A stretch of 48,081 nucleotides of DNA from contig SOJN01000038.1 in NCBI GenBank assembly GCA_004376575.1, positions 1-48,081 on the forward strand, in the 5' to 3' direction. Below, in pieces: positions 1 to 48,081 of this stretch. The stretch comes from a candidate division TA06 bacterium. GTDB lineage: Bacteria; Hydrothermota; DG-26; E44-bin18. Under the pieces are notes generated by a model. That model was not told where the DNA came from. It did not search any database and was given only the letters and a program-made list of their open reading frames with translations. The position numbers were made by a program, and so were the translations under genes. How positions within the stretch are numbered: the first letter of the stretch is position 1; every line of letters begins with the position of its first letter.

Positions 1-85
1 CCCTACAAGGTCCTTCCCGGAGGCTGCAGCGGTGCCTGCCACGCAGATTTGCAAAGTTGAGCCTCGGGAGACTTCGCTGGGGCAG

Positions 86-104
86 GCCCCGTGTGATGCG
101 GGGC
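86..104 (-). terminator. Hairpin directly after msrAB stop
   Basis: A GCCCCG / CGGGGC stem with a 7-nt loop begins at the base next to the msrAB stop codon on the minus strand. No T-run follows, so it is at best a weak or factor-assisted terminator. Bases 1-85 to its left show no recognisable gene. Confidence 0.35.
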
Positions 105-1148
105 TCATCTCAGTTTTTTCAACTTCGGGGCGATGACCAGACGGCAATAGGAAGCGTTGGGGTTGTTCTTGTAGTAGTCCTGATGATAGTTTTCGGCCTC
201 GTAGAACTCGCCTGCTGGGACGATTTCTGTCACAATCTTTTCTTGCAGCTTCTTCGGAAGGGATTCAATCGATCTGGTAGCTGCGTCTTTCTGCTGCGGT
301 GTGTGATAGAAGATGACCGATCGGTACTGCGTGCCTACATCAGGTCCCTGCCGGTTCAACGAGGTCGGGTCGTGTACTTCCCAGAACACATCGAGAAGTT
401 CCTCAAAGGAGATCTTCTTTGGGTCATATTCGATCTGCGCCACTTCGGCGTGTCCGGTGTTTCCTGAACACACCTGCTCATATGTCGGATTCTTGATATG
501 CCCACCCATATACCCGACCTTCACCGACTTAACCCCGTCCAGAGTTTGAAACAATGCTCCGGTGCACCAGAAGCATCCAGCACCGAACGTCGCGGTCTCA
601 AGCCGAGCCGGGTTGGGATGGTCCTCTGCCTTTTCGAATTTTAGAGCGACCGAGTTAATACAGTACCGCAGCCCTGTCGGAGGCGGACCATCGGGAAACA
701 CATGTCCAAGGTGTGCGTCGCAGCGGCTGCACAGTATTTCTGTCCGAGCCACACCCAGACTGTTGTCCAGCCGTTCAACGATGTTCTCTTTTCTGAACGG
801 CTTCAAGAAGCTTGGCCACCCGGTGCCTGAGTCGAATTTGCCGTCTGAACTGAACAACTCAAGACCGCAACAGACGCACTTGTAAACACCCGCACCACGG
901 TGATCGTGTAGCTCGCCGGTAAAGGCACATTCGGTGCTTCCTTGCCGGGTGACGCGATACTGCTCGGGGGTCAGGATCTTCCGCCATTCGGCGTCGGTCT
1001 TCACAACCTTGTCATTCACCTCCTGCTCTCCCTCTTGCTTTGTGTGTTTCGCATCCGGTGCTGCACAACCGTTGGATGCGATGAGAAACACTGCTGCGAC
1101 CATGGCCAGGCCGGTGAATAGGAATTTCCATCTAGCTTGTGAGTCCAC
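105..1148 (-). CDS. msrAB: Bifunctional methionine sulfoxide reductase B/A, exported
   Basis: This enzyme reduces both methionine sulfoxide epimers in oxidised proteins, using thioredoxin-like reductant. The N-terminal hydrophobic segment ends near Cys28 in a poor lipobox (SNGC), so the protein is probably exported and possibly membrane-anchored. The MsrB domain spans about residues 50-172, with zinc-type CxxC pairs (Cys91/94 and Cys140/143) and catalytic Cys163 in RYCINS. The MsrA domain spans about 183-335 and carries the GCFWC motif (catalytic Cys192), with a possible resolving Cys in the C-terminal ASYC. The B-then-A order is the less common fusion arrangement. The start is GTG, preceded by GGAG about 8 nt upstream and by a clear promoter at 1213-1240. 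It looks monocistronic. Its role is probably envelope oxidative repair. Confidence 0.95.
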
Positions 1149-1212
1149 TTGTTTAACTCCGATAGCATTTCATTTTTCTTTGTAGAAGCCACGGCCTCCA
1201 ACCCTCAAGCTC

Positions 1213-1240
1213 ATAATACGAACTACAGCCCAGCTGTCAA
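1213..1240 (-). promoter_or_regulatory. Sigma70-type promoter of msrAB
   Basis: The -35 TTGACA (1235-1240) and -10 TATTAT (1213-1218) are separated by 16 bp. The predicted leader to the msrAB GTG is about 60 nt. Confidence 0.75.
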
Positions 1241-1255
1241 GGTTCCGCGTGGGGG

Positions 1256-1325
1256 AGCTCGTGAAACGAGCGGCCGTCAAACGGCCCGGGCGGACCCCGT
1301 GTATCTCGCTTCGCGAGAAACGGGG
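1256..1325. repeat. Run of three short hairpins
   Basis: Three consecutive inverted repeats are present: GCTCGT/ACGAGC, GGCCGT/ACGGCC, and CCCCGT/ACGGGG enclosing TCTCGC/GCGAGA. The first recurs at 8132-8146 as GCTCGT-gag-ACGAGC. No coding signal is seen, and the block looks like accumulated dispersed-repeat material. Confidence 0.6.
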
Positions 1326-1373
1326 CAAGCAGGTGTGGACTTTTGGACTCATGGCTCTACACGCAAAACAAGT

Positions 1374-1545
1374 ATTGTCATTGCGAGCTGAATAGGTCCG
1401 ATCCATCGTAAGATGGAGCGAGGCATATTCAGTCCTTCATCGGCGTGAGCCGATGGAGGAGTAACAAAGCGGCGAAGCAATCTGGCACAAGCAGATCCGG
1501 AGTTTATCCTGAGAGTATCGAAGGGACTCCGCTCAGGATGACAAA
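1374..1545 (+). repeat. Composite dispersed repeat, copy 1
   Basis: The element begins GTCATTGCGAGC and ends with GCGAAGCAATCTGGCACAAG plus a tail continuing to about 1545. Inside it sits the double-hairpin unit at 1389-1460. The right-hand part (about 1450-1533) is nearly identical to 19915-19998. Related copies lie at 24070, 37991, 42220-42460 (inverted) and 47960 (inverted). Confidence 0.85.
1389..1460 (+). repeat. Double-hairpin repeat, copy 1
   Basis: Hairpin 1 has outer arms TGAATA/TATTCA and inner stem CCATC-GTAA-GATGG. Hairpin 2 is CATCGGC-gtga-GCCGATG. It is preceded directly by GAGC. Compared with copies at 4074-4145 and 42373-42442, stem bases differ but change in pairs. Confidence 0.8.
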
Positions 1546-1584
1546 AGCCCGACCCCGGCGCGCATCCCAGCTGGGTACCCATGC

Positions 1585-1635
1585 TGTCATTCCCGCAAAG
1601 CATGCCCCCGACCTGATCGGGGGGCGGGAATCCAG
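1585..1635. repeat. Palindromic repeat left of GIY-YIG gene
   Basis: The outer arm TGTCATTCCCGC (1585-1596) and inner arm GCGGGAATCCAG (1624-1635) flank a CCCCCGACCTGATCGGGGG core. It ends 2 bp before the stop codon of the GIY-YIG gene. The same arms occur in opposite orientation at 1941-1969. Confidence 0.85.
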
Positions 1636-1637
1636 AA

Positions 1638-1931
1638 TCAGGCCAACTCTTCCCACAGGTCTCGCCAGTCTGGATTCTTCCTTTCAATCAACTCCAACTT
1701 CCACGCACGGTTCCACTTCTTGATTTGCTTCTCCCTGGTGATTGCAGAAATGATATCATCGTGCAACTCGTAGTAGACCAGGAGGTGCACGCCGTACTTC
1801 TTTGTGAAACCTTCGATGATGTCCTTTTTGTGTTCCCAGACGCGTTTGGCAAGGTTGGTAGTCACGCCGGTGTAGAGCGTTCCGTTGCGCCTGCTCGCGA
1901 GAATGTAAACGGCTGGTTGTTTCTTGTTCAC
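1638..1931 (-). CDS. Small GIY-YIG nuclease-like protein (97 aa)
   Basis: A single GIY-YIG domain of the YhbQ/UPF0213 type. It has a YIL and YTGVT pair at residues 9-23, the conserved Arg in LAKRVWEHK, the GFTKKY segment, and the catalytic-type Glu in ITREKQIKKW. No extra DNA-binding domain is present, as is usual for this family. The gene fits almost exactly between two oppositely oriented copies of a palindromic repeat (1585-1635 and 1941-1969), with gaps of 2 and 9 bp. This suggests that gene and repeats form one unit. No neighbour is in an operon with it. Members are presumed structure-specific DNA nucleases. The biological role here is unknown. Confidence 0.85.
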   Translation of the reverse strand: MNKKQPAVYILASRRNGTLYTGVTTNLAKRVWEHKKDIIEGFTKKYGVHLLVYYELHDDIISAITREKQIKKWNRAWKLELIERKNPDWRDLWEELA

Positions 1932-1940
1932 GGTATCCTT

Positions 1941-1969
1941 CTGGATTCCCGCTTTCGCGGGAATGACAG
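1941..1969. repeat. Palindromic repeat right of GIY-YIG gene
   Basis: CTGGATTCCCGC-tttc-GCGGGAATGACAG forms a compact hairpin. It is the inverted partner of the copy at 1585-1635, placing GTCATTCCCGC-type arms outermost on both sides of the GIY-YIG gene. Confidence 0.85.
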
Positions 1970-2157
1970 TCTTTGTGGAATATTGTGTGGACGCTCCTCA
2001 AAGCTCTTGGCGACTCCGACGCATAGGGTCTTGTCGGAGCACTCAACGATGTAGACAAACCATTTCATCCGTCTCAAAATCCACAAGGGAAATCATGGCA
2101 GGCAGGGTGTGGATCGGGGATTTTACATTTTTCATGGGTGACCCCAATCTCAATGCT

Positions 2158-2796
2158 TCATCTTGAGAACTCAGGGCTTCTTGCCAAAATACACCAATAA
2201 TTGTGGGTATCGGAAAGAAACATTCCGTTCAATCCTTTGGATAATAGTCTGTGGATTAATCTCTGAGAAAAGGAAGCGTTCTTGAATACGTCGTCTTCGT
2301 AAAACGATTGCTCAATAGTCCATCCTTTTGCCATAAGCAATGCTCGGATTGATGCCTCAGAATACATTCTTACATGGGTGATACAATCCCATAAGACGTA
2401 ATGAGAAAATGCACAGCGCGGGTTATTGGTCGCAATAAAGAGGTATTTGGCCTTTTGGGCACTAATATCGATGAACTGCAAAACCTCAGTCGGCACCATG
2501 TGTTCTAGTACGGTAACACATACAATGATGTCAACTGGTTCCATGCTGGCGAAAGAGCCTTTTTCGGAAATCTCATCAATTTCAGTACAAGGTATGTTCA
2601 TTTCATCACATATTTCCTTTACCCAACCAGAACCAGCACCATAATCAGCAACAGATGCATGATCTTTGATTATGTTTCTTACCCAAGGAAGTTTTCTCTT
2701 GCGTGCTGCTCTAAACTCGTCTGGATTCATTTCTCTTCCAAACTCCTCAAACGCTTTGATGGCGTTGTATCGTGTGAATTCTTCAGGTGTCATCAT
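2158..2796 (-). CDS. Class I SAM-dependent methyltransferase (212 aa)
   Basis: A Methyltransf_11/23-like Rossmann protein. Motif I is VADYGAGSGW (about residues 47-56), an acidic ExD-like strand end follows (CTEIDEIS), and the post-II segment is VDIIVCVTVLEHM. The substrate cannot be read from sequence. The gene stands alone between repeat-rich intergenic DNA, and an AAAGGA lies about 8 nt before the chosen ATG, with a second ATG directly following. It is AT-richer than its neighbours (many AAT, ATA and TTT codons), which is compatible with recent acquisition. Similar stand-alone enzymes often sit in surface-polysaccharide loci, but nothing here confirms that. Confidence 0.8.
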   Translation of the reverse strand: MMTPEEFTRYNAIKAFEEFGREMNPDEFRAARKRKLPWVRNIIKDHASVADYGAGSGWVKEICDEMNIPCTEIDEISEKGSFASMEPVDIIVCVTVLEHMVPTEVLQFIDISAQKAKYLFIATNNPRCAFSHYVLWDCITHVRMYSEASIRALLMAKGWTIEQSFYEDDVFKNASFSQRLIHRLLSKGLNGMFLSDTHNYWCILARSPEFSR

Positions 2797-2960
2797 TGTG
2801 TGTTTCCTTTCTTCTATGGTCTAACTAATGAATATCCTGTTCATATGATATCCCAAACGCCGATGTTCTGCAACATGATATGACTACGGTCAGCCCGGGG
2901 GTCAGGCCCTTCGACTACGCTCAGGATGGACATGGGCCTTTGGACTTTTGACCAGAATGC

Positions 2961-3063
2961 AAAAATGTAGCGCCTGGCACCGGGGCGCCGTGGGTCATCC
3001 GGGCTCCTCAATACGCCTCCGGGCGGGATGTTAGAAAAATGTAAAAATGTAAAGCCAGGCACC
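2961..3063 (+). repeat. Two copies of a short AAAAATGTA...GGCACC repeat
   Basis: AAAAATGTAGCGCCTGGCAC (2961-2980) recurs in diverged form at 3043-3062 in the gene-free stretch 2797-3119. Nothing else coding or RNA-like is seen in that interval. Confidence 0.6.
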
Positions 3064-3119
3064 ACAGGGGTTGAGGGCGGATGGGGGCCATTCTTTTCTT
3101 CAAATTCCGCAGCGAATCC

Positions 3120-3148
3120 TTGACAGCCCCAGCAACTGGGGATATAAA
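3120..3148 (+). promoter_or_regulatory. Promoter with palindromic operator-like spacer
   Basis: The -35 TTGACA (3120-3125) and -10 TATAAA (3143-3148) are separated by 17 bp. The spacer contains the perfect inverted repeat CCCCAG-CAA-CTGGGG (3127-3141), well placed for a repressor or an activator that distorts DNA. It drives the cupin gene. Confidence 0.75.
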
Positions 3149-3177
3149 ATAGGCTCAGGCCGATCCGTCTCCGGAAA

Positions 3178-3591
3178 ATGGGCATTTTGGGTAGAATAAT
3201 AGGTTGGCCGGAACCGTACCGGGAGGTTTTCTGTGGACAGGAAAATTTGTCTGAGAAGTTGGGTAGCTTCACGGACCATTGGGGGCCGAAAATCGTTGGG
3301 CAACTGAACGATTACCATGTGAAACTCGTGAAGATCAAAGGCGAGTTTGTTTGGCACAGCCATCCAGATACTGATGAGCTCTTTCTCGTGTTGAAAGGTG
3401 ACATGGTGATTGATTTCAGGGATGGAGAGAGCCATTTGTCGGCAGGCGAGATGGTCATTGTTCCGAAAGGTGTTGAGCATAAGCCTTATGCGTTGGATGA
3501 ATGCCATATACTCCTAATTGAACCTGCGGGGACAAGGAATACGGGAGACGCTGGAGGCGAACTCACCGCTGAGAATGACGTGTGGATATGA
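3178..3591 (+). CDS. Cupin-fold protein
   Basis: A small single-domain cupin. The first metal-binding motif is [15 protein letters not shown] (about residues 60-74) and the second motif region is [12 protein letters not shown]. The function of this group is not established. The recognisable family sequence begins only at about residue 22 ([14 protein letters not shown]), and the first 21 residues (from ATG 3178) do not look like the family. A GGAGG followed by GTG at 3233 would be a natural start but is in another frame; one extra base near 3245 would join it to the domain. Either the ATG extension is real or a small indel (biological or assembly) is present. The promoter lies at 3120-3148. 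Confidence 0.8.
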
Positions 3592-3665
3592 TTGTGTGCA
3601 TCCGGGTCAGATCTGACAGCAATTTCCTAGTTTCCGGGGCGGTAAGGTAGGGCGGAGGGAGTTTC

Positions 3666-3914
3666 TCAATTTCGGGTGTCAGATATGAGGGTGAGTTTTT
3701 TGGCGCGGGGGAGGTGGTTGATTTGGCGTTCGCGCTTTAGGGCTTCAGACCTGTTTTTGCATTGCTCCGTGTATACCAGCCTGACGGGGCGGCGCGAGTT
3801 CGTGTACCCTCCGCCCCTGCCCTTGTTGTGTTCTTCGACCCGTCTCTTCACATCCGATGTGATTCCCGTGTAGAGAGATGAATCGTTGCATTGGACGATA
3901 TAGACGTACCACAC
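3666..3914 (-). CDS. Small GIY-YIG nuclease-like protein (82 aa)
   Basis: The second YhbQ/UPF0213-type protein in the window. It carries VYIVQC and SLYTGITSDVKRRVEEHNKG (residues 4-31), the GGGYTNSRRPVRLVY segment typical of the YhbQ branch, and the Glu-bearing helix SEALKRERQINHL. It belongs to a different branch from the 1638-1931 protein and is not a duplicate of it. The GTG start overlaps a weak AAGGTG. It too lies next to palindromic repeat DNA (3932-3998 just upstream). Predicted DNA nuclease, cellular role unknown. Confidence 0.85.
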   Translation of the reverse strand: MWYVYIVQCNDSSLYTGITSDVKRRVEEHNKGRGGGYTNSRRPVRLVYTEQCKNRSEALKRERQINHLPRAKKLTLISDTRN

Positions 3915-3931
3915 CTTGTTTCACATAACCT

Positions 3932-3998
3932 CTCCTCTCCCTCGATGGGAGAGCCTGTCCTCCGCGAAGTAGGAGGGGATAAAGGTGAGGGTGACAAC
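3932..3998. repeat. Palindromic repeat upstream of second GIY-YIG gene
   Basis: Two hairpins, TCTCCC-tcgat-GGGAGA and CCTCC-gcgaagta-GGAGG, are followed by AAAGGTGAGGGTGA. The style matches the widespread CTCTCCC...GGGAGAG intergenic repeats. Downstream, 3999-4073 shows nothing recognisable. Confidence 0.65.
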
Positions 3999-4073
3999 CT
4001 AATCCATATGGGTGTCGAGCATTTTGGTTTCCCGATCTTCGATCTTACTTCTACGATCTGAGATGTCGAAGTG

Positions 4074-4145
4074 TCCTCCATCGGCTTACGCCGATGAAGG
4101 ATCAAATATGCCTCATCCCGTCTAACGACGGGATGGGCCTATTTG
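4074..4145 (-). repeat. Double-hairpin repeat, copy 2, abutting tRNA-Asn
   Basis: On the minus strand the unit starts CAAATAGGCCCATCCCGTC, loops through GTTA, closes with GACGGGATG and TATTTG, then forms CATCGGC-gtaa-GCCGATG. Its first bases coincide with the CA of the encoded CCA end of tRNA-Asn, and it follows GAGC as copies 1 and 3 do. Confidence 0.85.
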
Positions 4146-4219
4146 GCTCCCCGGGAGGGACTCGAACCCCCGACCTAGTGGTTAACAGCCACCCGCTCTA
4201 CCAATTGAGCTACCGAGGA
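4144..4219 (-). tRNA. tRNA-Asn (anticodon GTT), CCA encoded
   Basis: The acceptor stem TCCTCGG/CCGGGGA has one G-T pair, the D-arm is AGCTCAATTGGTAGAGC, and the anticodon loop is CTGTTAACC with GTT. The T-arm is GGGGGTTCGAGTCCCTC. The discriminator is G and CCA is encoded. A consensus promoter lies 27 bp upstream. The 3' end merges with a double-hairpin repeat. Confidence 0.97.
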
Positions 4220-4245
4220 GTGTGGATTATATGTTGGACTACTGA

Positions 4246-4274
4246 ATTATACGAAAACGAATACCAGATGTCAA
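4246..4274 (-). promoter_or_regulatory. Consensus promoter of tRNA-Asn
   Basis: A perfect TTGACA (4269-4274) and perfect TATAAT (4246-4251) are separated by exactly 17 bp. The predicted start is about 20 nt before the mature tRNA 5' end. Confidence 0.9.
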
Positions 4275-4297
4275 CCTAGACGCAATTGTCTGGATTC

Positions 4298-4333
4298 GAG
4301 AGGCTCAAGAAGGAAGCGCAGGTCGAGCCTCTC
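4298..4333 (-). terminator. Hairpin overlapping the stop of the split-barrel gene
   Basis: The perfect 9-bp stem GAGAGGCTC / GAGCCTCTC has a 17-nt loop and lacks a T-run. It overlaps the stop codon of the 4332-4772 gene and may act as a weak terminator or mRNA 3' stabiliser. Confidence 0.4.
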
Positions 4334-4772
4334 ACTTCTTGGCTGGCTCATAGACATTTTCGCCGCCGGTCTGGCTTTCTCGCCACTCTATCTTCTCAGT
4401 AGCGATTTTCAGCAGGCATAACTCATCAGAAGTCGGACCGTCCGGGAAGAACTGTGAAGGATCCCAGGATACCAGGTTCCAGATCCTCTTCTTCTCATCC
4501 AGGCTATCGACTATTTCGGCTCTACCGAATACAGTGGCTGCCTTCTCTCCTGAAGGATATTCCACAAAAGTAAGACAAATCCTGGGATTTTGTCGTATCT
4601 GTTTGACTTTCCTCGAGGAATTAAAGGTTATCACCCAGATGGTCATGTCATCTTCAACTATGGGCGAGATTGGACGAACTACTGGCTGGTCTCCATCGCA
4701 GGTTCCCAGGTAGGCGTGGGCACAATTCTCCTTCATTATGGCCACCATCTTGTTTCGATCAGATGAACTCAT
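4332..4772 (-). CDS. Pyridoxamine 5'-phosphate oxidase-like split-barrel protein
   Basis: A 146-residue flavin-binding split barrel of the general-stress-protein-26 / PNPOx-like group. Supporting segments are HAYLGTCDGDQPVVRPISPIV (residues 19-39), the WVITFNSSRKVKQIRQNPRICLTF strand-helix-strand and ATVFGRAEIV. This is the length and motif layout of stand-alone FMN or F420 split barrels rather than true PdxH, which is longer. The substrate is unknown. AAGGGG precedes ATG 4772, and a TATAAT at 4800-4805 lacks a convincing -35 box. It is followed on the same strand by the tRNA gene. Confidence 0.75.
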   Translation of the reverse strand: MSSSDRNKMVAIMKENCAHAYLGTCDGDQPVVRPISPIVEDDMTIWVITFNSSRKVKQIRQNPRICLTFVEYPSGEKAATVFGRAEIVDSLDEKKRIWNLVSWDPSQFFPDGPTSDELCLLKIATEKIEWRESQTGGENVYEPAKK

Positions 4773-4775
4773 GCT

Positions 4776-5078
4776 TCACCCCTTTTTTCTACTATCCTGA
4801 TTATACAGTTCACGAACTCCCAAGAACACATCTTTCTTCACGTGGCTGAGTTTTTGTGCTAAGCGAAGAACGCCAGACTTCAGTTCTATGAGATAGACAC
4901 CCGAGGCAACCGGAGTGCCGTGGGAGTCCGTGCCATCCCAGACCAATCGGTGTGTACCTCGCTGAAACTGTTCATCTGCCAGGTTGATCACACATCGGCC
5001 ACTTGCATCACAAACTGATAGTGTCACGTGATTTTCCTGTCGCCTGGTATGCAAATTTGGCTTTCTATTTTGAGGTAG
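4776..5078 (-). pseudogene. Remnant of a FlgD-domain secreted protein
   Basis: The reading frame encodes only the C-terminal FlgD_ig-like module seen in the two large proteins at 38284 and 40370: VTLSVCDASGR, then LVWDGTDSHGTPVASGVYLIEL. Upstream in the same frame a worn LPQNRKPN replaces the usual LxQNxPNPF lead-in, and a stop at 5148 closes the frame. A lone domain with no signal peptide and a damaged lead-in looks like the surviving 3' end of a lost gene. A TTG at 5054 could in principle start a 92-residue product, but I think expression unlikely. The GYD promoter lies in its upstream end. Confidence 0.6.
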
Positions 5079-5096
5079 AGATTTACTCTTTAGGGT

Positions 5097-5125
5097 TTGA
5101 CCGTAAACTGTCGAACGTGTAGAAT
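5097..5125 (+). promoter_or_regulatory. Promoter of GYD gene
   Basis: TTGACC (5097-5102), a 17-bp spacer and TAGAAT (5120-5125). A leader of about 20 nt carries a GGAGG site. Confidence 0.75.
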
Positions 5126-5151
5126 GCTTCTTTAGAGAAAGGAGGAGTCAT

Positions 5152-5439
5152 ATGGGGATATATGTTATCCTTAGTCGGCTTTCGCCTGAAGCGTTCTCTG
5201 ATCCCAACGACTTCAGACAGATGGCCACTTTGGTGTCTGAAAAGATCAAAAAGGAATGTCCCGGTCTGGAATGGAAGGCCAGTTTCGCGACTCTCGGACG
5301 CTACGATGTAGTTGACATTGTGGAAGCTCAAGATCACGAGCAGGTAGAAAAAGCAGCCATGGTTATACGCGCCTATGGACATTCGACGACCGAGACTCTG
5401 GTTGCGACGCCGTGGGAAGATTTCCTTAAGGCGCTTTAG
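5152..5439 (+). CDS. GYD-domain protein (95 aa)
   Basis: This matches the small GYD family, with an N-terminal strand (IYVILSRLSPEAF), a central ATLGRYDVVDIVEAQD segment corresponding to the family Gly-Tyr-Asp motif, and a C-terminal TETLVATPWEDF. The fold is expected to be a dimeric ferredoxin-like alpha-beta barrel. No catalytic function is established. A strong AGGAGG is spaced properly before ATG. It is probably co-transcribed with the aminopeptidase starting 80 bp downstream. Confidence 0.8.
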   Translation: MGIYVILSRLSPEAFSDPNDFRQMATLVSEKIKKECPGLEWKASFATLGRYDVVDIVEAQDHEQVEKAAMVIRAYGHSTTETLVATPWEDFLKAL

Positions 5440-5519
5440 CAGGCCGGCATTGCTTCACTCTGTCTTGCATCTGCCATATCTGTGAGTGGTGGATGCTCCT
5501 ATAACAGGAGGAACACGAG

Positions 5520-6500
5520 ATGGAAATGCTTGAAAGTGCAGGCGGTGCTCTTCGTTGGGTTCTGAAACTGAAAGCAGGTGAGAGCCTTTTGGTGGTAACA
5601 GATGAGGCGCGTCTGCCCATAGGTGAGGCATTCCGTGATGCGGCAAAAGAGATGGGTGCCTTAGCTGAGATTTATGTTCTTCCTGAGAATGAGCGTCCGC
5701 TCTCAGAGATACCCAGTGATCTTTCGGGTCTTCTGAAAGACAGAAGCGTCTTCATCAATACCCTTACTAGTTTTGCCGAGGAGACGCCTTTCAGAATCAA
5801 ACTGATCAAGGCCGGGATTGCAGTGGGTGCGCGGGTCGGTCACGGCCCAGGTATCACAGAGGGTATGATGATAGAAGGCCCCATGTCTGTGAACTACCCG
5901 GAGGTGGCCGGGGTTGGAAGGCGGCTCATGGCGGCGTTCGATAACGCGAACAAAGTCCATCTTACTGCTCCTGGTGGAACAGATGTGACATTCAGCATCG
6001 CGGGGAGACCTTTTGAGACAGATCTTGAAATAACTCCTGGTCACATGGGGAATCTTCCACCGGGTGAAGTTTGGTGTGCTCCTGTCGAGGACAGTGCGGA
6101 TGGCGTGATTGTGAGTGACGGGTCCATCGGCGATTTGGGTCAGGTGCCTTCAGCGGTCACCATTGAGGTTGAAGGAGGGAGAGCAACAGCCTTTTCTTGT
6201 GATCAATCGCCATTCTTGGAGAAGATAAAAGAACTGACATCAGTTGATGATATGGCTTCGGTCATCGGGGAATTCGGGATAGGCGTCAATCCGAGGGCAA
6301 GAATAACAGGGAACCTTCTTGAGGATGAAAAGGCAGGCAAGACGGCACATATTGCGTTCGGCAATAATGAGACCATGCCCGGAGGGAAGAACAAGTCCAA
6401 AACCCATAGAGACTTTCTCTTTCACAAGCCGACTATAGAGGTTACATATGCAGATGGTTCCAAGAATACAGTCATGAAACAGGGTGATGTGGTGGTATAG
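5520..6500 (+). CDS. Aminopeptidase, M29/leucyl-aminopeptidase-like
   Basis: A 326-residue protein resembling the metallo-aminopeptidase T (M29)-related family. Features are an N-terminal alpha/beta domain (LKAGESLLVVTDE), a central GTDVTFSIAGRPFETD, the LPPGEVWCAPVEDSADGVIVSDG segment that carries the metal-binding Glu in this family, and C-terminal AHIAFGNN and KTHRDFLFHKPTIEV with candidate metal-binding His and Asp. It is shorter than canonical M29 enzymes (about 400), as expected for this branch. GGAGGAACACGAG precedes the ATG. It likely acts in the cytoplasm, removing N-terminal residues from peptides. The GYD gene upstream gives no further clue. Confidence 0.75.
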   Translation: MEMLESAGGALRWVLKLKAGESLLVVTDEARLPIGEAFRDAAKEMGALAEIYVLPENERPLSEIPSDLSGLLKDRSVFINTLTSFAEETPFRIKLIKAGIAVGARVGHGPGITEGMMIEGPMSVNYPEVAGVGRRLMAAFDNANKVHLTAPGGTDVTFSIAGRPFETDLEITPGHMGNLPPGEVWCAPVEDSADGVIVSDGSIGDLGQVPSAVTIEVEGGRATAFSCDQSPFLEKIKELTSVDDMASVIGEFGIGVNPRARITGNLLEDEKAGKTAHIAFGNNETMPGGKNKSKTHRDFLFHKPTIEVTYADGSKNTVMKQGDVVV

Positions 6501-6561
6501 TTGCTGAGTTGTTTTGGGCATGGTGGTTGATACGATGTCTGGAAAAACGGAAGGAGGGAAA

Positions 6562-7179
6562 ATGAATCGTCAAATCGCACTGTCTTTCAGTCTTGCGCTT
6601 CTCCTGATTCTGGGGTGCAGCCCGAAGGTGATGGTCCCTCCAAGAATCGATCTGGGAGAATACGGTGCTATAGGTCTGGTCAATTTTACGTCGAACGCTG
6701 AGGGGAACCTGGATGAGTATGCGACACAGAAGTTCCTTGAGATGGTGAGCGAGTCGCAGCCGAGAGCACGGTTCATAGAGCTTGGGAGCCAGAAGAAGCT
6801 GCTTGAGTCAATAGGGCGGGATGAGATGGATCGTGCAGCAGTTCAGGAAATCGGAGAGAAGCACAATCTGAGCGCGGTCATTTTTGGTGACCTGTATGTT
6901 GGCGATGTCGAACCGAAGATCAGGTTCAGTTTCGATTTCCTGCCGGCTAGCGTCGAGGCTGAGGTGGACGCTTCGATGAAGGCGAAGTTGGTGGATACGA
7001 AGGACGGCGCGACTGTATGGACTGCTTCAGCACGCGACAAGAATACTGTCGCTCATGTCAGCGTATTTTCTTCTGGCGGTTTCATTTTTGACGCAGAGGA
7101 CCCCGATGAGGCATACGGAGATCTGGTCGAGTCGTTGGTCAAGGAAGTATCGAGGGACCTACGGGTAACATACAAATAG
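6562..7179 (+). CDS. Putative lipoprotein (205 aa)
   Basis: The start is ATG 6562, because GGAGG sits 6 nt upstream and the product then begins with a compact lipoprotein signal (LILGC at residues 14-18). The mature part has YGAIGLVNFTSN, then a helix-rich AATQKF/LLESIGRDEM segment, SAVIFGDLYVGDV and VDTKDGATVWTASARDKN. This arrangement recalls CsgG- or GNA1162-like periplasmic alpha-beta lipoproteins that report on a variable-substrate complex, but the resemblance is weak and no function is assigned. It follows the aminopeptidase by 61 bp and ends before a strong hairpin at 7243-7272. Confidence 0.7.
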   Translation: MNRQIALSFSLALLLILGCSPKVMVPPRIDLGEYGAIGLVNFTSNAEGNLDEYATQKFLEMVSESQPRARFIELGSQKKLLESIGRDEMDRAAVQEIGEKHNLSAVIFGDLYVGDVEPKIRFSFDFLPASVEAEVDASMKAKLVDTKDGATVWTASARDKNTVAHVSVFSSGGFIFDAEDPDEAYGDLVESLVKEVSRDLRVTYK

Positions 7180-7242
7180 AAACATAAAGAAAATCACAAA
7201 TTACGAATTACCAAGTACAAGACGAAATATGAATTCACATAG

Positions 7243-7272
7243 CAAGGCCCCGGTCTGCTGACCGGAGCCTTG
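7243..7272. terminator. Bidirectional hairpin between convergent genes
   Basis: CAAGG-cc-CCGGTC-tgct-GACCGG-ag-CCTTG makes a strong stem between the convergent ends of the genes at 7179 and 7299. GTCGTTTCT follows on the plus strand, giving only a modest T content. Confidence 0.6.
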
Positions 7273-7298
7273 GTCGTTTCTGGGAAATCACGCGAGCA

Positions 7299-7847
7299 TC
7301 AAGGGGAGTAGGGCATGTTCCAGTTTGGTATGAAGTCATAGTCAGTTCTGCCTTGATATACTTGATGGGCAAGTTCAGGATGTGGGCCGCCGTCAAAGTA
7401 GAATGTAAGCATGGGCCTGTGGTGGAGCCACACGACCTTACTCGGGTGTTGCGCGCCGTCTGAAACGCGGACGAATTCGTGATAATGGACATAGCCTTTC
7501 TCTGAGTAGTCTTTTGCTTTATCCATTGACCACGTATCTATGATGGCACGAACGTTGAACAGAAGAATGCCATCGTCCTCCTGTGTTGCCCACCAACTGG
7601 AAGCGCCGAACGGTCCGGTATTGTAATGCTTCCCGACCATCCTGTTCATTCCAGCCATTCTCCACCAGTGTCCCGGAATGTCGCTTGCGCCGTTGGGTCC
7701 GTCCGGAGGTCCAGCCAAATAGTAATCCTCGCCATCGAGTTTGACAACGATCCCGTGCACGAATCCTTTGCCTTTGGCGAGGGCTGCTGCTCCTGACAAC
7801 CCAATAACGAGAAGTATACCCAGGGCAATGTAACCGAGCTTTTTCAC
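7299..7847 (-). CDS. Secreted protein of unknown function (182 aa)
   Basis: The GTG start is preceded by AGAGGTAG. Residues 1-24 form a clear Sec signal (LGILLVIGLSGAAALA). The mature part is rich in Trp, His, Tyr and Gly (GHWWRMAGMNRMVG, SSWWATQEDDG, YVHYHEFVRV, VVWLHHRPMLTFYFDGGPHPELAH), consistent with a compact all-beta periplasmic protein that might bind a metal through the His clusters. I do not recognise the family. It has its own promoter (7969-7996) and an unusually long leader of about 115 nt containing a CCCTGGT/ACCAGGG hairpin. Confidence 0.75.
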   Translation of the reverse strand: MKKLGYIALGILLVIGLSGAAALAKGKGFVHGIVVKLDGEDYYLAGPPDGPNGASDIPGHWWRMAGMNRMVGKHYNTGPFGASSWWATQEDDGILLFNVRAIIDTWSMDKAKDYSEKGYVHYHEFVRVSDGAQHPSKVVWLHHRPMLTFYFDGGPHPELAHQVYQGRTDYDFIPNWNMPYSP

Positions 7848-7968
7848 GATGCTACCTCTACTGTTGATTTTCCAAACCTATCCCTGGTGATGCAAATGAC
7901 CAGGGGCTTCCGACTGCGTGCTCCAAAACTAAGAATTCTCGCCTCCTTTCCTATATGGGTTGAGCCAC

Positions 7969-7996
7969 AAAATATGTAGATTTAGAAATTTGTCAA
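7969..7996 (-). promoter_or_regulatory. Promoter of secreted protein gene, long leader
   Basis: TTGACA (7991-7996), a 16-bp spacer and TATTTT (7969-7974). The leader from about 7962 to 7848 includes an early GGAAAGGAGG not followed by an ATG, GTG or TTG start at usual spacing, then the hairpin CCCTGGT...ACCAGGG. Confidence 0.65.
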
Positions 7997-8073
7997 GTCC
8001 CGTGATAGGTTTCAATACGATTTTTTCTATTTTTTTGACAAAGGCTTTCTTCAATGGTTTTCTTGGGATACGT

Positions 8074-8146
8074 GAGAAGCGTAGCTTCTCAGTCCCTGTC
8101 GTTTTCACCCGCGGCCTACCCCATCAGGGGAGCTCGTGAGACGAGC
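8074..8146. repeat. Two intergenic hairpins
   Basis: GAGAAGC-gta-GCTTCTC (8074-8090) and GCTCGT-gag-ACGAGC (8132-8146) lie in the 450-bp gene-free stretch 7848-8300. The second is shared with 1257-1271. No gene is seen around them apart from the two divergent promoters. Confidence 0.6.
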
Positions 8147-8194
8147 CGGGAAGGGAGGTCTTTGGGTTGGGAGCCTGTTATGTGGGGAAGAGCG

Positions 8195-8222
8195 TTGACA
8201 CAGCGCAAAAAGCACGTAGAAT
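8195..8222 (+). promoter_or_regulatory. Promoter of DUF3887-like lipoprotein gene
   Basis: TTGACA (8195-8200), a 16-bp spacer and TAGAAT (8217-8222), about 70 nt before the chosen start. Confidence 0.65.
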
Positions 8223-8300
8223 ATCCTTACGTTTTTGAGGGTTTGTATTCCAGTCCGATCGCAGATAGAGGCTTTTGATCCAAAACGCAAGGAGGATGAA

Positions 8301-8750
8301 TTGAAGAGCGCCATGATTGCCGCTTGCCTGATATGTCTAGCCGCCCTTGCCGTTGGAGGATGCAGTTCACCATTTCGGAGGTTGCCTGAGTCAGAGGTAG
8401 ATGCCGGAATGAAATTAGTCGCTGAGCGTGTTGCGACAAAAATCCTCGAGTCGGAGAGAGATGGGCTGTTTGAGCCTCTGGGTGATGAGGCCACAGCCGC
8501 TGTGCGTTCAGGTCTAACACCGGAAGTACAAAAGGAATCTTACGAAAGCATCAAAGGCATGTATGGTGACTTTCAGTCCATGGAGTACGCGGAGACCTGG
8601 GTCCCTACAGATGGTTCTTTGCTTGTTATCTATCGCTTCAGAGGGCGCTTCTCCAAAAGTGACGCAAGACCGGAAATTCGGGTTGTGATGGATGGGGAAG
8701 GAAAATTGGCAGGCCTATGGCTTAAGCCGTGGAAGTCCAGAATTCAATAG
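8301..8750 (+). CDS. DUF3887-like lipoprotein (149 aa)
   Basis: TTG 8301 is chosen because GGAGG ends 5 nt before it; ATG 8313 is the alternative. Either start leads into a lipoprotein signal ending in VGGCSS. The mature domain has a helical start (VAERVATKILESERDGLFEPLGDE), a kinked helix TPEVQKESYESIKGMYGDF and three beta strands (YAETWVPTDGSLLVIYRFRG, EIRVVMDGEGKLAGLWLKPW), the NTF2-like pattern of DUF3887. It is probably anchored in the periplasm. No function is known. It stands alone, and 8751-8963 downstream holds only a hairpin repeat. Confidence 0.7.
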   Translation: MKSAMIAACLICLAALAVGGCSSPFRRLPESEVDAGMKLVAERVATKILESERDGLFEPLGDEATAAVRSGLTPEVQKESYESIKGMYGDFQSMEYAETWVPTDGSLLVIYRFRGRFSKSDARPEIRVVMDGEGKLAGLWLKPWKSRIQ

Positions 8751-8821
8751 ACTTATCCTGTGATTCAGAATTGATAAGGATCCTCTCCGGAACGCGGTCC
8801 TGAACTATCCATAGCGAATTT

Positions 8822-8854
8822 CTGTGGGAGGCGTAATGCCTTACGCTCCTACAG
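8822..8854. repeat. Hairpin repeat
   Basis: CTGTGGGAGGCGTAA-tgcc-TTACGCTCCTACAG, one mismatch and one bulge. It resembles the common TGTAGGAGCG...-type intergenic repeats. Confidence 0.55.
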
Positions 8855-8963
8855 ACTTTGACCCCGGGGCGCGAAGAATGCTGGAAGCTGTTCTATGGCG
8901 TCGTGCTAGAAGATCTCAAAAGGCAGGGGAAGGTAGTGGAATGGAGTTAGTGTACGTGGTTTG

Positions 8964-9416
8964 TTATTCCATGGTGGATGCCCAACAGTGCTCTTTTTTT
9001 GAGGATAGCCATCCCGGCAGTAACAATCGGAGTGATGAAGGCTCAAGCTTTGAATCGCCTAACCGCTCAAGAGGGTACCAGATGAATTCGAGTTTGCTCT
9101 CCTTTGAAGGCACAGGAAGCCTGTGGTCAATATCAGAAACTGAGATAGAAAAAACAAGATTGATCTCGTGGCTAATTCCACCGGCTTCGTCCCATGCGTG
9201 TTCAATGGTGCCAAGATATCTCTCTACTTCTGCATCCAGATCCGTCTCTTCCTTGATCTCACGAATGAGTGCGTCTCTGGCTGGCTCCCCTTTTGTGATG
9301 TGGCCTCCTGGCAGGAATGTGTTGGCTTTTCCTATGGCGTGTGCAAGAAGGATGTGATTGCCTGACACCAGTACGCCTCTTACTATTACATCTATTGCCT
9401 GGTCAATCTGGGCCAA
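8964..9416 (-). CDS. Nudix hydrolase (150 aa)
   Basis: The Nudix box is complete: G-HITKG-E-PARDALI-REIKEET-DL (residues 38-60), with the metal-binding REIKEE glutamates. This is the usual size of a single-domain Nudix enzyme, which hydrolyses nucleoside diphosphate derivatives; the exact substrate is not readable. Its start lies inside the end of the alcohol dehydrogenase gene (14-bp overlap), so the two are translationally coupled and probably transcribed from the promoter at 10417-10445. The pairing with an alcohol dehydrogenase might suggest NAD(P)H or damaged-nucleotide clean-up, but that is inference. Confidence 0.88.
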   Translation of the reverse strand: MAQIDQAIDVIVRGVLVSGNHILLAHAIGKANTFLPGGHITKGEPARDALIREIKEETDLDAEVERYLGTIEHAWDEAGGISHEINLVFSISVSDIDHRLPVPSKESKLEFIWYPLERLGDSKLEPSSLRLLLPGWLSSKKEHCWASTME

Positions 9417-10407
9417 TTTCCAGTACTCCTGCTCCTTTTATCTCGCTCCGCTTCAGCATCTGAAGCGCTTTATTTGCATCCTCCAGAGGAAAACTCTGCA
9501 CCTCCGTTCTGATCGGTATTTCGCCTGCGTACCGAAGAAGTTCGCGCGCATCCTCCCTTGTGCTTGCGGTGACGCTGCGTATGGTACGCTCATCGTAAAG
9601 AAGTTTGTAGTCAGTTTCAGGTATTGGAGTCATGTATATTCCTGCGAGAGCAAGGGTGGCACCCTTGTCCATGACTCTGAGCGCGTCCAGCACGAGATGT
9701 CCTGCAGGCGCAAATATGATTGCACTCTGGATACTGTCAGGGGGATTGTCCTCTGCCTTCCCCACCCATGCTGCCCCTAGCTCAGTGGCAAGATCTCGAT
9801 GCTCCTTGCTTCGAGTGAACACAGAGACTTCGCATCCCCAATGGCGGGCGATCTGGATTGTGACATGTGCGGAAGCACCGAAACCATAGAGTCCTAACCT
9901 CTGTCCGGGTTTGACCTCACTCAGTCTCAATGCTCTAAATCCAATGATTCCGGCACAGAGAAGAGGAGCCGCGGCAGTGTCACTAAAACTTTTTGGTATT
10001 GGGTATGCGAAGGCTTCCTTAGCCACTGCATATTCAGCATAGCCGCCGTCCACGTGGTATCCAGTAAACTGGGCATTCACGCAGAGATTCTCCAGCCCCC
10101 TTTTGCAGTAGTCGCACTCTCCGCAAGTGCAGGAGAGCCAGGGTACTCCCACTCTGTCTCCCTTCTTGAAGGTCGAGGTTTCGGGCCCGAGGCCTTCCAC
10201 CAGTCCCACAATTTGGTGCCCCGGTATGAGAGGGAGTCTGGGTAGATCAAGTTCCCCTTCTAAGGTATGAAGGTCGGTATGGCATATTCCACATGCCTTT
10301 AATCTTATGAGTATCTCCCCCTTGCCAGGCTTTGGTCTTTCAACATCCTCAAGTCTGAGTGGATTCTCTTCGATCGGCCCAGGCGTGTTCAGCACCATCG
10401 CCTTCAT
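9403..10407 (-). CDS. Zinc-dependent alcohol dehydrogenase
   Basis: A medium-chain dehydrogenase of about 334 residues. The catalytic zinc site is CGICHTDLH with GHQIVG. The structural zinc site has four Cys in CTCGECDYCKRGLENLC. The cofactor Rossmann fold is LGLYGFGASAHVTIQIARHWG. The sequence is closest in style to AdhP/AdhA-like ethanol and other primary-alcohol dehydrogenases. I place the start at ATG 10407 (MKAMVLN) because the promoter -10 box ends only 9 nt upstream and nothing upstream of it would be transcribed, so the message is probably leaderless. It is coupled to the Nudix gene downstream. Confidence 0.92.
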   Translation of the reverse strand: MKAMVLNTPGPIEENPLRLEDVERPKPGKGEILIRLKACGICHTDLHTLEGELDLPRLPLIPGHQIVGLVEGLGPETSTFKKGDRVGVPWLSCTCGECDYCKRGLENLCVNAQFTGYHVDGGYAEYAVAKEAFAYPIPKSFSDTAAAPLLCAGIIGFRALRLSEVKPGQRLGLYGFGASAHVTIQIARHWGCEVSVFTRSKEHRDLATELGAAWVGKAEDNPPDSIQSAIIFAPAGHLVLDALRVMDKGATLALAGIYMTPIPETDYKLLYDERTIRSVTASTREDARELLRYAGEIPIRTEVQSFPLEDANKALQMLKRSEIKGAGVLEIGPD

Positions 10408-10416
10408 AACGTAAAT

Positions 10417-10445
10417 AGAGTATTGCATCGATAGTGACTAGTCAA
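10417..10445 (-). promoter_or_regulatory. Promoter of adh-nudix, leaderless geometry
   Basis: TTGACT (10440-10445), a 17-bp spacer and TACTCT (10417-10422). The ATG at 10407 begins 9 nt after the -10 box, so transcription should start within a few bases of the start codon. Confidence 0.75.
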
Positions 10446-10504
10446 GAGATTCTCACGCTGCACGCTCTACGATAGCAGTCAGCTCTCAGCTTCCAACAAC
10501 CCAA

Positions 10505-10698
10505 AACCTCTGAACCACAGATTAGCACAGATTATCACAAGATTCTTTTTCTGGTTCGGGTTCAGCCATGAGGATATGGTTTGAATCCGTGTCAATCTCG
10601 TGTAATCTGTGGTTACAAGTGTTTTCAATTTCGCAATTTCGTGGTTTCGTAATCTCGTATTTTGTGTCAGGATCTTGTGTAATCTTGTGGTTGCAATC
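10505..10698. repeat. ACCACAGATTA palindromic repeat, copy 1
   Basis: The left arm (CTGAACCACAGATTAGCACA, from 10510) and right arm (GTGTAATCTGTGGTTACAAG, to 10619) are imperfect inverses about 40 bp apart. A second right-arm-like piece (AATCTTGTGGTTGCAATC) ends near 10698. Copies lie at 16038-16146 and 39915-40160. No coding content is seen. Confidence 0.8.
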
Positions 10699-10730
10699 CA
10701 TGACGTACAGCGACGGATGGGTGGAAGGGC

Positions 10731-10759
10731 TTGACTGCCAGGTGAGGGAGCGGTAACAT
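10731..10759 (+). promoter_or_regulatory. Promoter of radical SAM gene
   Basis: TTGACT (10731-10736), a 17-bp spacer and TAACAT (10754-10759). The leader is about 15 nt with a GAGAGAGG site. Confidence 0.7.
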
Positions 10760-10779
10760 AGTGAGAGAGAGGCGAAAAA

Positions 10780-11655
10780 GTGAGATTCAAGGGAATGATA
10801 ATAAGACCTCCAAGTGAGGCTGATAGCTACCTCCTTCAAATAACCTACGGATGTTCGCACAACAAGTGCACATTCTGTCCTACGTACCTGGACAAAAAGT
10901 TTGGCGTCAGGCCACCAGAGGAGGTCTTTGAGGATATTGAGCTTGCCTCCAATAGTTACCCTCAAACTCGACGGGTCTTTCTTTGCGATGGAAACGCTCT
11001 TGTACTCCAGAACAGACGGCTCATGCCAATACTCGAAAGAATCTACACAGCATTTCCCAGTCTGCAAAGGGTGGGCATCTATGCCAATGCGCGTGATATA
11101 TTGAGAAAGAGCATGGAGGAACTGGAGGAACTCAGGGAGAAGAAGCTTGACCTGATATACATGGGGCTTGAGAGTGGTAGCGATGAGGTTCTTCGGAAGG
11201 TGAAGAAGGGTTCGACTGTCAGGGAGATCATAGACTCCGTGAAAAAAGCGAGGCGCGCCGGAATAAAGGTTTCGGTCATAGGCTTGTTGGGTCTGGGGGG
11301 AAAGACACTATCACACGAACACGCAGTCAAGACAGGAAAAGCGGTGAGTGAGATGGATCCACTCTACTTCTCCTTGCTGTCGTTAATGCTTGTGCCTGGA
11401 ACTGAGCTCCACACCGAGTGGGAGAGGGGTGAGTTTGAGATGCCAGAACCCATAGAGCTCCTGCAGGAGATGAAGATAATAATTGATAACCTTGAGGGTT
11501 TGAGCGGGTGCATCTTCAGAACGAATCATGCTTCCAACTACCTACCCCTGGCCGGAAGGCTTCCTCGGGACAGAGAGAAACTGCTTGCTACGATTGATAG
11601 TGCGGTTTCCCAGGGAGAATCGGCTCTGAGGCCGGAAAGCTGGCGAGCACTTTGA
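10780..11655 (+). CDS. Radical SAM protein (291 aa)
   Basis: The [4Fe-4S] ligands are in CSHNKCTFC (residues 25-33), a CX4CX2C spacing seen in the Elp3/MiaB/NifB-like COG1032 group. RVGIYANARDI and the IYMGLESGSDEVLRKVKKG segment are typical SAM-contacting strands, followed by a GLLGLGGK loop. No cobalamin-binding N-terminus or TRAM domain is present, so it is a minimal enzyme of unknown substrate. The start is GTG after a GAGAGAGGC purine stretch. The radical needs cytoplasmic reductant; no partner gene is adjacent. It converges on the lysine-rich gene across the hairpin at 11672-11700. Confidence 0.85.
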   Translation: MRFKGMIIRPPSEADSYLLQITYGCSHNKCTFCPTYLDKKFGVRPPEEVFEDIELASNSYPQTRRVFLCDGNALVLQNRRLMPILERIYTAFPSLQRVGIYANARDILRKSMEELEELREKKLDLIYMGLESGSDEVLRKVKKGSTVREIIDSVKKARRAGIKVSVIGLLGLGGKTLSHEHAVKTGKAVSEMDPLYFSLLSLMLVPGTELHTEWERGEFEMPEPIELLQEMKIIIDNLEGLSGCIFRTNHASNYLPLAGRLPRDREKLLATIDSAVSQGESALRPESWRAL

Positions 11656-11671
11656 CATTTCTGATGAAAAA

Positions 11672-11700
11672 TAAACGGCACCCATATGGGGCGCCGTTTA
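11672..11700 (-). terminator. Intrinsic terminator, best for the lysine-rich gene
   Basis: The stem TAAACGGC-CCC / GGG-GCCGTTTA has an ATAT loop. On the minus strand it is followed by TTTTT, making it a good terminator for the 11749-11964 gene. The same stem lacks a T-run on the plus strand but sits 17 bp after the radical SAM stop. Confidence 0.8.
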
Positions 11701-11748
11701 TCTCGCAAGGTTGAAAAGAGGAAGGCTTGAAACAGCGCGTCTCAAGAC

Positions 11749-11964
11749 CTACCAATATGTTTTCTTCTTCCTTCTGGCTGCTGTTTTTCTTTTCTTCTTT
11801 TTCTTTGCTGTCTTCTTTTTCGGTTTTGCAGCGGCCTTCATCGATTTTTCTAGTTTCTTCACAGCGAACTTGGTCTTTTTCAGTTCTCTCTCAAGGCCGG
11901 TTGCCTTTTTTTTCTTCACCTTGATCATGTACTTGATCTGTGCAGCGGTCTTCTTCCTGGCCAT
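11749..11964 (-). CDS. Lysine-rich histone-H1-like protein (71 aa)
   Basis: The start is ATG 11964 (MARKKTAAQIKYM), preceded by GGAGGAGG; a GTG 15 nt upstream is the alternative. The N-terminal half predicts a helix (IKYMIKVKKKKATGLERELKKTKFAVKKLEKSM) able to coil. The tail is Lys/Arg/Ala (PKKKTAKKKKKRKTAARRKKKTYW), about half of it basic. Such proteins usually bind DNA or RNA non-specifically, like bacterial Hc1/AlgP-type tails. The coding strand therefore contains long AAG/AAA runs, which could favour frameshifts. It stands alone with its own terminator. An attenuator-like RNA may precede it (12102-12168). Confidence 0.75.
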   Translation of the reverse strand: MARKKTAAQIKYMIKVKKKKATGLERELKKTKFAVKKLEKSMKAAAKPKKKTAKKKKKRKTAARRKKKTYW

Positions 11965-12101
11965 GAGGTCCTCCTCCACTAGGTTTTGTATCCCACCGAG
12001 GTCAGGCGTGAATGCCCAACCTCATCCCTCCAACACCTCTTGAACCTCTTCAATAATAAGACAATCCACCTCCCTTCCTTCCAACCCCAGCGAAACAACA
12101 C

Positions 12102-12168
12102 AAAAAAGAAAGGAACCCCCCGAGGTTCCTTCGTGAAAGGTTCCCTTCAACATAGGATTCCTAGACAC
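12102..12168 (-). ncRNA. Putative small RNA or attenuated leader
   Basis: On the minus strand a TTGCAA-17-TAAAAT promoter (12175-12203) is followed about 40-60 nt later by a strong terminator: AAGGAACC-tcgggg-GGTTCCTT then TTCTTTTTT (12102-12131). No start codon with a ribosome site lies between. The product would be a structured RNA of about 65 nt. It could equally be an attenuator ahead of the lysine-rich gene 140 nt further on. The remaining sequence 11980-12101 shows nothing recognisable. Confidence 0.35.
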
Positions 12169-12227
12169 ATCTGTATTTTAGTGCGTTAAGGTTATGATTG
12201 CAACAGGAAATTACACAGTCATAAGAA

Positions 12228-12375
12228 AGAATTCCAATAACCAAGCACCAAATTACAAACAAATTCCAATGACAAAATCTCGAGCTCCAAACCGGAGCCG
12301 TCATCTGTTTGGAATTTGCGTCATTGGTTATTGGTCATTATTTGGAATCTGGTGCTTGGAATTCGTGATTTGGCC
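12228..12375. repeat. CCAAGCACCAAATTAC long palindrome, copy 1
   Basis: The left half begins AATTCCAATAACCAAGCACC. The right half is its imperfect inverse, ending TGGTGCTTGGAATTCGTGAT. It forms a hairpin of about 145 bp. The copy at 13228-13370 shares the first 50 bp almost exactly, and the two flank the HAD gene. A third, more diverged copy lies at 31909-32065. Confidence 0.85.
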
Positions 12376-12425
12376 CTGGAGTCAGTTCATCCAGCAATGG
12401 GAGAAAAACAAGGAAATCAAATGTG

Positions 12426-12454
12426 TTGAACTGTTATTCAATAAGCACTAGAAT
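12426..12454 (+). promoter_or_regulatory. Promoter of HAD phosphatase gene
   Basis: TTGAAC (12426-12431), a 17-bp spacer and TAGAAT (12449-12454), about 29 nt before ATG 12484. Confidence 0.65.
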
Positions 12455-12483
12455 CACAGCCTTATGATGGTTCATGATTGCAC

Positions 12484-13200
12484 ATGAGGATTGAGATGCT
12501 TGTTCTATTTGACATAGATGGCACACTGTTGAGAAGAGTTCCTCCCGAGGAAAGTGGCCGTAAGGTCTCGGTGAAGGAGGAGGCCTTCATGCATACGCTG
12601 AGGAGATTATGGTCTGTGGATGAAGGGTTCTATACCAGTGTCGTAGGAAGCAACCTCGAAGGAATGACCGACCTGACCATAATGGAGAAGCTGGCCGGAG
12701 GACTGGGGGTTGCGGCTGATCAAGTTCGCAGCCGCACCGAAGAGGTGAAAAAGGTCTTGATAGAAGAATTTGAAAAACTTGTGAAGAAATATGCTCCAAC
12801 CAATGAGTATGTGATTCTGCCCGGAGTAAGGGAGTTGCTTGAAGAACTCAAGGCCCGACAGGCAAAACTTGGGCTGGCAACGGGCAATCTTGAGCACTTC
12901 GCGATGTATAAGATGAGGCTCATGAAGCTGGATCAGTATTTCACTCTGGGAGCCTTCGGGGATCACAGCTTTGAGAGAAGAGAGATTGTGAAGAAGGCTT
13001 TGAGAGAAGGTGCCCAGGAGAAATCGTTTCTCGTTGGGGATACCCCGGCTGATATTGAGGCAGGCCATTCCTGCAATATTGGTGTGATAGCGGTGGTCAC
13101 AGGTAAGCACAGTCTGCAAGAGTTGGAAGCTTGCTCACCAGAACTGCTAGTCAAATCCCTGACCGAAAGAGACCGGATCTTGAGATACCTGGGTTTCTAG
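12484..13200 (+). CDS. HAD-superfamily phosphatase (about 238 aa)
   Basis: Motif I is FDIDGTLL (nucleophile Asp and acid/base Asp). Motif II is the LATGN strand, the motif III Lys lies in REIVKKAL, and motif IV is LVGDTPADIEAG. The helical cap lies between motif I and about residue 100, as in subfamily IA phosphoglycolate-phosphatase-like enzymes. The insert GRKVSVKEEAFMHTLRRLW after motif I is a little longer than in Gph. The substrate is unknown. ATG 12484 and ATG 12496 are both possible; TTG 12478 is less likely. The gene is flanked by two near-identical long palindromes in the same orientation. Confidence 0.85.
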   Translation: MRIEMLVLFDIDGTLLRRVPPEESGRKVSVKEEAFMHTLRRLWSVDEGFYTSVVGSNLEGMTDLTIMEKLAGGLGVAADQVRSRTEEVKKVLIEEFEKLVKKYAPTNEYVILPGVRELLEELKARQAKLGLATGNLEHFAMYKMRLMKLDQYFTLGAFGDHSFERREIVKKALREGAQEKSFLVGDTPADIEAGHSCNIGVIAVVTGKHSLQELEACSPELLVKSLTERDRILRYLGF

Positions 13201-13227
13201 AAAGATTGCCTCTTCTCGTACGCTCGC

Positions 13228-13370
13228 AATTCCAATAACCAAGCACCAAATTACAAACAAATTCGAATGACCAAATCTCAAGCTCCAAACTAGAAGCGCC
13301 CGTTGTTTGGGATTTGGGGCATTGGTTGTTGGTGATTATTTGGAATTCGGTGCTTGGAATTTGTGATTTA
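13228..13370. repeat. CCAAGCACCAAATTAC long palindrome, copy 2
   Basis: It begins AATTCCAATAACCAAGCACC as copy 1 does and ends TGCTTGGAATTTGTGATT. It lies between the convergent HAD and DinB genes, where it could also serve as a bidirectional transcription barrier. 13371-13480 shows nothing further. Confidence 0.85.
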
Positions 13371-13480
13371 AACGTAGACTTAGTTGAGTCAACAGAATCG
13401 GAGAGGAACCAAAAGATTGAATGAAAGCAAGGCCGGAGGCCACTCTGAGTAATTCCTCAGACGTGGAGCCATAGCGTTTT

Positions 13481-14008
13481 CTAGCATGCCCTTTCGTGTT
13501 TGCCTTCAATGAGAGCACGCAGAAGCTGAATCCGTCCGATGTGCAGCGCCGTATGCGCCGTGGTGATGAAAAGCCAGTGAGCCACGCTCAGGCGCTGATC
13601 TGAAGTAGATGGCACCTTGTGAAAATCTTCGTCAGTAAGTGCCCCGATGTACTCGTGACTTCTTTCGCGCACGTCCTTGACCCAGTCGAGAACATCCTGC
13701 ACAGAACCCATCGACTGGCGGATCTTTTCAGTGGCGCACCACTCTGGACCGAAGACCTCGAACTGTTCGGGAATTATTGTAGGTTCAAGGCTCTGAAGAA
13801 ACATTCCTATGTGCGATCGTTCTCTGTGCGCAATGTGTCCCACGTGCCAGAGAATGCAAAGGCTGTTTGGTTCTGGAACCCAGAAGAGTTGTTCCTCGGA
13901 AAGTCCGTCAATCTCCCTGAGCGGGTCTGCATACCAGAAGCCTCTGCCATAGAGAAAGTAGGCAAGATCTTTCCATTCGTGCATGAGTTCCTCCTTCTCG
14001 CTGCTCAT
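13481..14008 (-). CDS. DinB-family four-helix protein (175 aa)
   Basis: A DinB/DUF664-type four-helix bundle. The metal-binding histidines expected for the family are seen in CILWHVGHIAHRERSH and in TTAHTALHIGRI. Members include thiol S-transferases such as bacillithiol transferases, and many are of unknown function. The start MSSEKEELMHEW at 14008 overlaps the stop of the esterase gene (TAATG), with GAGAAG just upstream; a second ATG at 14023 is possible. The overlap implies translational coupling with the upstream hydrolase, suggesting a shared, perhaps detoxifying, role. Confidence 0.8.
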   Translation of the reverse strand: MSSEKEELMHEWKDLAYFLYGRGFWYADPLREIDGLSEEQLFWVPEPNSLCILWHVGHIAHRERSHIGMFLQSLEPTIIPEQFEVFGPEWCATEKIRQSMGSVQDVLDWVKDVRERSHEYIGALTDEDFHKVPSTSDQRLSVAHWLFITTAHTALHIGRIQLLRALIEGKHERAC

Positions 14009-15159
14009 TATCTTCTCATCCATTCTATAGCTTTTTTGGCTGCCTCCTCGGGAACTCTGTGGCCTCCCTCAAAGTCATAAGACGTGACGTCATAACCGTA
14101 CTTTGTCAGGAAATCCTTTGCCTTGATGCCCGCCTCATGCTCAACTACTCCGTCTTCCGTGCCATGGGCTATGAACACTCTGAGACCCTTGGCACCTTTG
14201 ACAGATGTGTCTGTTAGCCAGTCTTCATCAAGCCAGCCACCGAAGCATATCAAACCCTTAAAAAGAGGACTGTACCGTAGTCCCGTCGTATAGGTTTGAG
14301 CGCATCCCTGGGAAAATCCGAGAAGATATGCTTCGTCAATCTTGTAACGCTTGCGCAGATTCTCCACTACTAATGCAACGTAGTCGTCGGACATTGCCGA
14401 GGTCTTCTTCCCGAGTCCCTTTTGGCCCGGACCCCAAAGGCGCCAGCTGTACCCTATCTCTTTGCCAGAAGAGAATGGGTAGGGGGCTTGGGGTGAGGCG
14501 TATATGAAGTCGGGCTTTCCGAACTTCTCCCAGAGAGTTATGAATCTATCAGGGTTACTGCCGAGTCCGTGCAGTCCAACAAGAAGAGGATAGCTCTTGG
14601 TTGAATCATAATCTTCTGGCAAACGGATTCGGCACTTGAAAAGTGCAGGGGCATCGACGTGAATGATGTTTCCCAGGGCCTCGGTCTTTCTCTTTATCTG
14701 GGAGGCTATGCTGTCCACTACTGCATCAAATACTTTCTTCCCTCTTACTTTGTCGAAGTCGGGGTCTTCTTTTATGTGCTCGATGTCTTCAAAGCCCGCC
14801 GTGACCGATCTTTCAACATACTTGGCCGCGAGTGTGTCTTTCCCCAGAAGCCCATAGCAGCATGCAAGGTTGTATATGGAATTCGCATTGTTGATGTCGT
14901 ATCTCAAGAAGACGAGGTAATACCTGGCAGCCTCCTCAATGTCTTTTGATTGATAGGCGTCGTATGCTTTCTTGGCGTAGTCTCTGAGATCCACGTCCAG
15001 GAAGTCCCCGATGTCTTCACGAAAAGGATCTATGATCTCCGGACGGGACCAATCAACATCTACTGCCTTTTCAGTCTGGGGTGGCTCACTGAACGCAGGG
15101 AAAGAAAAAGCAACGCACAGCAAACAAAAGATCCCTATCCATTCGCAAAGGGTACGCAT
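14008..15159 (-). CDS. Exported TPR plus alpha/beta-hydrolase (esterase)
   Basis: ATG 15159 follows GGAGG by 7 nt. Residues 1-23 form a signal peptide (LLCVAFSFPAFS). Residues about 45-150 hold TPR-like helices (AKKAYDAYQSKDIEEAARYYLVFLRYDINNANSIYNLACCYGLLGK). The C-terminal half is a phospholipase/carboxylesterase or PHB-depolymerase-like alpha/beta hydrolase: LLVGLHGLGSNPDRF oxyanion region, nucleophile elbow GFSQG, acid in IAHGTEDGVV, and catalytic His in FEGGHRVPEEA. The fusion of a TPR front to a complete esterase is less usual than either alone. The location is periplasmic or extracellular. It is followed by a coupled DinB gene. Confidence 0.85.
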   Translation of the reverse strand: MRTLCEWIGIFCLLCVAFSFPAFSEPPQTEKAVDVDWSRPEIIDPFREDIGDFLDVDLRDYAKKAYDAYQSKDIEEAARYYLVFLRYDINNANSIYNLACCYGLLGKDTLAAKYVERSVTAGFEDIEHIKEDPDFDKVRGKKVFDAVVDSIASQIKRKTEALGNIIHVDAPALFKCRIRLPEDYDSTKSYPLLVGLHGLGSNPDRFITLWEKFGKPDFIYASPQAPYPFSSGKEIGYSWRLWGPGQKGLGKKTSAMSDDYVALVVENLRKRYKIDEAYLLGFSQGCAQTYTTGLRYSPLFKGLICFGGWLDEDWLTDTSVKGAKGLRVFIAHGTEDGVVEHEAGIKAKDFLTKYGYDVTSYDFEGGHRVPEEAAKKAIEWMRR

Positions 15160-15240
15160 CAAAATACCTCCTTTTCACGTGGAGGGCCCACAGTTTAGGA
15201 TAATAACGAGGTCTGCAGAATGTTACGGATGGTTTTCAGG

Positions 15241-15933
15241 CTAGTCCAGATATTTCGCTTCACTTGAGCCGCGCTGGATGACATTGAACGATTCAGCAAG
15301 CTCACAGCCAAGGCTGAACCCGTTTACGGCCGAACTTGCCAGCTTCAGATTGAGGGCCTGCCATGGGCCATACATTTTCTCATAGATTGATGTGAACTGT
15401 CTTATCAGCTTCTCTTGAGTTGATATGTCCACATAACAAAGAGGGAACGGCGAGGTAGGCAGCCCCGGTGCAAGATATAAACTGATAATCTCCCGGTAGG
15501 GAGGCAAGGAGATCTCGGGAATCTTAAAACGTGCATAAGAGACTGCATCCAGGACGATAACCGAAGTATATCTGTGATCTGGATGTCCCGGACCGGTGGC
15601 CCAAAGCTGGTTCCAGGTTATGATGATGGTGGGCTTGATCTCCCTGATCAACTCGGCGACCTTCAGCGAGGCTTCTCTTGAAGGATAGATCGCGGTGTCC
15701 TCGAAGTCGAGACATCTGGCCTCTGCACCGACGAGTTTTGCGACCTCCTCGGCTTGCTTGGTCCGTGCGACTCTCTTCTCTTCATCAGTTCCGTCCAAAA
15801 AGGAAGTTCTTGTCCCCGGGGTCATGCAGGCCATGATAATCCTGTCGCCCCTTTTGGCATGGTTTGCTATAGTTCCAATAGCAGCCAGCTCATCATCAGG
15901 ATGTGCGAAAATCGATAGCAGCGTCTTTTTCAC
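15241..15933 (-). CDS. PIG-L/LmbE-family deacetylase (230 aa)
   Basis: The zinc-site motif FAHPDDE lies near the N-terminus (residues 9-15) and HPDH occurs in the middle (GPGHPDHRYTS). These are hallmarks of GlcNAc-type deacetylases (MshB/BshB/LmbE). The substrate is not known; a thiol-glycoside such as bacillithiol is possible, and the nearby DinB gene would fit. I choose GTG 15933 rather than the ATG at 15942: that ATG lies inside the -10 box TATAAT, so it cannot be on the transcript. GTG 15933 is 7 nt after the -10, predicting a leaderless mRNA starting at or very near the start codon. Confidence 0.85.
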   Translation of the reverse strand: MKKTLLSIFAHPDDELAAIGTIANHAKRGDRIIMACMTPGTRTSFLDGTDEEKRVARTKQAEEVAKLVGAEARCLDFEDTAIYPSREASLKVAELIREIKPTIIITWNQLWATGPGHPDHRYTSVIVLDAVSYARFKIPEISLPPYREIISLYLAPGLPTSPFPLCYVDISTQEKLIRQFTSIYEKMYGPWQALNLKLASSAVNGFSLGCELAESFNVIQRGSSEAKYLD

Positions 15934-15940
15934 GGGCGTC

Positions 15941-15969
15941 ATTATAGACTTGCTCGCGAGGACTTTCAA
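15941..15969 (-). promoter_or_regulatory. Promoter of PIG-L gene, leaderless geometry
   Basis: TTGAAA (15964-15969), a 17-bp spacer and a perfect TATAAT (15941-15946). Only 7 nt separate the -10 box from the GTG start. Confidence 0.8.
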
Positions 15970-15997
15970 TCACAAATTGCAGATGGCTGGGCCAGAA

Positions 15998-16146
15998 CCT
16001 CTTAGCCACAGAGAACACAGAGATCATTTCTTGTGCAAAACCTCTGAACCACAGATTACACAAGATTAACACAGAGAAACACTGAGCCCAGGGTAGAACC
16101 ATGAATGGGGAATCTTGTGGTAATCTCTTAATAATCTGTGGTTGTT
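15998..16146. repeat. ACCACAGATTA palindromic repeat, copy 2
   Basis: The left arm is CTGAACCACAGATTACACAA and the right arm ends TAATAATCTGTGGTTG. The stretch to 16292 that follows is TTTCGA- and GGG-rich low-complexity DNA with no gene. Confidence 0.8.
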
Positions 16147-16292
16147 GGTTTTATTTTCGATTTTTGGATTTTCGCAATTTCGAAGGTTGGGCTGGGGGTC
16201 GGGCGGAGTTTCGAAGGTGCGGTGAGGGGTAGATGGGAATTTCGAGGGTGTAGTGGGCGGGGCCGGGAGTTTGGTGATTTCGTCCTCTGTGG

Positions 16293-17324
16293 TCACAGGA
16301 CCCGCACCGAGGTTGCCTTGAATGTCGCGTAGACTTTGAGTCCCGGGGACAGGCGGAGCTCCTCAAGTGAACCCCTAGTTATTGACGAAACAAGTTCAGT
16401 CCCGACGTCCAGGTATACATTGACCAAGGAATCTTCAAGCGATATTCGCTTAATCGTCCCCGGAATGCAGTTTCTGGCACTCGATTCTAGTTCTTCGAGA
16501 GAGAGGAGCACGTCCTGAGGGTCGATGGCTATGTGGCCCTTGCCCTCTTTCAATGTGGCAACAGATATGTTGATACCGCACTTCAGAGTGGCGACATTGT
16601 TCAAGATGGAGCAGGGGAATACATTTTCTGGGGAGACATCGACCATTTTGCCTGCCACCAGGGAGACCATGTTGTCACTGAGCCTGTAAGCCTGGTGGAA
16701 ATCATGGGTAGACATGATTACGGTCATTCCTTCTGATTTCAGGCGTAACGCGATCTGTTCTATCATCTCGGAACTGATCTTGTCGATGTTTGCTGTGGGT
16801 TCATCTAGAAGCAGGACTTCGGGCTCCAGAACCACCGATCTTGCAATGGCCACTCTCTTGCTCTCGCCGCCTGACAGGGTATCGGTTCTTCTGTGCTCAA
16901 ATCCTCCAAGTCCTACTTCATCCAGAGCGGAGCTGACCGACCTTTTGATGAATGATGGATCGTGCCGCCTTACCCTCAGGCCATAGGAGACGTTCATCCC
17001 TACAGAACCATCAAAGAGATAGTGGTCCTGGATAACCATGCTCACCGACCTTCTCACCTTTTGAGGTACGGTTGCGTCCGGACCAAACAGGCCTCCTTTG
17101 AATTCAATGGTTCCTTTGGTTGGTCTTTCCAGGAAGGAAGTGAGTTTCATGAGGGTGGTCTTCCCGGAACCGTTAGGTCCAACTATCGTGTGCAGGAGGC
17201 CAGATTCTAAAGACAGACTCTCCACATCGAGTACCATCTCATCCTGGTAGGACTTCTGAACCCCTCTTAATCTGTAGATCTCGATGTTCTTTCCTCCAGA
17301 AAATGGAGCAGCACGTTTATGCAC
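16293..17324 (-). CDS. tupC: Tungstate/molybdate-type ABC transporter ATPase
   Basis: The Walker A motif is GPNGSGKTT, the Q-loop lies at VIQDHYLF, the signature is LSGGESKR, Walker B is LLLDEP, and the switch His is in MSTHDF. The C-terminal 110 residues form a TOBE/MOP-like oxyanion-sensing domain (IPGTIKRISLEDSLVNVYLDVGTELVSSI). The subunit powers uptake by the permease encoded just upstream. An ATG at 17324 overlaps the permease gene by 58 bp and has no ribosome site. A strong GGAGG instead precedes codon AUC at 17285, exactly where the conserved domain begins, so the true start is uncertain. Gene symbol by analogy; molybdate (ModC/WtpC) cannot be excluded. Confidence 0.88.
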   Translation of the reverse strand: MHKRAAPFSGGKNIEIYRLRGVQKSYQDEMVLDVESLSLESGLLHTIVGPNGSGKTTLMKLTSFLERPTKGTIEFKGGLFGPDATVPQKVRRSVSMVIQDHYLFDGSVGMNVSYGLRVRRHDPSFIKRSVSSALDEVGLGGFEHRRTDTLSGGESKRVAIARSVVLEPEVLLLDEPTANIDKISSEMIEQIALRLKSEGMTVIMSTHDFHQAYRLSDNMVSLVAGKMVDVSPENVFPCSILNNVATLKCGINISVATLKEGKGHIAIDPQDVLLSLEELESSARNCIPGTIKRISLEDSLVNVYLDVGTELVSSITRGSLEELRLSPGLKVYATFKATSVRVL

Positions 17325-17971
17325 AGTGCCACAGTCAGGAGCATTATCCCCAAACCCAACCCCAGAGAGATCTCGCCCCGGCTGGTTTGAAAGGCTATAC
17401 CTGTGGTGAGGTTTCTGGTGTAGTGTCTTATGTTACCACCCAGCATCATAGACACCCCGACCTCGCCAAACACTCTCCCGAATCCGGCGACCATGGCAGC
17501 CATTATAGCGAAACTTCCTTCTCTCAGGATTGCGAGATTGGATTGAAAAGGCGTAGCGCCCAAAGATACGGCGGTGGGTGCAACACGCCTGTCCACACCG
17601 CTAAGGGCAGAGAGGGTAAGCATGGTCACTATGGGGAACGCGAGAATGAATTGGCCGATCACCATAGCGGTCTGGGTGTACATGAGTCTCATGCCCCCCA
17701 TAGGGCCTGATCTGGAAAGAAGAGAGTAGACAAAAAGGCCCACTACAACGGTGGGCAGAGCAAGAAGGGTTCTTAAGATGGTGATGAGGACTCTACGTCC
17801 GGGGAAAGTGTGAAATGCCACGAAGAACCCGGCAGGCAGACCTGCTGCAGAGGCCAGAAACGTTGACAGTGAGGAGACTCTGATAGATACGAGAGCTATA
17901 CGATACAGCTCCGCATCTCTGCCGAATATCATCTTTACGGCTTCTGCGAATCCCTGCAGGATGTGACTCAT
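17267..17971 (-). CDS. tupB: Tungstate-type ABC transporter permease
   Basis: An integral inner-membrane protein with about five to six hydrophobic segments and the BPD-type EAA loop (SLGATPFQSNLAILREGSFAIMAAMVAGFGRVFGEVGVSMMLGGN), as in TupB permeases. The length (234) is normal. The start ATG 17971 lies 19 bp after the binding-protein stop, and the end overlaps the ATPase gene. It forms the channel that receives the oxyanion from TupA. Confidence 0.9.
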   Translation of the reverse strand: MSHILQGFAEAVKMIFGRDAELYRIALVSIRVSSLSTFLASAAGLPAGFFVAFHTFPGRRVLITILRTLLALPTVVVGLFVYSLLSRSGPMGGMRLMYTQTAMVIGQFILAFPIVTMLTLSALSGVDRRVAPTAVSLGATPFQSNLAILREGSFAIMAAMVAGFGRVFGEVGVSMMLGGNIRHYTRNLTTGIAFQTSRGEISLGLGLGIMLLTVALCINVLLHFLEERTSRSTD

Positions 17972-17990
17972 GTATTTCTAGTCTACCCTA

Positions 17991-18839
17991 TTAGTGAGCG
18001 TTGGGAGTAAATAATATCTGTCCAAACCTCTTGTACTCCCCAATCATCCTCTGGCACTCTGGCGAGGTGAGCCAGCCTATGAGCGCCATGGCATAGACGT
18101 AATTGGCATCTGGATACCTGGCAGGGCTGACCGCAATAACCCCATACGGATTAAACAGCTTCTCGTCGCCCTCACAGAGCACTGTCAGGTCTATCTTGTC
18201 CTTGAATGTAAGATAGGTCCCTCTGTCAGTAAGACAGTAAGCCTGTTTCTCATTCGCAATCTGGATAGTGGCGCCCATGCCCTGTCCTGATTCGATGTAC
18301 CACTTCCCCGAAGGGGTAATTCTTGCACCCACCCAAAGCGACAACTCCTTCCTGTGAGTTCCGGAATCATCTCCTCTTGAGACAAAAGCTGCTCTGTTTT
18401 GAGCTATTCTTCTTAGAGCTTCGGATGCATCCTTCAGCCCCTTCGTTTCCGCAGGATCATCTTTGGGACCTACCATGACGAAATCGTTATACATCAGATC
18501 CCGTCTGTTGACGCCAAAATCCTCGGCGACGAAAGCTTCCTCTGCCTCTCTCGCGTGCACCATGATCAGATCCACATCGCCGTTCTTGCCCAGTTTGAAC
18601 GCCTTTCCTGTTCCCACGGCGACAACGTCCACCTTGACATTGAACATCTTCTCAAAAGGCGGCAGGATTTCAAATAAGAGGCCAGAGTTCTCTGTGCTTG
18701 TGGTGGTGGCGAGCCTGAGCCGGGGACGAGGTCTTTGTGGTCCTACCCGGGCGCATGAAAGAGACAGGATGGCAAGAAGGATCAACAATGCTTGTGTTTT
18801 CTTCTTCAATGTCTGGTTCCCTTGAGGTGTTCTCTTCAT
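17991..18839 (-). CDS. tupA: Tungstate-type substrate-binding lipoprotein
   Basis: After a lipoprotein signal (LAILSLSC) the mature chain begins RLATTTSTENSGLL, the oxyanion-binding TTTST motif diagnostic of TupA-type proteins. Other family segments are VDLIMVHAREAEE and FVSRGDDSGTHRKELSLW. I prefer ATG 18839; GTG 18860, with AGGA upstream, would add seven residues. The TupA-type motif favours tungstate over molybdate. It is the second gene of the regulator-tupA-tupB-tupC cluster on the minus strand. Confidence 0.9.
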   Translation of the reverse strand: MKRTPQGNQTLKKKTQALLILLAILSLSCARVGPQRPRPRLRLATTTSTENSGLLFEILPPFEKMFNVKVDVVAVGTGKAFKLGKNGDVDLIMVHAREAEEAFVAEDFGVNRRDLMYNDFVMVGPKDDPAETKGLKDASEALRRIAQNRAAFVSRGDDSGTHRKELSLWVGARITPSGKWYIESGQGMGATIQIANEKQAYCLTDRGTYLTFKDKIDLTVLCEGDEKLFNPYGVIAVSPARYPDANYVYAMALIGWLTSPECQRMIGEYKRFGQILFTPNAH

Positions 18840-18875
18840 TACTTCAAATGCAGAGCACACAAAGATTCCTGGTGC

Positions 18876-19772
18876 TCAGTACGCAGGTATCGGTCCTGGT
18901 GGCTGTGTTTCATAGCCTCCTGCTTCTGCCAGCACTTTCTTGAATCTTGCAGACTTCAGATCTTCCAAAAGGATTTGAAAAGAGCGCATTTGTGTGGCTT
19001 CCTTTCTTACGAGAATGTCGAATCTTTCTTTTCTCAGAGGGACAAACCCGAGCCCAAACATTTTTGCGGCAGAGCGTATCCCGAGCCCGGCATCTGCCTT
19101 CCCCCGGGATATTGTCGTGGCAACCTCGATGTGCGTTCCAACTTCTCTCGTATAGCCGACAATTTGAGAGGTTGTGAGTCCTGCCTTGGTCAGAAGGAGA
19201 TCGAAGAGGGCTCTTGTTCCTGTTCCTTTTTTCCTGTTGACGAATCTTATTCCAGGGAAGATCAAATCCTCAATTCCGGCAATTCCGAATGGGTTACCCT
19301 TTCTAACCAGGAGTCCCTGTTCCCTCAGAGCGAATGGGAAGATGAGAATGTTCCTTCGGGTTTTTCGGTCAAGGAATGGAAGGTTGTATTCACCGGTGGT
19401 TGGGTCAAAAAGGTGGGCAGCGGCAGCATGCGCGTCTCCTTTCTCCAACGCCTTCAGTCCCGAAAAACTCCCTACCCTGGCAAAGTAGATGAGGGACTCG
19501 GATGCTCTGACAGATAGGGAACTAACCCCGGATTCCAGGATCGGATCATTGCTTCCAGCTATGAGGAACACATCCTTTTTTGCTGAGATGGATGATTGGA
19601 CACTGACGGTTGATTGTAAAAGCCAGTTGTCCACCAGTTCTCTCGGGAAGAGCCACTTCCCCGTGGCCTTGGTGGCTGGGAGGGCGGCATCCCTTACAAG
19701 CAGGTAGACCTTTTTCTCATTGACATCAAGGTACTCTGCGATTTCAGCAGTGTTCATGAACTTCTCAGACAA
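18876..19772 (-). CDS. HTH regulator with periplasmic-binding-like sensor domain
   Basis: Residues 1-53 form an excisionase/MerR-like winged HTH (NTAEIAEYLDVNEKKVYLLVRDAALPATKATGKWLFPRELVDNWL). The rest is a PBP-like domain (PF12727 type): ARVGSFSGLKALEKGDAHAAAAHLFDP, FVNRKKGTGTRALFD, and THIEVATTISRGKADAGLGIRSAA. No signal peptide is present, so the sensor is cytoplasmic. This architecture is commonly found beside molybdate or tungstate transporters and most likely senses the oxyanion or its cofactor. It leads the tup cluster and probably also controls it. The start is TTG after AGGAGAGG. Candidate operator repeats lie upstream at 19837-19856. Confidence 0.85.
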   Translation of the reverse strand: MSEKFMNTAEIAEYLDVNEKKVYLLVRDAALPATKATGKWLFPRELVDNWLLQSTVSVQSSISAKKDVFLIAGSNDPILESGVSSLSVRASESLIYFARVGSFSGLKALEKGDAHAAAAHLFDPTTGEYNLPFLDRKTRRNILIFPFALREQGLLVRKGNPFGIAGIEDLIFPGIRFVNRKKGTGTRALFDLLLTKAGLTTSQIVGYTREVGTHIEVATTISRGKADAGLGIRSAAKMFGLGFVPLRKERFDILVRKEATQMRSFQILLEDLKSARFKKVLAEAGGYETQPPGPIPAY

Positions 19773-19805
19773 GGTCCTCTCCTTTTGGGCAAGGCTATTA
19801 GAGCG

Positions 19806-19856
19806 ATCATGCGCTTCTTTAGCTCGTTGTCAAGAATAAAATCACCTAAAATAACC
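19806..19856 (-). promoter_or_regulatory. tup cluster promoter with tandem operator-like repeats
   Basis: TTGACA (19828-19833) with a 16-bp spacer and weak -10 CATGAT (19806-19811). Immediately upstream are two tandem 10-bp repeats, TAAAATCACC and TAAAATAACC (19837-19856, plus-strand reading), a plausible binding site for the cluster's regulator. Confidence 0.5.
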
Positions 19857-19905
19857 TATTCTTACAACCTTCGAGTTATACGCTCTACGCTGCACGAAAA
19901 GGTCA

Positions 19906-19998
19906 GGCGTGAACCGATGGAGGAGTAGCAAAGCAATAGCGAAGCAATCTGGCACAAGCAGATCCGGAGTTTATCCTGAGAGTATCGAAGGGACTCCG
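19906..19998 (+). repeat. Composite dispersed repeat, copy 2
   Basis: Near-identical to 1447-1533 (CCGATGGAGGAGTAGCAAAG through GAGAGTATCGAAGGGACTCC) but lacking the first hairpin and most of the second. It represents a truncated copy. Confidence 0.85.
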
Positions 19999-20079
19999 CC
20001 CCTGGATACTTTCTCGTCGATTCTATTTTCGTGTCTGTCGTCTATCGTACAGCGTATCGCGTACAACGGTATTGTGTTG

Positions 20080-20108
20080 TTGACGGCGTTGGAACGAGAC
20101 GGTATAAT
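20080..20108 (+). promoter_or_regulatory. Promoter of sppA
   Basis: TTGACG (20080-20085), a 17-bp spacer and a perfect TATAAT (20103-20108), about 38 nt of leader to ATG 20154. Confidence 0.85.
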
Positions 20109-20153
20109 CCGACAGTTACTGGCACTGAAGCAAGGCTGGAAAAGGAGGCAAGA

Positions 20154-21923
20154 ATGAGCAAAAAGGCAATCTGGACAATAGTTATTGTTGCCGCCGTTGT
20201 GTTCATCGGGATCTGGCTTACAGGGATATCGTTCGTCATGAGGAGTCTGGTGAAGGGTCCGGTTTCGGTGAAAATGGGGAGCGTGTTGGTGGCAAATCTT
20301 TCTGGTTCAATTCCTGAAGAGCCCCCCGGTCCCCTGTCGAAATTGTTCGGAGCAAAAAAGAAGCTGACTATCCAGGAGGCTGTGGACCTACTTGATGCAG
20401 CCAAGGAAGATAAACGGATTGATGCGCTCTTGATAAAGTCAGGTGCGCTTCAGGAGGTTGGGTGGGCAAAGGCGCTAGAATTGCGGAGTGCCTTCCTGGA
20501 CTTCAAGGAAAGCGGGAAGCCTGTCGTGGCCTTCTTAGAAGCCGGGACCGATAGGGACTACTACCTTCTGAGTTCTGCTGACAGCATAATAATGCCCGAG
20601 CTGGGCATGCTGTTTGTTGATGGTCTTTTGGCTCGGGTAGGATTTGTGAAGGGAACCTACGGGAAACTGGGGATAAATTGGCAGGGGGTCAGAAAGGGAA
20701 AATACAAGGCGGCGATCGAACCATTCACTAGAGAGAGCATGTCCGAACCATTCAAGGAGCAGCTCGACGCCCTGCTGGATGACATATATTTCGAGTACCT
20801 GAAGGCCATAGCTGAATCGCGCGGAAAGACGCCTGAACAGGTTGCATCCATTGTCGATGAGGGACCTTATCTTGACGCTAAGGCTGCTCTTGAGGCCGGG
20901 CTCATAGACAGAATAGCTTATTTTCGGGAGATAGAAGAGGGACTGGGCATAGCTGAATCTTCCTCTTCTGACGGAAAGGGGAAGGCGGTCGACTGGCGCG
21001 ACTACGCCAGCTCACGAAAGAAAGGGATACCTTTCGGACAGAAAAAGATAGCAATCGTTCATGCGGTGGGAGCAATAACTACGGGCAAGAGCAAAGACAG
21101 TCCCTGGAGCGGAAAGACCATGGGGTCCAACACCATAAGCAAGGCAATAAGCAAGGCCGCCAATAATGATCAGGTAAAGGCTATAGTAATGAGGGTTGAC
21201 AGTCCGGGAGGATCCGCTCTTGCCTCGGATATCATATGGAATGAGGTACAGAAAGCCAAAGGGGAGAAGCCTTTCATCGTATCAATGGGTGACGTGGCCG
21301 GGTCCGGGGGATACTATATTTCCTGTGGAGCGGACGCTATCGTGGCCCAGCCAAGCACCATCACTGCAAGCATTGGCGTGTTGGCCTTGGTTCCGGATGT
21401 GAGTGGGCTATACAAGAAGATCGGGTTCAATATTGAAACTATAAAGAGAGGAAAGCATGCCGACTTTCTCTCCACTGATAGGCCAATGGCCGATTGGGAA
21501 AGGGCGGCGCTTGATGATTTCATCCAGGTGGTCTATGACCGGTTCGTGAACCTTGTGGCCGCCGGTCGAGGTATGACATACGATGAGGTCCATGAGATCG
21601 CTCAGGGCAGGGTGTGGACGGGAGTCGCGGCGAAGGAGATAGGTCTTGTAGATGAAGTAGGGAGTCTTGAGACGGCAATAGAGATAGCAAAGGAGAAGGC
21701 CGGTATTCCAGAAGATGAGGAAGTGAGCTTCGTTCACTATCCTAAGAAGAAGACTCTCGCTGACATTCTCAAGCAGGGCGATTTTTTGAACAAGATCGCA
21801 TTGCAGGTATGGGAACACATGCCAGAAGAAATGAGAGAGGCGCTTGAAGTGTCAAGGCTGAGAGTTCTGTTCAAGGACGAGCCGGTTCTGTTGCTTGCTC
21901 CCGAAGAGATAGAAATCGATTAG
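20154..21923 (+). CDS. sppA: Signal peptide peptidase SppA, long (tandem-domain) type
   Basis: A 589-residue membrane-anchored serine protease that degrades signal peptides left in the inner membrane. There is one N-terminal transmembrane helix (about residues 6-25). The N-terminal ClpP-like domain supplies the general-base Lys (Lys185 in GKYKAAIEPFTRESMS). The C-terminal domain supplies the nucleophile (Ser384 in GDVAGSGGYY), preceded by MRVDSPGGSALASD. This is the Lys/Ser dyad split of the 67-kDa E. coli-type enzyme. ATG 20154 follows AAAGGAGG with good spacing. A VOC-fold gene follows 12 bp downstream. Confidence 0.93.
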   Translation: MSKKAIWTIVIVAAVVFIGIWLTGISFVMRSLVKGPVSVKMGSVLVANLSGSIPEEPPGPLSKLFGAKKKLTIQEAVDLLDAAKEDKRIDALLIKSGALQEVGWAKALELRSAFLDFKESGKPVVAFLEAGTDRDYYLLSSADSIIMPELGMLFVDGLLARVGFVKGTYGKLGINWQGVRKGKYKAAIEPFTRESMSEPFKEQLDALLDDIYFEYLKAIAESRGKTPEQVASIVDEGPYLDAKAALEAGLIDRIAYFREIEEGLGIAESSSSDGKGKAVDWRDYASSRKKGIPFGQKKIAIVHAVGAITTGKSKDSPWSGKTMGSNTISKAISKAANNDQVKAIVMRVDSPGGSALASDIIWNEVQKAKGEKPFIVSMGDVAGSGGYYISCGADAIVAQPSTITASIGVLALVPDVSGLYKKIGFNIETIKRGKHADFLSTDRPMADWERAALDDFIQVVYDRFVNLVAAGRGMTYDEVHEIAQGRVWTGVAAKEIGLVDEVGSLETAIEIAKEKAGIPEDEEVSFVHYPKKKTLADILKQGDFLNKIALQVWEHMPEEMREALEVSRLRVLFKDEPVLLLAPEEIEID

Positions 21924-21935
21924 AGGAGGTGTATG

Positions 21936-22283
21936 ATGCACGGGATATGCCATTTTGAATTTCCCAGCGTGGACATGGAGAAGTCAAAGGAATTCTACTC
22001 CAAGGTGTTCGGATGGGAGTTTAAGGATGTTGGTGATCCGAACTATGTTGTATTCTCCACACCGGACGGACCTGGCGGCGGGATTGAAAAGGCGGACGTG
22101 GGTTCGGGTTCCAACATCAAGATATATATAGAGGTGGAAGACATACCCTCGACTCTGGCGAAGGCAGAGCAACTGGGCGGGAAGATCGTTAAGGAAAAGA
22201 CCCTCATAAGCGAAGAGCATGGTTTTTGGGGGATGTTGGCTGACCCCTGTGGTGTACAGATAGGGATCTGGTCAAAGAAGTAG
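21936..22283 (+). CDS. Glyoxalase/VOC-fold protein (115 aa)
   Basis: A single VOC protein with two beta-alpha-beta-beta-beta modules: HFEFPSVDMEKSKEFYSKVFGWEF and IKIYIEVEDIPSTLAKAEQLGGKIV, ending ADPCGVQIGIW. The metal-ligand positions (His3-type N-terminal His/Glu) are only partly evident, so enzymatic activity is uncertain. It resembles the PhnB/antibiotic-resistance-like small VOC proteins. GAGGAGG precedes; a second ATG 3 nt upstream is equally possible. Probably co-transcribed with sppA. Confidence 0.85.
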   Translation: MHGICHFEFPSVDMEKSKEFYSKVFGWEFKDVGDPNYVVFSTPDGPGGGIEKADVGSGSNIKIYIEVEDIPSTLAKAEQLGGKIVKEKTLISEEHGFWGMLADPCGVQIGIWSKK

Positions 22284-22437
22284 ACGAGTACACAGGGCGG
22301 GCCGTCAGTGACTACCGATCAAGATGTTCGAGTTGTGTACAAGACGATTGAGAGCATGCACTGAGTTGTGTGTTCTCAATTGGCAATCTTGAGCAGCCCG
22401 AATCGCTTCAAGGTTTGGCTGAGGTAGCCAACTGACG

Positions 22438-22466
22438 TTGACCTTACCCCGTCGCCCCGGCATAAT
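22438..22466 (+). promoter_or_regulatory. Promoter of tandem thyX gene
   Basis: TTGACC (22438-22443), a 17-bp spacer and CATAAT (22461-22466). The leader is about 20 nt. The 22284-22437 stretch before it holds nothing recognisable. Confidence 0.7.
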
Positions 22467-22493
22467 GTGATGGCCTGAAAGTGGGGCAGTATT

Positions 22494-23981
22494 TTGAAGA
22501 TAATACTCGCTGGCTACAACGTAGACGCAGATGTGATCGACGAGCTTGCAGCCAGTAGAGAAATGGGCGACGTCACTCCGGAAACCATATCCGCGGCATA
22601 TGCAAGGATAAGCAGGGACCCCAGGCCTGTTGATGAGCTTCGCAAACTCGCTCGTAAAGAGGTGGAGAAGGCAAGAAGGTCAAACAAGAACATCATCTTT
22701 GGGTTGGGTCACCACTCAGTTGCAGAACACGCAGTTTTCAATTTTGATATAATAGGGGTCTCCAGGCTTGCCATTGAAGAGATAGAGAAATTCAGACTGT
22801 GCTCATATACAGAGAAGTCCCAGCGGTATATAACACTGAAAGATGAGTTCATAGTTCCTCCTGAGATTCAGGGCTCCAATCTCGAGAGCCGGTTTGTGAA
22901 GACTGTGAATGCGCAGAATGAGCTCTACCACAAGCTTTTTGACAGGCTGAAGGAAAGAGTCGCGAGGTGGTATCACGATGAGGCGGAATCTCCTGGTGAG
23001 CTAGGAATCATAGAAGGGATAGCAAAGGAGGATGCAAGATACATAACCTCTCTCGCAACCGCAGGACAGCTTGGTGAAACAATCAACGCGCGAAACTTGG
23101 AGCTTCTTCTGAGGAGGTTTGCATCGCATGAGCTTCTGGAGGTTAGAGAGATAGGCAAACGGATGTATGAATGCGTGGCAGATGTTGCGCCAAGCATAAT
23201 CTTGTTCACGGAAGCAAATGATTATGATCAGAAGACATATCCGGCACTGCGCACTGTTTCGGCCGATTTGGCGAAGACCGGTATTCAACCTGAACGGCCC
23301 GTTACTGTCCAGCTTGTTGACTACACCAAGGATGCCGACCTTGTCCTGGTGGTAGCTCTTCTTCATACTTCAACGGAGATGTCTTACCAGAAGTGCAGAG
23401 AGGTGGGTGAGAAGCTATCCCTTGAGAAGAAACGGGAGATTGTCAAAACTGCCTGCCAGCGCATGGAGCTTTATGATCCAGTATTGAGAGAGTTCGAATA
23501 CATACATCTCAGCTTTGACATTGTTGTCTCGGCTTCAGGTTTCGCTCAGCTTAAGCGACACAGAATGGCGACCATTACTGTACAGAATTACACTCCGGAG
23601 CTGGGGTTAACTGTACCGCAGTCAGTTATTGACTGCGGTATGGAGAAAGAGTTTTCATCCGTTGCTGAAATGAGCGAAAGGAGCTATCACGCGCTTCTCG
23701 AACAGTCGCCTTCTGTTGCTCCTTATGCTTTGACCAATGCCCATAGAAGAAGAGTACTGCTGGGGTTGAATGCGCGTGAACTCTATCACTTCTCGAGGTT
23801 GAGAGAAGATCTAACTGCTCAATGGGAGATAAGATCGGTTTGCAAAAGGATGACAGAACTGGCCAGAGAAATCATGCCTCTTACAGTGCTTCTTGTGGGT
23901 GGAAAGGATTCCTACCCGGGGATTTATGAACAGGTTTATGGCAAACCCCCCAAAGTCCTTAAACCCGAACTGCCTACCTGA
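22494..23981 (+). CDS. thyX: Tandem (two-domain) FAD-dependent thymidylate synthase-like protein
   Basis: At 495 residues it is twice the usual ThyX length, with two homologous halves. Half 1 has GHHSVAEHAVFNF then KFRLCSYTEKSQRYI (about 100-111), aligning with the family RHRxxSxNExSxRY signature but lacking RH. Half 2 has LKRHRMATITVQNYTP (RHR at about 354-356), keeping RHR but losing the SxNExS part, and ends with an intact NARELYHFSRLRED...AQWEIR nucleotide/FAD segment. So each half retains a different portion of the active site. Normal ThyX methylates dUMP using methylene-THF and NADPH as a homotetramer. The start is TTG. Whether it makes dTMP or a modified nucleotide is open. Confidence 0.85.
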   Translation: MKIILAGYNVDADVIDELAASREMGDVTPETISAAYARISRDPRPVDELRKLARKEVEKARRSNKNIIFGLGHHSVAEHAVFNFDIIGVSRLAIEEIEKFRLCSYTEKSQRYITLKDEFIVPPEIQGSNLESRFVKTVNAQNELYHKLFDRLKERVARWYHDEAESPGELGIIEGIAKEDARYITSLATAGQLGETINARNLELLLRRFASHELLEVREIGKRMYECVADVAPSIILFTEANDYDQKTYPALRTVSADLAKTGIQPERPVTVQLVDYTKDADLVLVVALLHTSTEMSYQKCREVGEKLSLEKKREIVKTACQRMELYDPVLREFEYIHLSFDIVVSASGFAQLKRHRMATITVQNYTPELGLTVPQSVIDCGMEKEFSSVAEMSERSYHALLEQSPSVAPYALTNAHRRRVLLGLNARELYHFSRLREDLTAQWEIRSVCKRMTELAREIMPLTVLLVGGKDSYPGIYEQVYGKPPKVLKPELPT

Positions 23982-24069
23982 CGAAAGGCCTTCAGCTGTC
24001 ACAACTCAGTACTCAATCGAAATTGAGAAAACGGAAATCAAAAATCACCCTGGCGCGCGCACCCCGGAA

Positions 24070-24235
24070 TGTCATTGCGAGACTTGGGGAGCGAGGCGAA
24101 GCAATCTGGCACAAGCAGATCCTTCGGCGGAGTTTATGCTGCCTGTCCTGAGGGCTTCCGAAGGGAGCGAGGTCCCGCCCGTCCCGAGCCTGTCGAGGGG
24201 AATTTATGGAGGGACGGAGCCGAAGGATCTAGCTG
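24070..24235 (+). repeat. Composite dispersed repeat, copy 3
   Basis: It starts GTCATTGCGAGACTTGGGGA and continues GCGAAGCAATCTGGCACAAG, then a GCCTGTCCTGAGGGCTTCCG-type tail. It fills most of the gene-free stretch 23982-24326. Confidence 0.8.
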
Positions 24236-24326
24236 CGGGCTGGACACCAGGGACCAGACACAGAAAACTTGGTGCGAGATCATAGATCATAGATCTGAGA
24301 TCTTGGATAGTGGGGGCCGGTCATTG

Positions 24327-24355
24327 TTGACATTGGGGTGAAGGCGTCGTAAACT
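24327..24355 (+). promoter_or_regulatory. Promoter of NHL gene, leaderless geometry
   Basis: TTGACA (24327-24332), a 17-bp spacer and TAAACT (24350-24355). The ATG at 24357 is one base after the -10 box and cannot be transcribed; ATG 24366 is 10 nt after it. Confidence 0.8.
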
Positions 24356-24365
24356 TATGGTTGAG

Positions 24366-25256
24366 ATGCGTTTAAAGATAGTCTTTCTGTGTCTGGTTGT
24401 GTTTCTCTGGGGCTGTGGTGGAACAGTCACGACTGTGAGGCGTGCAGCCAGGACTCCCATCGGAATGGTCCGCGTTGGAACATTCGGTGCGGAGCAACTT
24501 TCTAGCCCAATGAGCATATGTTCTGATGTTTACGGTGACATATATGTTGGGGATGGGGCCAGAGTGGGTGTGGAGAAGTTTGGTCCTGACTTCTCCTACA
24601 AGACAGAGTTTGGAGAATTTGGACATGGAGATAACCAGCTGTTGAGTCCGGTCGATCTTTCTAGTGACGGTTTCTACATCTATGTTGTTGATGGCAGAAA
24701 CGAAAGGATTGCAAGGTATGATCGCTACGGTGGATTTTCCAAATTGATAGTGCCTGTGGGGGCAGATTCATTTGGTTCCGGCTGGCCAGTGGCGGTTGCC
24801 GTTTCAAAAACCGGTGAGATGTACATAGCGGAAACGAGGCCTGATCAGATTCTTGCCCTTGACGAATTCGGAAGGTTGAAATTCGCGTTTGGTCATCTTG
24901 GAGGGATCAGCGGTCTGAACAGGCCGACTTCAATTGCAGTAGGTCCATCTTCTGACATCTACGTTTGCGACAGCGGAAATAGGCGAGTGGTGATCTATGA
25001 TCCTTTTGGAGGCTACCTCAGCGAGATAGGTGGTCTTGGGGATCCCAGCAGTGTTGACGTTGATGAGTCAGGTAATGTTTTTGTGAGCGACCTTTCAGAT
25101 GGGACAGTTGTCTGCTTCGACCAGGCAGGGAACCGTGTCACCTCTCTTGAGGGTTTTCTCTCCCCTCGTGCGATTGAGGTGAGAGGGGACAGCACACTTC
25201 TGGTTGTGGACACAGAAAATGGCTTCGTGGCCATATACAAGATCTACTACAGGTGA
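24366..25256 (+). CDS. NHL-repeat beta-propeller lipoprotein (296 aa)
   Basis: The start is ATG 24366, dictated by the promoter position. A lipoprotein signal ends in VFLWGCGG. The mature part has about six NHL blades, each with a D-x-Y/F-V core: GDIYVGDGARVGVEKFGPD, FYIYVVDGRNERIARYDRYG, GEMYIAETRPDQILALDEFG, SDIYVCDSGNRRVVIYDPFG, GNVFVSDLSDGTVVCFDQAG and TLLVVDTENGFVAIYKIYY. Such propellers act as periplasmic or surface scaffolds. The stop lies 19 bp before the large envelope protein's ATG, so the two form one operon and probably one complex. Confidence 0.85.
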   Translation: MRLKIVFLCLVVFLWGCGGTVTTVRRAARTPIGMVRVGTFGAEQLSSPMSICSDVYGDIYVGDGARVGVEKFGPDFSYKTEFGEFGHGDNQLLSPVDLSSDGFYIYVVDGRNERIARYDRYGGFSKLIVPVGADSFGSGWPVAVAVSKTGEMYIAETRPDQILALDEFGRLKFAFGHLGGISGLNRPTSIAVGPSSDIYVCDSGNRRVVIYDPFGGYLSEIGGLGDPSSVDVDESGNVFVSDLSDGTVVCFDQAGNRVTSLEGFLSPRAIEVRGDSTLLVVDTENGFVAIYKIYYR

Positions 25257-25275
25257 AGCTCGACTGCCGGCATCC

Positions 25276-28200
25276 ATGCTGGCAAGCGTCCTACTCATAA
25301 TTCTGGCCTGCAGTTCGACAGGCAGCGTTGAGCTTTCCAGAGCATCTGACACTCTGCTAACAAAAGGCCCAGGTCCTTATCAGCTTGGAAAACGCTTTAT
25401 CATAGAGGACTCTGACTCTGTTCTTCTTGAAGATGTACTGCTTACCAGAGATGAAGATTACAGGATAAATTACAGGCTGGGTCTCTTGACGTTGAAGCGA
25501 TCACCATCTGAGAGTGTTGCACTTGTTGTGAGTTACAGATTCTTCCCCTTCCAGATAGGCGAGCAATACTACAGGCACAAAATCCAGGCCAATGTGGAAG
25601 GAGAGAAGGCTATCATGAAAAAAGAGCCCGTCGAGAGAAAAGAGACATCATCTGCACCTTCTACCCTCATAATCGGAGGGTCAAAGTCACTGGGGATAAG
25701 TGTAGGTTCAGGCAAAGACATTGAGCTTGAACAGGCCCTGAGAGTGAACATATCAGGTATGGCAGCAGAAGGGGTTGAGGTGAGAGCTATCCTTTCCGAT
25801 CAATCCACTCCCATACAGCCTGAAGGGACTACAGAAGAACTCGAGGAGCTGGATCAGGTTGTACTCGAGATAAAAGGAAAGAACCTGGGTGCTTCATTTG
25901 GTGACTATGACCTGGAAATGAGAGATTCTCGGTTCGGCGAGATAGCGAGGAAGCTGGAAGGAGGAATGGGTGAGGTGAGATTCTCGGGAGTAAGCCTGAT
26001 GGCGGCTGCAGCACGCAACAGGGGCAGTTTCGGCTTCAACCGCCTCTGGGGAATTGACGCAAAACAGGGTCCCTACCAGCTCACGTCTGAGGATGGGAGG
26101 ACGGACATTGTGATTGTCGCAGGTTCAGAAAAGGTCTATGTGGACGGAGAGATAAAGAAGAGAGGCCAGAACAATGACTATGTGATAGACTACTCCACCG
26201 CGCAGGTGACATTCACCAGCAGGGTTCTCATCACCTCTCTTTCAAGGATTCTTGTCGATTTTGAGTATGCTGTATTGGACTACAGAAGGTCTCTCTATGC
26301 TGCCAGTGCTTCCTACTCATCCTTAGCCGGGAAACTCCTGATCGGTGGAAGTTACCTGTATGAAGGAGATGACAAAGACTCACCTGTGAGCCTGAGCATC
26401 ACACCTGAGAGGAAGGAGCTGCTTCAGAATGCCGGGGACGACACTTCGCTTGCGTGGGCGCCAGGCGGTGTGTGGGTTGGTGATAGTCTGGGAAGTTACA
26501 TCCTGACTGACTCTGTGTATGAATACAAGGGATATGGGAAGGGGGACTATTCGGTCTTATTTACGAGGGTGCCCGAAGGTGAGGGGGACTATGAATACAA
26601 CTACGCTCTCGGAGGATACGAATATGTTGGGTTGGGCAATGGAGACTATGTAGCAAAAGTGAGGCTTCCCTTGCCCCAAAGAGATGAGTTCTACTCTTTC
26701 AGGGCGGATTACGAGATTGCTGAAGGTGTTGCGGCAGGCTTCGAGTACGCAGGAAACAGGAGAGATGAGAATTCGTTCTCTTCCATAGCAGATGACGATA
26801 ATATCGGCTCAGCCTATGATTTCTCATTTGATGGAAACTTCCGGGAGAAGCTCTTCATAAGAAGTAAGTATAGGGTCTGGGGTGATAGGTTCAGTTTCCC
26901 GGGGAGAAGAACTGAAGTCCAGTATGAAGACAATTGGAATGTCGGTGAAAGTGAAGGTGAAGAGTCGGCAGGAGAACTCGAAGTTGGGGTTTCGCCATTT
27001 AATGGAATGAGAATGACCGCCAGCTTTGGCAGGCTGGAGAGACCAGGTGGCGAGGCAAACAAGACGGGGCTGGACGTTTCCTTCAATCACATAAGTTTGC
27101 CATCAATCTCCTACGCATATAGTAGAGCGGAAAACGACCTGGATACCACCGGCACGCGCATACGGCACGGGTTGACTGCCACACAAAGGTTGGGCAGATT
27201 TTCTCCGAGACTCTCCTTCTTTAAGGAGGAGGGCGAAACCAGGCTGAGGGAGGGGACTGCCGGGTTATCTTTGGGTCTGGACTGGATGACCGGCGACGTT
27301 TCATACAGTCACAGGCTCGATGATGTTTTGGATGAAGGTGGCTGGACGCGCGAGGGCACGATAAGAACTGCGAGAGCCTCCTTTCGGGCATCGAGAACAA
27401 AGAGAGTGAGCGGCTCCCTCGACTTCGTCCACAGGGACAAAAGGTACGAACACGATTTCCCAGGTGAGAGTTCTAACTACGATCTGGCCAGTCTGAGACT
27501 GAAGGTGAAGCCGATTGAGAAACGCATGTCCGTGGAAGCAAGATATGAGCTGACTCAGACTCAATCGAGAGCCAGGCGCGAGGTTTTCCATGAGGTAGAA
27601 GAGGGGACCGGCGACTACAGCAAGGATCCAAGCACAGGCGAATACTATCCAGACCCTGAAGGTAACTACAGAAGAGAGATAGTGGCGACGGGGGACTACA
27701 GGCCAGTTGCGGATATCTCTTCTTCATTCAGAGTTTATCTCTTGCCTGTAGACGTTCTGTCTTTTGACGGATTCATAACAATCGAGGAGAAGACCGTTCA
27801 GGAAAACCGGTTTTCAATCTACACATTTGACTTCAAAAACTTCCACAACGATTCGACGACCCTATCCGGAACTTTTTCATTCCAGGGAGATATCGATCTT
27901 TTCCCGTACTCGAACCGCTCACTCAGCATGAAATTGAGGTATGGTGATTACGAGGACAACCGATTGGAGACAGTCCATCAAGAGAGAGAAAGATTTCAGC
28001 TTTCTCTATTGGGCAAGTCGAAGTTGAGCAGAGCGCTCTCCGGGGAAGTCGAGGTGGGCACAAGAAGCGAGGAGACACGAAGCACAGAAAGGGGTTCCGA
28101 AAGGAGAGAGTCCTGGAAGAATGTGCGATCCACTCTTACCTGGAGACTGAATAACCGTTTTGAGCCATCGATCTCTGCTGGATATGAGATGGGCGAAGTG

Positions 28201-28518
28201 AGCGAGCCATACCACTACGGTTCGCTCGGGGCTGTTGCTATGACCTCTAGAGAGATTTCTCCGAGAATACGCTACTATCTCACACGCAGAGGAAGGGCCG
28301 AGCTTAGCGTCACGGTGACCGACAGGAGATCCGAGTCCGACGTACTTCCGCCGGACATACAGGCCATCTACGCGCCTGGATTGACAACCACAGTGAGGTC
28401 GAGTACGGAGTACAGGGTTAATGAGTGGCTCACTTCTTTCTTGAATTACTCGGTGAGAAAGGAACCGGATGATAAGCCTAAGCATACATTTCGGGCGGAG
28501 ATGCGGGCCAGTTTCTGA
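25276..28518 (+). CDS. Large outer-membrane beta-barrel-like protein (1080 aa)
   Basis: ATG 25276 gives a signal ending ILACSS, possibly lipidated. Two related modules occur near residues 33-95 and 265-345: both begin GPYQL, then carry a DY-x-I-Y strand and end in a Y-rich strand (VVSYRFF; LVDFEYA). Between them is GSKSLGISVGSGKDIELEQALRVNISG and an IQPEGTTEELEELDQV segment. Gly-x-Gly-Asp-Tyr motifs cluster around 415-475 (YGKGDYS, EGEGDYEYN, LGNGDYV) and near 775-805. From about 480 on the chain is alternating aromatic/charged strands, typical of a large outer-membrane barrel. I do not recognise a named family; it looks like secretion- or surface-assembly porins found in candidate phyla. Confidence 0.75.
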   Translation: MLASVLLIILACSSTGSVELSRASDTLLTKGPGPYQLGKRFIIEDSDSVLLEDVLLTRDEDYRINYRLGLLTLKRSPSESVALVVSYRFFPFQIGEQYYRHKIQANVEGEKAIMKKEPVERKETSSAPSTLIIGGSKSLGISVGSGKDIELEQALRVNISGMAAEGVEVRAILSDQSTPIQPEGTTEELEELDQVVLEIKGKNLGASFGDYDLEMRDSRFGEIARKLEGGMGEVRFSGVSLMAAAARNRGSFGFNRLWGIDAKQGPYQLTSEDGRTDIVIVAGSEKVYVDGEIKKRGQNNDYVIDYSTAQVTFTSRVLITSLSRILVDFEYAVLDYRRSLYAASASYSSLAGKLLIGGSYLYEGDDKDSPVSLSITPERKELLQNAGDDTSLAWAPGGVWVGDSLGSYILTDSVYEYKGYGKGDYSVLFTRVPEGEGDYEYNYALGGYEYVGLGNGDYVAKVRLPLPQRDEFYSFRADYEIAEGVAAGFEYAGNRRDENSFSSIADDDNIGSAYDFSFDGNFREKLFIRSKYRVWGDRFSFPGRRTEVQYEDNWNVGESEGEESAGELEVGVSPFNGMRMTASFGRLERPGGEANKTGLDVSFNHISLPSISYAYSRAENDLDTTGTRIRHGLTATQRLGRFSPRLSFFKEEGETRLREGTAGLSLGLDWMTGDVSYSHRLDDVLDEGGWTREGTIRTARASFRASRTKRVSGSLDFVHRDKRYEHDFPGESSNYDLASLRLKVKPIEKRMSVEARYELTQTQSRARREVFHEVEEGTGDYSKDPSTGEYYPDPEGNYRREIVATGDYRPVADISSSFRVYLLPVDVLSFDGFITIEEKTVQENRFSIYTFDFKNFHNDSTTLSGTFSFQGDIDLFPYSNRSLSMKLRYGDYEDNRLETVHQERERFQLSLLGKSKLSRALSGEVEVGTRSEETRSTERGSERRESWKNVRSTLTWRLNNRFEPSISAGYEMGEVSEPYHYGSLGAVAMTSREISPRIRYYLTRRGRAELSVTVTDRRSESDVLPPDIQAIYAPGLTTTVRSSTEYRVNEWLTSFLNYSVRKEPDDKPKHTFRAEMRASF

Positions 28519-28608
28519 TGGAGACTTATTCACTCACCGCCGTATGACACCCTCTTCAGACAGTCGGGTTCAGGGTCGGGCGTCATACCTTCTCGAGGAG
28601 GCATACTT

Positions 28609-29496
28609 GTGCGCAGGAGGATAGGTATTGCGCTTGGTGCCGGTTCTGCGAAAGGATTGGCACACCTTGGTGTTCTTCAGGTCCTGGAGGAGAACGCGGT
28701 AGAGATATCCTATATTGCCGGGTCATCTATAGGTGCAGTGATTGGCGCAGCTTATGCTGCGGAACCAGATGCAAAAGAACTTGCTCTGAAAACAAAGGCC
28801 CTCTTGCACAGCGAGGCATTTGATGCGATAGGGCTGGAATTTTTGGTGAAAAAGGATCATCCAGGGCCAGGTCTGTTCAGAAGGATAACGGATTTTGTGA
28901 GGAAGCGCTTCTTGATGAGCAGAGCTGCAATGAGGCCCTGGTTGGTGGAGGGTGAGAAGATTGAGTCTGTACTGAGATTGATCCTCCCCGATATTGAGAT
29001 TACCCAGTTGAAGATCCCGTTTGCATGCGTGGCCCTGGACCTGACCACTGGTAGGGACGTTGTCTTCAAATCGGGTTCGCTGATCCAGGCTGTCAGGACG
29101 AGCATGTCCATTCCCGGTGTCTTTCCTTATATGGAGATCAAAAAAGGCATCCTTGTTGACGGCGGAGTCACTGCGTCTGTTCCTGTAGATGCAGCAAGGG
29201 AGATGGGAGCAGAATTTGTGATTGGCGTTGACCTTCTGGACAAGATGAGCAGAGACTTCAACGTGAAGAGTGGGCTTGAAATAAACTTCAGGGCTGATGA
29301 AATCGCGAAAAGGAGGCTAAACTTTCTCCGGGCCGAAAAAGCTGACCTTCTTGTTCGTCCTAGAATGGACACCATTCACTGGGCAGACTTCAGCAAACCC
29401 GACTTTTGTATTGATCGTGGAAGAGAAGCCGCTCTGGAAGCGATACCTCTCTTGAGAGCGAAACTGAGGAAGAGACGCAGGTTATGGCCGTTTTAA
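28609..29496 (+). CDS. Patatin-like phospholipase (295 aa)
   Basis: It has the glycine-rich oxyanion hole GAGSAKG (residues 10-16), nucleophile Ser40 in GSSIG, and the Asp184 dyad partner in VDGG. This is RssA/YchK-type, a soluble patatin with no signal peptide or C-terminal barrel (FLEXX-type barrel absent). It probably hydrolyses acyl esters of phospholipids at the inner face of the membrane. The start is GTG after GAGGAGG. It lies 90 bp after the barrel gene in the same orientation and may be co-transcribed. Confidence 0.9.
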   Translation: MRRRIGIALGAGSAKGLAHLGVLQVLEENAVEISYIAGSSIGAVIGAAYAAEPDAKELALKTKALLHSEAFDAIGLEFLVKKDHPGPGLFRRITDFVRKRFLMSRAAMRPWLVEGEKIESVLRLILPDIEITQLKIPFACVALDLTTGRDVVFKSGSLIQAVRTSMSIPGVFPYMEIKKGILVDGGVTASVPVDAAREMGAEFVIGVDLLDKMSRDFNVKSGLEINFRADEIAKRRLNFLRAEKADLLVRPRMDTIHWADFSKPDFCIDRGREAALEAIPLLRAKLRKRRRLWPF

Positions 29497-29503
29497 TATA
29501 TTC

Positions 29504-29532
29504 TTGACATGCCCACCGGGAAATGATAGATT
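29504..29532 (+). promoter_or_regulatory. Promoter of HD-GYP gene, leaderless geometry
   Basis: TTGACA (29504-29509), a 17-bp spacer and TAGATT (29527-29532). ATG 29542 follows after 9 nt. Confidence 0.75.
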
Positions 29533-29541
29533 GCATGCGCC

Positions 29542-31185
29542 ATGGCCAAGAAGGTGAAGGACGAGCGGAACAAAGCCATAAATGCTCTAAAACTCAGACT
29601 TAAGGTTCTTCAAAGGGCTGCTGAAATATCCAAATCGACATTCGATCTGGATAGGATTCTCGATCAGTCCGTGGAGCTGCTTATGGAGGTGATTCCTTCC
29701 GAAGCAGCCTCTTTTTACCTTGTGGTCGGTGACACGCTCAACTTCAAGGTTGCGAAGGGGGAGAAGGGGGACCAGTTGGTGGGTGGGCACATGAAGATGG
29801 GGCAGGGCATCGCGGGCTGGGTGGCAAAAACAGGAATACCCTATTTGACCAATGACGTTGTGCGTGAGCCTAAGTGGGAGAGGAGAATAGCGGAAGAGAT
29901 GAAGTTCGACACGAGAAGTATCCTGTCTGTTCCTGTCAAGTCGAAAGAAGAGGTGATTGCTGTTGTTCAGCTCATTAACAAGAGGGAAGAAGGGGAATAC
30001 GACGAGGACGATCAGGAGATGGCGGGTCTGTTTGCCTCTCATCTGGCTAATGTTATGGACAGTGTAAAACTCTACTGGGAAATGTCAGAAAAGGTATCCA
30101 AGCTGAGCGTGTTAATGGATGCCTCCATTCACATGACCTCCACGCTGGACCTGGAAGAGGTCCTCGATCTGATAATGAGTCAGGCGAAGGAGGTGTTGGA
30201 CGCAGAGGCAAGCTCCGTATTCCTGATTGATGAAGAGAAGAATGAACTTTACTTCGTATCCGCCACAGGAACTGGGGGCGGCAAGGCGAAGCGTGTGCGC
30301 GTACCCTGGGGAAAAGGGATAGTTGGCTGGGTGGCTGAGACTGGTGAGACTCTCCTTGTTCCGGATGTGGCCAAGGACAAGAGGTTCTACAGGAAAGTTG
30401 ATGAGGAGACCGATTTCGTAACCAAGTCGATCCTCGCTGTGCCATTGGTGGTCAAGGGGAGAGTGGTTGGTGTTGCAGAGTCTCTCAACAAGAAGGGGAC
30501 AAGCGGATTCACTCAGGACTATGTGGAACTCTTCGAGGCGTTTGCAAGACACGCTGCGGTGGCAGTAGATAATGCCAGGCTCTACTCTGAACTGGAGGAA
30601 CTTTTCAAGAGTTCAATACGGGCTGTTGTATTCGTGGTTGAGGCAAAGGACAAGTACACTCGCGGGCACACCGAAAGGGTAACAGAGTACAGCGTGATGG
30701 CGGCCAGGGAACTCGCTCTGTCCAAGGACGAAGTGAAGAGAGTAGAAATAGCTTCTCTTCTCCACGACATTGGCAAGATTGGCATTCCTGATACGATCTT
30801 GGGCAAGCCCGGTAAGCTTACCGATGAAGAGTTTGAGATTGTCAAGGACCATCCAGTGAGGGGTTGCGAGATAATGGGTCCCATAGCGGCGATGAAGAAT
30901 GTAATCCCCGGCATACGACACCATCACGAAAGGTATGACGGCCTGGGTTATCCTGACAAACTGAAGGGAAAAGAGATACCTCTTCTGGGCAGAATAATCT
31001 CTGTGGCGGATGTTTTTGACGCCTTGACCACAGATAGGCCCTACAGAGGAGCCATATCGATCGACGAGACACTAGAGTACCTTCAGTCGAATGCTGGTTA
31101 CCAGTTTGACCCTGATGTGGTAGATGCGTTCTGCAAAGCCTATGACAGACAGAGAGAAGGTGGAGCAGAGTCAGAGGAGGGGTAG
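29542..31185 (+). CDS. GAF-GAF-HD-GYP signalling protein (547 aa)
   Basis: Domains: a short N-terminal helix, GAF 1 (about 25-170; GQGIAGWVAKTGIPYLTNDV, SILSVPVKSKEEVIAVVQLINK), GAF 2 (about 195-345; GKGIVGWVAETGETLLVPDV, SILAVPLVVKGRVVGVAESLNK) and HD-GYP (about 365-535). The HD-GYP domain has RGHTERV, LLHDIGKIGIP (HD at 408-409), HPVRGCEIM and HHHERYDGLGYP, all metal and signature residues intact. It is expected to hydrolyse cyclic di-GMP in response to a GAF ligand. No phosphoreceiver is present. The gene ends 9 bp before scpA. The promoter leaves no room for a ribosome site. Confidence 0.92.
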   Translation: MAKKVKDERNKAINALKLRLKVLQRAAEISKSTFDLDRILDQSVELLMEVIPSEAASFYLVVGDTLNFKVAKGEKGDQLVGGHMKMGQGIAGWVAKTGIPYLTNDVVREPKWERRIAEEMKFDTRSILSVPVKSKEEVIAVVQLINKREEGEYDEDDQEMAGLFASHLANVMDSVKLYWEMSEKVSKLSVLMDASIHMTSTLDLEEVLDLIMSQAKEVLDAEASSVFLIDEEKNELYFVSATGTGGGKAKRVRVPWGKGIVGWVAETGETLLVPDVAKDKRFYRKVDEETDFVTKSILAVPLVVKGRVVGVAESLNKKGTSGFTQDYVELFEAFARHAAVAVDNARLYSELEELFKSSIRAVVFVVEAKDKYTRGHTERVTEYSVMAARELALSKDEVKRVEIASLLHDIGKIGIPDTILGKPGKLTDEEFEIVKDHPVRGCEIMGPIAAMKNVIPGIRHHHERYDGLGYPDKLKGKEIPLLGRIISVADVFDALTTDRPYRGAISIDETLEYLQSNAGYQFDPDVVDAFCKAYDRQREGGAESEEG

Positions 31186-31194
31186 AAAAGCTGC

Positions 31195-31905
31195 ATGGCC
31201 TTTAGTGTAAAGCTGGAAGTTTACGAAGGTCCTATGGACCTTTTGCTATATCTGGTGAGAAAAGATGAGTTGGATATTCAGGATATTCCTATTGCGAAAA
31301 TAGCCAACGAATACCTTGAATACATAAGATTGATGAGGCTTCTCGACCTTGAGTATGCGGCTGAGTTCATATTGATGGCGGCAACCTTAATGCGTATCAA
31401 GGTTCAGAGTCTCCTTCCTACACCTGCCTTGGAAGAGGAAGAAGAGGATCCCAGACTTGAACTGCAGCGGAGGATGCTTGAATACCAGAAGTACAAGGAA
31501 GCGGCCGCAAGATTGGGTCATAGGGAGGAGGCCGCCCGGGACCACTTCCCCAGGACCTATATGCATGCAGCTGAACCTGAAGCCAAGGAGGAGATAGACT
31601 CAGAGGTGAGCCTTTTTGACTTGCTCTCTGCCTTTAAAGCAATTCTGGGCAAAGTGGAGAAGATCGATGTCTATGAGGTAGAAACAGCCCGGCAATCAGT
31701 TGAAGAAAGAATGGAGGAAATAGTGTCCATTCTCTCTGGAGAGACAGGCTTGAATTTCTCCAGGCTGTTTTCGTCGGACTCGACAAGACTTGATTTTATA
31801 GTCACTTTTCTGGCGATTCTTGAATTGATCAGACTGCAGAAGATTCTGGTGAGGCAGAGAAAAGCCTTCGGTCAAATTACAATACGTCTGGCCAAACCCA
31901 AATAG
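31195..31905 (+). CDS. scpA: Segregation and condensation protein A
   Basis: A kleisin subunit of the SMC-ScpAB condensin. The N-terminal helix is FEGP-like (VYEGPMDLLLYLVRKDELDIQDIPIAKIANEYLEYI), a central acidic EEEEEDPR linker follows, and the C-terminal winged helix FIVTFLAILELIRLQKILVRQ binds the SMC head. The length of 236 is normal. The start lies 9 bp after the HD-GYP stop, so they are co-transcribed. The usual partner scpB is not adjacent; instead the gene ends in a long palindromic repeat. Confidence 0.9.
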   Translation: MAFSVKLEVYEGPMDLLLYLVRKDELDIQDIPIAKIANEYLEYIRLMRLLDLEYAAEFILMAATLMRIKVQSLLPTPALEEEEEDPRLELQRRMLEYQKYKEAAARLGHREEAARDHFPRTYMHAAEPEAKEEIDSEVSLFDLLSAFKAILGKVEKIDVYEVETARQSVEERMEEIVSILSGETGLNFSRLFSSDSTRLDFIVTFLAILELIRLQKILVRQRKAFGQITIRLAKPK

Positions 31906-31908
31906 CCA

Positions 31909-32065
31909 AATTCCAAGCGCCAAATCACAAACAAATCAGAATAACCAAGCGCGAAATTCGAAACAACTAACGGTTCGAGTTTGTGATTTAGGATTTCGAG
32001 GTTGGAGTTTATTTGGAGCTTGGAATTTGGCGGTGGAGATTTGCTTTGAGTTTGGGATTTGGCTC
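31909..32065. repeat. CCAAGCACCAAATTAC long palindrome, copy 3
   Basis: A diverged copy with left arm CCAAATTCCAAGCGCCAAAT and right arm GAGCTTGGAATTTGGCGGTG. It fills the space between the convergent scpA and GT9 genes. Confidence 0.75.
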
Positions 32066-32074
32066 AAAGTTGGT

Positions 32075-33187
32075 TCAAGAACCAGAAATGGTTTTCGCCA
32101 GGATTTCTTCCGCGGCACTGTACACACAGTCCACGCTCAAGCTGGTCAGACAGGCGAAGTCGCCTCTCCTGCAGGTTAGTGGCCTCGGGCTGTAGTAGAA
32201 GCATGGGCTACAGGCAAGTCCTGCTCTCACGAGGGCATATTGTCCGGTCCAGGGGTGCAGCCAGACAGGGTCAGTGGGGCCAAATATCGCTACTACGGGC
32301 GTTCCTACGGCAGCGGCAATATGCATAGGCCCTGCATCGTTGGTGATGAACACGTCGCATCTTTCCATTATGGCTGCGCTCTGGCGGACAGTTGTTCCCT
32401 CCACTATGTACAAAGGTGACTGGCAGGCTTCTTGTATCGTTCTGTTTGTGTCCACGTCGTGGGGCCCCTGAAAAAGAAGAATCTGGTAGTTGTGATTCTT
32501 GCTCAACCTGTCAGCAAGGGCAGCAAAATTCTCGGCCGGCCAGCACTTCTTGTGCATATTCTTGAGAGTCGTGGACCATGCGTGCATGCCGATGAGAACC
32601 TGGTCGTGGGGGAGTTCATGGAGGAACCGGGACGCATATGTTCTGTCCGTCTCTTTCAGTGGGAGGCTGAGAGTCTTGTCATCTTCTAAGATGTCAATTC
32701 CAGCCAGGCCAAGGAGTCTCAGATTTTCTTCCACATTGTGAAGATCCGGCCTTTCGAGCACGGTCCTGTTGTTCAGGAAGAAGAGATTCTTTGCATTTTG
32801 ATGATGATATTGGTGGGCCAGTCTGAGCCTTGCGCCAATAATGAAACTGACAAGATTGTACTCTATTCTGTTTGCCGGGTAACACATTATACTCAGATCA
32901 AACTTCTTCCTCCTCAGTTTCAAAAGGAACTTGAGAGAAGACAGAGGGCCCTCATTCAAGAACTCCCAGAGTATGACTTTATCAATGCGAGGATTGGCCT
33001 CTAGGACTTCTTTGCAGGGCTTGTACATGACTAAGGCAGTCACATGCGCCCCGGGGAAAGCTCTCTCCAGAGGTTGGAGGATGGGGGTACAGTTGATAGT
33101 ATCGCCTATTCCCGGCAGCGATATTACAAGAATTTTCTTAACAGATGGGCTCCTACGTAAGAATGTGCTCCTGAGGGCCAAACTCAC
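32075..33187 (-). CDS. Glycosyltransferase family 9 (ADP-heptose transferase-like)
   Basis: A GT9 enzyme of 370 residues: N-terminal KKILVISLPGIGDTINCTPILQPLERAFPGAHVTALV and C-terminal ITNDAGPMHIAAAVGTPVVAIFGPTDP, the donor-binding NDxGxMHxAxAxxxPxxxxFGpT signature. It probably adds a heptose-type sugar to LPS core in the cytoplasm. A Cys-rich tail (LACSPCFYYSPRPLTCRRGDFACL) is common in this branch. Its GTG start overlaps the phosphoesterase stop by 4 bp, making it the last gene of the riboflavin-led operon. Confidence 0.9.
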   Translation of the reverse strand: MSLALRSTFLRRSPSVKKILVISLPGIGDTINCTPILQPLERAFPGAHVTALVMYKPCKEVLEANPRIDKVILWEFLNEGPLSSLKFLLKLRRKKFDLSIMCYPANRIEYNLVSFIIGARLRLAHQYHHQNAKNLFFLNNRTVLERPDLHNVEENLRLLGLAGIDILEDDKTLSLPLKETDRTYASRFLHELPHDQVLIGMHAWSTTLKNMHKKCWPAENFAALADRLSKNHNYQILLFQGPHDVDTNRTIQEACQSPLYIVEGTTVRQSAAIMERCDVFITNDAGPMHIAAAVGTPVVAIFGPTDPVWLHPWTGQYALVRAGLACSPCFYYSPRPLTCRRGDFACLTSLSVDCVYSAAEEILAKTISGS

Positions 33188-33909
33188 CTACCGGCTAACA
33201 GTCTGTCTCCAAGAAAGCGAGGAAGTCCTGCTTCGATGATCTTTCTGCGTGCAGTTTCAATGTCGTATTCGGCCCTCTTGATTTGAACGGTCTTCCGGGC
33301 GGTGTCGTAGATGGCGTACGAAGCTCTGGGGTCGAGATCTCTTGGTTGTCCCACTGACCCAACGTTTATGATGTAACGGTTCTCCTCTTCGATGTCGAGG
33401 CTCGCCCGCGCATCAACAATCACTCTGTTCTTGGAGTTGACGAACGTAACAGGTTGGTGAGAGTGTCCGACAAAGCAGGCTCGCTGAATGAAATGGTGAA
33501 ACTCCATCTTGGCATCATCTATTGAAAAGATGTATCTCCACATGGCAGGATTGGAGGGGCTGGAGTGGACTACAAGGCCGCCTTTGAGCACCATGCTTGT
33601 GCTCAAAGACTCCAGGTATTTCTTATTCTTGGAGGATAGCGTATCTCCAGTCCAGGATATTGCTGTTCTCGCGAGGGGGTTGAAGCCTTCTATACGGGTC
33701 ATATCTAGAGCGGCGCTGTCGTGGTTTCCCAAAATCGCAACATCTGCCACTTCTCTCACAATCTCCGTACACTCGTTGGGATCAGCAGCATATCCGACGA
33801 TGTCTCCCAGGCAAATGTATTGGTCAACTCGTTCTTTCTCGAGAGCCTCCAGCACCGCGTTCAATGCTTCCAGATTGCTGTGTATGTCAGATATTAGCGC
33901 ATATCTCAA
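33184..33909 (-). CDS. Metallophosphoesterase (YfcE-like, 241 aa)
   Basis: The metal-binding set is complete: SDIHSNLEAL, CLGDIVGYAADPNE, ILGNHD, VHSSP and FVGHSHQP. The family hydrolyses phosphodiesters with two metal ions; the substrate is unknown. It lies 5 bp after nusB and overlaps the GT9 gene by 4 bp, so it is tightly coupled in the operon. Confidence 0.88.
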   Translation of the reverse strand: MRYALISDIHSNLEALNAVLEALEKERVDQYICLGDIVGYAADPNECTEIVREVADVAILGNHDSAALDMTRIEGFNPLARTAISWTGDTLSSKNKKYLESLSTSMVLKGGLVVHSSPSNPAMWRYIFSIDDAKMEFHHFIQRACFVGHSHQPVTFVNSKNRVIVDARASLDIEEENRYIINVGSVGQPRDLDPRASYAIYDTARKTVQIKRAEYDIETARRKIIEAGLPRFLGDRLLAGR

Positions 33910-33914
33910 CGATA

Positions 33915-34343
33915 TCAGTTCCCTGCCTTTGTCGCAGCCTCGGGGTGGCTTTTCGCTATTTTGTCCAGTATGCCGTTCACGAACCTGCCTGAATCCGGGG
34001 TTGAGTATTTCTTGGCAACTTCAATTGCTTCATCAATGGTAACTTTCATGGGGATGTCCGGAAAATACAGGAGCTCGGCTATGGCAAATCTCAGAATGTT
34101 TTTATCTATGATCGCGATTCTGACAAGGTCCCAGTTCTTCGCTGTATCTGAGATCAGCTTGTCAATGTCACCTAAGTGATTCATGACCTGTTTTACCAAT
34201 GATTCAGCAAATGCCCTTGTTTCGTCATCTACGGATTTGGAAGCGAAATGGTTGCTTAGAACGAACTCCAGTTCGTCCTCTGCAATCTCAATTCTGTAAA
34301 GAACTTCGAGTGCGAACTCTCTTGCTCGCCTTCTCTTGCCCAT
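33915..34343 (-). CDS. nusB: Transcription antitermination factor NusB
   Basis: A 142-residue all-helical protein with the family start KRRRAREFALEVLYRIEI and end AIAELLYFPDIPMKVTIDEAIEVAKKYSTPDSGRFVNGILDKIA. With NusE it binds boxA RNA of rRNA operons. It sits 12 bp after ribH, the very common ribH-nusB arrangement. Confidence 0.95.
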   Translation of the reverse strand: MGKRRRAREFALEVLYRIEIAEDELEFVLSNHFASKSVDDETRAFAESLVKQVMNHLGDIDKLISDTAKNWDLVRIAIIDKNILRFAIAELLYFPDIPMKVTIDEAIEVAKKYSTPDSGRFVNGILDKIAKSHPEAATKAGN

Positions 34344-34355
34344 CGGGGTCTGGTC

Positions 34356-34829
34356 CTACTTGCTTTTGTTTATCCGTCCGAGGAGGTTCGACATCTCCAC
34401 GGCACTGATTGCGGCATCCCAACCTCTGTTGCCTGCTTTTGTTCCCGCCCTTTCGATTGCCTGCTCCTGGGTATCTGCGGTTATGACACCGAAAATTGTG
34501 GGAACACCGCTGTCCATCGACACCTGAGCGACGCCCTTTGCCACTTCCCGGGCGATGAATTCGAAGTGTGGTGTATCCCCTCGTATCACCGCACCAAGGC
34601 AGAGTATGGCATCGAACTTCTTTGAGTCGGCAAGGTGCTTTGCCAGACAGGGAATCTCGAAAGATCCCGGAACTCTGTAAACCTCAATCTTGTCCTCGTC
34701 AGCATCATGCCTTCTCAAGCAATCGATTGCACCGTCCAAGAGTTTGTCCCCTATGAACTGATTGAACCGAGACAGGATGATTGCAAATTTCCTGCCTTTT
34801 GCGGAGAGGTTCCCCTCAAATTCTTTCAC
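34356..34829 (-). CDS. ribH: Lumazine synthase
   Basis: This protein condenses ARP with dihydroxybutanone phosphate to 6,7-dimethyl-8-ribityllumazine. [15 protein letters not shown], the VPGSFEIP substrate loop, [22 protein letters not shown] and [17 protein letters not shown] are intact. The length of 157 is typical of an icosahedral or pentameric subunit. Fourth gene of the rib operon. Confidence 0.96.
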
Positions 34830-34843
34830 ATCTACCCCCTTTT

Positions 34844-36049
34844 CTATACCTTTCCCAGGATGTGGCCGAGCTTATCTCTCTTTGCTTTCAAGTACCTTTT
34901 GTTCTCCTTTGTGGGCGTGGCCTCAAGGTGTATCCTCTCCACAACTTCGAGACCGTACCCTTTCAGACCCACAACCTTTCTTGGATTGTTGGTAATTAAT
35001 CGGATCGTGGAAAGGCCGAGGTCCACGAGTATCTGAGCCCCTATTCCATAGTCCCGAAGGTCAGGGTCGAAACCGAGTGCAAGGTTCGCCTCAACGGTGT
35101 CCAGCCCCTTATCTTGTAACTCGTAGGCGCGGATTTTGTTCTTAAGACCAATGCCTCTCCCTTCCTGCCTCATGTAGAGGAAAACACCTCTACCCTCCTT
35201 TCCAATCATCTCGAGTGCCTTGTGGAGCTGGCTTCCGCAGTCACACCTGAGCGAACCGAAGACATCCCCTGTGAGGCACTGAGAATGTACTCTAACCAGG
35301 ATGTTCTTTTTTCCGGATACTTTTCCTTTTACCAGAGCTAGATGGTGAGAGCTGCCCAGTATCGATTCATAGACGTGCAGATCAAACCTCCCATATCTGG
35401 TGGGTATGAAGGAAGAAGCAACCTTTTCTACCAGCTTGTCTCTTCTGGCTCTATACTTGATTAGATCCTTGATGGTTATCAGCTTGAGCCCGTGTTCCTT
35501 TGCGATTTCGATAAGCCTCGGAACCCTCGCCATTGTTCCATCAGCATCCATGATCTCGCAGAGAATCCCCGCAGGATAGAAGCCAGCCAGCCGGGCAAGA
35601 TCAATCGTGGCTTCGGTATGTCCTGCTCTCCTCAACACGCCACCCTTTTCCGAGCGGAGAGGGAATACGTGTCCGGGTCGGGCCAGATCTTCGGGACGAA
35701 TATTAATGTCCATGATAGTCTTTATGGTCTGAGCCCTATCGTGGGCCGATATGCCTGTCGTGGTCCCCTTGATTGCATCCACAGAGACTGCGAAAGGTGT
35801 TCCCATCTTGGCCGTGTTCTTTGAAACCATGGCCGGTATCTTTAATTCATCCAGTCTTTCACTGTTTATGGGTAGGCAGATCAATCCCCTCCCATGCTTG
35901 GCCATGAAGTTTATTGCCTCAGGCGTCACTTTTTCAGCCGCCATTATGAAGTCGCCTTCGTTCTCTCTATCTTCGTCATCTACTACAATGACCATCTTTC
36001 CGACTTTAATATCTTGCACTGCTTCGTGTATGGTGTCAAAATCGCTCAT
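34844..36049 (-). CDS. ribBA: Bifunctional DHBP synthase / GTP cyclohydrolase II
   Basis: The N-terminal DHBP synthase domain (about 1-200) has [25 protein letters not shown] and ICEIMD-type segments. The C-terminal GTP cyclohydrolase II domain (about 205-401) has the zinc Cys triad [18 protein letters not shown] and [10 protein letters not shown]. Together they start both branches of riboflavin synthesis. ATG overlaps the ribE stop (ATGA). Confidence 0.96.
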
Positions 36050-36651
36050 GTTTCGGTTGTCTCCTTATTTCTATCCATCAGTTTTTCGATGTGCTTGGCC
36101 AGGATGTCGGCCTCTATGTTTACCTTATCGCCCGGGCGCTTGTCTTTCAGTGTCGTCGATGCAAGAGTGTGAGGTATCAGGGATGCTGTGAACGCCCGAG
36201 GTTTGACGGATGCCACGGTGAGGCTGACTCCTTCAACGCACACACTTCCCTTCTCAACTATGTACCTCTCCACCATCTGGGGAGTTTCTATCTCCCAGAG
36301 CTGGGAGCCGCTCGGCTGTTTTATGGACCTTATTCTAGCGGTCGTATCGACGTGACCGGTTACGAAATGGCCCCCGAACAAAGATAAAGGTGTCATCGGG
36401 CTTTCAAGATTGACTCTGGTTCCAGCCCTCAGCTCTGAAAGATTTGTTCTCGAAAGAGTCTCCTGGCCAACCTCCACCTCAAATCTGCGGCCAGGACTGA
36501 TGACGGTGAGGCAAGCACCGTTCACGCAGACAGAGCTGCCACTGTTCATCTCAGATGAAACATTCACGGCTTCAATGCTCAGCCTGAGATTGCCTCTCAT
36601 TCTGGAGACTGAGATGACTTTTCCTATTTCCTGAACCAGTCCCGTGAACAT
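36046..36651 (-). CDS. ribE: Riboflavin synthase alpha chain
   Basis: Two lumazine-binding repeats are visible: MFTGLVQEIGKV with VNGACLTV, and GHFVTGHVDTTARI with VEGVSLTV, ending in the trimer-forming helix NIEADILAKHIEKLM. It dismutates two lumazines to riboflavin. The start overlaps ribD by 28 bp, and the end overlaps ribBA by 4 bp. Confidence 0.96.
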   Translation of the reverse strand: MFTGLVQEIGKVISVSRMRGNLRLSIEAVNVSSEMNSGSSVCVNGACLTVISPGRRFEVEVGQETLSRTNLSELRAGTRVNLESPMTPLSLFGGHFVTGHVDTTARIRSIKQPSGSQLWEIETPQMVERYIVEKGSVCVEGVSLTVASVKPRAFTASLIPHTLASTTLKDKRPGDKVNIEADILAKHIEKLMDRNKETTET

Positions 36652-37748
36652 TTGATCGAACCTCTGCTATTTTCGGACTTCTTTGGATAGGCGATCACCA
36701 GTATGTCAGTGCCTACCATACGGACGTCCGTTATGTCAAGCTGAAAAGCATCATTGAGGCCGTCTGCTGCAAAACCTTTGAATGCATCGAGACCTGAACC
36801 GATAATCTTTGGAGCCACGAACAGGATCAACTTATCGACTTTGTCTTCATTGAGAAAGGATGAGAAGACCTCTGCTCCACCTTCGACAAGGATTGACGTA
36901 ATTCCCTCTTGCGCTGCCCTTCTCAGAAGACTGTCAAGACTGACTCTACCTGAGTTGCTAGATTCAAGAGACCAGATCTCAGCATTGCCCACCGCCTTGG
37001 GGGATGAGACGGCCGTTGCTATTGCGGTGGGCGCATTTCGATCCAGTACTTTTGCATGTAGTGGAGTACGGAGCTTGGAGTCGAGGACAATTCTTCTGGG
37101 TTTTCTTTCACCTTCGCCGATTCTTACGGTCAACGAGGGATCATCTGCCAGAATGCTTCCAACACCCACAAGGATTGCATCCGCATCGGCTCTCAGGCTT
37201 TGAACGTGGTCTCTCGCCTCAACTTCTGTTATCCATTTTGACTGGCCACCCCCGGTCGCTATCTTACCGTCAATAGTGGCCGCTACCTTCAGGGTGACGA
37301 AGGGAAGACCGGTTCTGGCGAACTTGATGTAGCTCTCGTTCATCCTTTTTGCCTCTTCATCGAGCAGCCCGAGTTCGACCTGGAGCCCGGAGTTCCTCAG
37401 TAGTTCAATCCCCTTACCAGAGACTGACGGGTTTGGGTCGGTTGTCGCTACGAGAACCCTTGATATTCCCGCCTTGATGATTGCCTCTGTGCAGGGGGGG
37501 GTTCTGCCCCATGTGAGGCAAGGCTCGAGAGTGACATACATCGTTGCCCCTTCAGCTAGATATCCAGCCTCTGATAGTGCATTCACTTCTGCATGAGGCT
37601 TTCCGGCACCATGGTGGTAACCTCTTCCGACCACCTTCCCATCGTTTACGACTACGGCGCCTACGAGGGGGTTGGGACTCACCCTTCCGCGTCCCTTTTG
37701 AGCGAGGAGCAGTGCTTCTCTCATTATGTTTCTCTCGATGCTGGGCAT
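36624..37748 (-). CDS. ribD: Bifunctional riboflavin deaminase/reductase
   Basis: The N-terminal zinc deaminase domain (about 1-145) has HAEVNAL and the Cys pair in EPCLTWGRTPPC (the LTW is less usual than the common N/S-H-Y/Q there). The C-terminal reductase domain (about 150-374) has KVAATIDGKIATGGG, SLRADADAILVGVGSILADDPSLTVR and ILVEGGAEVF. The first gene of the operon, its ATG is only 3 nt after the riboswitch terminator T-run and the GGGG closest to it is locked in that hairpin. ATG at codon 9 (37724) has GAGAG upstream as an alternative start. Confidence 0.95.
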   Translation of the reverse strand: MPSIERNIMREALLLAQKGRGRVSPNPLVGAVVVNDGKVVGRGYHHGAGKPHAEVNALSEAGYLAEGATMYVTLEPCLTWGRTPPCTEAIIKAGISRVLVATTDPNPSVSGKGIELLRNSGLQVELGLLDEEAKRMNESYIKFARTGLPFVTLKVAATIDGKIATGGGQSKWITEVEARDHVQSLRADADAILVGVGSILADDPSLTVRIGEGERKPRRIVLDSKLRTPLHAKVLDRNAPTAIATAVSSPKAVGNAEIWSLESSNSGRVSLDSLLRRAAQEGITSILVEGGAEVFSSFLNEDKVDKLILFVAPKIIGSGLDAFKGFAADGLNDAFQLDITDVRMVGTDILVIAYPKKSENSRGSIKCSRDWFRK

Positions 37749-37750
37749 AG

Positions 37751-37776
37751 AAAAACCCCGATAGCTCTCTTCGGGG
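37751..37776 (-). terminator. Riboswitch-controlled intrinsic terminator
   Basis: CCCCGA-agagagcta-TCGGGG then TTTTT, ending 3 nt before the ribD ATG. Its 5' side, CCCCGAAGAG, is exactly complementary to CTCTTCGGGG at the 5' end of the aptamer, giving a 10-bp antiterminator. Confidence 0.9.
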
Positions 37777-37814
37777 CCTAAGGGGGTCTTGCGAGTGTCA
37801 GTACTTGTTTCCCT

Positions 37815-37925
37815 CTTCTCCCTTCCAGACTTTCACTGTCGGCTCCGGAGTTTCACCGGATCAGCCCTTTCAGGCTCGCGGGCGTTCGCCGCCGGCCGGG
37901 AATTTCACCCAGCCCCGAAGAGGAA
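37815..37925 (-). promoter_or_regulatory. FMN riboswitch (RFN element)
   Basis: The minus-strand RNA has the RFN hallmarks in order: CTTCGGGGCTGGGTGAAATT, CCCGGCCGGCGG, GCCCGCGAGC, GATCCGGTGAAA, CCGACAGT, AGTCTGG and GGGAGAAG. P1 is CCTCTTC / GAAGAGG. FMN binding stabilises P1, frees the terminator side CCCCGAAGAG and stops transcription before ribD. Without FMN the 5' strand of P1 can pair with that side instead. Confidence 0.96.
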
Positions 37926-37930
37926 TAGTC

Positions 37931-37959
37931 AATATACAGCAGAACCCTTCCGCTGTCAA
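37931..37959 (-). promoter_or_regulatory. Promoter of the riboflavin operon
   Basis: TTGACA (37954-37959), a 17-bp spacer and TATATT (37931-37936). Transcription would start just before the aptamer. Confidence 0.88.
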
Positions 37960-37990
37960 GGGCAATTCGGTCCAGATGTCATAGCAAGTA

Positions 37991-38100
37991 CTGTCATTGC
38001 GAGCGATAGCGAAGCAATCTGGCACAAGCAGATCCTTCGACTCTGTGCTTCGACTACTCTCCCTTCGGGTTCCCTCCCCTCGACTCGGCTCGGGACGGGC
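37991..38100 (+). repeat. Composite dispersed repeat, copy 4
   Basis: GTCATTGCGAGCGATAGCGA then GCAATCTGGCACAAGCAGAT, followed by a CTTCGACT-rich tail. Here the element is uninterrupted: no double-hairpin lies between GAGC and GAAGCAATC. Confidence 0.85.
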
Positions 38101-38170
38101 AGGACAGGCAGGACTGTTGAGCCAAAAATGACTATTAGCTCTAATGGGCCGAAGGTAAAGGAAAATGTGC

Positions 38171-38199
38171 TTGACATTGGCGTGTTGATGGTGTAACCT
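38171..38199 (+). promoter_or_regulatory. Promoter of first secreted FlgD-domain gene
   Basis: TTGACA (38171-38176), a 17-bp spacer and TAACCT (38194-38199). The roughly 78-nt leader contains the hairpin GGGCGGC-aggga-GCCGCCC (38219-38237) followed by TTCCTTTC. Confidence 0.7.
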
Positions 38200-38283
38200 T
38201 TATTAAGTGACAAGGATGGGGCGGCAGGGAGCCGCCCTTCCTTTCGTGCGATGTGCCAGGCTTCCTGTAAGAAGAGCTCTCAT

Positions 38284-39885
38284 ATGGATATTAGAAGACG
38301 GTTTTTGCTGTTGTCTATCATTACTCTTGTGGGCCTTTCGGCCACTGCGACATGTTTGTCGGAAGAGGATGGGCCCAGGATCGTTTCGAAAGCCCTTGGC
38401 GGTCAGCCCCTTTCCCCCGCTGGTGTTCCTGTCCCGAGTTTTGGGGACACAATCAGGTATGACGACGGCACGCTCACCTTTGGACTCTGGCTCCCCGGGG
38501 AAGATGTCTACTGGGCAATGAGGTTCACGCCTGCCATGGACTGCACCTTGAAGGAAGCACATTGCGCCATTGATATCTGGTCTGGTCAGGCACCGACCTG
38601 CACGCTTATTGTCTGGGATGACAACGGTGGAGAGCCTGGAACTCGTGTATTCAGCACGACCTTCACACCGGACACAACAGGCCTGAACGTTATCGATATC
38701 ACAAGCGTGATCACATATCCGGAGTCAACAGACTTCTGGATAGGCTATTTCCTTCAGGCACCTGCTGGTCTGGACACCACACTTGCGGGGGCAGACTCCG
38801 CGGTGGATTACAACGAGAGGAGCGGTATTGGTGTCTCGGGTGTCTGGTACACTATGAATGACCTTGGTGGCGACGGAGACCTGATCATAAGAGCATTCGT
38901 AGAATACTACGGACACGATGTTGGGACAGATTCAATAACAGGTCTGCCTGATACTGTCAGGCCGGAGTCCACCTACTCACCTGTCGCATGGGTACACAAC
39001 TACGGAATTCACTCTGAGAATTTCCTGGTGGAGTGTCTCATCAATCCGGGAGGATATTCCGATACGTTTCAAGTGCTGTCTCTTGCCCCTGCCGCAGATA
39101 CCGAGTGTGTTTTCAAGCAGTGGACAGTTCCTCCTGATGACAGTACGCCTTACACTATGTGCGTGGCAACGCTTTTGGCGTCGGATGCGGATCTGAGCAA
39201 TGACACGTTGTGCAAGGGAACCTACGCAGTGAATCCGGTCATACATAATGCTGGGGTAGATTCAATCACAAGTCCTCCTGATACAGTATGGACCGGCATG
39301 GACTACAGTCCTGTGGCATGGGTGCACAACTATGGGGGCAGCAGTGAGTATTTCTTAGTAATCTGCCAGATTGACAGCTTTGGTGGTGTGGTCTACACGG
39401 ACACAAACCAGGTGCTTAATCTTGCCCCTGGAGGGGATCAGGAAGTAGGGTTCACTCAATGGACTGTGCCTCCTGAGCAAGGAGTCCCTTACAGGACCTG
39501 CGTCTGGACTATACTCATTGGTGATATTGACCCATCGAACGACACTTTGTGCATGTTGAGTTATGCCATTACCGGCGTAGCAGAAGAGTTGTACGTTCGC
39601 AGGCCACGTCGCCTGTTGCTTCACACGATCGTTCCCAATCCTTTCTCCGTGTCCACCACGATCTTCTACGAGATACCTGTCCCCGGGAGAGTGAACGTTC
39701 GTATCTACGACGCCGCCGGAAGGCTCGTCAGGACCCTCGTGGATGACGAGACTTCTCCCGGTAATCACAGGACAATATGGGACGGGAAAGGCGATGACGG
39801 CCCTGGGGTCCGAGACGGAGTCTACTTCTGCAAGCTCTCCGTGGGCAGGCTCGAATCTACAGCCAAGTTAATCCTTATCAAATAA
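38284..39885 (+). CDS. Secreted CARDB/FlgD-domain protein (533 aa)
   Basis: ATG 38284 starts a clear signal peptide (MDIRRRFLLLSIITLVGLSATA). The N-terminal beta domain (about 45-215) has WDDNGGEPGTRVFSTTF and SVITYPESTDFWIGYFLQ, seen in exported proteins predicting disulfides. Two tandem CARDB-like repeats follow, each with the phrase YSPVAWVHNYG and closing LSNDTLCKGTYAV / DPSNDTLCMLSYAI. The C-terminus is a FlgD_ig-type domain: IVPNPFSVSTTIFYEIP, VRIYDAAGRLVRTL, TIWDGKGDDGPGVRDGVYFCKL. That tail is used as a sorting or anchoring domain in several phyla; the secretion machinery is not in this window. Confidence 0.8.
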   Translation: MDIRRRFLLLSIITLVGLSATATCLSEEDGPRIVSKALGGQPLSPAGVPVPSFGDTIRYDDGTLTFGLWLPGEDVYWAMRFTPAMDCTLKEAHCAIDIWSGQAPTCTLIVWDDNGGEPGTRVFSTTFTPDTTGLNVIDITSVITYPESTDFWIGYFLQAPAGLDTTLAGADSAVDYNERSGIGVSGVWYTMNDLGGDGDLIIRAFVEYYGHDVGTDSITGLPDTVRPESTYSPVAWVHNYGIHSENFLVECLINPGGYSDTFQVLSLAPAADTECVFKQWTVPPDDSTPYTMCVATLLASDADLSNDTLCKGTYAVNPVIHNAGVDSITSPPDTVWTGMDYSPVAWVHNYGGSSEYFLVICQIDSFGGVVYTDTNQVLNLAPGGDQEVGFTQWTVPPEQGVPYRTCVWTILIGDIDPSNDTLCMLSYAITGVAEELYVRRPRRLLLHTIVPNPFSVSTTIFYEIPVPGRVNVRIYDAAGRLVRTLVDDETSPGNHRTIWDGKGDDGPGVRDGVYFCKLSVGRLESTAKLILIK

Positions 39886-39914
39886 CCCTCCACCCTTCTT
39901 CCACAGCATAGTCC

Positions 39915-40160
39915 CCTGAAACCACGAGATTACACAAGATTAACACAGATGAAAGCCCATTCTCATGGCTGAAACCGAACCATAAGGAAATCTTGTGTTA
40001 ATCCTTGCCCTCCGAAGCCACCTAGGCTTCTCCACCACCCAATCCCAACAACCAGCTTCGGTGGCCAGGGCCACAAGGCCGTCAGCCCGTCGAAGCTCAA
40101 CGGAGTTGAGCGAAGACGGGCGAAGGAGGGAGTGAAATCTGTGGTTCAAAGGTTTTGGGT
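39915..40160. repeat. ACCACAGATTA palindromic repeat, copy 3, interrupted
   Basis: The left arm (GAAACCACGAGATTACACAA) and the first part of the right arm (GGAAATCTTGTGTTAATC, to about 40000) are separated from its end (AAATCTGTGGTTCAAAGG, about 40136) by some 125 bp of other repeat-like DNA (about 40001-40132) containing CCGTCGAAGCTCAACGGAGT. In copy 2 the same arm is continuous. Confidence 0.75.
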
Positions 40161-40242
40161 GTTCGTTCGTAGTTTGAAATTTGCAGTTCGTAGTTTGCAG
40201 TTTTCGGTTATTTGAGGTGGGTTTCAGGGTTCCAAAAATCCC

Positions 40243-40271
40243 TTGACAGCACAAGGGGGGTCTGATACTGT
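40243..40271 (+). promoter_or_regulatory. Promoter of second secreted FlgD-domain gene
   Basis: TTGACA (40243-40248), a 17-bp spacer and TACTGT (40266-40271). The leader is about 92 nt, with AGGAGG before ATG 40370. Confidence 0.7.
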
Positions 40272-40369
40272 CGAATGTGAGACAGCAAATACTGACAATG
40301 AGAGGGGGTGGTTTGTTCCGGAGTTTTCTTGTTTGAGCAGAGTAGCCCAATCACAATAGGAGGTTTGTG

Positions 40370-42124
40370 ATGAAGAAGTTTTTGGTCTTTCTTGTATTTG
40401 CATCTGCAACTCTCATTGCCGTCAGTTCCTGGGCTGAGACGATGGCTCCGAGCCAAAACGCGGCCAGAAAGACCACTGAGGAGTGGATATCGCCCAAGAA
40501 TTATGAAGGCGACATAACTCTCGGCGAGGAGTGGATTACTTACTATGACGGAACACCGGCCTGGATCTGGTGGAATGGCCCTGAAAGGGCGACCATATTT
40601 GACCCTTTCGACTTCCCCAACGCGGTATATCCATTCTGGATCAAGAAGGTGAGGACTACTTTTGTGGAACAAGCCCCGTATCTCTGGGGCCCGTGCAGCC
40701 TTTTCACATTCAAAATCTACGACGATGATGGATCGAACTTGCTCTACGAGTCTCCTGAGCTGGTTGCAGCCAAGCGTCCTTTGAAAACAGAGCTTGACCT
40801 GGGCCCAGACTCAGTTGAGATCACCTGGGGGAAATTCTACGTTGCAGTCCACCCCACTGTATGTTGGGAAAGCCTTCCATACCACCCTACCAGCCTTACT
40901 GATGGTGCCTTCCAGGGCCACACCCGTTACGGGGTCCAAGGTTCTTGGGGTGGTGTCTATCCTAATGGTGAGATATACCATGAAGCGTATGTCGCCTGGG
41001 GAGTACTTCAGCACGATGTCTACGTAATGGATATTCTCGCGCCTGGATATGGTGCGGAAGTTAACACCAGTTACCCGGTCAGGCTGAATGTGAAAAACAG
41101 TGGTACCGATACTGAAACCTTTGACGTGGAGGTCTTGATCATAGCTGGTATTGACACAGTATATGCGGACACGCAAAATGTCGCGAGTCTTACGGGCGGA
41201 TCCGTCAGGACGGTAGTTTTCGCCAACTGGACTCCGCTTCTGTATGGCCAGCAGTACAATGTGAAGGCAAAGACGTTGCTGCCCACAGATCAGAACCCGA
41301 ATAATGACGAACTGACAAAGATCACAGAGACTTATGAATACGGCGAAATAGCATATGACGATTTCGAACAGGACGGCTACTGGGTTGTCACTCAGCCGAA
41401 TGGTCCCCAGGACGCGTTTGGAGTCAAGCTCATACCTCAGTTCTCACCCCCTTTTAGAGTTCATAAGTTCAAGATCTACGTGAACTCCGTAGTGCCGTTC
41501 GATAATGTAAGACTGTGCCCTGATAATTTGGGATTTCCTGACTACAACAATCCCTACGATGAAATAGCTGCGCCCAATGCGAGTAACCCGCCCGAGTGGA
41601 TCGTCCGTGATTTCGACTCGACTCAGACTTATATCAGTACTTCTCAGCCAATATGGCTCTGCGCACAGTTTACGAACGGAGGGGATGGCCCTGGCGTCGG
41701 TGGCGATGCCGATCCGCCGATCAGCCTCAAGTCATACTATACACAGGATTTCTCCACTTGGAATCTTGTCGCCCAGAACTTCATGATGAGGATAATCCAT
41801 CTGCCGACTGTTGGTGTCGAGGAAGAGTTTGCTCTCAGAAGGGATGTGCGCACAAAACTCTACCAGAACACTCCGAATCCCTTTAGAAGGAGCACGACTA
41901 TCAAATTCAGTATATCTCTGCCGGTCCATGCATCGCTAAAGGTGTACGATATTGGCGGAAGGCTCGTCAGGACTCTTCAATCTGGCACCATGGAACCAGG
42001 CATTCATACTGTTCCCTGGGATGGGAAGGACGAAATAGGCAGAAACGTAGCAGCGGGAGTTTACTTCTACAAGCTTAACGCTGCCAGAACCAGTGAGACG
42101 ATGAAGATGATTATGGTCGAGTAG
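40370..42124 (+). CDS. Secreted FlgD-domain protein (584 aa)
   Basis: AGGAGG 6 nt before ATG 40370; signal peptide MKKFLVFLVFASATLIAVSSWA. The N-terminal beta domain (EEWITYYDGTPAWIWW, FTFKIYDDDGSNLLYESPEL) resembles the one in the 38284 protein. One CARDB-like module is central (HDVYVMDILAPGYGAEVNTSYPVRLNVKNSGTDTETFDVEV). A second beta domain (about 325-475) follows. The FlgD_ig-type C-terminus is LYQNTPNPFRRSTTIKFSISL, LKVYDIGGRLVRTL, PWDGKDEIGRNVAAGVYFYKL. It is a partial paralogue of the preceding gene, expected at the cell surface. It is followed by a good terminator. Confidence 0.82.
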   Translation: MKKFLVFLVFASATLIAVSSWAETMAPSQNAARKTTEEWISPKNYEGDITLGEEWITYYDGTPAWIWWNGPERATIFDPFDFPNAVYPFWIKKVRTTFVEQAPYLWGPCSLFTFKIYDDDGSNLLYESPELVAAKRPLKTELDLGPDSVEITWGKFYVAVHPTVCWESLPYHPTSLTDGAFQGHTRYGVQGSWGGVYPNGEIYHEAYVAWGVLQHDVYVMDILAPGYGAEVNTSYPVRLNVKNSGTDTETFDVEVLIIAGIDTVYADTQNVASLTGGSVRTVVFANWTPLLYGQQYNVKAKTLLPTDQNPNNDELTKITETYEYGEIAYDDFEQDGYWVVTQPNGPQDAFGVKLIPQFSPPFRVHKFKIYVNSVVPFDNVRLCPDNLGFPDYNNPYDEIAAPNASNPPEWIVRDFDSTQTYISTSQPIWLCAQFTNGGDGPGVGGDADPPISLKSYYTQDFSTWNLVAQNFMMRIIHLPTVGVEEEFALRRDVRTKLYQNTPNPFRRSTTIKFSISLPVHASLKVYDIGGRLVRTLQSGTMEPGIHTVPWDGKDEIGRNVAAGVYFYKLNAARTSETMKMIMVE

Positions 42125-42143
42125 GTTTCTGCTGAAATCAGGC

Positions 42144-42179
42144 AAAAGGGCCCTTCGTGATCCTGCGGAGGGCCCTTTT
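42144..42179. terminator. Intrinsic terminator after secreted protein gene
   Basis: AAAAGGGCCCT ... AGGGCCCTTTT makes an 11-bp perfect stem whose end supplies TTTT. The symmetry allows use on both strands. Confidence 0.85.
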
Positions 42180-42219
42180 ACATTTATGATTTAAGATCTA
42201 TGATCTAAGATTGCGCGAC

Positions 42220-42460
42220 TTGCCGAACATGGGGATTGCTTCGTCATTTCATTCCTCGCAATGACACGGGGGGGTGCCTGGTACCTGGCGGTGCGTCTCT
42301 TGTGCATTCCTGGGAGTAGATACTGGATATCGCGACTTGCCAACATGGGGATTGCTTCGGAACTGCTTACTCTCCTCCGTCGGCAATGCCGACGAAGGAC
42401 CAAATATGTCTCATCCCGCCTGCGACGGGCTGGACCTATTTGGCTCGCAATGACACAGGG
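42220..42460 (-). repeat. Composite dispersed repeats, inverted
   Basis: Two adjacent GTCATTGCGAG...GAAGCAATC-type elements in inverse orientation. The first (42229-42267) is uninterrupted; the second (42345-42457) carries the double-hairpin unit at 42373-42442. 42461-42549 holds another AATTTGTACTTCGTAATTCG palindrome and no gene. Confidence 0.8.
42373..42442 (-). repeat. Double-hairpin repeat, copy 3
   Basis: On the minus strand, after GCGAGC, the unit begins CAAATAGGTCCAGCCCGTC, then GCGGGATGAGACATATTTG, then CGTCGGC-attGCCGACG. Stem bases covary with copies 1 and 2. Confidence 0.85.
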
Positions 42461-42549
42461 GGGGCGTGTATGGCTGAGGGGCCTGGCATTGGAGAAGGGT
42501 GGGGTCTTTGTAATTTGTACTTCGTAATTCGTACTTCCCGGAGGGCACA

Positions 42550-44295
42550 CTATTTTATTTGTTTGAATCGTCCTCTGTTTATGGTGTATATCTTTGCCTG
42601 TCCGGTTACGTCGTCCCTTGAAGAGAAAGAAACAGCACCAGATGCACCCCAGTAGGTGGTCACCATAGAGAGCCTCTCCATGAGTATTTCCGAGGTGGTT
42701 TGAGGATCTCTTGAGGCATTCTGAATGAGTTGGATCGCATCATAGCCCAGAGCAGAATGCCTGCTCGGCCTGGATCCATATTTCGACTCATAAAGAGCCT
42801 CAAACTTCCTGCTTGCTACACCTCCGGCGTATCCAGTCTCCACAGCCGCGAAAACAGCACCCTCAACGTACTTTTCTCCAAGCCTGGTCACCTTCTCTGA
42901 ATGCCAGCCTCCGGCTCCAAGCATAGTCCCTTCGAATTCGTAGTATCTCATTTGAGGAGCAATCAGAACGATGTCATCTGGATATGCGGGTATGAAGACC
43001 GCTTGCGGTGACGAGGCCTTGACCGCAAGAATCTGCTCTCTGAAATCTGTGGTTCCTGCCTCGTAGCCCGCCGTGACGAGCACTCTGCCACCCAGGGAGG
43101 TGGCCACATCTCTAAAGATTTTTGAAAGCCCTTCGCCGTAAGCATCTTTAGGATAGATGATCGCAATATCAAACAGGCCGAGACTGGACACAGCAAAGTC
43201 TGCAATTGCCTTAGCTTGGGATTGAAGACTGAGGTTGAGCTGGAATATGTAAGGCCCTATGCTTGATATCCGACCTTCAGTCGAAGTGGGGGAGATAAGG
43301 GTGACTCCCCTGTTGCTCGCAACTCCCGCGGCCGCAATGGTGGGCATGGAGAGCACAGGTCCAATTATGGCAAGCACGTCATCCTGCTCTATCATCGACC
43401 GGGTTGCCTTAAGCGCTTCAATGGGGTCGCCCTTAGTATCATATGTTACTACCCTGAACATGGTTGTGTCCAAACCAAGACTGACTCCACGCTGGACAGC
43501 CATCCCATACATCAAGTATTCGCCACTCACAGGGAGCAAGAGACCTAATGTCCTTTTCACGAGCATGCCCGTCATGCCCTGAAGCATCCTTTCGGCCTTC
43601 TCGACATATCGACTGCCAGAATATCGGGTAGTCATCTTCCTTACTATCTGTGTTGCCCTCGACCTCCTCCCTGCCTGTATCTCAAGTTTTGCGGCCTGGT
43701 AGAGAAGAAGAGGCGCAAGTTTCTGATCCGGGAAGTCCCTGGCAAGCTTCTGCAATTCACGTGATCCCAGCTTTTGTCTGGCCATGCGGGTGAGAGTCTT
43801 CTCAGCTTCGCGCACAAGACGGGCATCCTCAGAGGTTGATAAAATGCGTAGAAGGTAACTGGCCGATTGGAGATGATTCTCTCTCTTTGAGTAAGATTTG
43901 GCAACTACCAGCATGGCATCGTCCACGTATCGACTTGAAGGATCAACATGGATCAAATTTCGACCCTGAAGTATCGCATCCCTGTATTTCCCCAGGCGGT
44001 ACTTGCACAAGGCAACCATATACCGTGCACCTGCAATCTTTTCCGGATCCAGAAGTCCACTGGCTGCTTTCTGGAAGAGACCAGCCGCCTCCTCATATTT
44101 CCCCTGTTTGTATAGCTCCTGGGCTTTGAGGTATGGTTCGGGTTCTCCGTCGGTGGCTATCTCGTCTGGGATGCGTGGCTCTGCGTGCATGCAACCTGCT
44201 AGAGCTGCAACTAGAATCAGGCAGAGCAAGTGCTTTGCCCCTAGGGGGTTGCGGCCCGAAGACTTAGCAGACACTGGAATAGAAAAAGCTGCCAT
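42550..44295 (-). CDS. LpoA-like lipoprotein: TPR plus periplasmic-binding domain (581 aa)
   Basis: ATG 44295 (MAAFSIPVS) lies 10 nt after the promoter -10 box and leads to a lipoprotein signal ending AALAGC. TPR-like helical repeats cover about 50-215 (AQELYKQGKYEEAAGLFQKAASG, YMVALCKYRLGKYRDAILQGRNLI). The C-terminal part, from LGLLLPVSGEYLMYGMAVQRGVSLGLD, is a type I periplasmic-binding fold (Peripla_BP_6) with IIGPVLSMPTIAAAGVASNRGVTLISPTST, IAIIYPKDAYGEGLS and YDAIQLI. TPR plus PBP is the layout of LpoA, the outer-membrane activator of penicillin-binding protein 1A. An amino-acid-binding receptor is the alternative, but no ABC genes are nearby. Confidence 0.8.
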   Translation of the reverse strand: MAAFSIPVSAKSSGRNPLGAKHLLCLILVAALAGCMHAEPRIPDEIATDGEPEPYLKAQELYKQGKYEEAAGLFQKAASGLLDPEKIAGARYMVALCKYRLGKYRDAILQGRNLIHVDPSSRYVDDAMLVVAKSYSKRENHLQSASYLLRILSTSEDARLVREAEKTLTRMARQKLGSRELQKLARDFPDQKLAPLLLYQAAKLEIQAGRRSRATQIVRKMTTRYSGSRYVEKAERMLQGMTGMLVKRTLGLLLPVSGEYLMYGMAVQRGVSLGLDTTMFRVVTYDTKGDPIEALKATRSMIEQDDVLAIIGPVLSMPTIAAAGVASNRGVTLISPTSTEGRISSIGPYIFQLNLSLQSQAKAIADFAVSSLGLFDIAIIYPKDAYGEGLSKIFRDVATSLGGRVLVTAGYEAGTTDFREQILAVKASSPQAVFIPAYPDDIVLIAPQMRYYEFEGTMLGAGGWHSEKVTRLGEKYVEGAVFAAVETGYAGGVASRKFEALYESKYGSRPSRHSALGYDAIQLIQNASRDPQTTSEILMERLSMVTTYWGASGAVSFSSRDDVTGQAKIYTINRGRFKQIK

Positions 44296-44305
44296 TTGCC
44301 TTCTA

Positions 44306-44334
44306 AATCTACAACAGCCAAAAGCCGTTGTCAA
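44306..44334 (-). promoter_or_regulatory. Promoter of LpoA-like gene, leaderless geometry
   Basis: TTGACA (44329-44334), a 17-bp spacer and TAGATT (44306-44311). ATG 44295 follows after 10 nt that include GAAGG. Confidence 0.78.
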
Positions 44335-44349
44335 TTGCCAAATAAGCCA

Positions 44350-44405
44350 TAAGCTGTAAGCTATAAGATTAAAACTATGGGACCAAAAACCGAGCTTACA
44401 GCTTA
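44350..44405. repeat. 13-bp perfect inverted repeat between divergent promoters
   Basis: TAAGCTGTAAGCT (44350-44362) and AGCTTACAGCTTA (44393-44405), 30 bp apart, lie between the divergent promoters of the LpoA-like and TPR genes. It could be another dispersed repeat or a shared operator. Confidence 0.6.
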
Positions 44406-44431
44406 CACCATACAGCTGTTAGAGTTTTAGG

Positions 44432-44460
44432 TTGACATATAGGGCTACAATTTTTAATAT
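44432..44460 (+). promoter_or_regulatory. Promoter of TPR/zinc-ribbon gene, leaderless geometry
   Basis: TTGACA (44432-44437), a 17-bp spacer and TAATAT (44455-44460). TTG 44470 follows after 9 nt. Confidence 0.8.
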
Positions 44461-44469
44461 CATAGGGCT

Positions 44470-46602
44470 TTGACCCACGATGCTGTGAGAGAAGGCAAAT
44501 TGCTATTGCTGAGATACGGATTCCCCACTCTGCTTGTCCTACTCCTTTCTGCGCACGCAGCGCAAGCAAACGGAGACCTACTTCTTAGACAATTCCTCAG
44601 AGCTGATGCACTAATGGAGGAGACAAATCGGATTCATCCACTCTTTGCCGGACTGATTTTAGGCGAGACAGAAATAGCCGCGGAAAACATATCGACTGTC
44701 ATACCAATCCTGGAGGTGTTTACCGATAGCACTCCTTCGAATCCTTTTCTCTGTCTTGCACTGGCAAATGCATGCAGGAGGCTTGGCCAGGAAGATGTGA
44801 GCGAATCTCTATTCGTCCTTACCAACAAGAGAGCTGCGAATGATGCGGGTCTCTTGTTAGTTTTGGCGTCAAGGTATGAGAACTTGAATCTCACCAAACA
44901 CGAAGAGGCTGTTTATGATGCACTTCTGGATTTGAGCATGTCTTCCGCATATTTAAGCAGGCCCGCGCTCGGATACTATTTCTACAGGAGGGCCGTGGAG
45001 AAACTGAAGGAAGGCGAAAGGTCAGAAGCCTTGAGAGAGCTGGAAAGGGCTCTTGAGTTTGACCCTTACTCGCTTTCTGCAAATCTGTTGGCAACAGGTT
45101 TGGACATAAGAATGCTCAGGGGCAAAGCTGTGGGCCAGATGCTTGCACTGTACAGGGCAGTGAGGGAGAGCTTCTTCGCGCAGCATTTGGTCGTGTTGAA
45201 CGGTTCAAGAGTAGCTGCGATCTGCCTGATGATCGTTGCGGTTGCGTTCTTACTGGGGATAACCTTTAGAAACTTGCCCAGTATACAGCACCGGACTTTT
45301 GAATTTCTGCCTTCTAGACTTCGACACGCCCATAGAGGTACGCTTGCGTGGGCTATAATGGGCATTCCTTTAATCTGGCTGTGGAGCATGTTTCCTTTGA
45401 TCATCATACCCGTCTATCTTTTTGGAGCCTGGCTTCCAGCCTTGCGCAGAGAAAGGTTTTTCATCTTCGTATTCTTTGTTTACTTGATCCTTGTCCCGTT
45501 TCTTATGAAGTCTGAATCGAAACTGCTTCAACCGCTTGATCCTCACCATGAAGTGAGCATCATGGCAAGGGCTCAGGAAAGCGGGTACGAGCCTTCTCTT
45601 GCCGCTGAGATCAAGTCTCATCTGGAAAAAGACTCGAGGGATTTCAATATGATCTTTTCCTTGGGGCTCCTCCAAAAACGGGGTGGGAACTTCAAGGAGG
45701 CGATATCACTGTTCAGCGTTGCATCCGGCATGAAACCGAGATCATCCGCAGTGAGAAACAACCTTGGTAACACATATTTTGCACTTGGAGACTATGACAG
45801 AGCCATGGAAGAATACACGACGGCTGCTGAGCTGGATCCCGGGTCTGCTGCCCCACGATACAATATGGCCCAGACCTACTCAAAAAGACTGATGCTTCCT
45901 GAGGCGTCACAGGAATTGAATAGAGCGCTCAAGCTTGACTACGCTCTGGTGCGCCGGTTTAGAAGAATAGCAGGTGATACCTACAACAGACAAGTCATAG
46001 ACATTGCGATTCCTCCTTCTCAGATGTGGCGAGTCCTCTTTCGTTCCAAGCCTCAAGGAAACGACAGCGCTATCGTGGGAAGCCTTTTCGGAGCATACCC
46101 AACGCTTCTCTCAATCACTGCTGCAGGGCTGTTGTTTCTTTCTATTCTGGTGGGTATTCTGTTGAGGGGTGTGTCCCTTTATACGACATGTATTGTCTGT
46201 GGGGTTCAGGCGTGCCACAAGTGTCTTGAGAACGAAATCTGCTCCAAGTGTACCAAAAAGATGGTGGTGACTGATTCCACCAGCATGCGGGAAAGGCTGG
46301 AGACCAAACTGAGGGAGAGAGCCTATAAATTCAGAGCGATCAAATCCCTGGTTCTTACGGCTGTGTTGCCCGGTGCAGGGCACGTTTTTCTCGGCTCCAC
46401 CTGGAAGGGAGTCATGTATTCTCTTGTGTACTCGATTGCTTTGATAAACATAGCCTTCAGAGGATTGTTCATAAAGCTATCGCCTTTTTCTGAGGCTGCG
46501 GCAGGGTTCACCCAGGGGCTTGTCGCCTCGGGAGCAATGGTTGTGATATATGTGTTCTGCATTAGGAGCACCACGAGGACTCTTACGATGGAGGAAATGT
46601 AG
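44470..46602 (+). CDS. Multi-pass membrane protein with TPR and zinc-ribbon (710 aa)
   Basis: I do not recognise a named family. TTG 44470 is the first start; GTG 44485 is an alternative, and neither has a ribosome site. Seen in order: signal or anchor helix (about 15-35), helical TPR-like region to about 240, TM segments near 247-267, 294-323 and 330-347, two or three clear TPRs (about 390-500; NFKEAISLFSVASGMKPRSSAVRNNLGNTYFALGDYDRAMEEYTTAAEL), a TM near 550-568, a CxxC zinc-ribbon (CIVCGVQACHKCLENEICSKCTKK, from 573), and two to three C-terminal TM helices with GAGHVFLGS, as in TM2-like scaffolds. The next gene starts directly after its stop codon. Confidence 0.75.
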   Translation: MTHDAVREGKLLLLRYGFPTLLVLLLSAHAAQANGDLLLRQFLRADALMEETNRIHPLFAGLILGETEIAAENISTVIPILEVFTDSTPSNPFLCLALANACRRLGQEDVSESLFVLTNKRAANDAGLLLVLASRYENLNLTKHEEAVYDALLDLSMSSAYLSRPALGYYFYRRAVEKLKEGERSEALRELERALEFDPYSLSANLLATGLDIRMLRGKAVGQMLALYRAVRESFFAQHLVVLNGSRVAAICLMIVAVAFLLGITFRNLPSIQHRTFEFLPSRLRHAHRGTLAWAIMGIPLIWLWSMFPLIIIPVYLFGAWLPALRRERFFIFVFFVYLILVPFLMKSESKLLQPLDPHHEVSIMARAQESGYEPSLAAEIKSHLEKDSRDFNMIFSLGLLQKRGGNFKEAISLFSVASGMKPRSSAVRNNLGNTYFALGDYDRAMEEYTTAAELDPGSAAPRYNMAQTYSKRLMLPEASQELNRALKLDYALVRRFRRIAGDTYNRQVIDIAIPPSQMWRVLFRSKPQGNDSAIVGSLFGAYPTLLSITAAGLLFLSILVGILLRGVSLYTTCIVCGVQACHKCLENEICSKCTKKMVVTDSTSMRERLETKLRERAYKFRAIKSLVLTAVLPGAGHVFLGSTWKGVMYSLVYSIALINIAFRGLFIKLSPFSEAAAGFTQGLVASGAMVVIYVFCIRSTTRTLTMEEM

Positions 46603-47703
46603 ATGGCTTTGGCAGGGAATCTCAAAGATTTCGGAGTGCCCGACATACTCCAGCTGATTATGAGCCAGGAAAAGACCGGAGTTCTGACAATAAAGTCCGA
46701 CGCGAAGGTGGCCAACGTAGGTTTTCAAAAGGGCCAGCTCGTGGAAGCCATATACGGCGGTGCTACCAGAGACAGAGTCCTTAGGGACTATTTCGTGAAA
46801 CCAGGAAGAATCTCAAGCGAAGAGTTGCAGGAGATCTTGAGGCACCAGGCTGAAACCGGCTCTTCTTTTGAAGAAATCCTTCTCAAGTTCGGATTCGTGT
46901 CTGAAGAAGAGCTGAAAGAGATAGTTGTTTTCAGGATACAGGAAGTGCTGGACATACTCCTGACGTGGAAGGAAGGAGAATACAGATTCGAGACTGATGC
47001 GACAATATATCCTAAGGGTGTGGTCCAGGTCTCTGTCAACCCTCAGGCAGTAATGATGGAAGGCATGCGGAGAGTTGATGAATGGCCGAGAATCCGAAGG
47101 GTTCTGTCAGACCCCAAAATAATCCTGGCACAAAAAGCCAAGCCTATACTCTCTATGGAGTTTGGATCGAACGAGAAGAAGGTGCTGGAATTAGTCGACG
47201 GTACAATGAGTCTTGCTCAGCTCCAGGAGGTGTCCGGACTTGGCAAATTCAGAACCTATCAGGCATGTTTCAACCTTCTGGAGGTGGGCGTCATAGAAAA
47301 GAAGGGGCTGGCGGTCACGAAGGTTGCCAGGAGGAAACGAGTGTCCGGTGCCAAGATCAAGGTGTTCACCCTCAGTGGTGCAGGGTGGATATTCATTGTC
47401 GCCTTTGTGATTGTCAATGTTGTCCTTGGCCTGTATGTGCGAAGCATGATAGAGGATAAAATAAAAGTCACAACAACCTCATCCCATCTTAGAACGAGTG
47501 CGACGAGCGACCTGAAGGTGTTACTGGACCAGTTTTTCCTGAAGAAGGGCTATTACCCCAGGTCTCTCGAGCAGTTGGTTGGGGAGTCCTGGACTACTCC
47601 CCAGGCAATAGCCGGATTCGACTACATGCGAACAGATGGAGGAGCTTCATACGTGCTCACCCCACTCGCCACCGAACGAACCTCCATCAAGTTGCCATTC
47701 TAA
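46603..47703 (+). CDS. DUF4388 protein with membrane anchor and pseudopilin-like tail (366 aa)
   Basis: The N-terminal DUF4388/PATAN domain (1-120) has LAGNLKDFGVPDILQLIMSQEKTGVLTI and GQLVEAIYGG. Residues 120-245 include a second DUF4388-like region (ELKEIVVFRIQEVLDILLTWKEGEYRFE) and a winged-helix-like LVDGTMSLAQLQEVSGLGKFRTYQACFNLLEVGVIEKKG. A single TM helix lies at about 265-287. The last 60 residues (SDLKVLLDQFFLKKGYYPRSLEQLV ... GASYVLTPLA) resemble the C-terminal domain of type II secretion pseudopilins (GspG type). The ATG follows the previous stop with zero spacing, so translation is coupled. It probably couples cytoplasmic signalling to an envelope structure. Confidence 0.78.
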   Translation: MALAGNLKDFGVPDILQLIMSQEKTGVLTIKSDAKVANVGFQKGQLVEAIYGGATRDRVLRDYFVKPGRISSEELQEILRHQAETGSSFEEILLKFGFVSEEELKEIVVFRIQEVLDILLTWKEGEYRFETDATIYPKGVVQVSVNPQAVMMEGMRRVDEWPRIRRVLSDPKIILAQKAKPILSMEFGSNEKKVLELVDGTMSLAQLQEVSGLGKFRTYQACFNLLEVGVIEKKGLAVTKVARRKRVSGAKIKVFTLSGAGWIFIVAFVIVNVVLGLYVRSMIEDKIKVTTTSSHLRTSATSDLKVLLDQFFLKKGYYPRSLEQLVGESWTTPQAIAGFDYMRTDGGASYVLTPLATERTSIKLPF

Positions 47704-47781
47704 CCCAACAAACCAAGAACACGAAATTCCCCCATCCACTCTCGCAGCCTTCGAAATTCGAAAATCAGACCAAGAACACGT

Positions 47782-47903
47782 CATTTGGGGACGGTGCTTG
47801 ACATTTGACATTTCGTCCATTTTCCTGATTCTCTAGGTCTTGTGACTCTTTGTTATCCAAGGACTTACGCCGTCGCATTGGGGACGGTGCTTGACATTTG
47901 ACA
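47782..47903 (+). repeat. Direct repeat with TTGGGGACGGTGCTTGACAT
   Basis: Two copies (47782-47810 and 47876-47903) of CATTTGGGGACGGTGCTTGA / CATTGGGGACGGTGCTTGAC followed by CATTTGACA. Their spacing of 94 bp and the sequence between show no CRISPR character. No gene is seen in 47704-48081. Confidence 0.8.
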
Positions 47904-47959
47904 AAATGCCTAGGCCCATCGATACTCTTCTCCCCTTGGATGTGTTTGGTTTCCAGCAG

Positions 47960-48055
47960 ATTCGGAGTTGATCCTGCTTGTTCTGAGCGATAGTGGAAGG
48001 GAGCCGAAGGCGGAGGGAGCCACCGGCGAAGGATCTGCTTGTGCCAGATTGATAA
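47960..48055 (-). repeat. Composite dispersed repeat, copy 5 (inverted)
   Basis: Inverted relative to the others: GAAGGATCTGCTTGTGCCAG near the right end matches the complement of CTGGCACAAGCAGATCCTTC. The window ends shortly after. Confidence 0.8.
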
Positions 48056-48081
48056 TCATATAAAAGGCACCTCGGTATACC

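Follow-up and report, generated by a model that had tools for sequence, protein, structure and literature searches.

The gene at positions 22494–23981 on the forward strand of the window, the 48,081-nucleotide stretch of DNA analysed here, encodes a fused ThyX of 495 amino acids whose two domains carry complementary, role-specific half-sites, and which is a variant form of a known kind of enzyme. Judged from residue alignment, the division of the active site between the two domains coincides with the published division between subunits in ordinary ThyX; the C-terminal half takes the role of subunit A and the N-terminal half the roles of subunits B and C. From this pattern we infer a dimer, the number of its sites and its activity: the protein is probably a working thymidylate synthase, an (N-C)2 dimer in which two sites are complete and two are dead. 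ThyX enzymes are essential in many microbes, are a studied drug target, and build their active sites from three subunits. Ordinary ThyX sites are thus already composite, and what would be new in the tandem is that the contributing units are non-identical, giving two complete and two null sites.

The reading frame opens with TTG, which we consider the correct start because the ATG of homologues aligns at the same residue, and closes with a stop codon at 23979–23981. Pfam assigns Thy1 (PF02511) to two stretches of the product (E = 3e-64; 216.8 bits against a cut-off of 24.8), which define an N half of residues 1–262 (22494–23279) and a C half of residues 263–495 (23280–23978). The NCBIfam thyX model, TIGR02170, gives 139.4 bits against a cut-off of 87.9, so that both curated cut-offs are exceeded, and it is also matched by all 16 members of the tandem set A2. 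There is no dedicated tandem model in NCBIfam, where these proteins fall under the general thyX model. Thy1 is the only family that Pfam gives the protein, the ThyA family (PF00303) being absent. The ThyX motif RHR(x7)SxR is found in neither domain by itself; RHR occurs in the C half only and SxR in the N half only, and the motif is complete solely when the two halves are combined.

The N half reads EKFRLCSYTEKSQRYITL, in which the SxxExSxRY substrate-recognition and active-site loop is intact (SYTEKSQRY, residues 104–112, 22803–22829, with the equivalents of Thermotoga maritima E86, S88, R90 and Y91) and a degenerate KFR (K99-F100-R101, 22788–22796) stands where RHR is expected. This half retains H73, S75, E107, S109, R111 and R182. 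In the alignment H73-H-S75 (22710–22718), which is missing from the C half, corresponds to H53 and T55, with the subunit B role on the FAD and folate side; R91 (22764–22766) corresponds to Arg87 of Mycobacterium tuberculosis ThyX, with the subunit C role at dUMP; and E179-D-A-R182 (23028–23039) corresponds to E144 and R147, with the subunit C role at the dUMP phosphate. The C half reads QLKRHRMATITVQNY and NARELYHFSRLREDLTAQWEIR, with RHR and the NAR..AQWEIR region intact. Here QLKRHR (352–357, 23547–23564) matches Q75 and R78-H79-R80, the subunit A role at FAD, and NARELYHFSRLREDLTAQWEIR (426–447, 23769–23834) supplies N163, R165, N/H169, R174 and Q180; Q352, RHR (355–357), R437 and Q443 are all retained. 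Its SxxExSxR loop is gone, as are the partner residues: in MATITVQNY (358–366, 23565–23591) a two-residue deletion has removed E86 and L87, and S88 and R90 are substituted. All of these features lie on the forward strand. The initial annotation had read the first half as keeping SxxExSxRY with KF for RH, and the second as keeping RHR and NAR..AQWEIR with the SxxExSxR-type portion lost; the sequence bears out both readings.

These two sets of residues can be set against published subunit assignments. In the M. tuberculosis ThyX site, the RHR residues (95–97) and Arg199 come from Subunit A, Ser71 and Arg190 from Subunit B, and Arg87, Ser105, Arg107 and Tyr108 from Subunit C (PMC6514825); our alignment maps these to T. 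maritima positions 78–80 and 174 (A), 55 and 165 (B), and 70, 88, 90 and 91 (C). Gln75 and Arg182 of PBCV-1 ThyX belong to monomer A, and Ser88 and Gln89 to monomer B (PMC3498832), and H53 is contributed by a third monomer (PMC11940539). In PolB, one monomer contacts the phosphate and uracil through Phe79, Arg82, His83, Arg86, Arg193 and Gln206, and the next through Glu94', Ser96', Ala97', Arg98' and Arg166' (PMC5003785); the transfer of these residues to T. maritima numbering, above all that of Gln206 to Q180, is our own mapping. Functionally, S88A, R90A and Y91A impair methylene transfer in the T. maritima enzyme, and R174 activates dUMP (PMC8316439).

As two different subunits provide the B and C roles in solved ThyX, and the N half holds both sets, a full site would need two N halves besides one C half. 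An (N-C)2 dimer would offer exactly two such sets. The two remaining positions would combine A-role remnants of the N half with B- and C-role remnants of the C half, nearly all contacts being missing. The proposal of the initial annotation, that the duplicated halves form obligate composite sites, perhaps two per dimer, is thus supported by the conservation pattern laid over the published subunit assignment.

The predicted structure agrees with the family assignment. A single-chain AlphaFold2 model (45 tandems) has a pLDDT of 89.1 and a pTM of 0.87; pLDDT falls below 50 only at residues 108–114, in the active-site loop, and the same loop is flexible in solved ThyX structures. Foldseek recovers the ThyX fold, the best PDB match being 3hzg_A (E = 1.9e-8, TMt 0.72) and the closest folds those of M. 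tuberculosis and T. maritima ThyX. We conclude that the tandem belongs to ThyX by both sequence and fold, and that it probably works like ThyX. The model places both halves confidently as one unit, and each chain carries the A and C half-sites once, as would suit a monomeric two-lobed enzyme in which the N and C halves of a single chain form one composite site with no second chain. We consider this rather unlikely, however, because different subunits of solved ThyX structures take the B and C roles, which here are both on the N half, and two chains would be needed.

With the standard enzyme (TIGR02170, PF02511; T. maritima TM0449, M. tuberculosis 3GWC) the tandem shares the fold in each half, the catalytic and FAD/dUMP residues when both halves are counted, the genomic role and, likely, the reaction; it differs in having two domains per chain, with half-sites on non-identical domains, and a predicted two sites per dimer in place of four per homotetramer. 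PolB, a ThyX-type UMP/dUMP methylase, has the same fold and a two-monomer dUMP site, but is a single-domain homotetramer with both half-sites on every chain (PMC5003785). Thermus thermophilus Thy1 (6J61), also among the fold matches, is likewise an extended ThyX, but, judged by its PDB title, it comprises one ThyX and an extra C-terminal domain, with no second ThyX.

The generality of the split is seen in an alignment of 76 type-1 tandems, divided by half, with 31 single ThyX proteins that include T. maritima TM0449, the residue numbering of which was checked against known key residues. In T. maritima numbering, Q75, R78, H79, R80, R174 and Q180 are each present in 76 of 76 C halves, and the R70 equivalent (M. 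tuberculosis Arg87), E86, S88, R90, Y91, R147 and H53 each in 76 of 76 N halves, with S/T55 in 75. Conversely, subunit A residues are few in the N halves (Q75 and Q180 in none of the 76, R78 in 11, H79 in 17), as are B and C residues in the C halves (R70, E86 and H53 in none, T55 and R147 in one each, R90 in 7, S88 in 10); SQRY persists in two C halves. At the RHR position the N halves have KFR (32 of 76), HHR (10), RFR (9), KRR (6) and other triplets, with RHR itself in two. The change of RH to KF described in the initial annotation is thus one among several N-half states.

The partition is not perfectly strict. R80, R165 and Y91 are common to both halves, and R174 is frequent in the N halves too (60 of 76), so the dead sites have not been fully stripped. 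These persisting residues could indicate that all four sites are partly active, the degenerate ones being weaker or allosteric. This is very unlikely, as in nearly all 76 tandems the degenerate sites are without RHR, Q75 and Q180 on one side and without S88, R90, E86, R147 and H53 on the other. An unbiased scan of all 52 positions at which conservation among single ThyX proteins reaches 60% or more found 11 kept only in N halves (27, 28, 52, 53, 55, 62, 84, 88, 90, 144 and 147) and 7 kept only in C halves (75, 78, 79, 173, 179, 180 and 181), and all of those with a documented role are sorted by subunit role. Among 15 role-bearing positions, 11 are on the predicted side, 4 are shared and none is on the wrong side. 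Were each of these 11 free to fall on either side, the chance of such sorting would be ∼2 × 2^-11, a figure that is a guide only, given the shared ancestry of the tandems and the non-independence of the halves. The split is far beyond chance and, kept among homologues, is nearly absolute over the 76 type-1 tandems.

We propose that the tandem is the cell's flavin-dependent thymidylate synthase, composed of two subfunctionalised ThyX domains on one chain. The C half would give the subunit A set (Q75, R78-H79-R80, R174 and Q180), holding the FAD phosphates and activating dUMP. The N half would give the subunit C set (the R70 equivalent, E86, S88, R90, Y91 and R147), which may close over dUMP and drive methylene transfer, together with H53 and S/T55 of the subunit B set, predicted to contact the flavin and folate. 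A pair of chains would then associate as a ThyX-type pseudo-tetramer, each of its two live sites drawing on both N halves and on one C half, with the other two sites devoid of nearly everything. The reaction would pass from CH2-THF to reduced FAD to dUMP as in ThyX, and the chemistry is probably unchanged. A changed reaction, offered in the initial annotation as an alternative, is not favoured: the FAD, dUMP and methylene-transfer residues all survive across the halves, and no other thymidylate synthase was found in the genome.

Genome content supports this role. In the window genome, which is 97.4% complete, the sole Thy1 matches are the two domains of the tandem gene, and PF00303 finds no ThyA anywhere; the search for a separate thyA or canonical thyX that the initial annotation had proposed as a check thus yields neither. 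The genome has tmk, and no thymidine kinase at threshold. Thymidine kinase was discarded as an alternative source, since the weak matches across the phylum (19–26 bits, mostly in frames of ∼360 amino acids) resemble other P-loop proteins. A homologue of the deoxynucleoside kinase (dNK) family is present, and thymidine salvage through it is possible, so that the tandem need not be essential. The 16 further tandem genomes contain no additional Thy1 and no full-length ThyA, four of them having only partial, weak PF00303 matches (27–39 bits).

The same relationship extends across two phyla. Type-1 tandems occur in ∼75 of the 147 genomes of the window's phylum, and a full-length ThyA stands beside the tandem in only one of them (G089). 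Candidates for a canonical ThyX beside the tandem in this phylum came from three genomes and were rejected, being two broken frames (G011), a contig-edge fragment (G132) and an RTR paralogue (G136). In the second phylum, that of the Aminicenantes genome G152 (199 genomes sampled), Thy1 is found in 146 genomes and full-length ThyA in 44, with no overlap. We conclude that tandem, single ThyX and ThyA replace one another genome by genome in the two phyla; mutual replacement of ThyA and ThyX has been described in general (PMC4177761).

Two other readings bear on this evidence. The tandem might keep ThyX chemistry and use a different or wider range of acceptors, in the way that PolB uses UMP, or draw on another carbon source; PolB shows that the ThyX fold can serve other acceptors (PMC5003785), and the halves lie on long stem branches. 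We regard this as quite unlikely, however, given that every dUMP and FAD contact is kept across the halves and that the tandem substitutes for ThyA or single ThyX in one genome after another. Nor, despite the degeneracy of either half by itself, does a pseudoenzyme or regulatory protein seem a credible reading, with catalytic residues invariant over the combined halves and the tandem being, in most carriers, the sole candidate for a thymidylate synthase.

Some loci carry further ThyX sequences. The two broken frames of G011, a genome of the window's class, encode a single-domain ThyX (L079, G011:C80:31300-32250) on the same contig as the tandem and ∼27 kb from it, likely a relic or a sequencing error. 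The paralogue in the tandem-bearing genome G136 (L080, G136:C16:31580-32400) is divergent, with RTR for RHR and a very long branch. A conserved operon was sought and rejected, the neighbours of the tandem varying by locus (SppA, Fur, TyrRS, PurN-type, Sua5-type, MscS); a nearby SppA is shared only with G011.

A contig scan of bacterial and archaeal genomes returned 16 tandem homologues with 50–61% identity, from records labelled Aminicenantes, Acidobacteria, Gemmatimonadota, WOR-3, Elusimicrobiota and, in one case, an unplaced bacterium. Three more distant tandems (L067–L069) are present in the window's phylum, and in the second phylum ∼103 of the 146 Thy1 genomes have two Thy1 matches, which, among those listed, lie mostly in one frame of ∼480–960 amino acids. 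Being widespread in two phyla and other records, the tandem architecture is common and old, and neither a local peculiarity nor an artefact of assembly. In three second-phylum loci, L113 (G171), L114 (G352) and L125 (G298), Thy1 lies in longer frames of ∼690–960 amino acids, suggesting extra N-terminal additions or merely long open frames.

The division of roles recurs outside type 1. Fifteen type-2 tandems, comprising L067–L069 and sequences of the second phylum, show the same N/C division, with H-S-H-P-FYNSEQxSQRYV in the N half and DSQDQRHRM..SRP in the C half. RHR, Q75, R174 and Q180 are present in 15 of 15 C halves; H53, S/T55, S88, R90 and R147 are present in 15 of 15 N halves, and R78, R80, Q75 and Q180 in none. 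The single type-3 pair (L113) agrees with the split. A 458-residue tandem ThyX in a record labelled as bacteriophage from human faeces (L129; MT835736.1, 15426-18911) is split in the same way, reading EFRLASFTVKSRRY / FTRHRMQSIEI..NAREL..LRTCSRAQWEIR, and adjoins a gene of the thymidylate-kinase family and one for a YgjP-like metallopeptidase. Five IMG/VR loci (L130–L134) hold type-1-like tandems, with the same split wherever both halves are readable. Their contigs, of 40–470 kb and classed as viral in IMG/VR, may be from large phages or from misclassified bacteria, and in L132 the N half lies outside the open frame of the C half. That the window gene came from a phage was considered and set aside, phage records reaching at most 26–33% identity.

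In the tree, the type-1 N halves form one clade and the type-1 C halves another, each fully supported; the monophyly of each fits inheritance as a unit. An AU test of all N halves as one clade gives p = 0.33, and the stem branches are long; types 1–3 may stem from one fusion or from several. It is possible, and we suggest it only tentatively, that the tandem arose more than once (in type 1, type 2 and the phage record), the first copy each time taking over the B and C roles and the second the A role. If true, this would be a repeatable route from a symmetric homotetramer to an enzyme that is obligately asymmetric and has half as many sites. The tandem would offer a clean case of a symmetric oligomer made asymmetric through duplication and complementary loss, and with subunit roles on two distinct domains each role could be mutated alone, which homotetramers do not permit. 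In the open literature searched we found no description of tandem, duplicated or fused ThyX, or of ThyX in these phyla, which does not prove the form to be new. Much of two bacterial phyla may make thymidylate by an enzyme form without description in that literature.

Other features of the window lie apart from the tandem gene. The intergenic region that follows it (23982–24356) contains an inverted repeat (24117–24128 / 24219–24230) and, at 24183–24199, a match, with two mismatches, to the REP-like sequence CCTGAGCYTGTCGAAGG, for which 0.01 matches are expected in the window. Farther along, two large proteins (38251–39885 and 40367–42124) carry C-terminal type IX secretion sorting domains (TIGR04183).
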